From: Xanthobacteraceae bacterium
Lineage (GTDB): Bacteria; Pseudomonadota; Alphaproteobacteria; Rhizobiales; Xanthobacteraceae
NCBI GenBank assembly: GCA_019745775.1
Contig: JAIESR010000063.1
Coordinates: forward strand, 1-64,000
Reading direction: 5' to 3'
Length of the DNA stretch: 64,000 nucleotides
Part shown: piece after piece, positions 1-64,000 of the stretch
How the letters are laid out: the number at the start of each line of letters is the position of its first letter
Position numbering within the stretch: the stretch's first letter is position 1
Notes under the pieces: model-generated
Database searches by the model: none
What the model saw: only the letters and a program-made list of their open reading frames with translations
Told to the model about the DNA's origin: nothing
Program-made: the position numbers and the translations under genes

Positions 1-71
1 CCTTTACGTCAGACGAATGCGCTAACTACCTCGCCCATGCAGGATATGCTTCGTCCTAACTGGGAAATGCT

Positions 72-959
72 CTAGCGCTTCGCCTTTTCGCCGGCCGGCT
101 GCTCTTTCGTCCCCAACACATCCGCCAACCGCTGTTGCGCCGAACCGGGCTTGAGCGGCTGCTGCTGACTTTCGTGCGGGGCCCATCCTGACAACCACAC
201 GATCTCGAACGTCGCGCGCACGCGGCCGTCGGCATCGGCGAAGCGCTCGCCATAGATTTCGACCAGGCGCATCAGCGTCGCGCGCCTGAGCGGTTTGCGC
301 CGCCGTTCGGCGAGCACGTTGGTGGCCCCCATCCGGCGCAAATCCTGGAGCAAGGCGATCGGCGACGCGTAGCGCACGGTGACGCGATCGACGTCGGTGA
401 CCGGCAGCGCGAAGCCCGCGCGCTGGAGCAGCGCGCCGAGATCGCGCAGGTCGGCGAACGGCGCGACCCGCGGCGAAATACCATCCTCGATTTCCGCTTC
501 GGCCTGCGCAAACGCCCGGCGCAGCTCGGTGAGCGTCTCGCCGCCGGCCAGCGCCGCGAGGAACAGGCCGTCCGGCCGCAGCGCACGCCTGATCTGCACC
601 AGGACGCCGGGCAGGTCGTTGGCGAATTGCAGGGACAGCGCCGACGTGACGAGGTCGAGCGCGCCATCACGGAACGGCAGCGCCTCCTCGTCGGCGACCA
701 CCGCGAGCGAGCCCGTTGCGAACGGGCTCGCCGCAACCACCGTGCCGACCCTGCCGGTCGCCGCCAGTGCACGCCGCACCGCCTCGCCCGGCGTGCCGAG
801 ATCGACGGCCACGTCGAACCGCCGCAACACGACCGACAGCCGCTCGGCGATGTCCTCCGCCACCCGCCCGATCAGGAAATCCGACGCGCCCAGGCGCTCC
901 GCGCGGCGCCGCCGCGCGCGCAGCAATGGCCGGTCGAAGATGATGGGGCCCGTTGTCAT
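72..959 (-). CDS. NDUFAF5-like class I SAM-dependent methyltransferase family protein
   Basis: This 295-residue protein resembles the mitochondrial complex I assembly factor NDUFAF5, a methyltransferase-fold protein reported to hydroxylate an arginine of a complex I subunit. Shared features are the N-terminal FDRPLL stretch, an ADEEALPF-like segment (VADEEALPF), the SLQFANDLPG stretch, LRPDGLFLAALAGGETL, and a C-terminal WLSGWAPHESQQQP stretch. The usual glycine-rich motif I is altered: the segment reads DLGTPGEA where NDUFAF5 has DLGCGRG, so cofactor binding may differ. It is divergent from comF with a 287-base gap that holds an inverted repeat. The ATG at 959 has only a weak ribosome binding site. 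The family is fairly certain; an arginine-hydroxylase role in bacteria is inference. Confidence 0.85.
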   Translation of the reverse strand: MTTGPIIFDRPLLRARRRRAERLGASDFLIGRVAEDIAERLSVVLRRFDVAVDLGTPGEAVRRALAATGRVGTVVAASPFATGSLAVVADEEALPFRDGALDLVTSALSLQFANDLPGVLVQIRRALRPDGLFLAALAGGETLTELRRAFAQAEAEIEDGISPRVAPFADLRDLGALLQRAGFALPVTDVDRVTVRYASPIALLQDLRRMGATNVLAERRRKPLRRATLMRLVEIYGERFADADGRVRATFEIVWLSGWAPHESQQQPLKPGSAQQRLADVLGTKEQPAGEKAKR

Positions 960-1049
960 GCAATGAAACTCATAGCGCGTCTGCGCCGCACGTTCGAACT
1001 CTCCGTCGAGTGCGGTCGCGCCGCGGGTCGCCCCTCCCCCCGCGTTAGC

Positions 1050-1123
1050 GGCGGGGAGGGGTTGGGGGTGGGGGGCCCCTCAATCGGGCTCCAATAGCCC
1101 CCCACCCCCAACCCCTCCCCGCC
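1050..1123. repeat. 27-bp perfect inverted repeat between divergent genes
   Basis: Arms 1050-1076 and 1097-1123 are exact reverse complements of 27 bases, built from G-runs and C-runs and separated by 20 bases. A further C-rich half-arm lies at about 1031-1043. Nothing else is seen in the 960-1246 gap. It looks like a dispersed palindromic element or a strong hairpin between two divergent genes. Confidence 0.8.
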
Positions 1124-1246
1124 ATTCGCCATAGCGCGTCGAAGACGCGCGTCAACGCGCTTGTGGCGAATGGGAGGGAGGGGAGCGGAGAGGGCCGTCA
1201 TCGATGATGCATTGAGGGTACGGTGGTTGTTCGTTAGCCTCCCGGC

Positions 1247-2044
1247 ATGGAGACGGGCCTCGCCACCGCACCCTCACGTCCGAAGCGGCTCGGGCGCATC
1301 GCCGGGGCGCTGCGCGCGACCTTCGGCCTGGTCGTCGACGTGGCGCTGCCGCAGCTCTGCGCCGCCTGCCGCGAGCCGGTCGGCGATGCCGGCGTCTGCG
1401 CCGCCTGTTGGTCGAAGCTCTCGTTCATCGCCCCGCCCTATTGCGAGCGGCTCGGCATCCCGTTCACCTACGATCCCGGCCCCGGCATCCTGTCGATGGA
1501 AGCGATCGCCGATCCGCCGGCCTATCATCGCGCGCGCGCCGCGGTGCGCTACGACGACGTCGCGCGCACGCTCGTCCACGCGCTCAAATACGGCGACCGG
1601 CTGGATCTCGCGCCCACCATGGGCCGCTGGATGGCGACCGCCGGGAAACCTTTGCTGAACGATGCCGACACGCTGGTGCCGGTACCGCTGCACTGGCGCC
1701 GGCAATGGACGCGGCGCTTCAACCAGTCGGCGCTGCTCGCCGAGGTCGTCGCCAAGGCCGCCGATGTTCCGGTGAGCTACCGGGCGCTCAAGCGCGTGAA
1801 GCCCACACCGCAGCAGGTCGGCCTCTCGGCGGCGGCCCGCGCCCAGAATGTGCAGGGCGCGTTTCGGGTGTCGCCCGACGGCAAGGCCGAGGTCGCCGGG
1901 CGGCGGCTGATCCTCATCGACGACGTGCTCACGTCAGGCGCGACCATGGACGCCTGCGCCCGGGCGCTGCTGCGCGCCGGCGCCGCGCAGGTCGACGCAC
2001 TGGTATTCGCGCGGGTTGTGGCCGGGGCGCGCAATCCCATATAA
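1247..2044 (+). CDS. comF: ComF family protein (phosphoribosyltransferase-like)
   Basis: The protein has 265 residues. It has the two parts typical of ComF/GntX proteins: an N-terminal zinc-ribbon-like segment with paired cysteines (CAACREPVGDAGVCAACW) and a C-terminal type I phosphoribosyltransferase fold with a PRPP-loop signature, LIDDVLTSGATM. In competent bacteria ComF helps DNA uptake; in most alphaproteobacteria its role is unknown. It lies upstream of grxC and a nitrilase-family gene on the same strand, a familiar order in this group. The stop codon falls inside a 14-base tandem duplication. Family assignment is firm; substrate unknown. Confidence 0.9.
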   Translation: METGLATAPSRPKRLGRIAGALRATFGLVVDVALPQLCAACREPVGDAGVCAACWSKLSFIAPPYCERLGIPFTYDPGPGILSMEAIADPPAYHRARAAVRYDDVARTLVHALKYGDRLDLAPTMGRWMATAGKPLLNDADTLVPVPLHWRRQWTRRFNQSALLAEVVAKAADVPVSYRALKRVKPTPQQVGLSAAARAQNVQGAFRVSPDGKAEVAGRRLILIDDVLTSGATMDACARALLRAGAAQVDALVFARVVAGARNPI

Positions 2045-2058
2045 GCAATCCCATATAA
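2031..2058 (+). repeat. 14-bp perfect tandem direct repeat over the comF stop codon
   Basis: The unit GCAATCCCATATAA occurs at 2031-2044 and again at 2045-2058 with no mismatch. The first copy contains the last codons and TAA stop of comF; the second sits immediately before a possible GTG start for grxC at 2060. It looks like a recent slippage duplication. Confidence 0.9.
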
Positions 2059-2080
2059 AGTGGCTGGAACGGCCATTCAG

Positions 2081-2353
2081 ATGAGCAAAGTCGAAATCTA
2101 CACCACCCGCTATTGTCCCTATTGCATCTCGGCCAAGGCGCTGCTGAACCGCAAGAACGTGCAATTCACCGAGATCGACGTCAGCGGCGACCCCGCCGGG
2201 CGCGCCAGGATGATCGAACGCGCCAACGGCCGTATGACGGTGCCGCAGATTTTCATCGGCGAGGTGCATGTCGGCGGCAGCGACGACCTGCATGAGCTCG
2301 AATACGCCGGCAAGCTCGACGCATTGCTCAACGGAAAAGGACAAGCGGCATGA
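2081..2353 (+). CDS. grxC: Glutaredoxin 3 (dithiol)
   Basis: This is a small cytoplasmic thiol-disulfide oxidoreductase that uses glutathione to reduce disulfides and mixed disulfides. From the ATG at 2081 it has 90 residues, starts MSKVEIYTT and carries the dithiol active site CPYC at residues 12-15. The glutathione-binding TVPQIFI and GG(S)DDL segments are present. A GTG at 2060 would add seven residues; the ATG matches the normal family start better, but neither has a strong ribosome binding site. It overlaps the next gene by four bases (ATGA), so the two are probably translationally coupled. Confidence 0.95.
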   Translation: MSKVEIYTTRYCPYCISAKALLNRKNVQFTEIDVSGDPAGRARMIERANGRMTVPQIFIGEVHVGGSDDLHELEYAGKLDALLNGKGQAA

Positions 2354-3222
2354 CCACGACCTTCACCGTCGGTCTGGTGCAGATGCGCTCGGGCCAGGAC
2401 CCTGCGCGCAACCTCGACGCCGCCGCGAGGCTGATCGAAGAGGCCAAGGCGAACGGCGCCGACTATGTGCAGACGCCGGAGATGACCAACATCGTCGCCA
2501 ACAAGCGCGACGTGATGCTGGCCGCGACGACGGCGGAGGAGAGCGACCCGAGCCTCGCCGGCTTCCGCGCGCTGGCGCGGAAGCTCCGCATCCATCTCCA
2601 TATCGGCTCGCTCGCGATCAAGGTTTCGCCGGAACGCGCCGCCAACCGTTCGTTCCTGATCGATCCGCAAGGCGAGATCGTCGCGCGCTATGACAAGATC
2701 CACATGTTCGACGTCGACCTCGCGGGCGGCGAGAGCTACCGCGAGTCGCGCAGCTACCGGCCGGGCGAGCAGGCGGTGGTCGCCGAGCTGCCGTGGGGCC
2801 GGCTCGGCCTGACCATCTGCTACGACCTGCGCTTCCCGACGCTGCACCGGGCGCTGGCGGAGACCGGCGCGTCGTTCATCGCGAGCCCGGCCGCCTTCAC
2901 CAAGCAGACCGGCGAGGCGCACTGGCATGTGCTGCTGCGCGCCCGCGCGATCGAAAACACGTCCTTCGTGTTCGCGGCGGCGCAGGGCGGCCGCCACGAG
3001 GATGGCCGCGACACCTTCGGCCATTCACTGGTCATTGACCCCTGGGGGCGTATCCTCGCCGAGGGCGGTACCGAGCCGGGTGTGGTGATGGCCAAGATCG
3101 ATCCAACCGAGGTCGCGACCGTGCGGGCGCGGATCCCCTCGCTGCAGCATGGCCGCCGTTTCGAGATGATCGATCCGTCGACCAAGCCGATCCCGCTGCA
3201 CGCGGTCGGAGGCTCGTCATGA
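2350..3222 (+). CDS. Carbon-nitrogen hydrolase (nitrilase superfamily, Nit-type amidase)
   Basis: This 290-residue cytoplasmic protein has the complete nitrilase-superfamily triad: Glu44 in TPEMTN, Lys116 in RYDKIHMFD and Cys157 in LTICYDLRFP. The RYDKIHMFDVD and ICYDLRFP blocks match the Nit1/Nit2 branch, whose members hydrolyse deaminated glutathione or omega-amides, so metabolite repair is a reasonable guess. The start overlaps the grxC stop by four bases and its stop overlaps the following DUF1178 gene by four bases, so grxC, this gene and DUF1178 look like one transcription unit. The link to glutaredoxin fits a glutathione-related role, but the substrate is inferred. Confidence 0.92.
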   Translation: MTTTFTVGLVQMRSGQDPARNLDAAARLIEEAKANGADYVQTPEMTNIVANKRDVMLAATTAEESDPSLAGFRALARKLRIHLHIGSLAIKVSPERAANRSFLIDPQGEIVARYDKIHMFDVDLAGGESYRESRSYRPGEQAVVAELPWGRLGLTICYDLRFPTLHRALAETGASFIASPAAFTKQTGEAHWHVLLRARAIENTSFVFAAAQGGRHEDGRDTFGHSLVIDPWGRILAEGGTEPGVVMAKIDPTEVATVRARIPSLQHGRRFEMIDPSTKPIPLHAVGGSS

Positions 3223-3722
3223 TCCGCTACGCGCTGGCGTGCGCGAAGGGCCACGGCTTCGAGAGCTGGTTCCAGAATTCCGCCGCCTACGACAAGCAGG
3301 CGAAGCGCGGCCTGATCGAATGCCCGGTCTGCGGCAACAACAAGGTCGAGAAGGCGCTGATGGCGCCGACGCTCTCCGGCACCAAGAAACGCGGCCGGCC
3401 ATCGATCCCGTCTGTGATGCCGGCGCGCATCCCCGAGCCGTCCGAAGTGCCGACGGCTGCGATCCAAGCACCGGCGCCTGTCGCCATGGTATCGCCGGAG
3501 GAGCGCGAGTTCCGCACCAAGCTCAAGGAGCTGCGCGACCACCTGACCAGGAACGCCGACAATGTCGGCCGCAAGTTTCCGGAAGAAGCCCGCAAGATGC
3601 ACTACGGCGAGACCGAGCACCGCTCGATCTACGGCGAGGCTTCACCGGAAGAGGCGAAGGAGATGCACGAAGAAGGCATCGAATTCCATCCGCTGCCGGT
3701 GCTGCCCGACGAGCGGAACTAG
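3219..3722 (+). CDS. DUF1178 family protein
   Basis: This 167-residue cytoplasmic protein belongs to DUF1178, a family common in alphaproteobacteria with no assigned function. The N-terminus, MIRYALACAKGHGFESWF, and a CPVCG pair near residue 38 suggest a rubredoxin-like zinc ribbon. The middle is rich in proline and alanine and probably flexible. The C-terminal part has an EEARKMHYGE segment and an HRSIYGEAS stretch typical of the family. It is the third gene of a grxC-nitrilase-DUF1178 unit and overlaps the nitrilase stop by four bases. Confidence 0.9.
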   Translation: MIRYALACAKGHGFESWFQNSAAYDKQAKRGLIECPVCGNNKVEKALMAPTLSGTKKRGRPSIPSVMPARIPEPSEVPTAAIQAPAPVAMVSPEEREFRTKLKELRDHLTRNADNVGRKFPEEARKMHYGETEHRSIYGEASPEEAKEMHEEGIEFHPLPVLPDERN

Positions 3723-3744
3723 CCGTACAGGCTCACGCTGAGCA

Positions 3745-4023
3745 TCACCGCCTGCGCGACTGCGGCAGGTCGCATTGGGGCACGCAGCCGAGCTTCGGAT
3801 CGGACCGGTACCAGCACCGGTGCTTTACGCCGTCCCGAACGATCACGAAGATCGACATGATGCAGGCCTTCGACCTGGGACGGTCATTCGGCGCAGGATC
3901 GCTCGGCTGTGCAACGGCCGGCGCGACCAAGGCGAGCGCCAGGAGACCCAAAGCGAAAAGCAGAGCGCGCGAAGACGCTGTCATCAGCCTTGGCTGAATT
4001 GAATTCCAGGCACTCTCGCTCAT
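3745..4023 (-). CDS. Small secreted cysteine-containing protein, unknown function
   Basis: This 92-residue protein is not recognised. A hydrophobic stretch, LLFALGLLALALVAPAVAQ, ends in an AVA-Q signal peptidase site, so the mature product is a periplasmic peptide of about 55 residues. It holds four cysteines (in ACIMSIF, HRCWY and LGCVPQC), which could form two disulfides. The ATG at 4023 is preferred because GGGAG lies six bases upstream; ATGs at 4050 and 3984 are alternatives. It is convergent with the DUF1178 gene, 22 bases away. Confidence 0.6.
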   Translation of the reverse strand: MSESAWNSIQPRLMTASSRALLFALGLLALALVAPAVAQPSDPAPNDRPRSKACIMSIFVIVRDGVKHRCWYRSDPKLGCVPQCDLPQSRRR

Positions 4024-4113
4024 CGTCAACTCCCTCGATGGGCTGTGCAATCAGGCCTGCGCTCAGCCATTAGACGGGCGCGCGACGCGGCAGGTTCAGC
4101 GAAACGCGCGGGC

Positions 4114-5007
4114 CTAATGCGCCCACACCAGCGCGGCGACCCCGATCACGATCAGCACGATGCCGAGCGCCTCGCGCCGCGTGGTCGCCTGCTTGAACAC
4201 GAACGACGAGATCGCCTGCGCGAACAGGACCTCGACCAGCGCGAGCGTGCGCACGCTGGCGGCGGTGGCCAGCGCAAAGGCCAGGAACCAGAACTGCGAG
4301 GCGAACGCGCCGAGGAAACCGGCGAGCAGCGACGGCCGCCAATGCCGCATGATCGCGCCGAGCACCTTGGGCTCGCGCAGCGCGAGCCAGGCCGACAGCA
4401 CCGCGCATTGGATGACGAGCCCGACGGCGAGCGTGTAGGTCGCGGCCATCACATAGCTCGGGTGGCCGAGGCTGAGAATCGCGCCGCGATAGCCGACCGC
4501 CGACAGCGCGAACATGCTGCCGGCGGCGATGCCGAGACACGTCGCGCGCACGTCGAGCCTGGTACCGGGCTTCAACGCCATGATCACCACGCCCGTCGTG
4601 GCGATCAGGATCGCCGCACCCATCGGCAACGTGACGATGTCGCCGAGGAACACGAGGCCGAACAACGCCGCCTGCACCGGCTCGGTCTTGATGTAGGCAT
4701 AGACAACAACGAAGGACCGATCGCTCATCGCCGCGAGCATCAGCGCGGTGGCGGCGATCTGCGCGATCGAGCCCTGCAGGATCCATGGCCAGTAGACCGC
4801 CGACGGGCTCGGCAGGACCTGCCCGCTGGCGATCAGCACGATGACCAGGAACACCAGTGCGAACGGCAGGCCGAACAGGAAGCGCACATGGGTGGCGCCG
4901 GCAGTGCCGAGCGAGGCGGTGAGCTCGCGCTGGGTGGCGTTGCGGACGGTCTGGGCGGCAGCGGCGACGATCGTGAACAGCGCCCAGAGCCAGGAGGCCT
5001 CGAGCAT
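4114..5007 (-). CDS. EamA/DMT-superfamily transporter
   Basis: This 297-residue inner-membrane protein has about ten hydrophobic segments arranged as two EamA-like halves, as in drug/metabolite transporters that export amino acids, metabolites or toxic compounds. The N-terminal half contains a TQRELTASLGTAGATHVRFLF-type stretch, and the second half ends in VLIVIGVAALVWAH. The start is the ATG at 5007, which shares its A with the ubiG stop (TGATG), so it is probably translated by coupling to ubiG. The longer open frame upstream is only a shadow of ubiG. Substrate unknown. Confidence 0.88.
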   Translation of the reverse strand: MLEASWLWALFTIVAAAAQTVRNATQRELTASLGTAGATHVRFLFGLPFALVFLVIVLIASGQVLPSPSAVYWPWILQGSIAQIAATALMLAAMSDRSFVVVYAYIKTEPVQAALFGLVFLGDIVTLPMGAAILIATTGVVIMALKPGTRLDVRATCLGIAAGSMFALSAVGYRGAILSLGHPSYVMAATYTLAVGLVIQCAVLSAWLALREPKVLGAIMRHWRPSLLAGFLGAFASQFWFLAFALATAASVRTLALVEVLFAQAISSFVFKQATTRREALGIVLIVIGVAALVWAH

Positions 5008-5759
5008 CAGGCGGCCTTCTCCGCCGTCACCATGTAGTTGACGTCCATGTCGCTCGAAATCTGCCAGCGGTCGGCAATGAGGTTGTAGACGACGCCGGTC
5101 TCCTCGACGACCTTGAGGCCATGGCGCTCGATTGCGGCCTCGAGCTCGTCGGGCGTCACGAACTTGTCCCACTGATGCGTGCCACGCGGCAGCCAGCCGA
5201 GCACATACTCGGCGCCGACGATCGCGAGCGCGAAGCTCTTCATCGTGCGGTTGAGCGTGGCCGCGATCATCAGCCCGCGAGGCTTCACCATCTCGGCGCA
5301 GCGCTTGATGAACAGCGACACATCGGCGACGTGCTCGACCACCTCCATGGCGAGCACGATGTCGAAGCGCTCGCCGGCGTCGGCCAGGGCCTCCGCGGTG
5401 GCGATACGATAGTCGATCGCGAGCCCGCTCTGCGCGGCATGCACCCGCGCCGCCTCGATATTGGCGGCCGCCGGGTCGGCGCCGACCATGTCGGCCCCCA
5501 GTCGGGCCAAAGGCTCGCTCAGGATGCCCCCGCCGCAGCCGATGTCCAGGATGCGCAGCCCTGCGAGGCTGTCGAGCTGCTTCGGATCGCGGTCGAACCG
5601 CCGGCAGGCCGCTTCCTTGATGTAACCGAGGCGGACTGGGTTGAACTTGTGCAGCACGCCCATCTTGCCGCGCGGGTCCCACCACGTGGCGGCCAGCCGC
5701 TCAAAACGGGCGATCTCGTCGGCATCAACGGTGGGACTTTCGGGCTTCGCAGCAGCCAT
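5007..5759 (-). CDS. ubiG: Bifunctional 2-polyprenyl-6-hydroxyphenol methylase / 3-demethylubiquinol 3-O-methyltransferase
   Basis: UbiG performs both O-methylation steps of ubiquinone biosynthesis. The 250-residue protein has the family N-terminus with [22 protein letters not shown], the SAM-binding motif [19 protein letters not shown], the post-motif EVVEHVADV, and a C-terminal TGVVYN segment. The start at 5759 is chosen because a GGAGAGG-type ribosome binding site lies just upstream. It is divergent from lysC, an arrangement common in Rhizobiales, and is followed by an EamA gene whose start overlaps its stop by one base. Confidence 0.96.
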
Positions 5760-5865
5760 CAGAGCCTCTCCGGGCCGCGGTTGCAGCCCCATTGCCTCGC
5801 CGCTATGTATACGCGCCTTTTGGCCCGGCGGCTTGCGGCAATATCTTGCCGTCCCCGGGCTGCGT

Positions 5866-5891
5866 ATCAGAAGACTTGATCAGAAGACTTG
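5866..5891 (+). repeat. 13-bp perfect tandem direct repeat just upstream of lysC
   Basis: The unit ATCAGAAGACTTG occurs at 5866-5878 and 5879-5891, ending seven bases before the lysC ATG at 5899. It lies in the ubiG-lysC intergenic region and displaces whatever sequence originally preceded the start codon. It may be a slippage duplication or a repeated regulatory site. Confidence 0.85.
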
Positions 5892-5898
5892 GTTTTCC

Positions 5899-7152
5899 AT
5901 GGCCCGCCTGGTGATGAAATTCGGCGGAACCTCGGTCGCCGATCTCGACCGAATCCGCAATGTCGCGCAGCACGTGAAGCGCGAGGTCGACGCCGGCCAC
6001 GAGGTCGCCGTCGTGGTCTCCGCCATGGCCGGCAAGACCAACGAGCTGGTGGCCTGGTGCCGCGACGCCGCGCCCCTGCACGACGCCCGCGAATACGACG
6101 CGGTGGTCGCCTCCGGCGAGCAGGTCACCGCGGGGCTGCTCGCGATCGTGCTGGAAGGGATCGGCGTCAATGCGCGCTCCTGGCAGGGCTGGCAGCTGCC
6201 GATCGTCACCTCCAACGCCCACGGCGCGGCGCGCATCCTCTCGATCAACGGCGGCGAGCTGGTCGCTCGTTTCAAGGAGCGCGGCGAGGTCGCGGTGATC
6301 GCGGGCTTCCAGGGCATCCACAAGGACACCGGCCGCATCACCACGCTCGGCCGCGGCGGCTCCGACACCTCGGCGGTCGCGATCGCGGCCGCGATCCAGG
6401 CCACGCGCTGCGACATCTACACCGACGTCGACGGCGTCTACACCACCGACCCGCGCGTGGTGCCGCGCGCCCAGCGCCTCGACAAGATCGCCTATGAAGA
6501 GATGCTCGAATTCGCGTCGCTCGGTGCCAAGGTGTTGCAGGTGCGCTCGGTCGAGCTCGGCATGATTCACAATGTGCGGATCTTCGTGCGCTCGAGCTTC
6601 GACAAGCCGGGCGACATCGATCCGCATGGCGAGCCGCCAGGAACGCTGATTTGCGGCGAGGAGGAGATCGTGGAGCAACAAGTCGTCACCGGTATCGCCT
6701 TCTCCAAGGACGAGGCGCAAATCTCGATCCGCCGCATCGCCGACAAGCCCGGCGTCGCAGCCGCGATCTTCGGTCCGCTGGCCGAGGCCAGCATCAATGT
6801 CGACATGATCGTGCAGAACGTCTCCGCCGACGGTCAGACCACCGACCTCACTTTCACGGTGCCGGCCGCCGACTACGAGCGCGCCGCCGACGTGCTGGCC
6901 AAGGCGCGCAAGGCCATCGGCTATGAGCGGCTCGACGGCGCGACCGACGTGGCCAAGGTGTCGGTGATCGGCGTCGGCATGCGCAGCCATGCCGGCGTCG
7001 CCGCCAAGGCGTTCAAGGCGCTGGCCGAGCGCCAGATCAACATCCGCGCGATCACCACCTCGGAGATCAAGTTCTCGCTGTTGATCGACGCCGAATACAC
7101 CGAGCTCGCGGTGCGCACGCTGCATCATCTGTACGAGCTGGACAAAGCATAG
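5899..7152 (+). CDS. lysC: Aspartate kinase
   Basis: Aspartate kinase phosphorylates L-aspartate, the first step towards lysine, threonine and methionine. The 417-residue protein starts MARLVMKFGGTSVAD, with the kinase KFGGTS signature near residue 7. It has the TLGRGGSDTSAVAIA and CDIYTDVDGVYTTDPR blocks of the catalytic domain, then two ACT domains that normally bind feedback inhibitors (one around VEQQVVTGIAFSKDEAQISI, another near VSVIGVGMRSHAGVAAKAF). The ATG at 5899 is set by homology; no strong ribosome binding site is visible because of the 13-base duplication. Its neighbours ubiG and ptsP follow the usual alphaproteobacterial order. Confidence 0.97.
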   Translation: MARLVMKFGGTSVADLDRIRNVAQHVKREVDAGHEVAVVVSAMAGKTNELVAWCRDAAPLHDAREYDAVVASGEQVTAGLLAIVLEGIGVNARSWQGWQLPIVTSNAHGAARILSINGGELVARFKERGEVAVIAGFQGIHKDTGRITTLGRGGSDTSAVAIAAAIQATRCDIYTDVDGVYTTDPRVVPRAQRLDKIAYEEMLEFASLGAKVLQVRSVELGMIHNVRIFVRSSFDKPGDIDPHGEPPGTLICGEEEIVEQQVVTGIAFSKDEAQISIRRIADKPGVAAAIFGPLAEASINVDMIVQNVSADGQTTDLTFTVPAADYERAADVLAKARKAIGYERLDGATDVAKVSVIGVGMRSHAGVAAKAFKALAERQINIRAITTSEIKFSLLIDAEYTELAVRTLHHLYELDKA

Positions 7153-7245
7153 GCCGTTAACGCTAAACGGCGGCTGCGGCGCCCTTTTCGCCGCTCGATG
7201 AACGTGGCGACGCCTTGGCGCGACCAATGCAAATCAGCGTCCAGG

Positions 7246-8001
7246 ATGGAAAGCCACGTGACTGCTATAGACAATTCGTCGGCGGCGCCGGTCGAAGGGC
7301 CGCGCTACGGCCGGTTCCTGCGCCGTTTCCAGGCCGCAATCATCGATGCTGTCGTCATCGTGGTGGCGATCTTCGGGGCGGTGTTCATCGCGATCACGCT
7401 GAATTCGGAGAACCTGGCGCGGACGCTCGGATTCTCGATCGCCATCGGCTGGCTGCTCTACGAGCCGCTCCTGGTCGCGCTCACCGGCAGCACGGTCGGC
7501 CACTATCTCTGCAATCTGCGCGTCGTCGACAACAGGACCGGCGGCAACATCAATTTCTTCAAGGCCGTGCTGCGGACCCTGCTCAAGGCGGTGCTCGGCT
7601 GGCTCTCGTTCGTCACCATGGCGACGACGCTGCGCCACCAGGCGATTCATGACCTCGCTACCAAATCGACGGTGCAGATTCGTAACGCGGCAGATGCGAG
7701 CCCGCATCACTACACCCACGAGCAGACGGAGCTATCGAGCCCGGGGATGCCGTCAGGCGGCCGCCGCCTGCTGGTGACGGGTCTTTACCTGGTGACGGTC
7801 ACCGTGGTCTTTGTGGCGTTCGCCCTGGCGATCGAAGGTCAGTTCTCGCCGGCCTGCCTCAACGACGATCGCTGCACCCGCGGCGAAGAGCTGGCGTTCA
7901 CTGCCCTCGGCCTGAGCTGGATCGTGGCGCTCGTGATCGCGATCATCCTCGGCTGGCGCGGCCTCCTGCCCGGTGCGCGCAAGGTCCGGACGGGATCGTA
8001 G
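7246..8001 (+). CDS. RDD family membrane protein
   Basis: This protein of about 251 residues has an RDD domain with three to four hydrophobic segments, beginning with YGRFLRRFQAAIIDAVV (the first conserved arginine and aspartate) and including the LYEPLLVALTGSTVGHYLCNLRV block. A second hydrophobic part near the C-terminus, LLVTGLYLVTVTVVFVAFAL, adds a further pair of membrane segments around a short loop with two cysteines. RDD proteins are loosely linked to ion transport or membrane maintenance; the function here is unknown. The start is uncertain: ATGs at 7198 and 7246 and a GTG at 7258 (with GGAAAG upstream) are all possible. Confidence 0.8.
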   Translation: MESHVTAIDNSSAAPVEGPRYGRFLRRFQAAIIDAVVIVVAIFGAVFIAITLNSENLARTLGFSIAIGWLLYEPLLVALTGSTVGHYLCNLRVVDNRTGGNINFFKAVLRTLLKAVLGWLSFVTMATTLRHQAIHDLATKSTVQIRNAADASPHHYTHEQTELSSPGMPSGGRRLLVTGLYLVTVTVVFVAFALAIEGQFSPACLNDDRCTRGEELAFTALGLSWIVALVIAIILGWRGLLPGARKVRTGS

Positions 8002-8145
8002 GCTCGGCGTCGCTAGCGACCAACCGTCGCTGGCGGATCGAACAGTCTTCTATGCTCTTCGCCAATCCAGAAATCGCCCCGCAACGGCTTTTGATGCAAT
8101 AGCCGGCCTCATGGCGCTTTCCCCGCTTCCCGGCCCGCGTTTGGC

Positions 8146-8173
8146 TTGCGGTTTGCATGCGGCATTCGCTATA
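8146..8173 (+). promoter_or_regulatory. Candidate housekeeping promoter for ptsP
   Basis: A TTGCGG hexamer at 8146-8151 is followed after 16 bases by GCTATA at 8168-8173, which fits the alphaproteobacterial -10 pattern GCTANA. It lies about 100 bases before ptsP, in a 275-base gap with no gene. Seen by eye only. Confidence 0.3.
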
Positions 8174-8276
8174 GGCCATGGGTGGATGCGCTCGCAGGTG
8201 ACCGGCCTCGCGGGTGCACTTTCCAGACTGAGTAGCGCCCGAGCCTCCCGCCCGGGCCACCACCGAGGATCTCGCC

Positions 8277-10547
8277 ATGCGTGGCGCGCTCGGCGGTCCG
8301 CGCGTGCTGTTGCGCCGGCTTCGCGAGGTGATGGCGGAGCCGGTCAGTGCGCAGGAACGCCTCGACAAGATCGTGGTGCTGATCGCCGCCAACATGGTGG
8401 CGGAGGTCTGCTCTGTCTACGTACTGCGGGTCGACGGCCGGCTCGAACTCTACGCCACCGAAGGCTTGAAGGCGGAGTCGGTGCATAACACCGTGCTTGC
8501 CGCCGACGAAGGCCTGGTCGGCCTGGTGGCGAGCGAAGCCAACCCGATAAATCTTTCCGAGGCGCAGTCGCACCCGGCGTTCTCCTACCGCCCGGAGACC
8601 GGCGAAGAGATCTACCACTCGTTCCTGGGCGTGCCGATCCTGCGCGCCGGCAACACGCTCGGCGTGCTGGTGGTGCAGAACCGCGCACGGCGCACCTATT
8701 CCGAAGAGGAAGAAGAGGCGCTGCAGACCACCGCCATGGTGGTGGCGGAGATGATCGCGTCGGGCGAACTGTCGGCGATCGCGCGCCCCGGCGCGCCCGA
8801 GCCGGCGGCACGCCGGCCGGTGCACATCAACGGCGCGTCGCTCAACGACGGCATCGCGCTCGGCCATGTGGTGCTGCACGAGCCGCGTATCGTCATCACC
8901 AATTTCATCGCCGACGACGTCAACAAGGAAATGAAGCGCCTGGAAGCCGCGATCGAGACCATGCGCTCCGACCTCGACGTGCTCTTGGAGCGCGGCGAAG
9001 TCCCGGACCACGGCGAACACCGCGACGTGCTCGAGGCCTACCGCATGTTCGCCTATGACCGCGGCTGGCAGCACCGCCTCACCGAGGCGGTGGTCACCGG
9101 CCTGACCGCCGAGGCCGCGGTCGAGCGCGTGCAGTCGGACACCCGTGCCCGCATGCTGCGCGCGACCGACCCCTATCTGCGCGAGCGCCTGCACGACCTC
9201 GACGAATTGTCGAACCGGCTGATGCACCAGCTACTCGGCAAGGACTATACGCCGCCGCGCGACCGCCTGCCGGAGAACGCGGTGATCGTGGCGCGCACCA
9301 TGGGGCCGGCGGCGCTGCTCGAATACGACCGCAAGCGCCTGCGGGGCCTGGTGCTGGAGGAAGGCGGGCCCAATTCCCACGTCGCGATCGTCGCGCGCGC
9401 GCTCGGCATCCCCGCCGTCGGCGAGGTCGCCAACGCCACCGGCATCGCCGATCCCGGCGATTCGATCATCGTCGATGGCGCGACCGGCGACGTGCATGTG
9501 CGGCCGTCGCCCGACATGGAGGCGGCCTATGTCGAGCGTGTGCGGCTGCGTGCGCGCCGGCAGTTGCAGTACCTCGCGCTGCGCGACAAGCCCTGCGTCA
9601 CCAAGGACGGAGTCCCAGTCACACTCCTGCTCAACGCCGGCCTGGCGGTCGACCTGCCCCATGTCGACGAGACCGGCGCCGCCGGCATCGGGCTGTTCCG
9701 CACCGAATTGCAGTTCATGGTGGCGGCGACGCTGCCGCGCACCGCCGAGCAGTTCTCGCTCTACCGCGCGGTGCTTGATGCCGCCGGCGACAAGCCCGTG
9801 ACCTTTCGCACCCTCGATATCGGTGGCGACAAGGTGCTGCCCTACATGCGCAACGAGGAGGAGGAGAACCCGGCGCTCGGCTGGCGCGCGATCCGCCTCG
9901 GCCTCGACCGCCCCGGCCTGCTGCGGGCCCAGATCCGCGCGCTGCTGCGGGCGGGGGGCGGGCGCAATCTCAAGCTGATGTTCCCGATGGTCGCCGCGGT
10001 CGAGGAATTCGACGAGGCCAAGGGCCTGGTCGAGCGCGAGTTGACGCATCTGCGCCGCCACGGGCACAAACTGCCCGACCGGGTCGAGGTCGGCACCATG
10101 GTCGAGGTCCCGTCCCTGCTCTATCAGCTTGACGAGCTGGTCGACCGGGTCGATTTCCTGTCGGTCGGGTCGAACGATCTATTGCAATTCCTTTATGCCG
10201 CCGACCGCGGCAACAAGCGCGTTTCCGGGCGGTTCGACCCGCTGTCGGCGCCGATGCTGCGCGTGCTCAGATCGATCGTCGCCAAGTGCGACGCCAAGAA
10301 GAAGCCGGTGACGCTGTGCGGCGAACTCGCCTCCAATATGCTGGGGGCGCTCGCTCTGGTCGCGATCGGCTACCGCTCGCTCTCCGTAACGCCGTCGGCG
10401 ATCGGCCCGGTGAAGGCGATGCTGCTGGAGCTTCACGCCGCCAAGGCCGGCAAGCTGATCGGCCCGCTGATCGACAGCCCGGCCGGCAGCACCTCGATCC
10501 GCGAGCGGCTCAAAGCCTTTGCGGCCGAGCAAGGGTTGCAAGTGTGA
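8277..10547 (+). CDS. ptsP: Phosphoenolpyruvate-protein phosphotransferase of the nitrogen PTS (EINtr)
   Basis: PtsP takes phosphate from PEP and passes it to NPr and then EIIANtr in the nitrogen-related regulatory phosphorelay. The 756-residue protein has an N-terminal GAF domain (about residues 25-165), a PEP-utiliser N-terminal domain, the phosphohistidine domain with His368 in GGPNSHVAIVARALGIPAV, and the C-terminal PEP-binding barrel with the FRTLDIGGDK, GTMVEVPS, FLSVGSNDLLQF and CGELASN motifs. All catalytic blocks are intact. It follows lysC and the RDD gene, as often in Rhizobiales. The other relay members (ptsN, ptsO) are not in the window. Confidence 0.96.
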   Translation: MRGALGGPRVLLRRLREVMAEPVSAQERLDKIVVLIAANMVAEVCSVYVLRVDGRLELYATEGLKAESVHNTVLAADEGLVGLVASEANPINLSEAQSHPAFSYRPETGEEIYHSFLGVPILRAGNTLGVLVVQNRARRTYSEEEEEALQTTAMVVAEMIASGELSAIARPGAPEPAARRPVHINGASLNDGIALGHVVLHEPRIVITNFIADDVNKEMKRLEAAIETMRSDLDVLLERGEVPDHGEHRDVLEAYRMFAYDRGWQHRLTEAVVTGLTAEAAVERVQSDTRARMLRATDPYLRERLHDLDELSNRLMHQLLGKDYTPPRDRLPENAVIVARTMGPAALLEYDRKRLRGLVLEEGGPNSHVAIVARALGIPAVGEVANATGIADPGDSIIVDGATGDVHVRPSPDMEAAYVERVRLRARRQLQYLALRDKPCVTKDGVPVTLLLNAGLAVDLPHVDETGAAGIGLFRTELQFMVAATLPRTAEQFSLYRAVLDAAGDKPVTFRTLDIGGDKVLPYMRNEEEENPALGWRAIRLGLDRPGLLRAQIRALLRAGGGRNLKLMFPMVAAVEEFDEAKGLVERELTHLRRHGHKLPDRVEVGTMVEVPSLLYQLDELVDRVDFLSVGSNDLLQFLYAADRGNKRVSGRFDPLSAPMLRVLRSIVAKCDAKKKPVTLCGELASNMLGALALVAIGYRSLSVTPSAIGPVKAMLLELHAAKAGKLIGPLIDSPAGSTSIRERLKAFAAEQGLQV

Positions 10548-10550
10548 TTC

Positions 10551-11570
10551 TCAATTCGCCGGCGACTGGATGATCTTCGTGATGCGCTCGATGATCTCGG
10601 GCGACGCCTCCTTCGCGGAACGGATCAGGGCCTCGAGCTGCTCGCCGGTGCGCAGCGTGACCTCGAAGCCGAGCTTTTGCGCCTCCTCCCGGAACTGCGG
10701 ATCGTTCACGGTCGCCTCGAAGGCGCGACGCAGCATGCGCACCCGCTCGACGGGTACGTCGGGGGGGAGCAGGATCGGGCGGCCGTACTCGATGCTGGAG
10801 GAGAAATAGTCGAGCGTCCTGCGCTGCTCGTCGGTCTTGGCGAACTGGTAGATCGTCGGCGCGCCGGTCCACGGCACGGCGTCCTGTTCGAGCGTGAACA
10901 GCACGCGCGCGGTGCCCGACTTGATCCAGTCCGGGCGGAAGTTGCGGAACGACTGCACGGTCGAACACATGCCGTCGAGCTCGCCGTTCTCCATCGCAAA
11001 CTGCGCGTCCTGCGGCTTCACATAGCCTTCGACCACCCTGAACTTCATGCCGAGCAGCCCGCGCAGGAGCTTCGGCGTTTCGGTGACGGTCGAGCCGGCG
11101 CCGGTGCCGCCGACCACCAGCTCATGCTCGAACAGGTCGGCGCCGGATTTGATGCGCGGATTCTTGGTCATCGCGAAGCAGCCGCGGTTGGTGAGTTCCG
11201 GGCTGCCGAGCCAGTTGAATTTCAGCGGATCGAAACGCACGCCGGACAATTGCTGGAGCCCGACGCTCGGGATGTTGCGGCTGACGCTGCCCCACACCGT
11301 GCCGTCGCGCGGCGCCACGTTGTAGAGCCAGTTGGTCGCGAGCAGATGCCCGGCGCCCGGCATGTTCTGGACGATGAAGCCGGGCGCGCCGGGGATGTGG
11401 CGCGGCAGATGGCGGGCGAGGAAGCGCGCCCAGACATCGTAGTCCTGTCCCGGCGCGGCGCCGAGCACAAAGCGGATGGTCTTGCCTTTGAAGAACTCAT
11501 CGGCCGGCTGGGCGCTGGCAGCAGGCGTGGTTGCCAGGAGCGCGATGACGACACAGCAAGCTCCGCTCAT
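10551..11570 (-). CDS. Bug/TctC-type tripartite tricarboxylate transporter solute-binding protein
   Basis: This 339-residue periplasmic protein has a signal peptide (hydrophobic VIALLATTPAASAQ, then a cleavage site) and a Bug-family fold. The early block KTIRFVLGAAPGQDYDVWARFLAR and the QNMPGAGH segment correspond to the family's ligand-binding loops. Its sequence is rather divergent from the three other Bug proteins in the window. The start at 11570 is supported by a GGGGGA run directly upstream. It is convergent with ptsP, whose stop is three bases away, and interrupts the usual ptsP-prfA order together with the VOC gene. No membrane components (TctA, TctB) lie nearby. Confidence 0.88.
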   Translation of the reverse strand: MSGACCVVIALLATTPAASAQPADEFFKGKTIRFVLGAAPGQDYDVWARFLARHLPRHIPGAPGFIVQNMPGAGHLLATNWLYNVAPRDGTVWGSVSRNIPSVGLQQLSGVRFDPLKFNWLGSPELTNRGCFAMTKNPRIKSGADLFEHELVVGGTGAGSTVTETPKLLRGLLGMKFRVVEGYVKPQDAQFAMENGELDGMCSTVQSFRNFRPDWIKSGTARVLFTLEQDAVPWTGAPTIYQFAKTDEQRRTLDYFSSSIEYGRPILLPPDVPVERVRMLRRAFEATVNDPQFREEAQKLGFEVTLRTGEQLEALIRSAKEASPEIIERITKIIQSPAN

Positions 11571-11740
11571 TCCCCCGCCCCGCCTACGATCGGATCGAGC
11601 TACGGCAGGCTCGAGTCCGCCGAGGCGCGCAGCGCGAAGGCGGAAAGCAGACATCCAGGGCCAGAGGCTCAAGCTCTTCGGCTTGGCCTTTGGGTGCCCG
11701 CCTTCGCGGGGACACGTGGGGAGAGAAGCGTCCACGGCAA

Positions 11741-12136
11741 TCAGGCCGTGACGGGAGCCTTGGTCTTCTTCGGCGTCGCGAGGTCGCGGTCGAAGCCGCC
11801 CTCGGCGATGTCGTACATGTTGCCCTCGGGGTCGGTCGCCCGTTGCTCGGCATAGGTGCGGTCGGCGGGGCGGTCCGACGGGCCGACGATGTCCCAGTTC
11901 TTCAACCGCTCGGCGATCACGTCCGAATCCTCGACATGGAAGCCGAAATGATTCAGGCCGTTCGCCTTGCCCTCGGCCTTCTGGCTGAGCAGCGCGAGGT
12001 TCATATAGCCGTCGGTCAGGAATACGTTGTTGCGGCCGTTGCGGGCCACCACCTTCATCTCGAAAACCTCGGTATAGAACTTCGCGAGTTTCTCGGGATC
12101 CATGCAGATGATGGCCAGATGCCTGATCTTGGGCAT
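11741..12136 (-). CDS. VOC-family (glyoxalase/dioxygenase-like) protein
   Basis: This 131-residue cytoplasmic protein has one vicinal oxygen chelate domain. It starts MPKIRHLAIICMDPEKLAKFY. Candidate metal ligands are His6, a His in GLNHFGFHVED and a Glu in DPEGNMYDIAE, as in glyoxalase I-like and extradiol dioxygenase-like enzymes. A GGGAG site lies upstream of the ATG at 12136. It may form a unit with the downstream Bug protein, 170 bases away, and is divergent from prfA. The substrate cannot be told from sequence. Confidence 0.88.
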   Translation of the reverse strand: MPKIRHLAIICMDPEKLAKFYTEVFEMKVVARNGRNNVFLTDGYMNLALLSQKAEGKANGLNHFGFHVEDSDVIAERLKNWDIVGPSDRPADRTYAEQRATDPEGNMYDIAEGGFDRDLATPKKTKAPVTA

Positions 12137-12244
12137 TTCTTGCTCCCTTGCGCTGTCTCGGGCCGGTTCCGGCTCCTGTAACCATTGACATACACCGCCA
12201 CTTGCGCCGATTCCAATAGCCGACAAAACGACCCATCGGGACTC

Positions 12245-13318
12245 ATGCTGCCAGAACAGAAACTTGACGCATTGGTGACCCGCCACAAGGCGATCGAGAA
12301 CGAGCTGTCGACCCAGCTCGCGCCCGAAACCTTTGTGAAGCTGTCGCGCGAATTCGCCGAGCTCAACCCGGTCATCGACGCCGTGAAGGCCTATCGCGGC
12401 GTGCTGGCGGAGATCGACGGCCTCCAGGGGCTGCTCGACGATCCCCAGACCGACACCGAGATGCGGCAGATGGCGCAGGCGGAGAAGCCGGCGCTGGAGC
12501 AGAAGCGCGCAACGCTGGAGCAGCAGCTCAAGGTCGCGCTCCTGCCCAAGGATGCGATGGACGACCGCAACGTCATCATCGAAATCCGCGCCGGCACCGG
12601 GGGCGACGAGGCCTCCTTGTTCGCCGGCGACCTGTTCCGCATGTACGAGCGCTTCGCCGCCAAGCAGGGCTGGAAGGTCGAGGTGGTGTCGGCGAGCGAC
12701 GGCTCGGTGGGCGGCTACAAGGAAATCGTCGCCGAGATCAAGGGGCGCGGCGCCTTCGCCAAGCTCAAGTTCGAATCCGGCGTGCATCGCGTGCAGCGCG
12801 TGCCCGACACCGAGGCCTCCGGCCGCATCCACACGTCGGCCGCGACGGTCGCGGTGCTGCCGGAAGTCGAGGATGTCGACATCGTCATCAACGATACCGA
12901 TCTGCGGATCGAGACCATGCGCGCCGGCGGCGCCGGCGGCCAGCACGTCAACAAGACCGAATCCGCGATCCGCGTGATTCATATTCCCACCGGCATCGAA
13001 GTGAAGATGCAGGAAGACCGCTCCCAGCACCGCAACCGCGCCAAGGCAATGGCGGTGCTGCGCGCCCGCCTTTACGAGCACGAGCGCCAGAAGCGCGATG
13101 CCGCGCGCGCCGCCGAGCGGCGCGGCCAGGTCGGCTCCGGCGACCGCTCCGAGCGCATCCGCACCTACAATTTCCCGCAGGGCCGCGTCAGCGACCACCG
13201 CATCAATCTCACGCTCCACAAGCTGCCGCAGATCATCGAAGGCGAGGCGCTCGGCGAGATCATCGATGCGCTGGTCACGGAGCATCAGGCGGAGCTACTG
13301 GCGGCGGAATCGTCGTGA
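12245..13318 (+). CDS. prfA: Peptide chain release factor 1
   Basis: RF1 ends translation at UAA and UAG. The 357-residue protein has the stop-codon-reading PxT motif (PDT at residues 187-189, where E. coli has PAT), followed by [15 protein letters not shown], and the peptidyl-hydrolysing GGQ at residues 231-233 in [12 protein letters not shown]. Domain order and length are normal. The start at 12245 is chosen by homology with [10 protein letters not shown]. Its stop overlaps the prmC start, so release factor and its methylase are coupled. Confidence 0.98.
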
Positions 13319-14196
13319 TGGCGGGCGCGGCGACCGATACCGCGCTCTCCATTGCCGCTGCGCGCCGCAGCCTCGCGCAGCAGTTCCGTAACGCCGGCCT
13401 CGACTCGCCCGGCCTCGACGCACGCATCCTGGTCGGTCATGCGCTCGCGCTCGACCATGCGGCGCTGGCGGCACAGGCCGACCGCCGCCTCACCGGCGTT
13501 GAAGCCGACAGGATCGCCGTGCTGGCCCGGCGCCGCCTGGCCCGCGAGCCGGTTGCGCGCATCGTCGGCACGAGGGAATTCTGGGGCCTGCCGATCGCCC
13601 TCAACGCCGACACGCTGGTGCCGCGACCGGAGACGGAGACGATCGTTGAAGCCGCGCTCGCCGCGCTTGGCGAGGCGCGCGAGAAACCGCTGCGCATCGC
13701 CGACCTCGACACCGGTTCGGGTGCGCTGCTCCTGGCGCTGCTCCACGAACTGCCGGCGGCGCACGGCGTCGGCACCGACATCAGCACCGCCGCCCTGGCC
13801 TGCGCGCGATCGAACGCCGCCACGCTCGGACTGGATAACCGCGCCGCGTTCGTCGCCTGTAACCACGGCACAGGACTTGTCGGCAGCTTCGATCTCATCG
13901 TCGCCAACCCGCCCTATGTGGCGAGCGGCGACATCGCCGGACTCGAGCCCGAAGTGCGCGACTTCGATCCCCGCCGCGCACTCGATGGCGGCGCGGACGG
14001 GCTTGCGGCCTATCGCGCCATCGCTGCCGATGCCAAGCGGCTCTTGGCGCCCACCGGTTTCTTGGTGCTCGAACTCGGCGCCGGCCAGCGCGAGGCCGTC
14101 CGGTCGTTAACCGTCGCCGCGGGGCTTGCACCCAAGGCTGAGCGTAGCGATCTCTCGGGGGTCGCCCGGGCGCTGGTGGTCACGGTTTCGCCATAG
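13318..14196 (+). CDS. prmC: Peptide chain release factor N5-glutamine methyltransferase
   Basis: PrmC methylates the glutamine of the GGQ motif in RF1 and RF2. The 292-residue protein has an N-terminal helical domain, the PRPETE segment (residues 102-107), the SAM-binding DLDTGSGALLLALLHELP block and the catalytic NPPY at residues 197-200, then FDPRRALDGGADGLAAYR. The ATG at 13318 shares its first base with the prfA stop (TGATG); a GTG at 13315 is possible. Next to prfA, as in many bacteria. Confidence 0.97.
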   Translation: MAGAATDTALSIAAARRSLAQQFRNAGLDSPGLDARILVGHALALDHAALAAQADRRLTGVEADRIAVLARRRLAREPVARIVGTREFWGLPIALNADTLVPRPETETIVEAALAALGEAREKPLRIADLDTGSGALLLALLHELPAAHGVGTDISTAALACARSNAATLGLDNRAAFVACNHGTGLVGSFDLIVANPPYVASGDIAGLEPEVRDFDPRRALDGGADGLAAYRAIAADAKRLLAPTGFLVLELGAGQREAVRSLTVAAGLAPKAERSDLSGVARALVVTVSP

Positions 14197-14728
14197 GTCC
14201 ATTAAGGCCCGAAAAACCGAATGAAACGGCATACCCTTCCCACAATTCAGCCACGCAAAAAAGCACTTGGATTGTGGGCCAAGACCGACTAGGTTTTGCG
14301 CAGGAATCGACCCCAGGCGCCAGCAAGAGCCCGCAGCGACGCTTCGGAGAGCCACAGGCGCAGAAGACGCGAAACACGTGAGGCCGGACATCCGGCAGTA
14401 TTTTCGCCTTCCTGGGATCGAAATGCTTCATCGGTTACGCGCCCCCGCGATATGAGATCGACGGGTGTTGCGCATGACGAGAGGTGAGCAACAACCGCAA
14501 AGAGGTTGCGGGCAAGGGGTTGCTGCTTCGTGACACGAAATCCGAGATTGCGGCGCGCCGTGTCGCAATTCGGCAGCGCGTATGATCAGGCGACGCGGCG
14601 CTTGGGCCCTAGGGCGCGTAGGCCCCAGGGCGTTTGGGCCGCACCGGTTTGGACATCGCGAACGTGGATGCCGGACTGAAGCAAGGCGGCCATAACCGCC
14701 AAAGCAAGAGGATACAAACAGGCGAGTC
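14197..14728 (+). other. 532-base gene-free leader between prmC and the DUF4167 gene
   Basis: No convincing gene is seen here. The stretch holds an 8-base dyad (CCCACAAT at 14239-14246 with ATTGTGGG at 14271-14278), a pair ATTGCG...CGCAAT near 14550, and GGGCCC-rich inverted segments near 14607-14640. Such spacing and dyads suggest a long structured 5' leader or a small RNA for the DUF4167 gene, but none matches an RNA family I know. Confidence 0.4.
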
Positions 14729-15412
14729 ATGAGAAACGGTCAGAACAAGCGGATGCGCGGTCGCAACAATCACCAGCACCACCACCACCGCAACAAGAAT
14801 CAGAACCCGATGTCGCGGGTTTACGAGTCCAACGGACCCGACGTTAAGATTCGCGGTAACCCGTCCGTCATCGCCGAGAAATATGTCCAGCTTGCCCGCG
14901 ACGCCCAATCGTCGGGAGACCCGGTGGCGGCCGAGAACTATTATCAGCACGCCGAGCACTACAATCGCCTGATCGCCGCGGCGCAGGAGCAATTCCGCCA
15001 GCAGAACCCGCAATTCAACAACCGTCCCGAGACCGATATGCGCAGCGACATGCGCGACGACTCGTTCGAGGACGGCGACGAGGACAGCACCGGCAACCAG
15101 CAGCCTGCGCAAGCCGGCGGCGAGCCTTACGGCACCCGCGAGCCGCAGCCCTATTTGCCGCGCGAAGCGCAGCCCTTCCCCAATCAGCAGCAACAGCCGC
15201 AGCCCCGGCAACAGCAGCCGCACGACACCGGTGACGTCGACCGGCTGCCGTCGTTCATCACCGGCGGACAGCCGCAGAGCGCGGGCGGCCAGCCGGCGAG
15301 CCAGAACGGCCACGACGGTCAGCCCGACCGCTTCCCGCTGCATCGCCGCCGGCGCCGCCATCGCGGACCGCGGGAAGGCGGCGGGCGCGACGCCGACGCA
15401 CCGCAGGATTGA
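14729..15412 (+). CDS. DUF4167 domain-containing protein
   Basis: This 227-residue cytoplasmic protein has the DUF4167 domain at its N-terminus: a very basic, His- and Asn-rich start (RMRGRNNHQHHHHRNKNQN), the PMSRVYESNGPDVKIRGNP block and the VAAENYYQHAEHYNRLI helix. The rest is Gln/Pro-rich and probably disordered, ending in another basic run (FPLHRRRRRHRG). The basic ends suggest nucleic acid binding, which is inference. The gene follows prmC after a long leader, the usual place in Rhizobiales. Confidence 0.92.
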   Translation: MRNGQNKRMRGRNNHQHHHHRNKNQNPMSRVYESNGPDVKIRGNPSVIAEKYVQLARDAQSSGDPVAAENYYQHAEHYNRLIAAAQEQFRQQNPQFNNRPETDMRSDMRDDSFEDGDEDSTGNQQPAQAGGEPYGTREPQPYLPREAQPFPNQQQQPQPRQQQPHDTGDVDRLPSFITGGQPQSAGGQPASQNGHDGQPDRFPLHRRRRRHRGPREGGGRDADAPQD

Positions 15413-15444
15413 TCTCAGCTGACTCCGATGTCCTAACGCAGTCA

Positions 15445-15526
15445 GGGCCGGGCTTGTCCCGGCCCTCCACGTTTTTGGTGCGGCAGTTGCTTAAAGACGT
15501 GGATGCCCGGCACAAGGCCGGGCATG
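15445..15526. repeat. REP-like palindromic element, copy 1
   Basis: About 82 bases with outer GC-rich arms (GGCCGGGCTTGTCCCGGCCC on one side, GCCCGGCACAAGGCCGGGC on the other) around an inner CCACGT...ACGTGG pair. It lies between two convergent genes. Similar elements occur at 35386, 36672 and 51335. Confidence 0.85.
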
Positions 15527-15528
15527 AT

Positions 15529-16269
15529 TCAGGGCTGCATGTCGCGTGGCGACGGCGCGAGCGCCGGCTCCAGCACCGGCACCAGCCGGCGCCGCTCGCG
15601 CCGCGCCGGGATCGCGCGATAGACCTGCTTGGTCGCTTCCACGATGTGCACGCCCGCGAACGGCGCCGAGATCGTCGAACCCGCGCGCTCCCACGCGACC
15701 GCAGAGCGCAGAAACCAGCCGCGCCCGATCGGCGGCACGTAGAGCACCTCGTTCCAGCCGACCGGCTGGAACCAGGTGTCGCGCAGGAGATGCGTGATTT
15801 GCGAACGCGAATACGGCCGGCCGTGTCCGAACGGCGTCGTGTCCATGCGCGCCCACAGTCCGCGCCGGTTCGGCACCACCGCGAGCAGCTTTCCGCCTGC
15901 CGCCAGCACACGCCAGGTCTCGCGCAGCAGCGCGATCGGGTCGTGCGCCATTTCGAGCGCGTGCACCAGCAGCACCCGGTCGACCGAGGAGTCCGGCAGC
16001 GGCAGGTCGAGCTCGTCGACCAGCGCCGCCAGGCTCGGACGCTGCGACGGCCACTTCATCACGCCCTGCGCCGCCGGCATGAAGGCGAGGCAGCGTTCCG
16101 CCTCTTCGCGGAACAGACCGAGATAGGGCGTCGCGTAGCCGACACCGAGCACGCTCATGCCGCGCGCATCGTTGAATCGGGCACGGATGCCGCGGCCGAT
16201 GAAACGGCGCGCGACGACGCCGAGGCGCTGGGTGTAGAAGTTGCGCAGGTCAACAACGTCAAGGGACAT
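15529..16269 (-). CDS. Class I SAM-dependent methyltransferase (type 11)
   Basis: This 246-residue cytoplasmic protein has a methyltransferase-11-like domain. The SAM-binding region near residue 40 reads MSVLGVGYATPYLG, and later blocks are DSSVDRVLLVHALEMAHDP and LRETWRVLAAGGKLLAVVPNRRG. The C-terminal part, with SRSQITHLLRDTWFQPVGW, is typical of a conserved alphaproteobacterial family found divergently next to gloB, as here. Its substrate is unknown. The gene ends at the edge of a REP-like element. Confidence 0.85.
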   Translation of the reverse strand: MSLDVVDLRNFYTQRLGVVARRFIGRGIRARFNDARGMSVLGVGYATPYLGLFREEAERCLAFMPAAQGVMKWPSQRPSLAALVDELDLPLPDSSVDRVLLVHALEMAHDPIALLRETWRVLAAGGKLLAVVPNRRGLWARMDTTPFGHGRPYSRSQITHLLRDTWFQPVGWNEVLYVPPIGRGWFLRSAVAWERAGSTISAPFAGVHIVEATKQVYRAIPARRERRRLVPVLEPALAPSPRDMQP

Positions 16270-16389
16270 GCAGGGAACCTATCACGTCATGGCGAAGTTG
16301 GCGGGATCCCTATCCCATCGAACTTCCGTTTTGGTTCCCCAAAGCCTACCCTAAAGGCCTTACGGTTTATGGAATGACAAGGGATTCTC

Positions 16390-17157
16390 ATGCCTGCGCA
16401 AACGCGTCTTTTCATGTGCCTGAAGGATAATTTCGGCGTGCTGCTGCACGACCCCGGCAGCGGTCGGACCGCCGCGATCGACGCCCCGGAGGCGGCTCCG
16501 GTCGAAGCCGCGCTTGAGGCGACCGGCTGGAAGCTCAGCGACATCCTGGTGACGCACCACCACGGCGACCACACCGGCGGCATCGAGGAGCTCAAGCGCC
16601 GCTATCGCTGCCGCGTGCTGGCGCCGGAAGGCGAAGCCGGCGGCATTCCGGCGGTGGACGAGACCATGCGCGAGGGCGACACCGTCCGCGTCGGCGCGAT
16701 CGAAGGCCGCGTAATCGTCACACCCGGGCACACCGCGGCGCCGGCGACGCTCTACTTCCCGGCCGACAAGCTCGTGTTCGCCGGCGACACGCTGTTCTCG
16801 ATCGGCTGCGGGCGGGTGATCGAAGGCACGATGGAGCAGATGTGGCAGTCGATGCTGAAGCTGCGCGCACTGCCCGACGACACCATGGTCCACTGCGGCC
16901 ACGAATACACGCTCGCGAATATCCGCTTCGCCAAGACTATCGAGCCCGACAACAAGGCGCTCGCCGCGCGCGAGCGCGAAGTGACGGCGCTGCTCGCCGC
17001 CGGCAAGCCGACGGCGCCCGCGCGGCTCGGCGACGAGAAAGCCGCCAACCCGTTCCTGCGCGCCGACGTGCCGGAAGTCGCCAAGGCGGTGGGCATGGCG
17101 GGCGCACCGGCGGCCGAGGTGTTTGCGGAAATCCGCACGCGTAAGAACAAATTCTAG
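16390..17157 (+). CDS. gloB: Hydroxyacylglutathione hydrolase (glyoxalase II)
   Basis: GloB hydrolyses S-lactoylglutathione to lactate and glutathione, the second step of methylglyoxal detoxification. The 255-residue metallo-beta-lactamase-fold protein carries the binuclear metal motif THHHGDH (residues 55-61), a PGHTAA histidine, an FAGDTLFSIGCGR aspartate and the CGHEYT histidine near residue 166. The C-terminal glutathione-binding stretch (NPFLRADVPEVAKAVGM) is present. It is divergent from a methyltransferase gene and followed by a palindromic repeat. Confidence 0.96.
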   Translation: MPAQTRLFMCLKDNFGVLLHDPGSGRTAAIDAPEAAPVEAALEATGWKLSDILVTHHHGDHTGGIEELKRRYRCRVLAPEGEAGGIPAVDETMREGDTVRVGAIEGRVIVTPGHTAAPATLYFPADKLVFAGDTLFSIGCGRVIEGTMEQMWQSMLKLRALPDDTMVHCGHEYTLANIRFAKTIEPDNKALAAREREVTALLAAGKPTAPARLGDEKAANPFLRADVPEVAKAVGMAGAPAAEVFAEIRTRKNKF

Positions 17158-17207
17158 GTGCATGATCCCGAACAGTGGGGACCGGTTTTCGGGACAAGAT
17201 CATGCAC
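17158..17207. repeat. 50-bp dispersed palindrome directly after gloB
   Basis: The 10-base ends GTGCATGATC (17158-17167) and GATCATGCAC (17198-17207) are exact reverse complements, with an inner CCGAA/TTCGG pair. A very similar element (GCATGATCC...GGATCATGC form) is widespread in Rhizobiales genomes. Its right end supplies the likely start codon of the next gene. Confidence 0.85.
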
Positions 17208-17663
17208 AAGGCCAAAGCGTCGCTGTCCGCCGCCGACATCATCCGGCTGCTCGGCCTCAAGCCGCATCCCGAGGGCGGTCACTTTGTCGAAACGCACCGC
17301 GATGCGCGTGACGACGGCCGCGCGCACGCCACGGCGATCTATTTCCTGCTGGCGAGCGGCGAGCGCTCGCACTGGCACCGGGTCGACGCCGCCGAGGTCT
17401 GGCACTACTACGCCGGCAGCGCGCTGGCGCTCGAGATCGCGGCGAGCAGCAACGGCCCGATCGAGCGCGTCACGCTCGGGCCTGATCTTATCGCCGGCGA
17501 ACGCCCGCAGGCGGTGGTGCCGGCGCATGCCTGGCAGGCGGCCGAGAGCCTCGGCGACTGGACGCTGGTCGGCTGCACCGTGGCGCCGGGTTTCGAGTTC
17601 GAACGTTTTGAGCTTGCGCCCGAAGGCTGGTCGCCGGGCGGCAGAGGTCAGCGCGATTGCTGA
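17202..17663 (+). CDS. Cupin, DUF985 family
   Basis: This 153-residue cytoplasmic protein has a single cupin barrel of the DUF985 family: LLGLKPHPEGGHFVETHRD, ATAIYFLLASGERSHWHRVDAAEVWHYYAG, PGFEFERFELA. Histidines in the SHWHRVDAAEVWHYY block are candidate metal ligands. Related proteins are annotated as sugar-epimerase-like or of unknown activity. The ATG at 17202 lies inside the right arm of the palindrome; an in-frame ATG at 17175, within the same repeat, would add nine residues. Confidence 0.85.
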   Translation: MHKAKASLSAADIIRLLGLKPHPEGGHFVETHRDARDDGRAHATAIYFLLASGERSHWHRVDAAEVWHYYAGSALALEIAASSNGPIERVTLGPDLIAGERPQAVVPAHAWQAAESLGDWTLVGCTVAPGFEFERFELAPEGWSPGGRGQRDC

Positions 17664-17666
17664 ACG

Positions 17667-18329
17667 TCAGCGCGGCTTCAGCCGCTCGACCGCCGGCAGA
17701 AGAATGACGGCGGCGAGGATCGTCACCACCAGCGTGACAAGCTCGACCGTGAGCTCCTGCGCAAAGCCGGATTGCGGCCCGTAGATGACCGCCGGCACGA
17801 TCAGCGCGAACAGCAGGCCTGCAAGTGCGCAGCAGCCGATCCACCGGCCGAGCCCGCTTGCGGCGGGACGCAGGATCAGCGCCTGCAGCGATCCGACAGC
17901 CGTGCTGATCACGACACCCGCAATGGCCGCGCCGAACATGAGGCCCAGGACGACGGCGGTTTCGACCGGACCCGGATCGGTCGGGATTTCCGGCGTGAGC
18001 CAGGCAAACGCGGATACCGATCCGAACACCGCGCCGAACACGACGTAGAGCGCGAGCCAGGTGCGCATCGGGAATGCCGGCAGCTTGCTGCGCAACACCA
18101 CGCCCGAGAGATAGCCCAGCACGAGCAGGCCGGCGCTCAGCGCCCCGGTCGCAAACAGCACAAAGACCGTCTGGAGGGCGCCGGAAGCGCCCTTCTCATT
18201 GACGCCGAGCGCCTGGCCGATCAGGAACGCGACGAACGTCAGCGCGACATTGATCACGGCGCCGATCGCATTGGCCTTGATCCACTGGGAGCCGATGCTT
18301 CGATGCACGGTGTGCGACCCGTTGCTCAT
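17667..18329 (-). CDS. Membrane protein of unknown function, paralogue A
   Basis: This 220-residue protein has about six hydrophobic segments and is not recognised. It shares with the next gene upstream the blocks GSQWIKANAIG, LRSKLPAFPM, WLTPE, VGSLQALILRPAA and YGPQSG.A.EL, so the two are tandem duplicates. The gene is nine bases downstream of paralogue B and on the same strand as phaB, so it is probably cotranscribed with the PHB genes. It is convergent with the DUF985 cupin gene, three bases away. Confidence 0.75.
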   Translation of the reverse strand: MSNGSHTVHRSIGSQWIKANAIGAVINVALTFVAFLIGQALGVNEKGASGALQTVFVLFATGALSAGLLVLGYLSGVVLRSKLPAFPMRTWLALYVVFGAVFGSVSAFAWLTPEIPTDPGPVETAVVLGLMFGAAIAGVVISTAVGSLQALILRPAASGLGRWIGCCALAGLLFALIVPAVIYGPQSGFAQELTVELVTLVVTILAAVILLPAVERLKPR

Positions 18330-18338
18330 ACCATCACG

Positions 18339-19004
18339 TCAGCGCGGCTGCAGCCGCAGCACCGCAGGCAGCATGACGAAGGCCTGAAAGATCATCAGCG
18401 CCCATATCACGAACTCGCTCGTCAGCTCTCGTGCGAGCCCCGATTGGGGCCCGTAAAGTCCCGCTATCAGCGCAACAAGCGTAACGGGTGCACCGGCGAA
18501 GGTGGCGCACGCTATCCAAAGACCGAGGCCTTGCGCGGCGGGGCGGAGAATGAGCGCCTGCAGCGACCCAACCACAACCGAGATAATTGAGCTTATGACG
18601 ACACTGCCAATTGCAGCCGCGACAATATCCGCTCTCACGGAATCGAGATTTTGCTCAGTTTCTGGCGTTAGCCAGCTAAAGGCTTGGACCAAGCTCGAGA
18701 TCACGCTGAGGACGAAGTACAAAGCAAGCCAACGCTGCATCGGGAACGCCGGCAGCTTGGTGCGAAGTACAACGGCGGACAGGTAACCTAACACAAGAAA
18801 ACTGCTCGTCATTGCGGCGCTTGCAACCACGACAAATGCTGTCTGGAGCCCGACGGATGCCGGCGGCCTATTGATCCCGAGAACCTGCCCAGCCGGGAAC
18901 GAGGCAGATGCCGACGCCGTCCACAGGGTGACTCCGATCGCGTTGGCCTTGATCCACTGGGAGCCGATCGTCGGACGCGTCGTACCGTCCGGCGCGATGG
19001 TCAC
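18339..19004 (-). CDS. Membrane protein of unknown function, paralogue B, coupled to phaB
   Basis: This 221-residue protein with about six hydrophobic segments is a tandem paralogue of the next gene, with the same order of conserved blocks (IGSQWIKANAIG, LRTKLPAFPM, WLTPET, VGSLQALILRPAA, YGPQSGLARELT). The GTG start at 19004 overlaps the phaB stop by four bases (GTGA), good evidence for translational coupling to acetoacetyl-CoA reductase. Its base composition looks less GC-rich than phaB. No known domain was recognised. Confidence 0.75.
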   Translation of the reverse strand: MTIAPDGTTRPTIGSQWIKANAIGVTLWTASASASFPAGQVLGINRPPASVGLQTAFVVVASAAMTSSFLVLGYLSAVVLRTKLPAFPMQRWLALYFVLSVISSLVQAFSWLTPETEQNLDSVRADIVAAAIGSVVISSIISVVVGSLQALILRPAAQGLGLWIACATFAGAPVTLVALIAGLYGPQSGLARELTSEFVIWALMIFQAFVMLPAVLRLQPR

Positions 19005-19726
19005 ATCATCACCTGCCCGCCGTTGGCGGACAGCGTCGAGCCGGTGATCAGGCCGGCGTCGTCGGAGGCCAGGAACACCACGCAGCGCGCGATCTCGTCG
19101 GGCTCGCCGAGGCGGCCGAGCGGGATCAGCGGAATGATGTTCTTGTCGAGGACCTCCTTCGGCACCGCCTTGACCATCTCGGTCGCGATATAGCCCGGGC
19201 AGATCGCATTCACGGTGATGCCTGCGCGCGCGCTCTCCTGCGCCAGCGCCTTGGTGAAACCGAGCTCGCCGGCCTTGGCGGCGGAGTAATTCGCCTGCCC
19301 CATCTGGCCCTTCTGGCCGTTGATCGAGGAGATGTTGATGATGCGGCCGAACTTGCGCTCGCGCATGCCCTCGATCACCGGCCGGCACATGTTGAACAGC
19401 GAGCTGAGGTTGGTGTTGATGACGTCGCTCCACTGCTCCGGCTTCATGCGGTGGAACATGGTGTCGCGGGTGATGCCGGCATTGTTGACCAGCACCTCGA
19501 CCGGGCCGAGATCGGTCTCGACCTGTTTCAGGCCGTCGGCGCACGACTGATATGAGGAGACGTCCCACTTGTAGACCGGAATGCCGGTATCGGCCTTGAA
19601 CTTCTGCGCGGCCTCGTCATTGCCGCCGTAGTTCGCGGCGACATTGTAGCCGGCGGCTTTCAGCGCCTTGGAGATCGCCTCGCCGATTCCACGTGTTCCC
19701 CCCGTCACCACCGCAACACGCGCCAT
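19001..19726 (-). CDS. phaB: Acetoacetyl-CoA reductase
   Basis: PhaB reduces acetoacetyl-CoA to (R)-3-hydroxybutyryl-CoA with NADPH for polyhydroxybutyrate synthesis. The 241-residue SDR protein starts MARVAVVTGGTRGIGEAI, with the TGGxxxGIG cofactor motif near residue 8, then NNAGITRDTMFHRM, ISSINGQKGQMGQANYSAAKAG (catalytic Ser, Tyr and Lys) and a C-terminal LSANGGQVMM, all typical of PhaB. It lies 100 bases downstream of phaA and its stop overlaps a membrane protein gene. Confidence 0.96.
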   Translation of the reverse strand: MARVAVVTGGTRGIGEAISKALKAAGYNVAANYGGNDEAAQKFKADTGIPVYKWDVSSYQSCADGLKQVETDLGPVEVLVNNAGITRDTMFHRMKPEQWSDVINTNLSSLFNMCRPVIEGMRERKFGRIINISSINGQKGQMGQANYSAAKAGELGFTKALAQESARAGITVNAICPGYIATEMVKAVPKEVLDKNIIPLIPLGRLGEPDEIARCVVFLASDDAGLITGSTLSANGGQVMM

Positions 19727-19826
19727 GATTACGCTCCTCCCTGTCGGATGAATCCCGGCCGGATCGGTTCCCGCGATCCGCGCCCGTTTCTTTTCAAAGC
19801 CAGCTTAGAAGCCACGAAAGGCGTTT

Positions 19827-21080
<1,254 letters not shown>

Positions 21081-21273
21081 TTAACGGCTCCAATTCTTGA
21101 TTAGACATGGCCGTCCCGTTGAACCCTGTCAATTGGAAGCCCTGCGGACCAGCTTTGCGGTTCAGCCCGGTCAAAGGCCTGGTGTTCCCGCCCCAAATGG
21201 CTGACAAAACGATGGCTTGCCCGCTTGGAAAAGGTCTATGCTCCAAAGCCGGGGCTGGAGTTGACGTCGAACA

Positions 21274-21483
21274 ATGACTGAGGCCGGGACACCGCTGGGC
21301 ATCAACAGATACGCCAATCGGCGGCTCTACGATCCGGTCGCGGGCGCCTATCGGACGCTCGGCGACCTGGCCGTCCTCGTTGAGGACGATGAGGATTTTG
21401 TCGTCGTCGGGGCCGGGACCGGCGGGGACATCACCCAGTCGGTGCTCAAACAGATCATTGTCGAGCGTAAGTACCATGGCTAA
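21274..21483 (+). CDS. Mini-PhaR: isolated PHB/PHA accumulation regulator DNA-binding domain
   Basis: This 69-residue protein consists only of the N-terminal DNA-binding domain of PhaR. It reads INRYANRRLYDPVAGAYRTL and later EDFVVVGAGTGGDITQSVLKQI, matching KKYANRRLYNTGTSSYVTL and EDFVVYDAKTGDDITRSVLAQI in the full-length PhaR just downstream. It ends after ERKYHG, and its last eight bases overlap the phaR start, so phaR is probably translated by coupling. As the domain is repeated in full in phaR, this is a truncated duplicate, not a frameshifted 5' end. It could compete for operators, form mixed dimers or be a decaying copy. Confidence 0.75.
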   Translation: MTEAGTPLGINRYANRRLYDPVAGAYRTLGDLAVLVEDDEDFVVVGAGTGGDITQSVLKQIIVERKYHG

Positions 21484-22078
21484 TCCATCGGAACCCGTCA
21501 CCATCAAGAAGTACGCCAACCGGCGGCTCTACAACACGGGCACTTCGAGCTACGTCACGCTCGAAGACCTCGCCGCGATGGTGAAGGCCGGCGAAGACTT
21601 CGTGGTCTACGACGCCAAGACCGGCGACGACATCACCCGATCGGTGCTGGCGCAGATCATCTTCGAGCAGGAGAACAAGGAAGGGCAGAACCTTCTGCCC
21701 ATCAACTTCCTGCGTCAGCTGATCCGCTTCTACGGCGATTCCATGCAGATGCTGGTTCCGCGCTATCTCGAAGCCTCGATCGAGTCGCTGACGCGCGAGC
21801 AGGAGAAGTTCCGCCAGCAGATCGCGCAGGCTTTCGGCACGGGCGCGTTCGGCTCGCTGGGCCCGCTCGAAGATCAGGTACGGCGCAACATGGAGATGTT
21901 CCAGCGCGCCTTCACGATGTTCACGCCGTTCGCCAAGCGTGAAGGCCAAGGCACCGACGCGCCGCCGCGGCCGGCCGGCGCCGGCGGTGGCGGAACCGAC
22001 GAGATCGACGATCTCAAACGCCAGATGGAGGAGATGCAGAAGCGTCTCGACCGCCTCGGGAACAAGGATAACGGCTGA
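21476..22078 (+). CDS. phaR: Polyhydroxyalkanoate synthesis repressor PhaR
   Basis: PhaR represses phasin and PHB genes and is released when it binds nascent PHB granules. The 200-residue protein has the PHB accumulation regulator DNA-binding domain (about residues 8-70), then a second region with LLPINFLRQLIRFYGDSMQMLVPRYLEASIE, which contacts PHB or mediates oligomerisation, and a C-terminal coiled coil (DEIDDLKRQMEEMQKRLDRL). It starts inside the end of the mini-PhaR gene and is divergent from phaAB. Confidence 0.95.
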   Translation: MANPSEPVTIKKYANRRLYNTGTSSYVTLEDLAAMVKAGEDFVVYDAKTGDDITRSVLAQIIFEQENKEGQNLLPINFLRQLIRFYGDSMQMLVPRYLEASIESLTREQEKFRQQIAQAFGTGAFGSLGPLEDQVRRNMEMFQRAFTMFTPFAKREGQGTDAPPRPAGAGGGGTDEIDDLKRQMEEMQKRLDRLGNKDNG

Positions 22079-22093
22079 CGGCGATAAGCCTGC

Positions 22094-23881
22094 TCAGGCG
22101 GAGTTGGCTTGTACCGTGGGCGCAGCGTGCGCCCACGGCCGCGCCAGCGACGCCCGCCCGACTAGCGCACCTTGCAGATAGTCGCAGCCCCAGTCCGCTA
22201 GGATTGCGGCCGACTCCTCATCCTGCACCCACTCCGCGACCGTCTCGAGCCCAAGCCGCCGCGCCAGATCGATGAGCGTCTGCACGAAGGCACGGTCGTC
22301 CTCGGAGCGCTTGAGGTTCTCCACGAACGAGCCGTCGACCTTCACGATGTCGACGCCGAGCTTGCGCAGGTTGCGGAACGAGGTGTAACCGGCGCCGAAA
22401 TCGTCGATCGCGATGCGGCAGCCGAGGTCCTTCACCCGCGCGACGAAGCCCTTGGCGTCATCGATGTCCTGGATCGCGGTCGTCTCGGTAATCTCGACGG
22501 TGAGCCGCTCGGCCATGCCGGAATGGGAACGCAGCGCAGCGCCGAGCGACGCCCACCAGTCCGGATCGACGGTCGAGGCGGCCGACAGATTGAGCGATGC
22601 CCTGAGGTTCGGCGCGATGGCCAGCTCGTTGAGGACCAGCTCGAGCACGCGGTTGTCGAGCAGGCGCACGAGACCAAGCCTTTCGGCGAGCGGCACCACG
22701 TCATCGACCGCCAGCAGGCTGCCGGCGTCGCGGCGCACGCGCATGAGGCACTCATAAAAGGCAGGCTGGCGCGAAGCGATCGCCACCACCGGTTCGTAGA
22801 CCAGGAACAGCCGTCGGTCGTTCAGCGCCTTGATGATTTCGTCGGTGGCGCGGACGTTTTCCCTGCGCTGCGCGTCCCGTTCCGGATTGGGCTGATAAGC
22901 CTGGAACGAGCCGCGCCGTTTGGCCTTGGCGCTGTCGAGCGCATCCTGCGCGCGTGCCAGCACCTCGGCCACGGTGCGGGCGTAGCGCGGCGCGGTGACG
23001 CCGCCGATGGTCACCGTCACGGCGACCGGACCGGCCGAGGTCTGCACCACGTGGTCGCGCGCACCGACCAGCAGGCGGTCGGCGGCAACCAGCATGTCGT
23101 CGAGCGTACAGTTGTTGAGGATCAGGCCGAACTTGTTGCCGGACAAGCGGCCGAGATGATCCTTGCCGCGCATCTGCGAGCGGATGCGTGTCGCCACCGC
23201 GGCGATCACCTCATCGGCGATGTTGAAACCATAGGCCTCGTTGATGCGGCCGAGATTGTCGATGGCGGCGAGCATGAAGCCGCAGGAGGAGCGCAGCTTC
23301 AGCGCTTCCGCGATGGTCGCTTCCAGCACCGAGGTCATGTGCCAACGGTTCATCTCGTTGGTGAGGCCGTCGTAGCGTGAAAGATAAGCGAGCTGCTGCT
23401 CCTGCTCGCGCCGTGCGTCGATCACCCGCACGATCCCGTGCGCCCGCGCCGGCGTTCCGTCAGCGCCGGAAAACCAGCGGCCCGAATCCTCGATCCAGTG
23501 CAGCGGCGCGGAATCCGGCGTCGGCTTGAGCGCGTACTGCACCTCATAAGGCACGCCGGAGCCGTCGTCTTTCATGCCGGATTGCATGACGGCGTCAAAC
23601 CGCGACCGCCCGTCCTTGTGTTCGATCAGCCGGGCATAAGAGCCACCGCTTGCGATCGACGTAGTGTCGCCTACTTCCAGAACTTCCCGGGCATTCGCGC
23701 CCCAGGAGAGCGCATCGGTTGCGAGATCCCACGCATAGGGGACGGCGCCGGTCGATGCGAAGATCTCGTCCGGATTGATTGGCGTGGGGGTCGAGGCATC
23801 GGCCGCGTGTCCGGTGCGACGCGGTCCGCTCCTCTCTCGGTCGTTCCGACCGTCGGCACCTGTCCGATTCCGGGTGGCCAC
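22094..23881 (-). CDS. PAS-like/GGDEF/EAL protein with degenerate GGDEF site
   Basis: This is a putative cyclic di-GMP phosphodiesterase of about 595 residues. After a variable start there is a PAS-like region, then a GGDEF domain whose signature reads SGNKF (residues 247-251), so diguanylate cyclase activity is unlikely. An EAL domain starts near residue 374: the signature is ECL (377-379), but other catalytic blocks look intact (LNLSAAS, EITETT, AIDDFGAGYTSF, KVDGSFV, ETVAEWV, LQGALVG). The GTG at 23881 with GGGGA upstream is preferred; an ATG at 24010 would add 43 residues across an AT-rich stretch that looks intergenic. No membrane segment is seen, so it is probably cytoplasmic. Confidence 0.85.
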   Translation of the reverse strand: MATRNRTGADGRNDRERSGPRRTGHAADASTPTPINPDEIFASTGAVPYAWDLATDALSWGANAREVLEVGDTTSIASGGSYARLIEHKDGRSRFDAVMQSGMKDDGSGVPYEVQYALKPTPDSAPLHWIEDSGRWFSGADGTPARAHGIVRVIDARREQEQQLAYLSRYDGLTNEMNRWHMTSVLEATIAEALKLRSSCGFMLAAIDNLGRINEAYGFNIADEVIAAVATRIRSQMRGKDHLGRLSGNKFGLILNNCTLDDMLVAADRLLVGARDHVVQTSAGPVAVTVTIGGVTAPRYARTVAEVLARAQDALDSAKAKRRGSFQAYQPNPERDAQRRENVRATDEIIKALNDRRLFLVYEPVVAIASRQPAFYECLMRVRRDAGSLLAVDDVVPLAERLGLVRLLDNRVLELVLNELAIAPNLRASLNLSAASTVDPDWWASLGAALRSHSGMAERLTVEITETTAIQDIDDAKGFVARVKDLGCRIAIDDFGAGYTSFRNLRKLGVDIVKVDGSFVENLKRSEDDRAFVQTLIDLARRLGLETVAEWVQDEESAAILADWGCDYLQGALVGRASLARPWAHAAPTVQANSA

Positions 23882-24098
23882 GCTGTCCCCGCTTGGCTCG
23901 TCTGGCCGCAGGCGGGAACGGGCAAGCCCGCGGCGGGTTGCGGCCAAATTGGCGGAAAACCTTAAATTAATTGGAAACCGCAAGGCCGCCTGCGGGCCGG
24001 TTCGCGGCAATGCTTAACGCGTCCGCGCGACGGCACGCAGCTTGCGATCCGACCTCCGAAGCGGCGGGATTGTCCCGATCCGCGACATCGGGCGTCTC

Positions 24099-24362
24099 AT
24101 GCGGGTCAGCGTTACCGGGGATTCACCATCAGCGACCGGCCGAAGCCTTGTCCCGGTAACCGGGCTCGGGACGGCACGCGGAAGTTCTCCGTGCCGTCAC
24201 CATCAGCGGCCGTCGGCGGCCTTCCTTGCCCAGCTCGTCGCCAGCGCGCAGGGTGCGCCACAGACGCGCGCGCGCCGCCGCGCCAGCGCCGGTGATGCCG
24301 CCGCGCTCTACGCAGCCGCGGCCGTGATCGCGCGGCCGGGCGTCATGAGGGTATGGATGTAA
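24099..24362 (+). CDS. Small conserved protein of unknown function
   Basis: This is a probable 87-residue protein. The C-terminal half carries a pattern that I recognise from short Bradyrhizobium-type hypothetical proteins: SAAFLAQLVASAQGAPQTR, then an RRR cluster and an alanine-rich segment with a conserved Tyr. The N-terminal part is variable. An in-frame ATG at 24042 would add 19 residues. It is convergent with the next membrane protein gene, seven bases away. No function is known. Confidence 0.55.
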   Translation: MRVSVTGDSPSATGRSLVPVTGLGTARGSSPCRHHQRPSAAFLAQLVASAQGAPQTRARRRASAGDAAALYAAAAVIARPGVMRVWM

Positions 24363-24369
24363 GAAAGGT

Positions 24370-24789
24370 TCAGGCGCCGGGCGCCAGGTGCTCGGGCCGG
24401 TCGACCGCGATGTCGCGCTGCGCGGTCCGAATGGTGACGGTGAAGCCGCCGAGCACGTCGACGCAGCTCAGCGCCAGCAGCATCAGGAACGTCGCGGATG
24501 CCGCGCGCGGCACCGCGATGAACACGACGATCATCACGATGAACAACACGAACGACAGGATATGGTCCATGATCGCGCGGCTGGCCAACCGCGTCGCCTT
24601 GAGGATCTCGAGATAGAGCAGAACGATACCCAGGAGCACGAGGAGATCACCGGTCGATACCGCCATGCTCCGTCCCGCCAAGAGCGGTACGCTAAACACC
24701 TTCGTGTCGAAGTTCATGTCCAGCAGGTACGCCGCCATCAGGTAGAGGGCGAACGGAATCAGGAGCAGCGGAAAGGCGATCAGGTACAT
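24370..24789 (-). CDS. Four-helix membrane protein of unknown function
   Basis: This 139-residue protein begins MYLIAFPLLLIPFALYLMAAYLL and has four hydrophobic segments (about residues 3-23, 47-65, 73-93 and 97-118). The C-terminal tail contains RTAQRDIAVDRPEHL and is probably cytoplasmic. It is on the same strand as rpmF and mtgA, 74 bases downstream of rpmF. The domain is not recognised, though the clean layout and good start support a real gene. Confidence 0.75.
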   Translation of the reverse strand: MYLIAFPLLLIPFALYLMAAYLLDMNFDTKVFSVPLLAGRSMAVSTGDLLVLLGIVLLYLEILKATRLASRAIMDHILSFVLFIVMIVVFIAVPRAASATFLMLLALSCVDVLGGFTVTIRTAQRDIAVDRPEHLAPGA

Positions 24790-24863
24790 GATGGCGTTGC
24801 TCCCTTCGTGTCGGCATGGCGATGGCCGTCCACAATTGACGGCCGCGCAATATAGCGACTCTA

Positions 24864-25049
24864 CTAGGCTTCCGTCTTCGCCTTCAGTACCTGCCGGCCC
24901 TTGTACATGCCGGTCTTGAGATCGATGTGATGCGGGCGGCGCAGCTCACCGGAGTCCTTGTCCTCGACATAGGTCGGCCGCTTCAGCGCGTCGGCGGAGC
25001 GGCGCATTCCACGCCGGGACGGTGAGGTTTTTCGCTTGGGGACGGCCAT
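24864..25049 (-). CDS. rpmF: 50S ribosomal protein L32
   Basis: The 61-residue L32 starts [22 protein letters not shown], the hallmark of this large-subunit ribosomal protein, and ends with the alphaproteobacterial form [18 protein letters not shown]. Zinc-binding cysteines are absent, as is normal in this group. The ATG at 25049 has GGAG eight bases upstream. It lies between mtgA and a small membrane protein gene on the same strand. Confidence 0.97.
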
Positions 25050-25136
25050 TTCAAGAAGCTCCTGGTCTGTGCCGCGCACGGATGTCTTGGGAAGCCGGGC
25101 TTATAGAGGATGGGCCGGCCAAACGCTAGGGGCTGG

Positions 25137-25841
25137 CTAGAGCGTGTTCCGGGGCTTTCTGGGGCCTTCGATGCAGGCCGTGCGCGCCTCGAACCGGGCC
25201 GCGCGGGTTTCATAAATCCCCGCCAGCCGGCGCACGTTGGCCGAGGGATTGCGCGCGCTGCGCCCCCTGGGACCGGGGAGGACGGCGGCCATCAGGGCGG
25301 CCTCGCGGGGGCTCAGCTGGCGCGCCGATTTGTTGAAGGCATGACGAGCCCCGGCCTCGGCGCCGAACTGCCCGTTCGGTCCCCATTCGGCGATGTTGAG
25401 GTAGATCTCGAGCACGCGGCGCTTGGGCAGCACCAGGTCGATCCACACCGCCAGAGGGAGCTCCAGCGCTTTGCGCACGTAGCTGCGCCCCTGCCAGAGA
25501 AACAGGTTCTTGGCGACCTGCTGGGTGATGGTCGAACCGCCGCGCATTTCGGAAATGTCCTCGGCCTCGTAGAACGCCTCGCGCATGCCACGCCAGTCGA
25601 TGCCGTGGTGATTGCAGAAGCTGCCGTCCTCGGCCGAGATGACGGCGCGCGGCAGGCTCGGCGACATGCGGTCGAGCGGCACCACGGTGCGCTCCACGCG
25701 CTGGCCGATCATCCGGCGCCACAGCATCGCGGTGGAGATGGGATCGACGAACCGGTAAAACGGCGCGATCAGGTAGGGCAGCAGCACTAGCACAAGCACC
25801 GCGACAGCGACGATGCGCAGGAAACGAAAGGCCGTCGCCAT
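25137..25841 (-). CDS. mtgA: Monofunctional biosynthetic peptidoglycan transglycosylase
   Basis: MtgA polymerises lipid II into glycan strands without a transpeptidase domain. The 234-residue protein has one N-terminal membrane anchor ([18 protein letters not shown]) and the GT51 motifs [13 protein letters not shown] (with the catalytic Glu), [37 protein letters not shown] and [11 protein letters not shown]. The start at 25841 (MATAFRF) gives the normal length; upstream in-frame ATGs would put extra sequence before the anchor. Confidence 0.94.
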
Positions 25842-25858
25842 CGCGTCAATCTGCCTTG

Positions 25859-27187
25859 CTAAGCCTGCTGCGTGGGGGCTGAGCTCGACCGCAACGAGGA
25901 GAGCCACGAACGGTTCGACGCCACCCAGTTGTAGATCGGATGACCGAACAGCCGGCTCAACACCGGGATGTAGAAGAACGGAACCTGCCACCACAGCCCG
26001 GGGACACGCAGCACGACGTAGCGGTAGGCCTCGAATCCCGGCAGCGCGCGACCGTCAGGCAGGACAAGGTAGAGCGCCTTCTCGACCTCGGCGTCGCTGA
26101 CCACCGGCGACGGATCAGCGCGAAAATTGCGCACCGAAATCTGCGCAAGACCGTCGAATGACAGGAACCACGCCATCGACCGAACGCAGAATCCGCAGCG
26201 GCCGTCGTAGATCATTTCCATGGCGCCGATCTTGCGCTTCCACCACTGGCCGAGCTCGAACAACCACTCGGGCCGCACGAAGCTCATGTGCCCCATGATC
26301 ATGACAAAGGAGAAATACGGCATCCCCATGAAGGTCGCGAACTGCGAATGGAGAAAGATCGCCGCAGCCAGGAGATACGGCCGCGTGGCGCGCTGCCAGA
26401 TCAGGAAAGGATAGGCGATCTCGATCAGCAGCGTCAGATAGGTTGCGACATTGACCAGCCAATAGTGGCGGGCGAACACGTCGAGCAGAAAGCCGTTGTA
26501 CATATCGTTGGCGACGAAGACCATCCAGATGGCATCTCCGTTCCACCAGTCGTCGCCTCTGACTTTCTCGATGCCGCTGTAGAAGAACAGCACCGCCATC
26601 TGGATCTGCATCAGGCGCGTGCAGGCATTGGCCCAGGGACTTCGGAACTGCGGAACGACCGCCGCGAGACCGGCGCGTTTCGCCGCGCGCACGACGCGCA
26701 GCCGGTCGAGGCTGATGGCGCGCCCGATCGGGGCGAAACACAGGATCAACAGCAGCGAGCCGAGGATCTTGTCGACACCATAGACCAGGATCGGATTGCG
26801 ATGGGCGTACGAGATCTGCCCGATCAGAACGATCCATTTGACCCACACCGTGCGCCAGCCAAGCATGAGCGAAGCGCAGCAGAACAGGAAGATCGCGTGG
26901 AAGATAATGAATTCCCAATCATGGCTCAGATGGAAGAACAGCGAATGCGTCCACTCGTCGATATCATCGAATAGCTGCGCGAGTGGCACCCACTCCCCGC
27001 TGCCCCAGAATATGCGCAGGTGCGGTGTCGCCAGTCCGTAGTTGATCAGCAACGCGCCGCCGACACCGATTCGCGTCAGCTCCAGCGGCGTGGTCGGGGC
27101 GCTCTCGAACCAGAAGCGCGTCCAAGCCTGGTTCAGGCCCGCCCAGATGCCGGCGATGGAGCGGGCGATCGCTACGAGCTGGGACAT
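25859..27187 (-). CDS. HTTM-domain membrane protein fused to a DCC1-like thiol-disulfide domain
   Basis: This 442-residue protein has two parts. Residues 1 to about 315 form a polytopic membrane region with the look of HTTM domains (related to vitamin K-dependent gamma-carboxylase), including [50 protein letters not shown] and [18 protein letters not shown]. The C-terminal part is a DCC1/DUF393-like domain with [11 protein letters not shown], whose CGFC cysteines are at 331 and 334 and could perform thiol-disulfide exchange. The start overlaps the end of a small upstream gene by 16 bases, so the two form a module. The substrate is unknown. Confidence 0.85.
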
Positions 27188-27699
27188 GAGCCGCGCTCGA
27201 GCATGCTTTCGACAACGAACTCCGCATCCAGCGGGTGCCGGCCGGCGAGATGGTCCGCGGGCGTGAACTCCTGCTGCTGGATCAGCAGCAGCGTGACGGC
27301 GGACGGCCGCAGTGCGGCATGTTGCCGGCAGAGCGATGCGATGGCTCTGTTAGCGTAGCGATCGGGTGAGGCAATGATCGCGTCGTTCCACGCCCGAAAC
27401 CACCAGTACCCCGGATGATGCCAGTTCCAATGGTCGGTCGGGATGAAGGTCCGACGATCCCCGTCGACGCTCTCAACCACGTAACGCAACTGCTGACCCC
27501 TGCCGACATTCGGCGCATAGAAGTCCCACTTGCTGTTCAGCCTGAACAACGTCAGGTATGGGTCGAACACCCGCCGCAAGGATTGCGCCAGCGCGCTGTT
27601 GTCGGATGCCGGCGCGACCAAGATGGCCATGGTGTGCCACACGACGAACGCCGACATCGCCATGAAGACGAGGCGCTCCCGCAGCTCCTGCCAGCCCAT
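27172..27699 (-). CDS. HTTM-partner protein of unknown function
   Basis: This 175-residue protein has one N-terminal hydrophobic segment (LVFMAMSAFVVWHTMAILV) and then a soluble region, probably periplasmic, with the motif KWDFYAPNVGRGQQLRYVVE. Small proteins with W-x-FAPN-like motifs are often encoded beside HTTM genes, and here the two reading frames overlap by 16 bases. It may be the soluble partner of the HTTM-DCC1 protein. The family name and role are uncertain. Confidence 0.7.
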   Translation of the reverse strand: MGWQELRERLVFMAMSAFVVWHTMAILVAPASDNSALAQSLRRVFDPYLTLFRLNSKWDFYAPNVGRGQQLRYVVESVDGDRRTFIPTDHWNWHHPGYWWFRAWNDAIIASPDRYANRAIASLCRQHAALRPSAVTLLLIQQQEFTPADHLAGRHPLDAEFVVESMLERGSCPSS

Positions 27700-27862
27700 G
27701 TCCGCCCCTCGACGCGTCGGTTGGCAGTCAAACTAGTGCGAAATCCCGCCGGTCGCCAGCGGCAGCAACCGGCTCCGCTGGTAAACATCCTGGGGCATTG
27801 CGGCAACCGCTGCGCCGCGGTTTAATCGCGACAGAAGGGACGCTTCGCTAAGGAGAAACCCA

Positions 27863-28984
27863 GTGGCCAAGGACGCTATCGTATCGAAAGAACTGGCGGA
27901 AAAATTCAAGACCGAAAAAGACACGCCCTATCTGCGATACGTGCGGGCCGACGGTCTCGATATCATCAGCGCGCAATACGTCCCCAATCTCTGCACCGTG
28001 GACCTCAAGCCCTGGGCGCAGCGGGGCGACGGCGCCAAGGGCGTGTTCATCAACCATGAAGCCTCGCGCACCTCGAACGACTGCTACGTCTGCGAGATCG
28101 CGCCCGGAAAGAAGCTCGAGCCGCGCCATCACCTGTTCGAGGAAATGATCATGATCCTGACCGGCCGCGGCTCGACCACGGTCTGGAACAATGCCGGCGC
28201 GCGCGTCACCTTCGAGTGGAAGGCGGGATCGATCTTCGCCATCCCGCTCAATTGCTGGTACCAGCATTTCAACGGCTCCGGGCAGGAGGTCGTGCGGTTC
28301 GTCGCGGTGACGAATTTCCCCTCGGTGATGAACCTCTACGAGGACGTCGATTTCGTCTTCAACTTCAAGCACGATTTCAAGAACCGTTTCTCCGGCGAGC
28401 CGGATTACTTCGCATCGAAGGGCGAGCAGGACGGCTTTCTGCTGCGCACCAATTTCGTGGCCGATGCGATCAACCTGCCGCTGATCGCCGCCAAGGAGCG
28501 CGGCGCCGGCGGCGGCCACATCCGCTTCAACATGGCCAAGGGCTCGATCGCCAGCCACATCTCGCAGTTCCCGGTCGGCACCTACAAGAAAGCGCATGCG
28601 CATGGCCCCGGCGCGCACGTGATCGTGCTCACCGGCGAAGGCTATTCGCTGATGTGGCCCGAGGGCGACGAGCCCAAGCGTTACGACTGGAAATACGGCA
28701 CGCTCATCGTCCCGCCGAATGCCTGGTTCCATCAGCACTTCAACGGCGGCGCGACACCGGCGCGCTATCTCGCCTTCAAGCACGCCTCGCCGCGCAACAG
28801 CCAGGGCGTGCCGCTGTCATGGATCAGCCGCCGGCTCGGCGGCAACCAGATCGATTACGCCGACGAGTCAAACGAAGTGCGCAAGATGTTCGCCGACGAG
28901 CTCGCCAAGCACGGCGTGAGCTCGAAGATGGAGCCCGTCTACGAGGCCGAGCTGCCGAACCTGCCGCCGAAGGTCGCGGCGTGA
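27863..28984 (+). CDS. Bicupin protein
   Basis: This 373-residue cytoplasmic protein has two cupin domains. The first, about residues 70-150, contains EIAPGKKLEPRHHLFEEMIMILTGRG and IPLNCWYQHFNG. The second, about 225-315, contains FPVGTYKKAHAHGPGAHVIVLTGEGYSLMWPEG and PPNAWFHQHFNGG. Histidine clusters in both are possible metal sites. The domain layout resembles gentisate 1,2-dioxygenase-type bicupins, but it is not clearly one of them. The start is GTG at 27863 with AGGAG at good spacing. The gene stands alone, 22 bases before DUF1345. Confidence 0.8.
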   Translation: MAKDAIVSKELAEKFKTEKDTPYLRYVRADGLDIISAQYVPNLCTVDLKPWAQRGDGAKGVFINHEASRTSNDCYVCEIAPGKKLEPRHHLFEEMIMILTGRGSTTVWNNAGARVTFEWKAGSIFAIPLNCWYQHFNGSGQEVVRFVAVTNFPSVMNLYEDVDFVFNFKHDFKNRFSGEPDYFASKGEQDGFLLRTNFVADAINLPLIAAKERGAGGGHIRFNMAKGSIASHISQFPVGTYKKAHAHGPGAHVIVLTGEGYSLMWPEGDEPKRYDWKYGTLIVPPNAWFHQHFNGGATPARYLAFKHASPRNSQGVPLSWISRRLGGNQIDYADESNEVRKMFADELAKHGVSSKMEPVYEAELPNLPPKVAA

Positions 28985-29006
28985 TGGCGCCGGGGCGCGG
29001 CTCGCC

Positions 29007-29693
29007 ATGACCGCGTCCTCGCCACGCAAGAAGGCCCCGCACCTCAAACCGGTGCGGATCGTCCGCGCCCACATCAAGCTGTTCGCCGCGGCGGTGCTCG
29101 GCGTCGTGCTGTTCCTGGCCTTGCCCGACAGCCTGCACGCCGCGTCGCGGGCGCTGATCGCATGGAACGTCGCGGTCGGACTCTATCTGGTGGTCGCGGC
29201 GTATGTGATCTCACAGTTCGAATTGAGCTGGGTACGACGACGCACCGAGGAGGAGGACGAGGGCGGCGCATGGATCCTGGCGTTGACAGTGGCGTCGGCC
29301 GCGGCAAGCCTGGTAGCGATCTTCGTCGAACTCGGCGATGCGTCGGGCAAGAGGGCCGGTCTGTTCTCGGCCCTGCTCGCGCTGAGCACCGTCGTGCTGT
29401 CGTGGTTCTTCATCCACGTCATCTTCGCCTTCCACTACGCGCATGAGTTCTATGGCGAGGCGAAGGACGGACACAGAGGCGGCTTGAAATTTCCCGCCGA
29501 CGATCAGCCCGAATACTGGGATTTCGTCTATTTCTCGTTCGCGATCGGGACGACGTCGCAGGTGACCGACGTGCTGGTCACAAGCAAGGCGATGCGCCGC
29601 CTCGTCGTCGGCCACGGCGTCGTGTCGTTCTTCTATAACGTCGCGGTGCTCGCGCTGATGGTGAGCCTCGGCGGCGAGTTCATCAAAGGCTGA
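29007..29693 (+). CDS. DUF1345 membrane protein
   Basis: This 228-residue protein belongs to DUF1345, a family of inner-membrane proteins of unknown function. It has about five hydrophobic segments and the signature HVIFAFHYAHEFYGE, followed by GGLKFPADDQPEYWDFVYFSFAIGTTSQVTDV, which is highly typical of the family. It lies 22 bases downstream of the bicupin gene and is convergent with a small membrane protein gene, four bases away. Confidence 0.92.
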   Translation: MTASSPRKKAPHLKPVRIVRAHIKLFAAAVLGVVLFLALPDSLHAASRALIAWNVAVGLYLVVAAYVISQFELSWVRRRTEEEDEGGAWILALTVASAAASLVAIFVELGDASGKRAGLFSALLALSTVVLSWFFIHVIFAFHYAHEFYGEAKDGHRGGLKFPADDQPEYWDFVYFSFAIGTTSQVTDVLVTSKAMRRLVVGHGVVSFFYNVAVLALMVSLGGEFIKG

Positions 29694-29697
29694 TCGA

Positions 29698-30027
29698 TCA
29701 GCGCCGCGCCAGCCAAGCCCGGAAGCGCTGCCAATACATCGACGCGACGAACGCGGCGATCAGGACGATCACCACCGGGATCCAGATCACCGCGACGCTG
29801 AGCAGCAAGATCAGCATCACCACGGCGATCAGGCCGAGGATCGCCAGCCCGAGAATGATCATCAGCGGGCTCGGCCGGGCGACGTACACCCGGCGCGGCC
29901 CGTCATTGTCGTCGACCGACACCCAGACGCCGCCGCGATCGCGTTCGCCGGGTTGGCCGGGCGGAATGATCTCGGGCTCCGAACGGGGCCGGGATGCGGC
30001 GGAATCGTTGGGATCGCGATTGGTCAT
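29698..30027 (-). CDS. Small membrane protein, unknown function
   Basis: This 109-residue protein has a Pro/Arg-rich N-terminal half with the segment GGVWVSVDDNDGPRRVYVARPSP, then two hydrophobic segments (LMIILGLAILGLIAVVMLIL and VIWIPVVIVLIAAFVASMY) and a short basic tail. Similar proteins occur across Bradyrhizobium-like genomes without assigned function. Convergent with DUF1345. Confidence 0.7.
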   Translation of the reverse strand: MTNRDPNDSAASRPRSEPEIIPPGQPGERDRGGVWVSVDDNDGPRRVYVARPSPLMIILGLAILGLIAVVMLILLLSVAVIWIPVVIVLIAAFVASMYWQRFRAWLARR

Positions 30028-30066
30028 GCTGAAAGATGTATGGCGGCCCCGGCCGGGCGCAATGGC

Positions 30067-30543
30067 TCAGATGCCTGGTGCCGCCCCAACTTGGGCAATC
30101 CGGCGCTCATTAATCTTTTGGATCAGACGCTTGATAGCCGCGTTCTTTACGAACGGAAACGGTTCTTGCAGAGGCAGGAAGACGATTTCGGTTCCAAACG
30201 TGCTGGGTCTTTTCAAGGTCAGTATCACACGCGCGCCGAAGAGCATGTAGCTAGCCACCTCGATATCCGACAATGAAATCCGCTCCTCCCGATTCTTGTT
30301 TCTGACGAGCAACGACTCTCCTTCGTCGAATACCACGTCGACAAGATCGAATACCGTATGCTTCAGGGCTCCATACGCGATCACAAAGCTAAACGGCAGC
30401 ATCAGGACGATGAACCACATGGGCGGGCCGGGATCTTGTCCTCGGACCAGCAAATGCCAGAAGACGAAAACAAGAAATCCGAACATTATGATCGGGACGA
30501 TTCTCTTCAAGAAAAAGGTATTCCTTGAAGAAATGCGGCGCAT
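30067..30543 (-). CDS. AT-richer membrane protein, unknown function
   Basis: This 158-residue protein starts MRRISSRNTFFLKRIVPIIM and has two hydrophobic segments in the first 65 residues, then a soluble beta-rich part (VVFDEGESLLVRNKNREERISLSDIEVASY) that could be a PH-like domain. Base composition is visibly lower in GC than that of ispG, suggesting later arrival. It begins six bases after the ispG stop on the same strand and is probably read through from it. No family was recognised. Confidence 0.65.
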   Translation of the reverse strand: MRRISSRNTFFLKRIVPIIMFGFLVFVFWHLLVRGQDPGPPMWFIVLMLPFSFVIAYGALKHTVFDLVDVVFDEGESLLVRNKNREERISLSDIEVASYMLFGARVILTLKRPSTFGTEIVFLPLQEPFPFVKNAAIKRLIQKINERRIAQVGAAPGI

Positions 30544-30549
30544 AATCGC

Positions 30550-31800
30550 CTACTCCGCCGCCGTCCGCCCCGCGCCGCCCTGGCCGAAGCGGCGGTCGAT
30601 GTAATCGATCACCAGCTTCTGGAAATCGGCCGCGACCGTGGGGCCGCGCAGGGTCACCGCCTTCTTGCCGTCGATGAAGACCGGCGCCGCCGGGCTTTCG
30701 CCGGTGCCGGGCAGCGAGATGCCGATGTCGGCGTGCTTGCTCTCACCCGGGCCGTTTACGATGCAGCCCATGACCGCGACGTTGAGCGTCTCGACGCCGG
30801 GATAGCGCTTCTTCCACTCCGGCATCGACTGATGGATGAAGCCCTGGATGTCGCGCGCGAGCTCCTGGAACGTGGTCGACGTCGTGCGCCCGCAGCCGGG
30901 ACACGCCGCGACCAGCGGCACGAAGGTGCGGAAGCCCATGGTCTGCAACAGCTCCTGCGCGACCTTCACCTCCAGCGTGCGGTCGCCGCCCGGCTCGGGC
31001 GTGAGCGAGATGCGGATGGTGTCGCCGATGCCCTGCTGAAGGAGAATCCCCATGCCGGCGGCGGAGCCGACGATGCCCTTCGAGCCCATGCCGGCTTCGG
31101 TAAGGCCGAGATGCAGCGTGTAGTCGCAACGCTGCGCGAGGTCGGCATAGACCGCGATCAGGTCCTGCACCGCCGACACCTTGGCGGAGATGATGATGCG
31201 ATCGCGGCCCAGGCCGATCTCCTCCGCGCGCTGCGCGGAGAGCATCGCCGACTGGATCATCGCCTCGCGCGTCACTTCGCGCGCGTCCTTCGGGTCGTTC
31301 GACTGCGAGTTCTCGTCCATCAGGTGCGTGAGCAATTCCTGGTCGAGCGAGCCCCAGTTGGCGCCGATGCGCACCGGCTTGCCGTGCTTGATCGCAGTTT
31401 CGACGATGGCGCCGAACTGGCGATCCTTCTTGTCCTTGAAGCCGACATTGCCCGGGTTGATGCGGTACTTGTCGAGCGCTTCGGCGCAGGCCGGATGATC
31501 GGCGAGCAGCTTATGGCCGATATAGTGGAAGTCGCCGACGATCGGCACCTCGCAGCCCTGCTTGAGCAACTTCTCCTTGATGTGCGGCACCGCCGCCGCG
31601 GCCTCGTCGCGATCGACGGTGATGCGCACGATCTCGGAGCCGGCGCGCGCGAGCGCGGCGACCTGGCCCACGGTGGCGTTCACGTCGGCGGTGTCGGTGT
31701 TGGTCATCGACTGCACGACGACCGGCGCGCCGCCGCCGACGGTCACGTTGCCGACATTGACCGGAACCGAAATGCGGCGCTGCTGCGGACCCGCGTTCAT
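30550..31800 (-). CDS. ispG: 4-hydroxy-3-methylbut-2-en-1-yl diphosphate synthase
   Basis: IspG is the [4Fe-4S] enzyme of the non-mevalonate isoprenoid pathway that converts methylerythritol cyclodiphosphate to HMBPP. The 416-residue protein has the N-terminal barrel with [12 protein letters not shown] and [13 protein letters not shown], and the C-terminal cluster domain with cysteines in [10 protein letters not shown] and [11 protein letters not shown]. Length and motifs are complete. It is followed by an AT-richer gene and preceded by zur on the same strand, 73 bases apart. Confidence 0.97.
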
Positions 31801-31873
31801 GACTTTCTCCTTCGCGCCGTCTCGGTGCCAGAGCGGTCCGGCGGCGTCAATCTCGGGGCACAGGCCGTTAGCA

Positions 31874-32386
31874 TTAACCCTTGCCGCAATGGGTGCAGAT
31901 CCCGGAGACCTCGATCACCGGCGATTTCGGCGTGAATCCAACCGCATCGGCGGCGGATTTTACCGTCGAGGCGACTTCCGACGAAGACGCCTCCCCGACC
32001 GTGCCGCAGCGTTCGCAGATCAGGAACACCACGAGATCGCCGTCCGCATGGGTGTGCACGCAGGCAACGAACGCGTTGCGGCTTTCGATCCGGTGAACGA
32101 GGCCGTTTTCGCGCAGGAACTCGAGCGCGCGATAAACCGTGATCGGGGCCGGACGCGGCCCGGATGGCGACACCCGCTCCATGATCTCATAGGCACCCAG
32201 CGGCTGATGGCTGGCCAGCAATGCGCCCAGGACATCCCTGCGGATCGGCGTCAGCCGCTGCCCGCGCGCTGTGCAGCGCGCCTCGGCGACCGCCATGGCG
32301 TCGGTGGTGCAGCGGGCGTGGTCGTGCCCGGGTGCGGGAAAAACCGCCGCATCGTCCTTTTCGTGTGCCGTTCGGGCCCTGGCCAT
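31874..32386 (-). CDS. zur: Fur-family transcriptional repressor, probably Zur
   Basis: This 170-residue cytoplasmic DNA-binding protein has the winged-helix domain of the Fur family ([43 protein letters not shown]) and a dimerisation domain with the zinc-site pairs CERCG and CTHCG. The form, with [18 protein letters not shown] and no Fe-type HHDH motif, fits Zur, the zinc-uptake repressor. The start is set at 32386; an upstream in-frame ATG exists. It is divergent from the patatin gene with a perfect dyad between them, a candidate operator. Confidence 0.85.
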
Positions 32387-32441
32387 GCCGAACCTTAACT
32401 GTTTATGGCGCATTCGGAACAATGATGCGTCGCAGCAATTG

Positions 32442-32458
32442 ATATTGCATCGCAATAT
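32442..32458. promoter_or_regulatory. 7-bp perfect dyad between zur and the patatin gene
   Basis: ATATTGC and GCAATAT are exact reverse complements around ATC, in an AT-rich 139-base divergent gap, 55 bases before the zur start and 67 before the patatin start. It could be an autoregulatory operator, but does not match the usual alphaproteobacterial Zur box closely. Confidence 0.4.
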
Positions 32459-32525
32459 AAGCTGCTACAAGATCCTATGTCACTGATTCGCTGCAACTTT
32501 TGGTCATCCACGCACGGCTGATGTG

Positions 32526-33686
32526 ATGCTTCCTGCCCTGTTGAGCAAGACCTTTTCCGCCCTCATGCAAGGTCCCGGGGTGACCCGGGCGCGCCGGCTG
32601 GGATTCGCGGCGGCCACCAAATCCGTCAACCTCGCCCTCCAGGGCGGCGGGGCGCATGGCGCCTTCACCTGGGGGGTGCTCGACCAGATTCTCGCCGACG
32701 GCCGGATCGCCATCGACAGCATCTCCGGCGCCTCCGCCGGGGCGGTGAATGCGGTGATGCTTGCCGACGGGCTCGCGCGAGGCGGCCCTGAGGAGGCGCA
32801 AGCGCGCCTCGCCGACTTCTGGCGTGCCGCGAGCTTTGGCGGCACACTGCCGGAACTTCAGCGCGAAGCAATCGAGCGACTGTTCGCGTTCGTGCCGCGG
32901 CAGAGCTCGCCGGTGCCGTGGCTCGGCGCGCTGTCGCGCTACTGGTCGCCTTACGATCTCAATCCGCTCAACATCAATCCGCTCAAGAGCCTGATCGAGC
33001 GCTTCGTCGACTTCGCGCAGGTGCGCGGCGATACGCGGCGAGAGCTGTTCATCTCCGCCACCAACGTGCACAGCGGCGAGCAGCGCGTGTTCTCGCGTGC
33101 CGAGATGTCGCCGGAAGTCGTGATGGCGTCGGCCTGCCTGCCGCTGTTGTTTCAGGCGGTCGAGATCGACGGCATGCCCTATTGGGATGGCGGCTACAGC
33201 AGCAATCCGTCGATGCTGCCGTTCCTGCGCGCCACCTCGACGGAAGACGTCCTGATCGTGCAGATCAATCCGCTCGAACGCGGCGGCCCGCCGACCAGCG
33301 CGCGCGACATCATGACCCGGCTGCACGAAATCAACTTCAACGCGCCGCTGTTGGCGGAGCTGCGCGCGCTTGAACTCGCCGAAAGGCTGATCGCCGAAGG
33401 CGCGCTGCCACGCGGTACCGCGCGCGGGCAATACCGGCGCATCCGGCTGCATCGCATCGTGATGGACGCCGACGTCGCGTTCGACGACCGCAGCAAGCTC
33501 AACAACGACTACGACTTCTTCGACCGCCTGCGCCAGCTCGGCCAGGCCGCGGCGCAGCGCTTCCTCGGCGAGCATTTCGGCGATATCGGCCGCAAGAGCA
33601 CGATCGACCTCACGGCCGAGGCCGCACCGCAATGGCTCGACCGGCAGCCGACCCCGATGAAGAAGGTCGCGGCCGTGCTAAAATGA
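32526..33686 (+). CDS. Patatin-like phospholipase
   Basis: This 386-residue protein has a patatin domain with the oxyanion hole GGGAHGAFTWGVL (about residue 40), the nucleophile elbow GASAGAVNA (GxSxG) and the catalytic aspartate in DGGYSSNP. Such enzymes hydrolyse phospholipids or other lipids; no signal peptide is evident, so it is probably cytoplasmic or membrane-associated. The start is the ATG at 32526 or the GTG at 32523. The C-terminal half is the extension common to rhizobial patatins. It is followed by a macrodomain gene, four bases on. Confidence 0.92.
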   Translation: MLPALLSKTFSALMQGPGVTRARRLGFAAATKSVNLALQGGGAHGAFTWGVLDQILADGRIAIDSISGASAGAVNAVMLADGLARGGPEEAQARLADFWRAASFGGTLPELQREAIERLFAFVPRQSSPVPWLGALSRYWSPYDLNPLNINPLKSLIERFVDFAQVRGDTRRELFISATNVHSGEQRVFSRAEMSPEVVMASACLPLLFQAVEIDGMPYWDGGYSSNPSMLPFLRATSTEDVLIVQINPLERGGPPTSARDIMTRLHEINFNAPLLAELRALELAERLIAEGALPRGTARGQYRRIRLHRIVMDADVAFDDRSKLNNDYDFFDRLRQLGQAAAQRFLGEHFGDIGRKSTIDLTAEAAPQWLDRQPTPMKKVAAVLK

Positions 33687-33690
33687 GGGC

Positions 33691-34245
33691 ATGGCCGCCC
33701 CTCTTCTCACCACCGCGATCGGACCGACCCGACTCGACATCTGCGTCGCCGACATCACCACGCTCGACGTCGATGCGATCGTGAACGCGGCGAATTCGAC
33801 GCTGCTCGGCGGCGGCGGTGTCGACGGTGCGATCCATCGCGCGGCCGGACCGGAGCTCCTGGCGGAATGCCGGAAGCTTGGCGGCTGCGAGACCGGCTCG
33901 GCGAAAATCACCAAGGGCTACAAGCTCAAAGCCAGGCACGTGATTCACGCGGTCGGGCCCGTCTGGCACGGCGGCGCCCGCGACGAGGAAGGGCTGCTCG
34001 CCTCATGCTACGCCACCGCGCTGATGCTGGCAGCGGAATATAACCTCGCGTCGATCGCGTTCCCGGCGATCTCGACCGGCGTCTATCGCTTCCCGCCCGA
34101 GCGCGCCGCGCGCATCGCCATCGGCACCGTGACGGCGGAAGTGGCCGCCGCGCCCGGCAATCTCACGCAGGTCGTGTTCTGCTGCTTCTCGCCGGAATCG
34201 GCACGGCATCACGAGACTGCGTTCGCCGATCTCGGATTGATTTAG
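33691..34245 (+). CDS. Macrodomain protein, O-acetyl-ADP-ribose deacetylase type
   Basis: This 184-residue protein is a single macrodomain. The motifs DAIVNAANSTLLGGGGVDGAIHRAAG and the phosphate loop IAFPAISTGVYRFP match YmdB/MacroD-type enzymes, which remove ADP-ribose or deacetylate O-acetyl-ADP-ribose. It is downstream of the patatin gene and may be cotranscribed. Its last four bases overlap the end of the convergent CoA-transferase gene. Confidence 0.93.
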   Translation: MAAPLLTTAIGPTRLDICVADITTLDVDAIVNAANSTLLGGGGVDGAIHRAAGPELLAECRKLGGCETGSAKITKGYKLKARHVIHAVGPVWHGGARDEEGLLASCYATALMLAAEYNLASIAFPAISTGVYRFPPERAARIAIGTVTAEVAAAPGNLTQVVFCCFSPESARHHETAFADLGLI

Positions 34246-35363
34246 CCCAAGAACTCCGCACGGATTTTGGCGCTGTGCTCGCCGAGCGACGGCACCGCGC
34301 CGTAGTGGCGCGTCTCACCGGCACGCCGCGCCGCCGGTGCCGGATAGTTGAGGACCCCCCCGCTGGCCCGGACCGCGATGCGCCGCAGGTGCGGATGTTG
34401 CGCGAGCCCCGCCGGATCGTTCACCCGCGCGAACGCGATGTCGGCGGCGGCGAGCTTTTCGGTCAGAAGTTGGACGTCCATCGCGGCGAACACCGTGGCG
34501 ACGCGGCCGTCGGTCTCGGCGCGGCGCTTCACCCGTTCGACATTGGTGGCGAACTTGGGATCGGCGGCGAGTGCCTTGTCGCCCAGCACCTGTTCCGCGA
34601 GCACCCGCCATTCACGGTCACTCTGGATCGAGATCAGGACGTCGACGCCGTCGCGGCTCTTGAACACGCCGTAGGGCGCGATCGAGGTATGGGCGAGGCC
34701 GACGCGCTTGGGCGGCCTGCCGCCTTCCTGCTGCAACAGCGGCGTCGCCATCCAGTCGGCCATGGCGTCGAACAGCGAGATCGAGAGTTCGGCGCCCTCC
34801 CCGGTGCGCCCGCGCACGATCAGCGCCTCGAGGATCGCCTCGTAGGCGTTCATCCCGGCGCCGATGTCGCAGACCGAAACGCCGACCCGCGCCGGCTCCG
34901 ACGGCCCCCCGGTGATCGAGGCCAGCCCGACCTCGGCCTGGATCAGCAGGTCGTAAGCCTTGCGCTGCGCATACGGACCGCTGTCGCCATAGCCCGAAAT
35001 CGAGCACGCGATCAGGCGCGGATGCGCGCGCCGCAGCCGTTCGATCGGGAATCCGAGCTTCGCCACCGCGCCGGGCTTGAGGTTCTGCACGAACACGTCG
35101 GCCTTCGCGAGCATGGCTGCGAGCAGCGCCTTGTCGTCGGGCCTGGTGAGATCGAGGACGACCGATTCCTTGCCGCGGTTGAGCCAGACGAAATAGCTCG
35201 ATTCGCCATTGGCCACGTCGTCATAGCCGCGCGCGAAGTCGCCCTCCGGCCGCTCGATCTTGATGACGCGCGCGCCGGCGTCGGCGAGCCGGCAGGTGCA
35301 CATCGGCGCTGCAACCGCCTGTTCGAGCGCGACCACCAGCAGGCCTTCGAGCGGGAGAGTCAT
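34242..35363 (-). CDS. CaiB/BaiF family CoA-transferase
   Basis: This 373-residue cytoplasmic protein belongs to class III CoA-transferases, which move CoA between acyl groups. The N-terminus GLLVVALEQAVAAPMCTCRLADAGARVIKIERP and the segments YFVWLNRGKESVVLDL and YDLLIQAEVGLASITGGPSEPARVG (containing a candidate catalytic Asp) are typical. It lies downstream of acyl-CoA dehydrogenase, hydratase and SDR genes on the same strand, so it may activate an acid for that route. A REP-like element separates it from the dehydrogenase. Confidence 0.92.
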   Translation of the reverse strand: MTLPLEGLLVVALEQAVAAPMCTCRLADAGARVIKIERPEGDFARGYDDVANGESSYFVWLNRGKESVVLDLTRPDDKALLAAMLAKADVFVQNLKPGAVAKLGFPIERLRRAHPRLIACSISGYGDSGPYAQRKAYDLLIQAEVGLASITGGPSEPARVGVSVCDIGAGMNAYEAILEALIVRGRTGEGAELSISLFDAMADWMATPLLQQEGGRPPKRVGLAHTSIAPYGVFKSRDGVDVLISIQSDREWRVLAEQVLGDKALAADPKFATNVERVKRRAETDGRVATVFAAMDVQLLTEKLAAADIAFARVNDPAGLAQHPHLRRIAVRASGGVLNYPAPAARRAGETRHYGAVPSLGEHSAKIRAEFLG

Positions 35364-35385
35364 GTAGCGTCAGCCCCTCCGCAGT

Positions 35386-35468
35386 CATGCCCGGGCTTGT
35401 CCCGGCCATCCACGTCTTGTCGGCACGCGAAGAAAGATGTGGATGCCCGGCACGAGGCCGGGCATGAC
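35386..35468. repeat. REP-like palindromic element, copy 2
   Basis: Outer arms CATGCCCGGGCTTGTCCCGG and CCCGGCACGAGGCCGGGCATG flank an inner CATCCACGTCTT/AAGATGTGGATG pair. Same family as at 15445, 36672 and 51335. It lies between the CoA-transferase and acyl-CoA dehydrogenase genes. Confidence 0.85.
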
Positions 35469-35497
35469 GATGAGTGTGCTGCCACGCTGTGCTGCAT

Positions 35498-36658
35498 TCA
35501 GTACGACCGTGGCAAGTCGAGCACGTGCTCGGCGAGGTAAGAGAGGATCAGATTGGTCGAGATCGGCGCCACCTGGTAGAGCCGCGTCTCGCGGAACTTG
35601 CGTTCGATGTCGAATTCCTCGGCGAAGCCGAAGCCGCCGTGGGTCTGCACGCACATCTCGGCGGCCGCCCAGGACGCGTCGGCGGCGGCGAGCTTCGCCA
35701 TGTTGGCCTCGGCGCCGCAATCGCGGCCGGCGTCGTAGAGCGTCGCCGCCTCGCGCACCATCAGCGCGGCGGCGCGCATCTGCGCATAGGCGCGCGCGAT
35801 CGGGAACTGCACGCCCTGGTTCTCGCCGATCGGGCGGCCGAACACGCTGCGCTCCTTCGCATAGGCCACCGCCTTGTCGATGAACCAGCGGGCGTCGCCG
35901 ATGCATTCCGACGCGATCAGGATGCGCTCGGCGTTCATGCCGGAAAGAATGTAGCGGAAGCCCTCGCCTTCCTCGCCGATCAGGTTCTCGGCCGGCACCC
36001 GCATGGCGTCGAAGAAGATCTCCGTGGTCGCGTGGTTCATCATGGTGCGAATCGGCCGGATGGTCAGCCCCTTGGCCGTGCGCATGTCGACCAGGAACAC
36101 CGAAAGCCCGCCGGTGCGCTTGGCCACCTGCTCGCGCGGCGTGGTGCGCGCGAGCAATAACATGAGATCGGAATGCTCGGCGCGCGAGGTCCAGATCTTC
36201 TGGCCGTTGACGACGTAGTCGTTGCCGTCGTGCACCGCGGTGGTGCGGAGACTCAGCGTATCGGTGCCCGAGGTCGGCTCGGTGACGCCGAACGCCTGGA
36301 GCCGCAGTTCGCCCTTGGCGATCGCGGGCAGATGGCGATCCTTCTGCGCGGCGCTGCCGTGACGCAGCAGCGTGCCCATGGTGTACATCTGCGCATGGCA
36401 GGCGGCACCGTTGCCGCCCGAGGCGTGGATCTCCTCCATGATCGCCGCCGCGGCCGACAGCGGCAGCCCGCTGCCGCCGTATTGCTCCGGGATCAGCGCG
36501 GCGAGGAAGCCGGCCCTGGTGAGCGCGGCGACGAACGCGGTCGGATAGCCGCGCTCGCGGTCGAGCGCGCGCCAATACTCGCCGGGGAAATCCGCGCACA
36601 GCGCGCGTACCGATTCCCGGATCGGTGCGTGGTCGTCATCGTTTGGCTGCTGGCGCAT
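35498..36658 (-). CDS. Acyl-CoA dehydrogenase
   Basis: This 386-residue FAD enzyme oxidises an acyl-CoA to a 2-enoyl-CoA. It has the all-alpha N-terminal domain, the flavin-binding AFGVTEPTSGTDTLSLRTTA and GQKIWTSRAEHSDLMLLLART segments, a C-terminal ISGMNAERILIASECIG block, and a final segment YQVAPISTNLILSYLAEHVLDLPRSY. Length is normal. It is flanked by two REP-like elements and lies between the MaoC and CoA-transferase genes on the same strand. Confidence 0.94.
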   Translation of the reverse strand: MRQQPNDDDHAPIRESVRALCADFPGEYWRALDRERGYPTAFVAALTRAGFLAALIPEQYGGSGLPLSAAAAIMEEIHASGGNGAACHAQMYTMGTLLRHGSAAQKDRHLPAIAKGELRLQAFGVTEPTSGTDTLSLRTTAVHDGNDYVVNGQKIWTSRAEHSDLMLLLARTTPREQVAKRTGGLSVFLVDMRTAKGLTIRPIRTMMNHATTEIFFDAMRVPAENLIGEEGEGFRYILSGMNAERILIASECIGDARWFIDKAVAYAKERSVFGRPIGENQGVQFPIARAYAQMRAAALMVREAATLYDAGRDCGAEANMAKLAAADASWAAAEMCVQTHGGFGFAEEFDIERKFRETRLYQVAPISTNLILSYLAEHVLDLPRSY

Positions 36659-36671
36659 CTCTCTCCTTCGT

Positions 36672-36745
36672 CATTGCCGGGCTTGACCCGGCAATCCATC
36701 AATTTCGCAAGAAGATGGATGCCCGGGTCAAGCCCGGGCATGACC
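36672..36745. repeat. REP-like palindromic element, copy 3
   Basis: Outer arms TGCCGGGCTTGACCCGGCA and GCCCGGGTCAAGCCCGGGCA flank an inner ATCCAT...ATGGAT pair. Same general structure as the other three copies, with a different centre. It lies nine bases from the MaoC stop codon. Confidence 0.85.
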
Positions 36746-36754
36746 GCTGAAAGG

Positions 36755-37615
36755 CTATACCATGACCTCGGCGCGGCCGTTGTTGATCGCGACCACGTCG
36801 CGCTCGACCACGCGGGAGCGGAAGCTCACGACCTGGCCGTCGCGCCACATCTCGGTGCGGATAGTCTCGCCCGGGAACACCGGCGCCGAGAACCGCGCCG
36901 AGATCGCGGTCAGCTTCGCCGGGTCGTAGCCGCAAAGGCTCTTGAGCAGCGCGTGGCCGGCGACGCCATAGGTCGCAAGACCGTGCAGGATCGGGCGCGG
37001 AAAGCCGGCGGCCTTCGCCACCGCCGGGTCGGCATGCAGCGGGTTCGGATCGGCGGAGAGCCGGTAGACCAGCGCCATCTCCGGCCGGGTCGGCAGGTCG
37101 CAGACGAGGTCCGGCGCGCGCTCCGGGATCGCATGCGGTGCCGGCTGCTGGCGCGGCGGACCGCCGAAGCCGCCGTCGGCGCGGCAGAAGGTCGTGTGCT
37201 GGATCGCCGCGATGCGCGCGCCGGTCGCCTTGTCGTCGATGGTGCGCTCGGAATAGAGCACCGCGCCCTTGCCCTCGCCCTTGTCGATGATCTCGGTGAC
37301 GCGGGTCTTGCTGATGACGGTGCCTGATGGCGCGAGCGGCCGGTGCAGCTTGACGGCGTACTCGCCGGCGACGACCCGCACCCAGTCGATGCCGGTGTCG
37401 AGGTCCTTTACCCAGAAGCCGGGGTGGCCGATCACCACCGCCATCGTGGGCAGCACTTTCAGGTTTTTCTCATAGACGAAATTGAGCTGATCTTCGTCGA
37501 CGGGGTCGTAGCCGAGCCCGAGCCCGAGCGCGTAGAGCATGCAGTCCTTCGGGCCATACGTGTGCTCGACGTCGGGGATATTCAGCGCCTTGAGCTTTTC
37601 GTAGACGATCGCCAT
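36755..37615 (-). CDS. MaoC-like (R)-specific enoyl-CoA hydratase, double hot-dog
   Basis: This 286-residue protein has two hot-dog domains like eukaryotic type 2 peroxisomal hydratases. The N-terminal half contains YALGLGLGYDPVDEDQLNFVYE and the C-terminal half has the catalytic hydratase motif YRLSADPNPLHADPAVAKAAGFPRPILHG (Asp and His in NPLHADP). It hydrates 2-enoyl-CoA. The ATG at 37615 shares a base with the SDR stop (TGATG). A REP-like element follows it. Confidence 0.93.
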   Translation of the reverse strand: MAIVYEKLKALNIPDVEHTYGPKDCMLYALGLGLGYDPVDEDQLNFVYEKNLKVLPTMAVVIGHPGFWVKDLDTGIDWVRVVAGEYAVKLHRPLAPSGTVISKTRVTEIIDKGEGKGAVLYSERTIDDKATGARIAAIQHTTFCRADGGFGGPPRQQPAPHAIPERAPDLVCDLPTRPEMALVYRLSADPNPLHADPAVAKAAGFPRPILHGLATYGVAGHALLKSLCGYDPAKLTAISARFSAPVFPGETIRTEMWRDGQVVSFRSRVVERDVVAINNGRAEVMV

Positions 37616-38532
37616 CAGATGGGATCCCACGAGAACACGTCACCGGAGCGTTCCAGCGGCGTGAGCGAGGGACCGAACGCGCCCTTGAGCTGCCGGTCGA
37701 GCTTCTCCGGCGTCCAGCCGTCGGAGCGGTGGATGGTGCGCACCGGGCGCGGCTGCGAGAACAGGAACACCTCGTTGTTGCGGACGCCGAAAATCTGACC
37801 CGTGATGCCTTCGGCGCTGTCCGACGCGAGATAGACCACCAGCGGCGCGATCTTCTCCGGCGTCATCTGCTGAAACCGCTCGACGCGACGTTTCTCCTCT
37901 TCGGTCTCGGCCGGGATCGAATCGATCATGCGAGTCCAGGCGAACGGCGCGACGCAGTTCGAGCGCACCTTGAAACGCTGCATGTCGAGCGCGATCGCAC
38001 GCGACAACCCGACGATGCCGAACTTCGCCGCCATATAGTTGGCCTGGCCGAAATTTCCGACCAGCGCCGAGGTCGAGGTCATGTGGACGAAAGCGCCGGA
38101 ATTCTGCTCCCGGAAATGCGGGGCGCAGGCGCGGCTCATGTTGAACGAGCCGTTGAGATGGACGTCGAGCACGTCCTGCCAGTCCTTGTGGCTCATGCGG
38201 TGGAAGATCGCATCGCGCAGGATGCCGGCATTGTTCACCAGGATGTCGACCCGGCCGAAGGTCTCGACCGCGGTCTTCACGATCGCCTCGGCGTTCTTGG
38301 CTTCGGCGATCGAGAGCGTGGAAGCGATCGCGTCGCCGCCGGCTTGTCTGATCTCTTCCACGATCTGCTGGGCCGGGCCGGCGTCAGTGCCGGCACCTTG
38401 CAGGCTCGCGCCGATGTCGCAGGCGACGACCTTGGCGCCCTCCCGCGCGAGACCGAGCGCGATCCCGCGACCGATCCCGCGGGCGGCGCCGGTGACGATC
38501 GCAACTTTCCCGGAAACGATGCCTGCGGCCAT
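37615..38532 (-). CDS. SDR-family oxidoreductase, hydroxyacyl-CoA dehydrogenase-like
   Basis: This 305-residue protein has an N-terminal SDR domain resembling the dehydrogenase part of peroxisomal multifunctional enzymes: TGAARGIGRGIALGLAREGA (NAD-binding), NNAGILRDAIFHRM, STSALVGNFGQANYMAAKFG (Ser, Tyr, Lys triad). The extra C-terminal part (FSQPRPVRTIHRSDGWTPEKL) is typical of this branch. With the MaoC hydratase and acyl-CoA dehydrogenase it could complete a beta-oxidation-like sequence. It lies downstream of the MetE-like array but has its own gap of 137 bases. Confidence 0.93.
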   Translation of the reverse strand: MAAGIVSGKVAIVTGAARGIGRGIALGLAREGAKVVACDIGASLQGAGTDAGPAQQIVEEIRQAGGDAIASTLSIAEAKNAEAIVKTAVETFGRVDILVNNAGILRDAIFHRMSHKDWQDVLDVHLNGSFNMSRACAPHFREQNSGAFVHMTSTSALVGNFGQANYMAAKFGIVGLSRAIALDMQRFKVRSNCVAPFAWTRMIDSIPAETEEEKRRVERFQQMTPEKIAPLVVYLASDSAEGITGQIFGVRNNEVFLFSQPRPVRTIHRSDGWTPEKLDRQLKGAFGPSLTPLERSGDVFSWDPI

Positions 38533-38616
38533 AGAAGCGTCCTGTTGCTTTCAACCTTGATGGGCTAGTGCGGTAGCACGTTGCAATACTTGGTGCGTGG
38601 GCTGGCGCTGACCGGT

Positions 38617-38640
38617 CCTCTCTCCCCTCCGGGGAGAGGG
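38617..38640 (-). terminator. Possible hairpin terminator after the MetE-like array
   Basis: TCTCCCC (38621-38627) pairs with GGGGAGA (38631-38637) around a three-base loop, between the end of the MetE-like array and the SDR start. No clear U-run follows on the minus strand, so termination is weakly supported; it may be a remnant of the CTCTCCCC repeat family seen at 54095. Confidence 0.3.
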
Positions 38641-38669
38641 AATCCACCGAGCGCGCGGCAGCGATGCAG

Positions 38670-39779
38670 CTATCGCCCCCAAACATCGTCGGCCAACTCC
38701 ACGATCATGCGGAGCTTCGCCCACTGCTCTTCCTCGGCGAGGATATTGCCTTCCTCGGTCGAGGCAAAGCCGCATTGCGGCGACAGACAAAGCTGGTCGA
38801 TGTCGACGAACTTCGCAGCCTCGTCGATCCGGCGCCTGATTTCGTCCTTGCTTTCGAGCGTGCCGCTCTTCGAGGTGACGAGCCCGAGCACGACGGTCTT
38901 GCCCTTGGGCACGAAGCGCAGCGGCTCGAAGCCACCGGAGCGCGCGGTGTCGTATTCCATGAAATAGCCGTGCACCCTGATGGTGTTGAACAGCATCTCG
39001 GCGATCGGCTCGTAGCCGCCCCCGGCGCTGATGAAGGTCGAGCGGAAATTGCCGCGGCACAGATGCATGGTGATGGTCATGTCGGACGGAATGTCCGCGA
39101 TCGCGGCGTTGATCATGCCGGCGTACACGAACGGCAGCTTGTCGGGATCGTCGCCGCGCGCCTTGACCTGCGGGCGGAGCTCGGGGTCACAAAGATAAGT
39201 GAGGTTGGTCTCGTCGAGCTGGAGATAGCGGCAGCCCGCGTCGGCAAAGGCGCGCACCGTCTTGCTCCAGGTCTGGCCGAGGTCGCGATAGTAGTCGTCC
39301 ATCGACGGATAGATCGATTCCGGCACCACCTTGCGGCCGAACCGGAAGTGCAGTGTCGATGGCGACGGGATCGTCATCTTCGGCGTCGCCTTGGTGTGCG
39401 ACTGCACGAACTTGAAATGCTCGATCATCGGATGGGGCGTATAGCCGCCGAGCTTCTTGTTGACCCGCAGCTGAATCGGATGCGACGTCGCGCCATGGAA
39501 CTGGAACGCGCGCTCCCCATAGTAGGACTCGACGCCGTCGAGGGCCTTGAGGAAGTCGGTCTGCCAGGAGGCGCGCCGGTATTCGCCATCGGTGACCGAT
39601 TTCAGCCCGACAGCTTCCTGCTTCCTGATCAGCGCCTCGATCTCGCGATCCTCGACCGCCTTGAGCTCGGCGGCGGTGATCTCGTTCTTTTCGCGCTGGG
39701 AACGGGCATCCTTGAGGGCCTGCGAGCGAAGCAGGCTGCCGACATGGTCGGCGCGGAACGGCGGCTTGGTACGCATCAT
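38670..39779 (-). CDS. Cobalamin-independent methionine synthase-like (MetE C-terminal domain) protein, copy 4 of array
   Basis: This 369-residue protein is a core-MetE barrel without the MetE N-terminal half. It has TKPPFRADHVGSLLR, TDGEYRR, and zinc ligands like MetE: His239 and Cys241 in MHLCRGN, a Glu in YFMEYD and a Cys in LSPQCGF. Related proteins (YxjG/YxjH type) transfer methyl groups to homocysteine; the methyl donor here is unknown, and epoxyalkane:CoM transferases use the same fold. It is last in the array, four bases downstream of the preceding copy, and very similar to it. Confidence 0.9.
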   Translation of the reverse strand: MMRTKPPFRADHVGSLLRSQALKDARSQREKNEITAAELKAVEDREIEALIRKQEAVGLKSVTDGEYRRASWQTDFLKALDGVESYYGERAFQFHGATSHPIQLRVNKKLGGYTPHPMIEHFKFVQSHTKATPKMTIPSPSTLHFRFGRKVVPESIYPSMDDYYRDLGQTWSKTVRAFADAGCRYLQLDETNLTYLCDPELRPQVKARGDDPDKLPFVYAGMINAAIADIPSDMTITMHLCRGNFRSTFISAGGGYEPIAEMLFNTIRVHGYFMEYDTARSGGFEPLRFVPKGKTVVLGLVTSKSGTLESKDEIRRRIDEAAKFVDIDQLCLSPQCGFASTEEGNILAEEEQWAKLRMIVELADDVWGR

Positions 39780-39783
39780 TGAG

Positions 39784-40890
39784 CTAGCGACCCCACACTT
39801 CTTCGGACAGCTCGACGATCATCCTGAGCTTCGCCCACTGCTGCTCCTCAGTGAGGATATTGCCCTCCTCAGTCGAGGCGAAGCCGCACTGCGGCGACAG
39901 GCAGAGCTGATCGAGGCTCACATATTTCGTCGCCTCGTCGATCCGGCGCTTGAGCTCGTCCCTGCTCTCGAGCGCGCCGCTCTTCGAGGTGACCAGCCCG
40001 AGCACCACGGTCTTGTCCTTCGGCACGAAGCGCAGCGGCTCGAACCCGCCGGCGCGCGCCGAGTCGTATTCCATGAAATAGCCGTTCACCTTGATCTCGT
40101 TGAATAGGATCTCCGCCACCGGCTCGTACCCGCCCGACGCCACGAAGGTCGATTGAAAGTTGCCGCGGCACAGATGCATGGAGACGGTCATGTCGGCGGG
40201 GATGTCGGAAATCGCCGTGTTGATCATCGTCGCATAGATATGCGGCAACCGCTCGGGATCGTCGCCGCGCTGGGTAACGTGCTTGCGCAGCTCGGCATCG
40301 CAGAGATAGGTGAAATTCACCTCGTCGAGCTGCAGGTAGCGGCAGCCTGCATCGGCAAACGCACGTACCGCCTTGCGGAAGGACGTCCCGAGGTCGCGGT
40401 AGAAATCGTCCATCGCCGGATAGATCGCCTCCGGAACGGCGGCGCGGCCGTAGCGGAAATGCAGCGACGACGGCGACGGGATGGTCATCTTCGGGGTCGC
40501 TTTGGTGTGCGACTGCACGAATTTGAAATGCTCGATCATCGGATGCGGTACGTAGCCGCCGAGCTTGCCAATGACGCGCAGCATCATCGGCTTCGGCTGC
40601 ACGCCCTGGAACGCGATCTTGCGCTCGCCGAGATAGGCCTCGACGCCGTCGAGCTTCCCGAGGAAGTCGTAATTCCAGAACGCGCGGCGGTACTCGCCGT
40701 CGGTGACCGATTTGAGCCCCACGGCCTCCTGCTTCCTGATGATCGCCTCGATCTCGCGATCCTCGATCGCCTCGAGCTGATCGGCCGTGATCTCGCCCGT
40801 CTCGCGCTTGGCGCGCGCCTCCTTGAGCGGCGCGGAACGCAGGAGGCTGCCGACATGGTCGGCGCGAAAGGGCGGCTTTGTTCTTGTCAT
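39784..40890 (-). CDS. MetE C-terminal domain-like protein, copy 3 of array
   Basis: This 368-residue protein is a close paralogue of the next gene: it shares TKPPFRADHVGSLLR, VGLKSVTDGEYRRA, PHPMIEHFKFVQSHTKATPK and SPQCGFASTEEGNIL. The zinc ligands are intact (MHLCRGN, YFMEYD, SPQCGF). The ATG at 40890 overlaps the stop of the preceding gene by four bases (ATGA), strong evidence of coupling. The C-terminal halves of the two copies match almost completely, suggesting duplication with later sequence exchange. Substrate unknown. Confidence 0.9.
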   Translation of the reverse strand: MTRTKPPFRADHVGSLLRSAPLKEARAKRETGEITADQLEAIEDREIEAIIRKQEAVGLKSVTDGEYRRAFWNYDFLGKLDGVEAYLGERKIAFQGVQPKPMMLRVIGKLGGYVPHPMIEHFKFVQSHTKATPKMTIPSPSSLHFRYGRAAVPEAIYPAMDDFYRDLGTSFRKAVRAFADAGCRYLQLDEVNFTYLCDAELRKHVTQRGDDPERLPHIYATMINTAISDIPADMTVSMHLCRGNFQSTFVASGGYEPVAEILFNEIKVNGYFMEYDSARAGGFEPLRFVPKDKTVVLGLVTSKSGALESRDELKRRIDEATKYVSLDQLCLSPQCGFASTEEGNILTEEQQWAKLRMIVELSEEVWGR

Positions 40891-41924
40891 GAGGCGCGTT
40901 GTCCGGTGAGTTCGTGACGCACGATCGCGGCACCATCGGCCATGGCCTTCATCTTGCCGAAGGCGACATGACGCGGCAGGTATTTCATGCCGCAATCCGG
41001 CGCGACGACGATCCGCTCGGCGGGAACATGCGGCAGCGCGCGGCGGATGCGCTCGGCAACCGTTTGCGGCGTTTCGACGGCAATGTCTGAGAGATCGATC
41101 ACGCCGAGGACGATCGTCTTCGACGGCAGCTCCTTGAGCACGGCGAGGTCGAGCTTGGGTTGCGCCGCCTCGATCGAGATCTGCTGCGCCGCCGTCTGTT
41201 CCAGCTCGGGTAGGAACGAGTAGCCGGACGGTTTCGACTTCACCATCTGCGCATAGCCGAAGCAGAGGTGGATGGCGGTCGTTCCGGTGACGCCCTTGAG
41301 CGCGCGCTCGAGCGCGGCGAGTCCGTAGGCCTTGGCCTTGTCCGGCCGCGCCTGCATCCAGGGCTCGTCGAGCTGCACGATGTCGGCACCGGCGGCGAAC
41401 ATGTCCTTGATCTCGGCGTTGACGGCGGCGGCGTAGTCCAGCGCCAGCGCCGCCTCGTCGTTGTAATAGTGGTCCTCGCACTGCTGCGCCATCGTGAACG
41501 GCCCCGGCACGGTCATCTTGATCTTGCGATCGGTGTTGGCGCGCAGGAATTCGACGTCGCGCACCTCGACCGGATGGCGGCGCCGGATGGCGCCGATGAC
41601 GCGCGGCACGATGGTGAAACCACCGGTGCGATTCGGCGTCTTGCCGGGATTGTCGAGGTCGACGCCGTCGAGCGCGGTGGCGAAGCGGTTGGAATAGCTC
41701 TCGCGCCGCTGCTCGCCGTCGGTGACGATGTCGAGGCCGGCGCGCTCCTGATCCTGGATGGCGACGCGCGTGGCGTCATCCTGCGCCGCGTCGAGCCGCT
41801 CGGGATCGACGCGCCACAATTCCTTGGCGCGCACCCGCGGCGGCATCTGCTTGGCGAGGCTCGCGCGGTCGATCAGCCAGTCCGGCTGCGGATACGAGCC
41901 GACCAGCGACGTCGGAAACAGCAT
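40887..41924 (-). CDS. MetE-like methyltransferase, divergent copy 2 of array
   Basis: This 345-residue member differs from the other three. It starts MLFPTSLVGSYPQPDWLIDR, with TDGEQRRESYSNRFATALDG, VQLDEPWMQARPDKA, IHLCFGYAQ and APDCGMKYLPR. The zinc ligands HxC and C are present. Such DUF-like MetE relatives are often annotated as methionine synthase II; the form with GSYPQPDWL appears in catabolic clusters. It overlaps the following gene by four bases and the preceding one by one. It may form a complex with the other three or act on a different substrate. Confidence 0.88.
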   Translation of the reverse strand: MLFPTSLVGSYPQPDWLIDRASLAKQMPPRVRAKELWRVDPERLDAAQDDATRVAIQDQERAGLDIVTDGEQRRESYSNRFATALDGVDLDNPGKTPNRTGGFTIVPRVIGAIRRRHPVEVRDVEFLRANTDRKIKMTVPGPFTMAQQCEDHYYNDEAALALDYAAAVNAEIKDMFAAGADIVQLDEPWMQARPDKAKAYGLAALERALKGVTGTTAIHLCFGYAQMVKSKPSGYSFLPELEQTAAQQISIEAAQPKLDLAVLKELPSKTIVLGVIDLSDIAVETPQTVAERIRRALPHVPAERIVVAPDCGMKYLPRHVAFGKMKAMADGAAIVRHELTGQRAS

Positions 41925-43033
41925 CAGGCCCTGCCCCACACCTCGCTGGCGGTTTCCACGATCATCCGGAACTTCGCCCATTGCTGGTCCTCGGCAAGAA
42001 TATTGCCCTCCTCGGTCGAGGCGAAGCCGCATTGCGGCGACAGGCATAGCTGGTCGAGCGGCGCGAACTTGGTCGCCTCGTCGATCCGGCGCTTGATGTC
42101 GTCCTTCTTCTCGAGCGTGCCGCTCTTCGAGGTGACGAGACCGAGCACCACGCTCTTGTTGCCCTTTGGCAGGAACCGTAGCGGCTCGAAGCCGCCGGAG
42201 CGGTCGGTATCGTACTCAAGAAAATAGCCGTCGAAGTTCACGCCGCCGAGGAGCCGCTCGGCGACCGGCTCGTAGCCGCCTTCCGACACCCAGGTCGACT
42301 TGAAGTTGCCGCGGCAGACATGCGTGGTGACGGTCATGTCGGCCGGCTTCGCCTTGAGCGCGGTGTTGATGACGTCCTGGTAGATCTGCGGCAGGTTGTC
42401 GGCCATCGGCATGCGCTGACGCGCCGCCTCCATCTCCGCCGGCGAGCACAGATACGCCCACACCACGTCGTCGAACTGCAGATAGCGGCAGCCGGCGTCG
42501 TAGAACCCCTTCACCGCCTTCGCATAGGCGTCGCCGAGATCGGCGAAGAAATTGTCGATGTTGGCGTAGATGTTCTTCGGCAGGCCGTCCTTGGGCAGCC
42601 GGAAATGCATCACCGGCGGCGCCGGGATGCACATCTTGGGCGTCACCTTCGCCACCGATTTGAGGTAGCGGAAGTGGTCCAGCATCGGGTGATTGGAGAA
42701 ACCGACCTTGCCGGTGATCTTGTAGCCTTCCGGCCGGGTCTCGACCCCGTGGAACTTGATGCCGTGCGGCAGGATCACCTTCTCGACGCCGTCGAGGCCC
42801 CAGAAGAAGTCCATGTGCCACCAGGAGCGGCGATACTCGCCGTCGGTCGCGAGCTTGAGGCCGACCTCCTCCTGCCTGCGCACGATCTTCTCGATCTCGC
42901 GGTCCTCGACCGCTTTCAGCCCGGCCGCGTCGATCTCGCCCTTCTCGCGTTTGGTGCGCGCGGCGTGGATCGCGTCCGAACGTAGGATCGAGCCGACGTG
43001 GTCGGCGCGGTAGGGTGGCTTGGTACGTTCCAT
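41924..43033 (-). CDS. MetE C-terminal domain-like protein, copy 1 of array
   Basis: This 369-residue protein is the first gene of the array. It shares TKPPYRADHVGSILR, VGLKLATDGEYRRSWW, THVCRGNFKSTW (zinc His and Cys), YFLEYDTDRSGGFEPLRFLP and SPQCGFASTEEGNIL with copies 3 and 4 but is more distant in the middle, with FDDVVWAYLCSPAEM where they have LDE(T/V)NxTYLCD. Its stop overlaps the start of copy 2 by one base. A GAAGCGTCTC stretch precedes the ATG; no clear promoter was seen. Confidence 0.9.
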   Translation of the reverse strand: MERTKPPYRADHVGSILRSDAIHAARTKREKGEIDAAGLKAVEDREIEKIVRRQEEVGLKLATDGEYRRSWWHMDFFWGLDGVEKVILPHGIKFHGVETRPEGYKITGKVGFSNHPMLDHFRYLKSVAKVTPKMCIPAPPVMHFRLPKDGLPKNIYANIDNFFADLGDAYAKAVKGFYDAGCRYLQFDDVVWAYLCSPAEMEAARQRMPMADNLPQIYQDVINTALKAKPADMTVTTHVCRGNFKSTWVSEGGYEPVAERLLGGVNFDGYFLEYDTDRSGGFEPLRFLPKGNKSVVLGLVTSKSGTLEKKDDIKRRIDEATKFAPLDQLCLSPQCGFASTEEGNILAEDQQWAKFRMIVETASEVWGRA

Positions 43034-43139
43034 GAGACGCTTCCTCCGTCAGGTCTTTGCCTTTCGGTAGCGCGGAACGCGGCGGGAGGAAAGTCGTCAA
43101 TGGGACGGGGCGACAATGTGGGCCGCGGCCCATCAAGCG

Positions 43140-44123
43140 CTATTTCCGCCCCGCCTGGATCAGCCTCAACCGCGCGACCTGGGCGCATTCTTCCGAGACC
43201 TGGAAATAGCGCGCCACCGCGTCGGCCCCGATCTCGAATGGGTGCGGCTCACCCTCCCGGCGCGCCGCAATGGTCCTCATTTTCATGACCGCATTGTCGA
43301 ACTCGGAATGGTTCGACATCAGCACGGTCGCCTTGGCGCTCGCCGCGGCCGCCGCCATCTTGCGCTGCGAAGCAATGTAGGTTTCGAAAGCGGGAACGGT
43401 GTTCACGAAGTTGAACGCCGTCCCGCCCGAATAGGCAACCGTCAGCGGTTTACCGCCGTCCTTGACCTCGAAAATCATCGACATCGTACCGGGCGTGTGG
43501 CCGGGCGTATGCACCAGCGTCACGCTCCCGTCGCCGAGGGTGATCTTCTGGCCGTCGGTGGCGACGATGTCCCGCACCGGTTTGCCTTGCGGGTACGCGT
43601 TCTGCATCTTGTCGAGGCCGTCCCAATCCGGCCCGCTGATGACGATACGGGACTTGAAGCGGTCCTGCATCAACCTCGCCCCGCCGACGTGGTCACGATG
43701 GCCGTGACTGATGATGACATACTTCACGCTGGCGGGATCGAGTCCGAGCTTCTTCAACCCACCGACAATCGCTTCCTCGGAATTGTAGTCGTAGAGCGTG
43801 TCGATCAGGATGATGCCCTCGCTCGTGGTCATGGCCCATGCCGAGTGAATGCGCGATCCGACGAAATAGAGATTGTCGAACACTTTTCCCGGCTCGGTGT
43901 ACCACTGCGCACGCGGCGGCGGCGGCGGTGGCGCGACGTCGCGGCCAGGGCCGGTCTGCGGCGCGACGCAGAGGCGCACCAGCGTACCGGTAAAGTCGAA
44001 CCCCGCCGCTTCCTTGGCCGCGGCCAGACGCGCCTCGACCGTATCGGCTGCGGGCTGCGCCGCCGCCTCCGCAACGCAAAGACCGGCCAAGATTGCGAGT
44101 GCAGCCTGGATCGTACGGGCCAT
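43140..44123 (-). CDS. Secreted metallo-beta-lactamase-fold hydrolase
   Basis: This 327-residue periplasmic protein has a signal peptide (MARTIQAALAILAGLCVAEAAAQ) and the binuclear zinc motif SHGHRDH (His140, His142, Asp144, His145), then VHTPGHTPGTMS and a late MSNHSEFDN histidine, resembling subclass B3 beta-lactamases and related secreted hydrolases. A proline run (about residues 65-70) precedes the fold. The start has GGGAG at good spacing. True beta-lactamase activity is possible but cannot be told from sequence. It lies between the MetE-like array and the lig operon. Confidence 0.88.
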   Translation of the reverse strand: MARTIQAALAILAGLCVAEAAAQPAADTVEARLAAAKEAAGFDFTGTLVRLCVAPQTGPGRDVAPPPPPPRAQWYTEPGKVFDNLYFVGSRIHSAWAMTTSEGIILIDTLYDYNSEEAIVGGLKKLGLDPASVKYVIISHGHRDHVGGARLMQDRFKSRIVISGPDWDGLDKMQNAYPQGKPVRDIVATDGQKITLGDGSVTLVHTPGHTPGTMSMIFEVKDGGKPLTVAYSGGTAFNFVNTVPAFETYIASQRKMAAAAASAKATVLMSNHSEFDNAVMKMRTIAARREGEPHPFEIGADAVARYFQVSEECAQVARLRLIQAGRK

Positions 44124-44251
44124 ATTTCGCTCCCTGCGAGATCGCCGCGCTGATGCGCTTCTTGTTCGGGAGCAGATGTTTGGATTTTTTTCGCTTTCCC
44201 GCAAGGCCAAAGCGACACGGGCCGCCGGCTTTGCGTGCGTCATGCGACCCG

Positions 44252-44278
44252 CAAAAAGCAAGCCGGGTCGACCCGGCT
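44252..44278 (-). terminator. Intrinsic terminator of the catIJ-pcaF-lig operon
   Basis: On the minus strand the self-complementary hairpin AGCCGGGTCGACCCGGCT (7-bp stem, TCGA loop) is followed by TGCTTTTTGC. It lies 37 bases after the ligC stop. Hairpin plus U-run is a standard rho-independent form. Confidence 0.75.
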
Positions 44279-44314
44279 CGCTTGCAGCGATACCTGTGCG
44301 CCGTGTGAACGGAG

Positions 44315-45271
44315 CTAAGCGTGCGCCTTGCGCTGCGGGTCGATGATCTTCTCCAGCCTGCCGAGCACGTGCATGCAGGGCAGGAGTTGCTGAAGACTCG
44401 CGTTCGGCTCGCGCTTCTCCTTGATGGCGGCGATGAACTCGCGGTCCTCGAGCTCGATGCCGTCCATCGAGACGTCAACCTTCGACACGTCGATCTTGTT
44501 GTCCTTGCCGTCGGAGAGGTCGTCGTAGAACGCCTTGAAGGTACCGTTGTCGCAGATGTAGCGGAAGAACGAGCCGAGCGGGCCGTCATTGTTGAACGAC
44601 AGCGACAGCGTCAGCATCGCGCCGGACGGCGTCTTCGCCACGATGCCCATATCCATCGCAATGTTGAGCTGCGGATGGATCGGACCCTGCACGGCGTAGC
44701 AATCCGAGATGGTCTCGCCGGCCTGGTACTGGAACAGATCGATGGTGTGGGCGGCGTGGTGCCAGAGCAGATGATCGGTCCAGCTGCGCGGATTGCCCGA
44801 CGCGTTGATGTTCTTCCGGCGGAAGAAATAGGTCTGCACGTCCATCTGCTGGATCTTCAGCTCGCCGGCCTTGATCTTCTTGTGGACGTATTGATGGCTC
44901 GGGTTGAAGCGGCGCACATGGCCGCCCATCGCCGTGACCCCGGTTTCCTTGGCGATCTTCACCAGCGCCTCGGCGTCCTCCACCGAGTCGGTGACCGGAA
45001 TCTCGACCAGCACATGCTTGCCGGCGCGCATCACCTGCTCGCCCTGGCGGAAGTGCATCTTGGTCGGCGTGGTGAGGATCACCGCGTCGGCGCGCTTGAT
45101 GCCTTCGGAGAGATCGCCGGTGTAGTGCGGAATGCCGTATTTCTTGGCGACCTCGGCGGTGGCGTCCTGATTGCCGCCCACCAGCGAAGTCACCTCGACG
45201 CCCTGAATGCGCTTGAGCGCATCGAGATGCTTCTGACCGAAGGCACCCTGCCCGGCAACGCAAATCTTCAT
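44315..45271 (-). CDS. ligC: 4-carboxy-2-hydroxymuconate-6-semialdehyde dehydrogenase
   Basis: LigC oxidises the ring-fission product of protocatechuate 4,5-cleavage (as its hemiacetal) to 2-pyrone-4,6-dicarboxylate. The 318-residue Gfo/Idh/MocA-fold protein has the NAD(P)-binding VAGQGAFGQKH near residue 5, LTTPTKMHFRQGEQVMRAGKHVLVEIP and HVRRFNPSHQYVHKKIKAGEL, then HHAAHTIDLFQYQ, as in LigC. The ATG at 45271 is two bases after the ligB stop. It is last in the operon, before the terminator. The gene order with ligA and ligB supports the call. Confidence 0.92.
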   Translation of the reverse strand: MKICVAGQGAFGQKHLDALKRIQGVEVTSLVGGNQDATAEVAKKYGIPHYTGDLSEGIKRADAVILTTPTKMHFRQGEQVMRAGKHVLVEIPVTDSVEDAEALVKIAKETGVTAMGGHVRRFNPSHQYVHKKIKAGELKIQQMDVQTYFFRRKNINASGNPRSWTDHLLWHHAAHTIDLFQYQAGETISDCYAVQGPIHPQLNIAMDMGIVAKTPSGAMLTLSLSFNNDGPLGSFFRYICDNGTFKAFYDDLSDGKDNKIDVSKVDVSMDGIELEDREFIAAIKEKREPNASLQQLLPCMHVLGRLEKIIDPQRKAHA

Positions 45272-45273
45272 CG

Positions 45274-46735
<1,462 letters not shown>

Positions 46736-46831
46736 CGGCTCAGCTCCATCCACGCCAGAACGGCTTGATTTGCCCTGACATATATAGCCCGGCGGACCAA
46801 TGCAATGTAAGTCGCGCTGAGGCCGCAGCCC

Positions 46832-47266
46832 TCAAGCCCGCAGCGAAGCCCATAAGAACAGTACCGTTGCAAGCAAACCAATGGCGCTGCGCACTGCGTG
46901 CAGCCGACCCCACTTTTCGATCAGCGCCCGCACCTGCACGCCGGCGTCAGCGGGTTCGATTGCCAGCAATTGATTGTTGGTCGGCATGATGACCAGCAAA
47001 GTGTAAGGCCAGGCCGAGATCATGACGATGGCGCCAACGAGCCAGCGCCAGTCGCCCATCTGCCACCAGGCCGCAAACCCCAAGCAGGCGCCGATGAGGG
47101 CCAGCGGCGCCTGCATGGCGAAGCCGTGCTTATAGGAGGGCTTCCACTCGGTCAGCAGCGCGCGCTCATCGAGCAGAAGCCGCGCCGGCTGTTCGCATAG
47201 ATTGATGTAGAGGGCGGCGCCGGCGAAGATTGCAGCGGTAACCAATGCGAGTTGTCCGGCGAACAT
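46832..47266 (-). CDS. DUF1772 membrane protein
   Basis: This 144-residue inner-membrane protein has four hydrophobic segments. The first contains ALVTAAIFAGAALYINLCEQPARL, and LLVIMPTNNQLL and LHAVRSAIGLLATVLFL follow, matching DUF1772 (related to anthrone oxygenase). Its function is unknown. It lies between ligI and ligA on the same strand, so it may be an accessory oxygenase or membrane component of the aromatic route. Confidence 0.85.
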   Translation of the reverse strand: MFAGQLALVTAAIFAGAALYINLCEQPARLLLDERALLTEWKPSYKHGFAMQAPLALIGACLGFAAWWQMGDWRWLVGAIVMISAWPYTLLVIMPTNNQLLAIEPADAGVQVRALIEKWGRLHAVRSAIGLLATVLFLWASLRA

Positions 47267-47317
47267 GGCGTGCTCCTTACCGCAAGTGGGGTAGGAACTT
47301 CAAATCGCCCGCCCTTG

Positions 47318-48187
47318 TCAACGCCAATAGAGCCGCATCGGATTGCCAACGAGAAGCTTTTCTTGCAATTCCGCGGTGGTTGCGATCTTCGGGATCATGT
47401 CGACGATGACGCCGTCGTCGGGCGCCTCCTTCGGCATGTTCGGATGCGGCCAGTCGGTGCCCCAGATCACGCGGTCGGGGAAACGGTCGACGATCGCCTT
47501 GGCGAACGGCACCACGTCGTCATAGGGCGGTCCCGCGACCGTGAAGCGCTCCGGGCAGGTCACTTTGGTGATCCAGTTCTTGTTGGCGTCGAGCGCCTTC
47601 AGCCAGTTCTGGAAGTGCTTGCCGTTCACGCCTTCTTTGACGTTCGGGCAGGCCATGTGGTCGAACACCAGCGTGGTCGGCAGCGACTCCAGAAACGCGC
47701 CCATCTCGTCGAGATCGGCGTGCTCGAAATAGATCACGATGTGCCAGCCCATCGTCGCGATGCGCGCTGCGATGCGCTGCATCACGTCCTTGGGCGTGGA
47801 ATCGACCAGCCGCTTGATGAAGTTGAAGCGCACGCCCCTGACGCCGGCGCGGTCGAGCTCGCGCAGTTCGTGATCGGTGATCTCCTCGCCGACGAAGGCG
47901 ATGCCTTTCGCCTTGCCGTTGGAATGGACGAGGGCATCGACCAGCGCGCGGTTGTCGGTGTCGTGGCAGGTCGCCTGCACGATGACGTTCTTGTCGAAGC
48001 CGAGGAAGTCGCGTAACGCGAACAGCTTCTCCTTCGGCGCGTCGCAGGGCGTGTATTTCCGCTTTGGCGCGAATGGAAACACCGCCTCGGGACCGAACAC
48101 GTGGCAATGGGTGTCGACCGCGCCCGCCGGCGGCTGGTATTTCGGCTTCGACGGATTGGGGTGGAACGGGATGTAACCGGCACTCAT
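47318..48187 (-). CDS. ligI: 2-pyrone-4,6-dicarboxylate hydrolase
   Basis: LigI hydrolyses 2-pyrone-4,6-dicarboxylate to 4-oxalomesaconate in protocatechuate 4,5-cleavage. The 289-residue amidohydrolase-fold protein has VDTHCHVFGP (His27 and His29), KRKYTPCDA, VRFNFIKRLVD, FDHMACP and WGTDWPHPNMP (catalytic Asp), as in the LigI family. The start at 48187 (MSAGYIPF) follows the family pattern; an in-frame ATG at 48208 is possible. It lies 51 bases upstream of DUF1772. Confidence 0.94.
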   Translation of the reverse strand: MSAGYIPFHPNPSKPKYQPPAGAVDTHCHVFGPEAVFPFAPKRKYTPCDAPKEKLFALRDFLGFDKNVIVQATCHDTDNRALVDALVHSNGKAKGIAFVGEEITDHELRELDRAGVRGVRFNFIKRLVDSTPKDVMQRIAARIATMGWHIVIYFEHADLDEMGAFLESLPTTLVFDHMACPNVKEGVNGKHFQNWLKALDANKNWITKVTCPERFTVAGPPYDDVVPFAKAIVDRFPDRVIWGTDWPHPNMPKEAPDDGVIVDMIPKIATTAELQEKLLVGNPMRLYWR

Positions 48188-48317
48188 CGGCACAGGGAGT
48201 CTCTCCATCGGTCTCGCGGGGCGGGCATCGAATCGCTGGCGCTTGATGGAACAATGCGCCGCGGTTCGTCAAATCATCCGAAAGTCGCGGAATCTATAAT
48301 TGTTCCGGAGTTTTCCT

Positions 48318-49523
<1,206 letters not shown>

Positions 49524-49632
49524 TTTTGTGTCCTTACTCTAATCTTCGCGATGATCGAATCGCCGCGGCGAACTCGGTCGGCTCCGAGCGCGCGGCAACG
49601 CTGGCACTCTTAACCTCGAATCCAATACGGCC

Positions 49633-50406
49633 TCACGCCACCGCGCCATGGGCGCGCTTCGTACGGGCGTGCAACTCACGCAGCACCGTCAACTCGTCAG
49701 CGGTCGGCGGCTTGGTCTCCACCACGTGGGCGGCGTAGCGCACGGTCCAGCCGGTGTTGTCGTTGATCTCCTCGCGGCTGATGCCGGGATGGATCGATGT
49801 CACGGTCATCTCTTTGGTCTGCGGGTCAGGCTCGAAGACACAGAGGTCGGTGACGAGCTTGGTCGGGCCCTTGGTCTTGAGGCCGAGCCGCGCGCGGTGA
49901 TCGCCGCCCTCGCCGTGGCCCATCGAGGTGACGAAATCGATCTTGGCCGCGAAGCTCCGCTTCGACTGCGCCATGATGATGAAGATCTCGCCGCAGGCCG
50001 ACGCGATCTCCGGCGCGCCGCCGCCGCCCGGCAGCCGCACCTTCGGCTTGTCGTAAGGACCGACCACCGTGGTGTTGAGGTTGGCGAAACGGTCGATCTG
50101 TGCGCCGCCGAGGAAGCCGACGGTCACGCGGCCGCCCTGCAACCAGTAGCGGAACATCTCCGGCACCGACACCGTGGTGAGCGCGGTCGAGCAAAGCTCA
50201 CCATCACCGATCGACAGCGGCAGCACGTCGGGCTTGGTGGCGATCGTGCCCGACTCGTAGATCAGCGTGATGCCCGGCGCATGCGTGAGCCGCGCGACGT
50301 TCGAGGCCGCCGACGGCATGCCGATGCCGACGAAGCAGACGTCCGCGTTGCGAAGCGCCCGCGCCGCGGCGATCGTCATCATCTCGTTGGGCTTGTAGTC
50401 GGCCAT
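49633..50406 (-). CDS. catJ: 3-oxoadipate CoA-transferase, subunit B (CatJ type)
   Basis: This 257-residue subunit works with CatI to move CoA from succinyl-CoA to 3-oxoadipate. It matches CatJ-type proteins closely: NEMMTIAAARALRNADVCFVGIG, LIYESGTIATKPDVLPLSIGDGE, YWLQGGRVTVGFLGGAQIDRF and GHGEGGDHRARLG. Glu51 in the YESG motif is the likely catalytic glutamate. It is two bases downstream of catI, and the two are certainly coexpressed. A link to glutaconate CoA-transferase cannot be excluded, but the neighbouring pcaF favours 3-oxoadipate. Confidence 0.92.
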   Translation of the reverse strand: MADYKPNEMMTIAAARALRNADVCFVGIGMPSAASNVARLTHAPGITLIYESGTIATKPDVLPLSIGDGELCSTALTTVSVPEMFRYWLQGGRVTVGFLGGAQIDRFANLNTTVVGPYDKPKVRLPGGGGAPEIASACGEIFIIMAQSKRSFAAKIDFVTSMGHGEGGDHRARLGLKTKGPTKLVTDLCVFEPDPQTKEMTVTSIHPGISREEINDNTGWTVRYAAHVVETKPPTADELTVLRELHARTKRAHGAVA

Positions 50407-50408
50407 TC

Positions 50409-51269
50409 TCACGCGGCCTTCGCGTTGAGACGGCGCATGTGCGCGGCGAAGGCTTCCGGCCCCTGCTCGAGCACGTTCGCCTTCATCCAGGCGAGGAAGG
50501 TCTCGCGCTCGCGCGCGACCTTGTCCCACGTGATGTAGAAGGCGTTGTCGCGCTTGTAATAGCCCTGCGCATAGGAGGGATAGGCGCCGCCCGGCACGGT
50601 GGCGATCGCGCCGACGGTCCAGTGCGGCAGGATCACCGCGTTGAGATTGCGCTCGCCGAAATCGTCGACCACCTCCTCGACCGTCACGATCGAGCGCTTG
50701 GCGGCGAGCACGGCCTCCTTCTGCACGCCGACGATGCCTTCGAGCATGACATTGCCTTCACGGTCGGCGCGCAGCGCATGGATGATCGCCACGTCGGGCC
50801 GGTGGGACGGCACCGCGGCAAGCTGCTCTCCGGTGAACGGACAGGTGATGGATTTGATCTTCGGATTGACCTTCGGCAGGTCGACGCCGATGTAGCCGCG
50901 GAAGATCGCGAGCGGCAGTCCGGCGGCGCCCGCCTCGTAGGCGTTGGCCATCGCGGCGTGCGAATGCTCCTCGATCGCGAGCGGCTGCGGCCAATCGTTC
51001 TCCACCGCGTCGCGGAAGCGGTGCAGCGAACCGACGCCGGGATTGCCGCCCCAGGAGAACACGACCTTGGCCACGCAGCCCATGCCGATGAACTGGTCGT
51101 AGATCAGGTCCGGGGTCATGCGGATAAGCGTGAGACGCTTGCGCTGCTGGCGGATGATCTCGTGGCCGGCGGCATGGGGGATCAGGTGGGTGAACCCCTC
51201 CATCGCCACGGTGTCGCCGTCCCGCACGTTCGACTGCACGGCCTCGGCAAGCGACAGAAAACGCGCCAT
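50409..51269 (-). CDS. catI: 3-oxoadipate CoA-transferase, subunit A (CatI type)
   Basis: This 286-residue subunit closely resembles CatI of Pseudomonas: LSLAEAVQSNVRDGDTVAMEGFTHLIPHAAGHE, RMTPDLIYDQFIGMGCVAKVVFSWGGNPGVGSLHRFRDAVE and EEHSHAAMANAYEAGAAGLP are almost family diagnostic. With CatJ it forms 3-oxoadipyl-CoA. It is the first gene of the operon read towards ligC. The start is the ATG at 51269. A REP-like element lies upstream. Confidence 0.93.
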   Translation of the reverse strand: MARFLSLAEAVQSNVRDGDTVAMEGFTHLIPHAAGHEIIRQQRKRLTLIRMTPDLIYDQFIGMGCVAKVVFSWGGNPGVGSLHRFRDAVENDWPQPLAIEEHSHAAMANAYEAGAAGLPLAIFRGYIGVDLPKVNPKIKSITCPFTGEQLAAVPSHRPDVAIIHALRADREGNVMLEGIVGVQKEAVLAAKRSIVTVEEVVDDFGERNLNAVILPHWTVGAIATVPGGAYPSYAQGYYKRDNAFYITWDKVARERETFLAWMKANVLEQGPEAFAAHMRRLNAKAA

Positions 51270-51334
51270 CGGAAAAGTCCCATTGACTGCGGCTATTTAC
51301 GGGGGAAGCCGTCGCAGGGTCAATTGTTGATCCG

Positions 51335-51417
51335 TCATGCCCGGCCTTGTGCCGGGCATCCACGTCTTGCTACCTGAGATGAAGACGTGGAGGGCCGGGA
51401 CGAGCCCGGCCATGACG
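51335..51417. repeat. REP-like palindromic element, copy 4
   Basis: Outer arms TCATGCCCGGCCTTGTGCCG and CCGGGACGAGCCCGGCCATGA flank an inner CACGTCTT/AAGACGTG pair. Same family as the elements at 15445, 35386 and 36672. It lies between the divergent catI and thioesterase genes, where promoters would be expected. Confidence 0.85.
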
Positions 51418-51435
51418 AGCACAAGGCCCGCGAGC

Positions 51436-51864
51436 ATGTTCAGCATCCGCCGCACGGTTCGCATCGAATGGGGCGATTGCGATCCCGCCGGCATCGTCTT
51501 CTATCCGCGCTATTTCGCCATGTTCAACCACTCGACCGAACTCCTGATCGAGGGGGCGCTGGGCGTCAAGAAAGTCACCCTCAACCAGCAGCACGGTCTT
51601 GGCGGGTTTCCGGCGGTGGCGACGGAGGCGCGCTTCCTGCTTCCGACCCGCTACGGCGACGATGTCGAGATCGCGTCGGCGTTCACCCGGATCGGCCGTT
51701 CGAGCTTCGCCATCCAGCACAAGCTCAAGCTCGGCGGCGCGCTGGCGGTGGAAGGCAACGAGACGCGCTGCTGGGTGACGCTCGATCCGACGCGTCCGGG
51801 AAGCCTCCGTGCGCAGCCGCTGCCGGACGATGTCGTAGCGAAATTCAAAGCTACTGCGGCTTGA
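51436..51864 (+). CDS. 4-hydroxybenzoyl-CoA thioesterase family protein
   Basis: This 142-residue hot-dog protein carries IEWGDCDPAGIVFYPRYFAMF, the Pseudomonas-type 4-hydroxybenzoyl-CoA thioesterase signature with catalytic Asp16 in GDCDPAG. It would release free aromatic acids such as 4-hydroxybenzoate, a protocatechuate precursor, which fits the neighbouring lig operon. Upstream in-frame ATGs lie within the REP-like element, so the start at 51436 is preferred. It overlaps the convergent Bug gene by 14 bases. YbgC-like general thioesterases look similar, so the substrate is not certain. Confidence 0.87.
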   Translation: MFSIRRTVRIEWGDCDPAGIVFYPRYFAMFNHSTELLIEGALGVKKVTLNQQHGLGGFPAVATEARFLLPTRYGDDVEIASAFTRIGRSSFAIQHKLKLGGALAVEGNETRCWVTLDPTRPGSLRAQPLPDDVVAKFKATAA

Positions 51865-52822
51865 TCCCGAGCCGCTTCACGATCGCGCCGAGCTTGGCGC
51901 TCTGCTCGTCCATCGATTTCCTGAAGTCGGCGCCGGTGCCGGGGCTGACCACCTGACCGGTGGCGGTGAGCCGCGCCGTGATCGCGGGATCGGAGACCGC
52001 TTCCTTGACATCTGCCGCGATCTGGTCGCGCACCGCCGCCGGCATGTTGCGCGGGCCGAACAGGCCGATGAGGCCGTCGAACGTCATCTCCGGGAAGCCC
52101 GCCTCCGCCACCGTCGGCGTATCCTTCTGGGTCGGCGCGCGCTGGCCGTTGGTGATCGCGATCAGCTTGACCCGGCCGGACTGGATGTGCGGCTGCACGA
52201 TCGCGAGCGCGCCGACATAGGCCTGGATGCGGCCTTCGCTGACGTCGGTGATCGGCCCCACCACGTCGCGGTAGGGCACGCGCGTGATGTCGAGGCCGGC
52301 GTTCTTGAAATAACCGTCGAAGATCACATCGGTCATGCCGGTGGCGGTCGAATAGTTCAGCTTGCCGGGCTGCGCCTTCACCTGCGCGACGAAATCCTTC
52401 ACGGTGTCGATCTTCAGCGACGGCGTGACGACAAACCCGACCAGCGTATTCGAGACGCGCGCAATCGGCCCGAGATCGTTCGGATCGTACGGCATCTTCG
52501 CCATCAGGAACGGATGCGCCGTGAACGACGAAGTCGGTGTATAGAGCAGCACGTGATCGTCCTTGGCGCCGATCATGGCGGTGATCGCGATGACGGCGTC
52601 GCCACCGGGCCGGTTCTCCACGACGACGGGCTGCTTCCATTTCGCGGTGAGCTTGTCGGCGATCAGGCGGGCGGCGATATCGGCGCCGCTGCCCGGCCCG
52701 AGCGACACAATGAAGCGGACCGGCCGCTCCGGCCAGCTTTGGGCGTATGCCCGGGGTGTGAGGAGGGCCGAGACCACAAGGCCGGTCGCGAGCGCGCAGA
52801 ATGCCTTGCCAAGCCGATGCAT
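51851..52822 (-). CDS. Bug/TctC-type solute-binding protein
   Basis: This 323-residue periplasmic protein has a signal peptide (AFCALATGLVVSALLTPRAYAQ) followed by the Bug start SWPERPVRFIVSLGPGSGADIAAR and VVVENRPGGDAVI, then VPYRDVVGPITDV and PTVAEAGFPEMTF. These proteins bind carboxylates or amides for tripartite uptake systems. It is beside the aromatic operon, so an aromatic or dicarboxylic acid ligand is possible. No TctA or TctB gene is near. Confidence 0.93.
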   Translation of the reverse strand: MHRLGKAFCALATGLVVSALLTPRAYAQSWPERPVRFIVSLGPGSGADIAARLIADKLTAKWKQPVVVENRPGGDAVIAITAMIGAKDDHVLLYTPTSSFTAHPFLMAKMPYDPNDLGPIARVSNTLVGFVVTPSLKIDTVKDFVAQVKAQPGKLNYSTATGMTDVIFDGYFKNAGLDITRVPYRDVVGPITDVSEGRIQAYVGALAIVQPHIQSGRVKLIAITNGQRAPTQKDTPTVAEAGFPEMTFDGLIGLFGPRNMPAAVRDQIAADVKEAVSDPAITARLTATGQVVSPGTGADFRKSMDEQSAKLGAIVKRLGIKPQ

Positions 52823-53043
52823 GGTAGCTCCCTGAATTCGGTATGCGGCGCAAACTAGCGCAGCCCAACGCCCGGCAAAAGGCGCGCTGCGCGGCAGGGT
52901 TACTGAGCCCGCCGATGGCCCACCTATGATGGACAGGGACCGCCCGACAAGCTAACAAACGCGCGACCTACCGCCGCGCTTCCCGGCACGGCTCAATCGA
53001 GACGAGCGGCTCAAGCCGACGCCAAAACCCGGAGCATCGCCCC

Positions 53044-54066
53044 ATGCGTATCGACGCCTACACCCATTTCTTCCCGAAGCAATTCTTCGACAAGCTGATG
53101 GAGATTGCCGGCGACTACAAGGACATGGGCAAGCGCGTGCGATCGCTGCCGGCGCTCTACGATCTCGACTTCCGCAAGTCCATCGTCGACGAGCACAAGG
53201 ACTACCAGCAGATCCTCTCCTACCCGCAGCCGCCGTTCGAGAGCTTCTGCAAGACCCCGCAGCAGATCGATGAGATGATCAAGATCTGCAACGACGGCTT
53301 CGCCGATCTCTGCGCCAAGGAAAAGGACCGCTTCCCCGGCTGGGTCGCGCAGGTCGCGCTCGGCGCCAAAGATGCCGGCGTCGCCGAGGCCGATCGCGCG
53401 ATCAAGAACGGCGCGCTCGGCGTTCAGATCTACACCAACGTGCTCGGCAAGCCGATCGACGCGCCGGAATTCCGGCCGTTCTGGAAGAAGATGAACGAGC
53501 TCGGCAAGCCGATCTGGATCCATCCGGCACGCGGCGCCGAAACGCCGGACTATCCGCTGTTCGAGAAGAAGTCGCTCTACGAAATCTGGTGGACGCTCGG
53601 CTGGTCATACGAGACCGCCTGCGCGATGACGCGGCTGGTCTATTCGAAAATCATGGACGACTTCCCGAACCTGAAGATCATCACCCACCACTTCGGCGGC
53701 ATCGTGCCGATGCTGGAGGGCCGGCTTGGCCCGGGCAACGACGTGATGGGCTCGCGCACCTCGGACGAGGACTATGTCGGGCTGCGCAAGAGCCTGAAGA
53801 AGCGCCCGCTCGACTACTTCAAGCAGGACTTCTGGGCCGACACCGCGGTGTTCGGCGGCGAGCCGGCGACCAAGTGCGGACTCGAGTTCTATCCGCTCGA
53901 GAAGATCGTATTCGCCTCCGACTGCCCGTTCGATCCGGAAGGCGGCAAGATGTATCCGCGCGAGACGCTGCGCATCCTGGACTCGCTCAATATCCCGAAG
54001 GCCGACCGCGAGGCGATCGACTACAAGAACCTGGAGAAGGTCACCGGCGTGAAGCTGGTGAAGTGA
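53044..54066 (+). CDS. Amidohydrolase-family protein (ACMSD-like decarboxylase/hydrolase)
   Basis: This 340-residue amidohydrolase 2-type barrel resembles aminocarboxymuconate-semialdehyde decarboxylase and resorcylate decarboxylase relatives. It begins MRIDAYTHFFPKQFFDKL: where the family normally has HxH, here it is Tyr6-Thr-His8, so one metal ligand is replaced. Later blocks are IWIHPARGAETPDY, ITHHFGGIVPMLEGR and FASDCPFDPEGG, with the usual His and Asp. GGAG lies nine bases before the ATG. It is near the lig operon but on the other strand. The reaction is unknown. Confidence 0.9.
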   Translation: MRIDAYTHFFPKQFFDKLMEIAGDYKDMGKRVRSLPALYDLDFRKSIVDEHKDYQQILSYPQPPFESFCKTPQQIDEMIKICNDGFADLCAKEKDRFPGWVAQVALGAKDAGVAEADRAIKNGALGVQIYTNVLGKPIDAPEFRPFWKKMNELGKPIWIHPARGAETPDYPLFEKKSLYEIWWTLGWSYETACAMTRLVYSKIMDDFPNLKIITHHFGGIVPMLEGRLGPGNDVMGSRTSDEDYVGLRKSLKKRPLDYFKQDFWADTAVFGGEPATKCGLEFYPLEKIVFASDCPFDPEGGKMYPRETLRILDSLNIPKADREAIDYKNLEKVTGVKLVK

Positions 54067-54094
54067 CGCTGCTGTTGCCGCAACGGCGGTGCGC

Positions 54095-54219
54095 TCCCTC
54101 TCCCCGCTTGCGGGGAGACGGTCGGGGTGAGGGGGACCCACCGCGATCGCGCTCTTTCGAGAGTCCCCCTCACCCGGATCGCTTCGCGATCCGACCTCTC
54201 CCCGCAAGCGGGGAGAGGT
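54095..54219. repeat. Composite palindromic repeat with CCTCTCCCCGC arms
   Basis: Two small hairpins (CTCCCCGCTTGCGGGGAG at 54099-54116 and CCTCTCCCCGCAAGCGGGGAG-like at 54195-54217) are joined by a larger pair GGTGAGGGGGA / TCCCCCTCACC. This resembles another class of dispersed repeat common in Bradyrhizobium-like genomes, and fills most of the 196-base gap between convergent genes, where it may aid termination. Confidence 0.8.
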
Positions 54220-54262
54220 GTCGGAGCCCGCGGCACCGCCAAAATCATCTCGGCCGTCCCTG

Positions 54263-55222
54263 TTAATTCGGCTTGATCTTGGCGGCCTGGACCACCGGGG
54301 TCCAGCGCCGCATCTCGGCCTCGAGGAACGACTTGAACGCGGCCGGCGTGGTGCCGATCGGTTCCATGTATTGGCCTTGCAGCTTTTCTCGGATGCCTTG
54401 GTCGTGCAGCGCCTCGTTGACCGCGCGCGCGATCGCGGCGACCAGCGCGTCCGGCGTTTTCGCGGGGGCGATCAGCCCGTTCCAGGCATTGGCGTCGACG
54501 TCGATGCCGGCCTCGTTGAGGGTCGGGATCGCGGGCAGGAGCGCCGAGCGCTTCGGCGACGTGACCGCGAGCGCCCTCACCTTTCCGGTCTGAACCTGTG
54601 ACATCACCGCGGCCGCCGGCAGGCAGACGATCTGCACGTCGCCGCGGATCAGCGCCGTGACCGCCTGCGGCGACGAGCCGTAGGGAATGTGCACGAGCTG
54701 CGTGCCGCTCTTGAGCGCGATCGCCTCCATCGCGAGATGCGACAGCGAGCCGTTGCCGATCGAGCCGTAGTTGAACTTGCCGGGCTCGCGCTTGAGCAGC
54801 GCCAGCAGTTCGGCGCTGTTGTGCGCGGGCACGTCGGCATTCACCGCCAGCACGCTCGGCATGTCGGTCAGCCGCGTGACCAGCGCGAGATCGGTGAACG
54901 GGTCGTAGGGCATCTTCGCGAACAGCAAGGTGTTGAGCCCGAGCGGACCGAGCAGGCTGATGCCGATCGTGGTGCCGTCGGGCGCCGCCTTGGCGACCGC
55001 ATCGGTTCCGAGATTGCCGCTGGCGCCGGGACGGTTGTCGACCACGAACGACTGCCTCGTCTTCGCCTGCAGCCGCTCGCCGAGGAGCCGCATGACGATG
55101 TCGGGCGTCGCGCCGGCCGCGAACGGTACGACCATCCGGACGGGCTTCGTGGGCCAATCCTGTGCCGCGGCGGGAACAGCGCCGGCCAAAACCGCCACCA
55201 ACGCGAGATGCAGTAACTTCAT
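54263..55222 (-). CDS. Bug/TctC-type solute-binding protein
   Basis: This 319-residue periplasmic protein has a signal peptide (MKLLHLALVAVLAGAVPAAAQ), then DWPTKPVRMVVPFAAGATPDIVMRLLGERL, NRPGASGNLGTDAVAKAAPDG and VHIPYGSSPQAVTALIRGDV, typical of Bug proteins. The start at 55222 is preferred because of GGAG seven bases upstream. It is divergent from mutS. No membrane partner genes are near. Confidence 0.94.
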   Translation of the reverse strand: MKLLHLALVAVLAGAVPAAAQDWPTKPVRMVVPFAAGATPDIVMRLLGERLQAKTRQSFVVDNRPGASGNLGTDAVAKAAPDGTTIGISLLGPLGLNTLLFAKMPYDPFTDLALVTRLTDMPSVLAVNADVPAHNSAELLALLKREPGKFNYGSIGNGSLSHLAMEAIALKSGTQLVHIPYGSSPQAVTALIRGDVQIVCLPAAAVMSQVQTGKVRALAVTSPKRSALLPAIPTLNEAGIDVDANAWNGLIAPAKTPDALVAAIARAVNEALHDQGIREKLQGQYMEPIGTTPAAFKSFLEAEMRRWTPVVQAAKIKPN

Positions 55223-55325
55223 CGGCGTTCTCCACGAACCATGCACATCTTATTCGCAGGACAATTGCGCCCGAGGTCAAGCCGCCAATGACGCGCAGGG
55301 TACCTTCTGCTAGCGTCGCGGCCCC

Positions 55326-58088
55326 ATGGATGCCGCGCGTTCCCTTCCGCCGTCAGGCTTTGCGTCCGATCCGCCGGCCGATCCGGCGGGCGCTGCCGCG
55401 CAGCCGTCCGATGCCGGCGCGCGGCCCACGCCGGTCATGGAGCAATACCTCGAGATCAAGGCCGCCAATCCGGACTGTCTCCTGTTTTATCGGATGGGCG
55501 ATTTCTACGAGCTGTTCTTCGAGGACGCCGAAGTCGCGGCCCGCGCGCTCGGCATCGTGCTCACCAAGCGCGGCAAGCACCTTGGCCGCGACATCCCGAT
55601 GTGCGGCGTGCCGGTCATCCGCGCCGACGAATATCTGCATCGCCTGATCGCGCAGGGCCACCGCGTCGCGGTCTGCGAGCAGATGGAAGACCCGGCGCTG
55701 GCGCGCAAGCGCGGCTCGAAGAGCGTCGTCAAGCGCGACGTCGTGCGTCTCGTGACGCCCGGCACGCTGACCGAGGACACGCTGCTCGACGCGCGGCGCA
55801 ACAATTACCTGCTCGCGCTCGTGCGCGCCCGGTCGAGCGACGACGCGAGCCGTTTCGCGCTCGCCTGGATCGATATCTCCACCGGCGAGTTCCGCATCGC
55901 CGAATGCGACCGCCCGGGCCTTGCCGCCGAACTGGCGCGGCTCGAACCGAGCGAGATCATCGTCTCCGACGTGCTCTATTCGGACGCCGACCTCGCGCCG
56001 TTCCTGCGCTCGCTGCCGGCGGTGACGCCGCTCACCCGCGACGTGTTCGACGGCGCGACCGCCGAGCGGCGGCTGTGCGCCTACTTCTCGGTCGCGACCT
56101 CCGACGCGTTCGGCGTCCTCTCGCGGCTGGAGCTGACGGCCGCGGCGGCCTGCATCACCTACGTGGAACGCACGCAGCTCGGCCAGCGCCCGCCACTGTC
56201 GCCGCCGCTGCGCGAGGCCGAAGGCGCAACGCTGGCGCTCGATCTCGCCACCCGCAGCAATCTCGAATTGATCCGCACGCTCGGCGGCGAACGGCGCGGC
56301 TCGCTGCTCGCCGCCCTCGACCGCACCGTGACCGCCGCGGGTTCGCGGCTGCTCGCGCAGCGGCTGGCGGCGCCGCTGACCGATCCGGCATTGATCGCGC
56401 AGCGCCACGACGCGGTGGCGCATTTCGTGACGCAACCGACCCTGCGCGCCGCGCTGCGCGCCAAGCTCAAGGGCGCGCCCGATCTCGCGCGTGCGTTATC
56501 GCGGCTGGTCGTCGACCGCGGCGGCCCGCGCGACTTGGCCGCGATCCGCGACGGCATCGATGCGGCCGCCGACCTCGCGGCCGCGCTCACCGACGGGACG
56601 GGCATCCCCGCAGACGTGCAACGGACGGCGACCGCCTTGCGCAGTCCCGACGCCGCGATCGCGCGTGAACTCGCGGCGGCGCTCGACGACGAGCTGCCGC
56701 TGTTCAAGCGCGACGGCGGCTTCGTGCGACCGGGCTACGACGCCGCGCTCGACGAGGCGCGCATGCTGCGCGAAGGCACCCGCGACGTCATCGCCGCGCT
56801 CCAGGCGCGCTACGCCGACGACACCGGCGTGCGCGCGCTGAAGGTGAAGCACAACAACCAGCTCGGCTATTTCGTCGAGGTGCCGGCGCAGCATGCCGAG
56901 AAGCTGCGGCAACCGCCTCTCAGCGCTACCTTCATCCACCGCATGACCATGGCCGGCCAGGTGCGCTTCACCACCACCGAGCTCGGCGAGCTGGAAGCCA
57001 AGATCATCGGCGCCGGCGATCGCGCGCTGCGCATCGAGCTCGACACCTTCGAGCGGCTGGCGGCGCAGGTGACCGCTGCCGCCGCTCCGATCAAGCAAGC
57101 CGCCGAGGCGCTGGCCGCGCTCGACGTCGCCGCCGCGCTCGCGCAGATCGCGGTCGACCAGGACTATGTGCGGCCCGAGGTCGACGGCTCGCACGACTTC
57201 GTCATCGAGGGCGGACGGCATCCGGTAGTCGAGCAGGCGCTGATCGCCGACGGCGGGCCGTTCGTTGCCAACGATTGCGATCTGTCGCCGCTGCCCCAGG
57301 AGGGCGCCGGCCGCATCTGTCTGCTCACCGGACCCAACATGGCCGGCAAGTCGACGTTCCTGCGCCAGAACGCGCTGATCGCGATCATGGCGCAGATGGG
57401 CAGCTTCGTGCCGGCGCGCCGCGCCAGGATCGGCGTGGTCGACCGGCTGTTCTCGCGCGTCGGCGCGGCCGACGATCTCGCGCGCGGGCGCTCCACGTTC
57501 ATGGTCGAGATGGTCGAGACCGCCGCCATCCTCAACCAGGCCGGCGAGCGCTCGCTCGTCATCCTCGACGAGATCGGACGCGGCACCGCGACCTTCGACG
57601 GCCTTTCGATCGCCTGGGCGACGATCGAGCATCTGCATGCGGCGAACCGCTGCCGCGCGCTGTTCGCGACGCACTTCCACGAGCTGACGGTGCTCGCGAC
57701 CAAGCTGCCGCGGCTGTTCAATTCGACCGTGCGGGTCAAGGAATGGCAGGGCGAGGTCGTGTTCCTGCACGAGGTGGTGCCGGGCGCGGCCGACCGGAGC
57801 TACGGCATCCAGGTCGCAAAGCTCGCCGGCCTGCCGGCGAGTGTCATCGAGCGCGCCAAGCTCGTGCTGGCGAAGCTCGAAGCCGAGGACCGGGCCGCAC
57901 CGCCCGGCTTCGACGACCTGCCGCTGTTTGCGGCGACGGCGCCGAAGGCGCCCGCCGAGTCTCCGATCGATGCCGCGCTTGCGGAAGTGGTTTCCGCCCT
58001 CGCCGCGATCAATCCCGACGAGCTGTCGCCGCGCGAGGCGCTCGAAGCGCTCTACGCCCTGAAGGCAAAATCCGCCGCCAAAGCTTAG
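55326..58088 (+). CDS. mutS: DNA mismatch repair protein MutS
   Basis: MutS recognises mismatches and starts repair. The 920-residue protein has the mismatch-binding [15 protein letters not shown] motif (Phe-x-Glu; about residues 57-71), the connector and lever domains, and the C-terminal ATPase with Walker [10 protein letters not shown] at 669-677, then Walker [17 protein letters not shown] and ATHFHELT. A Pro/Ala-rich stretch of about 30 residues precedes the domain. Its usual neighbour glnD is two genes downstream, with a Bug gene between them. Confidence 0.97.
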
Positions 58089-58130
58089 CCAAAGCCCGGT
58101 ATACTCCGTGCCAACAACGGGGAAACGGCA

Positions 58131-59090
58131 ATGGCAGGCTGGCGGGCACTCATTGCATTCATCTGCCTCGTTGTCGGTGCGGCCGACGCAAAGGCCTATC
58201 CGACGCGCCCCATCACCATCATCGTGCCGGCGGCGCCGGGTGGCGTGAGCGACAGCCTTGCGCGCGCGGTCGGCCAGCGCCTGGGCGAGGCCTGGGGTCA
58301 GCAGGTGATCGTCGAGAACCGCGGCGGCGCCAACCACCAGATCGGCGCGGCGCAGGTGGCCAAAGCGGCGCCCGACGGCCATATGCTGATGCTCGGCGCG
58401 GAGACGATCTTCGTGATCAATCCGTCGCTCTACAGCAAGCTTCCCTACGCGGTGATGGACTTCGCGCCGGTCACCGGGCTCGTGCGCGCCAACCAGGCGC
58501 TGCTGGCGCATGCGAAGTTCGCGCCCAAAAGCGTCGGCGAGATGATCGCGCTGGCGAAGCAGAAACCCGGCACCATCAGCTACGGCACGTCGGGCGTCGG
58601 TTCGGCGGGCCATGTCAATGTCGCGCTGCTCGAAAGCATGGCGAATGTGAAGCTCCAGGCGGTGCACTATCGCGGCGCCGCGCCCGCGCTCAACGACGTC
58701 GTCGCCGGTCACATCCAGCTCACTTCGGTGGCGGTCAGTTCCGGGCTGGAGCCTTGGCGCAACGGCCTGGTCAAGATGCTCGGCATTGGCAGCGCGCAGC
58801 GCATGCCCGGCATCCCGGAAGTGCCCACGGTGGCCGAGAGCGTGCCGGGCTACGAGGCCACCACCTGGTTCGGGCTGTTCGCCACCGCCGGCACGCCGCG
58901 CGACGTCGTGCTCAAGATCAACGCCGAGGTGCAGAGCCTGTTCAACGAAGCGGCGTTCCGCAAGCGCTTCGTCGAGCCGCTGCTCTACGACGTGATGACG
59001 TCTTCGCCCGAGCAGTTCGAGGCTTTCATCGCCGCCGAGACGACGAAATGGGCCAAGGTCATCCGCGACGCCAACCTCAAAGTCGACTAG
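58131..59090 (+). CDS. Bug/TctC-type solute-binding protein between mutS and glnD
   Basis: This 319-residue periplasmic protein has a signal peptide (ALIAFICLVVGAADAKAY), then PTRPITIIVPAAPGGVSDSLARAVGQRL, VENRGGANHQIGAAQVAKAAPDGH, VHYRGAAPALNDVVAGHIQ and PTVAESVPGYEATTWFGLFATAGTP, an almost textbook Bug protein. A candidate TATACT-like -10 lies at about 58098. It separates mutS and glnD, which are usually adjacent in related bacteria, and so looks like an insertion. No partner transporter genes are near. Confidence 0.93.
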   Translation: MAGWRALIAFICLVVGAADAKAYPTRPITIIVPAAPGGVSDSLARAVGQRLGEAWGQQVIVENRGGANHQIGAAQVAKAAPDGHMLMLGAETIFVINPSLYSKLPYAVMDFAPVTGLVRANQALLAHAKFAPKSVGEMIALAKQKPGTISYGTSGVGSAGHVNVALLESMANVKLQAVHYRGAAPALNDVVAGHIQLTSVAVSSGLEPWRNGLVKMLGIGSAQRMPGIPEVPTVAESVPGYEATTWFGLFATAGTPRDVVLKINAEVQSLFNEAAFRKRFVEPLLYDVMTSSPEQFEAFIAAETTKWAKVIRDANLKVD

Positions 59091-59163
59091 CCCTCAACCA
59101 ATTGAACAAAAAAAAGAAATCAGCTACGCTCAAACAATCATCACGCCGCCGCGCCGCCGGCGG

Positions 59164-62004
59164 ATGACAGGCACCACCGGCTCCGCTATCCCCTCTGGCA
59201 TGCTGACGCCCGCCGAACAGTCCCTTCGCATGTCCGCCGACCTGCTCGACGTGAATGCGCTGGCGGCCGACCTTGACAAGATTTGCGAGCAGCACGCCGG
59301 GCGCGAGCGGGAATTGCGGAGCGCCCTGGCGCAGCGGCTGAAGGCCGCGCTGGTGGAGGGGCGCGCCGCCGCCGAGAAGCTGCTGCTGAGCGACCGTCAC
59401 GGCCGCCGCTGTGCCGAGCGGCTGTGCCACATGCAGGACGAGATCATTCGGCTGCTGTTCGAGCTCACCGAGAAGCATCTCTATCCCGCGCAGAACCGCT
59501 CCGAAGCCGAGCAGATGGCCGTGATCGCGACCGGCGGCTATGGGCGCGGATTGCTGGCGCCGGGCTCCGATATCGATCTGTTGTTCCTATTGCCCTACAA
59601 GAAGACCGCGTGGGGCGAGTCCGTCGCGGAGACCATTCTCTACTGTCTCTGGGACATGGGACTGAAGGTCGGCCACGCGACGCGCTCGATCAACGAATGC
59701 GTGCGGCAGGCCAAGGCCGACATCACCATCCGCACCGCCGTGCTCGAAGCGCGGTTCCTGCTCGGGGACCGCAGGCTGTTCGACGAGATGGTCGCCCGTT
59801 TCGACAAGGACGTGGCGACCGGCACCGCGCCGGAATTCGTCGCCGCCAAGCTTGCCGAGCGCGAGGAGCGCCACCGCCGTGCCGGGCAGTCGCGCTACCT
59901 GGTCGAGCCCAACGTCAAGGACGGCAAGGGCGGCCTGCGCGACCTGCACACGCTGTTCTGGATCGCCAAATACGTCTACCGCGTGCGCGAGCCCGAGGAG
60001 CTGATCCAGAAGGGCGTGTTCAACCGTTCGGAATTCATGCTGTTCCGCCGCTGCGAGGATTTCCTCTGGTCGGTGCGCTGCCACATGCACTTCATCACCG
60101 GCCGCGCCGAGGAGCGGCTCTCGTTCGACATCCAGCGCGAGATCGCAGTACGGCTCGGCTACACGTCACACCCCGGCCTGCGCGACGTCGAGCGCTTCAT
60201 GAAGCACTACTTCCTGATCGCGAAGGACGTCGGCGATCTCACCGCGATCCTGTGCGCCGAGCTCGAAGACAGCCAGGCCAAGGCGATGCCGGTGCTCTCG
60301 CGCATGATGGCGCGGTTCCGGCCGTCGCAGCGGCGCACGCTGAGCGAGACCGAGGATTTCATCGTCGACTACAACCGCGTCACGGTCGCCGACCAGACGG
60401 TGTTCAAGCGCGATCCGATCAACCTGATCCGCGTCTTCCATCTGGCGCAGAAGTACAATCTGGCGTTCCACCCGGACGCGATGCGCGCCATCCGCCACTC
60501 TCTCCACTTGATCGACAACGACCTGCGCGAGAGCGCGGAGGCCAATCGCCTGTTCCTCGAGATCCTGACCTCGAAGAACGACGCCGAGACCGTGCTGCGG
60601 CGGATGAACGAAGCCGGCGTGCTCGGCAAGTTCGTGCGTACCTTCGGCCGCATCGTGGCGATGATGCAGTTCAACATGTATCACCACTACACGGTCGACG
60701 AGCATCTGTTGCGCTGCATCGGCATTCTGTCCGACATCGAGGCCGGGCGCGCCGAGGATGCGCCGTTCGCCGCGGAGCTGATGCGCACCATCCAGCCGGA
60801 GCACCGCACGCTGCTCTATGTGGCGCTGTTCCTGCACGATATCGCCAAGGGCCGGATCGAGGACCATTCGATCGCCGGCGCACGCGTGGCGCGACGGCTG
60901 TGCCCGCGTTTCGGGCTTTCGCCGGCGGAGACCGAGACCGTCGCCTGGCTGGTCGAGCAGCACCTCGTGATGTCCACGGTGGCGCAGTCGCGCGACCTCT
61001 CCGACCGGGTCACGATCCAGCACTTCTCCGAGGTGGTGCAGTCGGTCGAACGGATGAAGCTCCTCACTTTGCTCACCGTCGCCGACATCAAGGGCGTCGG
61101 CCCCGGCGTCTGGAACGGCTGGAAGGCGCAGCTGATCCGCACGCTCTACTACGAGACCGAGCCGGTGCTGACCGGCGGCTTCTCGGAAGTGAACCGCGCC
61201 CAGCGCGTCGCCTTGGCGCAGGCGGAGCTGCGCGGAGAGCTCAAGGACTGGCCCGCAAGCGAGGTCGACGCCTATGTTGCCCGCCACTACCCGGCCTACT
61301 GGCTCAAGGTCGACCTGCCGACCAAGGTCGCGCACGCGCGCTTCGTGCGGGCGACCGAAGCCGCCGGCAAGTCGCTGGCGACCGCGATCAACCTCGACGA
61401 GGCGCGCGGCGTGGCGGAACTGACCGTCTACGCGCCCGACCATCCGCGGCTGCTATCGATCATCGCCGGTGCCTGCGCCACCACCGGCGCGAACATCGTC
61501 GATGCGCAGATCTACACCACCACCGACGCGCGCGCGCTCGACACCATCGCGGTTTCGCGCGGCTTCGAGCGCGACGACGACGAGGAGCGGCGCGCCGCGC
61601 GCGTGGCGTCGACGATCGAGCAGGCGCTGCGCGGCGATCTGCGGCTGCCGGAGATGGTCGCCAAACGCGCCCCGCCCAAGGGCCGCCTGAAGGCGTTCGC
61701 GGTCGAACCCGACGTGACCATCAACAACCAGTGGTCCAATCGCTACACCATGGTCGAAGTGACCGGGCTCGACCGGCCAGGCTTGCTCTATGAATTGACC
61801 GCGACGCTGTCGAAGCTGAACCTCAACATCGCATCGGCGCACGTCGCGACGTTCGGCGAGCGCGTGGTCGACGTTTTCTATGTGACCGATCTGCTCGGCG
61901 ACAAGATTTCCTCGGCCACCCGGCAGGCGGCGATCAAGCGCGCGCTGCTGCAGCTGTTCGTGTCGACCGACGCGCCGGCGAAGCCGGAAGTGGCCGCGAG
62001 CTGA
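59164..62004 (+). CDS. glnD: Bifunctional uridylyltransferase/uridylyl-removing enzyme
   Basis: GlnD senses glutamine and adds or removes UMP on PII proteins, controlling nitrogen metabolism. The 946-residue protein has the nucleotidyltransferase site GGYGRGLLAPGSDIDLLF (from residue 124, with the DxD), a PII-uridylyl helical region, the HD domain with FLHDIAKGR (His558 and Asp559) for UMP removal, and two C-terminal ACT domains (VYAPDHPRLLSIIAGACATTGANI and VTGLDRPGLLYELTATLSKLNLNI). All sites look intact. Confidence 0.97.
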   Translation: MTGTTGSAIPSGMLTPAEQSLRMSADLLDVNALAADLDKICEQHAGRERELRSALAQRLKAALVEGRAAAEKLLLSDRHGRRCAERLCHMQDEIIRLLFELTEKHLYPAQNRSEAEQMAVIATGGYGRGLLAPGSDIDLLFLLPYKKTAWGESVAETILYCLWDMGLKVGHATRSINECVRQAKADITIRTAVLEARFLLGDRRLFDEMVARFDKDVATGTAPEFVAAKLAEREERHRRAGQSRYLVEPNVKDGKGGLRDLHTLFWIAKYVYRVREPEELIQKGVFNRSEFMLFRRCEDFLWSVRCHMHFITGRAEERLSFDIQREIAVRLGYTSHPGLRDVERFMKHYFLIAKDVGDLTAILCAELEDSQAKAMPVLSRMMARFRPSQRRTLSETEDFIVDYNRVTVADQTVFKRDPINLIRVFHLAQKYNLAFHPDAMRAIRHSLHLIDNDLRESAEANRLFLEILTSKNDAETVLRRMNEAGVLGKFVRTFGRIVAMMQFNMYHHYTVDEHLLRCIGILSDIEAGRAEDAPFAAELMRTIQPEHRTLLYVALFLHDIAKGRIEDHSIAGARVARRLCPRFGLSPAETETVAWLVEQHLVMSTVAQSRDLSDRVTIQHFSEVVQSVERMKLLTLLTVADIKGVGPGVWNGWKAQLIRTLYYETEPVLTGGFSEVNRAQRVALAQAELRGELKDWPASEVDAYVARHYPAYWLKVDLPTKVAHARFVRATEAAGKSLATAINLDEARGVAELTVYAPDHPRLLSIIAGACATTGANIVDAQIYTTTDARALDTIAVSRGFERDDDEERRAARVASTIEQALRGDLRLPEMVAKRAPPKGRLKAFAVEPDVTINNQWSNRYTMVEVTGLDRPGLLYELTATLSKLNLNIASAHVATFGERVVDVFYVTDLLGDKISSATRQAAIKRALLQLFVSTDAPAKPEVAAS

Positions 62005-62043
62005 CGGCGCGGCCCGTCGCCAAACAGAATTCCAAAAACAACA

Positions 62044-62073
62044 ACGGCTGCGGGCGATATCGCCTGCAGCCGT
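62044..62073. terminator. Bidirectional hairpin terminator between glnD and the Met/Gly gene
   Basis: A 30-base near-perfect palindrome (15-base arms, one G-U type mismatch) lies between the convergent genes. On the minus strand it is followed by TTGTTGTTTTTGG, a good U-run; on the plus strand only by CGTGTTTG. It probably serves both genes. Confidence 0.75.
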
Positions 62074-62151
62074 CGTGTTTGAACTTCTCGTGGATTGAAC
62101 GGCTAACGGCGTTCGACGTCGAGAGTTCGGCAGATGGTCTAAGCGTCCGGC

Positions 62152-62517
62152 CTACTTCTTCTTGCCGGCGTCGCCCATGCCGCCCATGCCGCCGTCACCC
62201 ATGCCGCCCATTCCGCCGCCCATGCCTCCCATTCCGCCCATGCCTCCCATTCCACCCATGCCGCCCATTCCACCCATGCCGCCCATTCCACCCATGCCGC
62301 CTTTACCCTTGCCGCCCTTGCCTTTGCCGCCCTTGTCACCGGTGGCAGGGTTGGCGAGCTGGTCGCCGAGCGCCATCCAGAACCCGTCGTTCTGCGGGGC
62401 CTTGCTCTCGCCCTTCTTCTTCGCCTTTGCGGCAGCGAACGATTCAGTCGTAGCAGTGGTGAGCACAGGAGCGGACACAAGAAGTGCCGCTGCAACGAGA
62501 AGTGCGAGCTTTCGCAT
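62152..62517 (-). CDS. Secreted Met/Gly-repeat protein, unknown function
   Basis: This 121-residue protein has a signal peptide (MRKLALLVAAALLVSAPVLT), a short charged part with KAKKKGESKAPQNDGFWMALGDQLANP, a GKGKGGKGKGG linker, and then over 40 residues built from GGM repeats (about 11 to 14 units), ending MGDAGKKK. Methionine-rich repeats can bind copper or be oxidised; no such function is proven here. The DNA repeat (62172-62300) could expand or contract. The ATG at 62517 has GGGGGA eight bases upstream. Confidence 0.8.
   Translation of the reverse strand: MRKLALLVAAALLVSAPVLTTATTESFAAAKAKKKGESKAPQNDGFWMALGDQLANPATGDKGGKGKGGKGKGGMGGMGGMGGMGGMGGMGGMGGMGGMGGGMGGMGDGGMGGMGDAGKKK
62172..62300 (-). 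repeat. 18-bp-period coding minisatellite (GGM repeats)
   Basis: On the plus strand units such as CCCATTCCACCCATGCCG recur with 9-base sub-periodicity and small changes (CCGCCCATG, CCTCCCATT). It encodes the GGM repeats of the secreted protein. Length may differ between strains and could be compressed in assemblies. Confidence 0.85.
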
Positions 62518-62532
62518 GATTTGATCCCCCAA

Positions 62533-62844
62533 AAACGATTCCTAGCCGGGTTCTCCCGGGTACCTCGATGTTATGCTGGAAATTTTCGCGATGGAAGAGG
62601 ATTCATTCGCTTGTTAGCCATATAAGACGCTGAATTTGTTTATGTATATTTGTTCATCTGATCGTTCATCCGCGACGTTGGAAATTGGTTTCACACAAAC
62701 GTCCGACCGAATTTTTCGTCGAAAATACAGAGACTAGGCAAATGTGGTTGCGCACGGCCGCAGCGCGGTAACGGCCCTTAAACGAGGGCGGCCTACGGTG
62801 CCGCATGAGGTGTCTGGCCGCAGGGGAATGGCCGGGATGGGGAA
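62533..62844. other. AT-rich intergenic region before the penicillin-binding protein gene
   Basis: About 310 bases without a convincing gene. It is clearly AT-richer than its surroundings (for example TTTGTTTATGTATATTTG near 62636) and lies between divergent genes, so it probably holds promoters for both. A weak dyad (TTTTTCGTCGAAAA) lies near 62713. I could not fix a promoter. Confidence 0.45.
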
Positions 62845-64000
62845 ATGCCACGGCGCAAGAACAAGTCTGGCGAACGTCGCGAGCCGGTGGTCGATACGCC
62901 GCTGCCGCGGGCGTCGCGCGCCGATCCGGACGCGGGCGGGAGCGACAACATGAGCGGCGGCTCCCGCAAGCGCACGCGGTCGCCCTCGCCGCTGCGCCGG
63001 CTGTTCTACTGGTGCGCCGTGCTCGGCCTGTGGGCGTTGATCGTCGCCGGCGGCGCAGTCGTCTGGGTCGCCGCCAACCTGCCGCCGATCCACTCGCTCG
63101 AGATTCCGCGGCGGCCGCCGTCGATCGAGATCGTCGGCACCGACGGCAAGGTGCTCGCAACGCGCGGCGAGATGCACGGCGCGACGCTGACGCTGAAGGA
63201 GATGCCGCCTTATCTGCCGAAGGCGTTTCTGGCGATCGAGGATCATCGTTTCTACAGCCACTTCGGCGTCGATCCGATCGGCCTCATGCGGGCCGCCACC
63301 GCGAACCTGATGCGGCGCGGCGTGGCGCAAGGCGGCTCGACGCTGACGCAACAGCTCGCCAAGAACCTGTTCCTGACGCAGGAGCGCACCTTCGCGCGCA
63401 AACTCCAGGAGCTGGTGCTGGCGCTCTGGCTCGAGCGCAAGTTCTCCAAGACCGAGATCCTCGAGCTTTATCTCAACCGGGTTTATTTCGGCGCCGGCGC
63501 CTATGGCATCGACGCGGCTGCGCAGCGCTACTTCGGCAAATCCGCCCGCCACGTGACGATCGCGGAATCGGCGATGCTCGCCGGCCTGGTACGCTCGCCG
63601 TCGCGGCTTGCGCCCAACCGCAATCCCAACGGCGCCGAGCGGCGCGCGCAGGTCGTGCTCGCGGCGATGTCGACCCATGGCTACATCACCGACACCATGG
63701 CGCAGCACGCGCTGGCGCAGCCCGCCCGCGCGGTGAAGGTCGCGGGCAACGGCTCCGCCAACTACATCGCCGACTGGATCATGGACGTGCTCGACGATCT
63801 GGTCGGCCACGTCGACCAGGATCTCGTGGTGCGCACCTCGATCGATCCCGCGCTGCAGGCCGCCGCCGAGGCGGCACTCGTCAACGAGCTCGCGCAGAAG
63901 GGCGAGAAGTTCGGCGTGAGCCAGGGCGCGCTGATCGCCATGACCCCGACCGGCGCGGTGCGCGCGCTGGTCGGCGGCCGGAACTACGCGGAAAGCCAGT
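62845..64000 (+). CDS. Class A penicillin-binding protein (PBP1A type), 5' part only
   Basis: The gene runs off the window end after about 385 codons. A basic Ser/Arg/Pro-rich cytoplasmic tail (about 50 residues) is followed by one membrane segment (FYWCAVLGLWALIVAGGAVVWV) and a GT51 transglycosylase domain with EDHRFYSHFGVDPIGL, GGSTLTQQLAKNLFL, KFSKTEILELYLNRVYFGAGAYG and SAMLAGLVRSPSRLAP. The transpeptidase region begins (ALIAMTPTGAVRALVGGRNY) but its catalytic SxxK motif lies beyond the window. Such enzymes build and cross-link peptidoglycan. The ATG at 62845 has a G-rich site just upstream. Confidence 0.93.
   Translation, partial: MPRRKNKSGERREPVVDTPLPRASRADPDAGGSDNMSGGSRKRTRSPSPLRRLFYWCAVLGLWALIVAGGAVVWVAANLPPIHSLEIPRRPPSIEIVGTDGKVLATRGEMHGATLTLKEMPPYLPKAFLAIEDHRFYSHFGVDPIGLMRAATANLMRRGVAQGGSTLTQQLAKNLFLTQERTFARKLQELVLALWLERKFSKTEILELYLNRVYFGAGAYGIDAAAQRYFGKSARHVTIAESAMLAGLVRSPSRLAPNRNPNGAERRAQVVLAAMSTHGYITDTMAQHALAQPARAVKVAGNGSANYIADWIMDVLDDLVGHVDQDLVVRTSIDPALQAAAEAALVNELAQKGEKFGVSQGALIAMTPTGAVRALVGGRNYAESQ

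Follow-up and report, generated by a model that had tools for sequence, protein, structure and literature searches.

A short one-domain paralogue of PhaR overlapping phaR in a Xanthobacteraceae bacterium: an old tandem duplication and a possible modulator of PhaR

PhaR constitutes the main link from stored PHB to gene expression. In Bradyrhizobium and Paracoccus, the native regulator is a tetramer (PMC10888616). With regard to DNA binding by truncated PhaRs, the literature is in conflict: a segment comprising residues 1-106 of Ralstonia PhaR acts in E. coli as a repressor of the phaP promoter from which PHB granules cannot detach it (PMC3079617), whereas Paracoccus PhaR lacking residues 73-195, and thus truncated after residue 72, is cited in the same paper as having lost the ability to bind DNA. 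Proteins consisting of a single PHB_acc_N domain are already known to databases via the Pfam model, while our literature searches found no description of a version residing in the phaR operon with a conserved stop/start overlap.

Here, we analysed a window, meaning the whole stretch of 64,000 nucleotides taken from contig JAIESR010000063.1 of a Xanthobacteraceae bacterium, in which a short open reading frame directly precedes phaR.

Organisation of the phaA-phaR locus

The features of the locus are as follows:
19827-21002, minus strand: phaA (acetyl-CoA acetyltransferase), the divergent neighbour, a frame of 392 codons including the stop
21204-21251, plus strand: conserved phaR-promoter block ACAAAACGATGGC..., with TATGCT at 21237-21242; the same block stands before phaR in relatives
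21274-21483, plus strand: short ORF of 69 aa with a single PHB_acc_N (PhaR DNA-binding) domain, ATG at 21274 and stop TAA at 21481-21483
21476-21483, plus strand: 8-bp stop/start overlap ATGGCTAA of the short ORF and phaR, read from the sequence
21476-22078, plus strand: phaR, full-length PHB-responsive regulator of 200 aa, ATG at 21476 and TGA at 22076-22078

The short protein matches PHB_acc_N (Pfam PF07879; E 1.3e-18, 67.3 bits against a cut-off of 25) over residues 10-66 of 69, and with one domain above the curated cut-off and nothing else it is a one-domain PHB_acc_N protein. The granule-binding domain PHB_acc (PF05233) gave no Pfam match in the 69 residues and is present in phaR, whose product carries both domains (PF07879, 8.4e-31; PF05233, 1.1e-18) and reaches 155 bits against the PhaR equivalog TIGR01848 of NCBIfam (cut-off 109.45), a threshold under which the short protein stays with 52.2 bits. 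An ungapped BLASTP alignment to PhaR residues 1-66 shows 35 of 66 residues identical (53%, E 6e-21), a likeness in sequence that is far beyond chance, and the GC content by codon position (0.70/0.41/0.80) is similar to that of phaR (0.63/0.40/0.86). The original prediction, that a 69-residue frame repeats the DNA-binding domain of PhaR and then stops, with phaR starting eight bases before its end, is thus confirmed by Pfam and BLASTP and by the overlap at 21476-21483.

AlphaFold modelled the 69 residues (mean pLDDT 83.5) as three strands, a helix, a strand and a helix, which are the secondary elements of PhaR 1-69, and the whole DNA-binding fold of PhaR is accordingly predicted to be complete within this length. 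Searching solved structures by sequence yielded no trustworthy relative of PhaR, and searching them by fold nothing convincing (best Foldseek E 0.26; best Z 4.6 in a second look).

Wherever both genes were found (65 loci), phaA and phaR are divergent. They stand 395-590 bp apart where the short gene is present, and the 57 loci lacking it have a median gap of 274 bp (range 156-488). The promoter block takes the form ACAAAACGGTRGCC, then GAAA, then a TATGCT-like hexamer, one simple pattern recovering it in 53/66 loci; it lies 60-147 nt from phaR where the short gene is missing and 270-312 nt in the six loci that have it, an upstream shift of about the length of the insert. The short gene lies between phaA and phaR and follows this promoter block immediately ahead of phaR, a position from which it should be the leading gene of the operon. 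It would then be transcribed from phaR's own promoter, and translation of phaR would be coupled to it via the ATGGCTAA overlap. A search of the 500 bp preceding phaR, the surroundings of the window promoter included, found no PhaR box of the published type (YGCRNYGCR).

Two further observations concern this region. The promoter-like block itself is strongly conserved before phaR across the family (about 45 relatives) and has no match to the published PhaR box. Near the pha genes, two neighbouring ORFs on the minus strand (17667-18329 and 18339-19001) encode hydrophobic, membrane-like proteins, which are 53% identical over 217 residues and form a second old tandem pair.

Distribution and origin of the short gene

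Of 391 genomes of the family searched with Pfam, 14 have a second PHB_acc_N copy. In six of these, each from another genus, it immediately precedes phaR (the window's genome, G042, G053, G027, G144 and G125), so that the pair, which the original prediction had proposed to look for in related genomes, was found in five other genera; the remaining eight carry the second copy elsewhere or on another contig. Outside the family but within the order, 2/378 genomes have a second copy, both on other contigs. The ATGGCTAA overlap with phaR is identical in the window, G144 and G042, and the short proteins of the latter two end in HG. A plasmid search with the short protein gave no match and therefore no sign of mobile spread there, and in a scan of genome contigs only full PhaRs from other orders were among the matches listed. 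Lateral transfer of the short gene is not favoured, because its synonymous divergence resembles that of phaR in the pairs closest to the window.

Other PHB_acc_N arrangements were seen away from phaR. Stand-alone ORFs in G048, G005 and G402 (L035, L037 and L146) end soon after DITRVLLA-like motifs and encode even shorter PHB_acc_N proteins, and L036 (G011) carries at 1580-2071 a frame of 163 aa for another PhaR-like protein, which is divergent, has two parts and lies outside the phaA-phaR locus.

Within the window's genus (eight genomes), an intact copy is found only in the window's genome. Its nearest relative by PhaR, G002 (88% identical), has a relic whose frame is broken and which has lost a large internal part, but which shares promoter, start and end with the short gene of the window. 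In G007, the next relative in the genus, the leader is joined to phaR and there is no short gene, while G035 of another genus has a relic again; a profile made of the six copies picked up no trace in the other sampled loci. Mapped onto the PhaR tree, the intact copies require six changes, and given the relics, an old gene that was lost several times is the simplest interpretation. The short gene is thus dispensable, having decayed or been lost repeatedly, and the absence with decay in close relatives that had been named as counting against a function was found in part, namely as the broken relic of G002 and the empty locus of G007.

Of 44 positions invariant in 66 PhaRs, the window copy keeps 27 and that of G144 31, the residues lost from the window copy including DAK, E and R of the DAKTGEDITR block. 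The short copies have features of their own: P-x-x-G in five of six, at a place where all PhaRs compared have T-G-T-S, and V/I-E-D in four of six, where PhaRs have VK. A tree of all PHB_acc_N domains had little resolution. The six tandem copies group together on one side of a modestly supported branch (76/58), and branches are long. In the AU test, pairing with the own PhaR as sister was rejected for the window (0.007), G144 (0.025), G042 (0.022) and G125 (0.040), was borderline for G027 (0.056) and was not rejected for G053 (p 0.17); since the G053 copy also lacks P-x-x-G, it may derive from a separate duplication. Synonymous divergence of the short ORF and of phaR is alike (0.45 and 0.49 for window-G144, 1.12 and 0.94 for window-G042) and therefore fits joint inheritance.

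That the 5' part of phaR was duplicated in tandem long ago, giving a one-domain paralogue between promoter and phaR, is well supported. A single duplication origin of all six copies is favoured by these sequence comparisons, and stops short of proof because fast-evolving copies could attract each other. A recent duplication specific to this genome, or an artefact of its assembly, might be suspected from six other genomes of the genus, none of which shows an intact copy, but has a negligible probability: it is refuted by the same pair in five other genera, by the AU test against the own PhaR as sister, by the G002 relic, which shares start and end, and by an identity to the own PhaR (53%) that lies well below what a recent copy would show. 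The partial tandem duplication that had been proposed therefore stands as to its origin; it is, however, old and common to several genera and not specific to the window's genome.

Selection on the short gene

A codon model of four short copies gave an omega of about 0.15, with neutrality rejected (p 1e-15), against 0.055 for the same part of phaR, all omega figures being rough given the long branches and only 60-odd codons. Judged in this way, the copies are a real gene family under purifying selection overall, with a constraint weaker than that on PhaR. With the window branch left free, omega was 0.79 on this branch and 0.12 elsewhere in the analysis of four taxa (difference p 0.034; against 1, p 0.84), and 0.33 in that of three taxa, where it was not significant either way (against 1, p 0.26). 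The constraint on the window copy thus looks weak or recently relaxed, and the dN/dS check suggested earlier has a divided outcome, the family being constrained and the window branch being indistinguishable from neutral.

These values, together with the broken relic in the closest relative, the missing gene in G007 and the relic in another genus, would suit a decaying paralogue which has no protein function in the window's genome and serves at most as a leader keeping phaR translation coupled, a use that the frame could retain through the overlap of stop and start. Counting stops alone, a frame would have stayed open with a chance of 0.35-0.46 at 0.2-0.3 substitutions per site; the chance falls to 0.02-0.06 under neutral decay at the same divergence if frameshifting indels are assumed to amount to 5% of substitutions. 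The frame of the window is nevertheless open, its codon-position GC is PhaR-like and the other copies are clearly constrained. Such fading of the gene is rather improbable in our estimate, and for the window's genome in particular it is a serious rival to a functional protein.

Possible roles and comparison with known systems

We give about even credence to the reading that the short gene is an old one-domain paralogue co-transcribed with phaR, which is likely a modulator of PhaR, dispensable and weakly constrained in the window's lineage. Retaining the whole predicted DNA-binding fold of PhaR without its granule-binding and C-terminal part, the short protein would be made in step with PhaR and be blind to PHB, and it would most likely modulate PhaR through mixed oligomers or weak competition at PhaR operators. 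As native PhaR is a tetramer in Bradyrhizobium and Paracoccus, mixed oligomers of the short protein and PhaR are conceivable. A regulatory role of the short protein is possible.

The original prediction had assigned it a stronger role, in which the short protein alone binds PhaR operators, competes there and keeps the targets repressed even when PHB sequesters PhaR. This is chemically reasonable in the light of the Ralstonia 1-106 segment and of a fold that is predicted to be complete in 69 residues. However, the tested segment is 37 residues longer, and the Paracoccus truncation reportedly lost binding (PMC3079617), whereas the window protein ends already at residue 69; moreover, it is without several PhaR-invariant residues, has no other oligomerising part, and its operon lacks the YGCRNYGCR box within the region searched. 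We consider repression by the short protein on its own unlikely, and the reported loss of binding by the cut Paracoccus PhaR makes mixed oligomers or a fading function at least as likely.

Returning to a modulator of PhaR, a more far-reaching version is possible and is put forward tentatively: the short protein might be a naturally evolved antagonist or partner of PhaR, ancient in origin and supplied at a fixed ratio from the phaR operon, which alters how PhaR occupies phasin promoters, does not itself sense PHB and has repeatedly decayed or been lost in a PHB-storing family. If this is true, a co-transcribed DNA-binding domain blind to PHB would set the gain of the circuit from within and would be nature's equivalent of the engineered PhaR domain. 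Close relatives in which the gene is intact, a relic or absent also allow a comparison of what becomes of the PHB circuit once the short protein is lost.

Compared with PhaR (TIGR01848), the short protein is alike in the sequence of the DNA-binding domain, the predicted fold, the phaA-phaR locus and the phaR promoter block, but differs in having neither the PHB-binding domain nor the C-terminal helices and in lying below the equivalog cut-off. The dispersed one-domain PHB_acc_N proteins (e.g., those of G020, G048, G347 and G279) resemble it in their single domain and their length of about 55-70 aa; they do not stand beside phaR, however, and form no single group with the tandem copies in the domain tree. 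Engineered Ralstonia PhaR 1-106 (PMC3079617) likewise is a PhaR DNA-binding domain without the full granule-binding domain, whereas it is man-made, extends over 37 more residues and includes part of the PHB_acc region.
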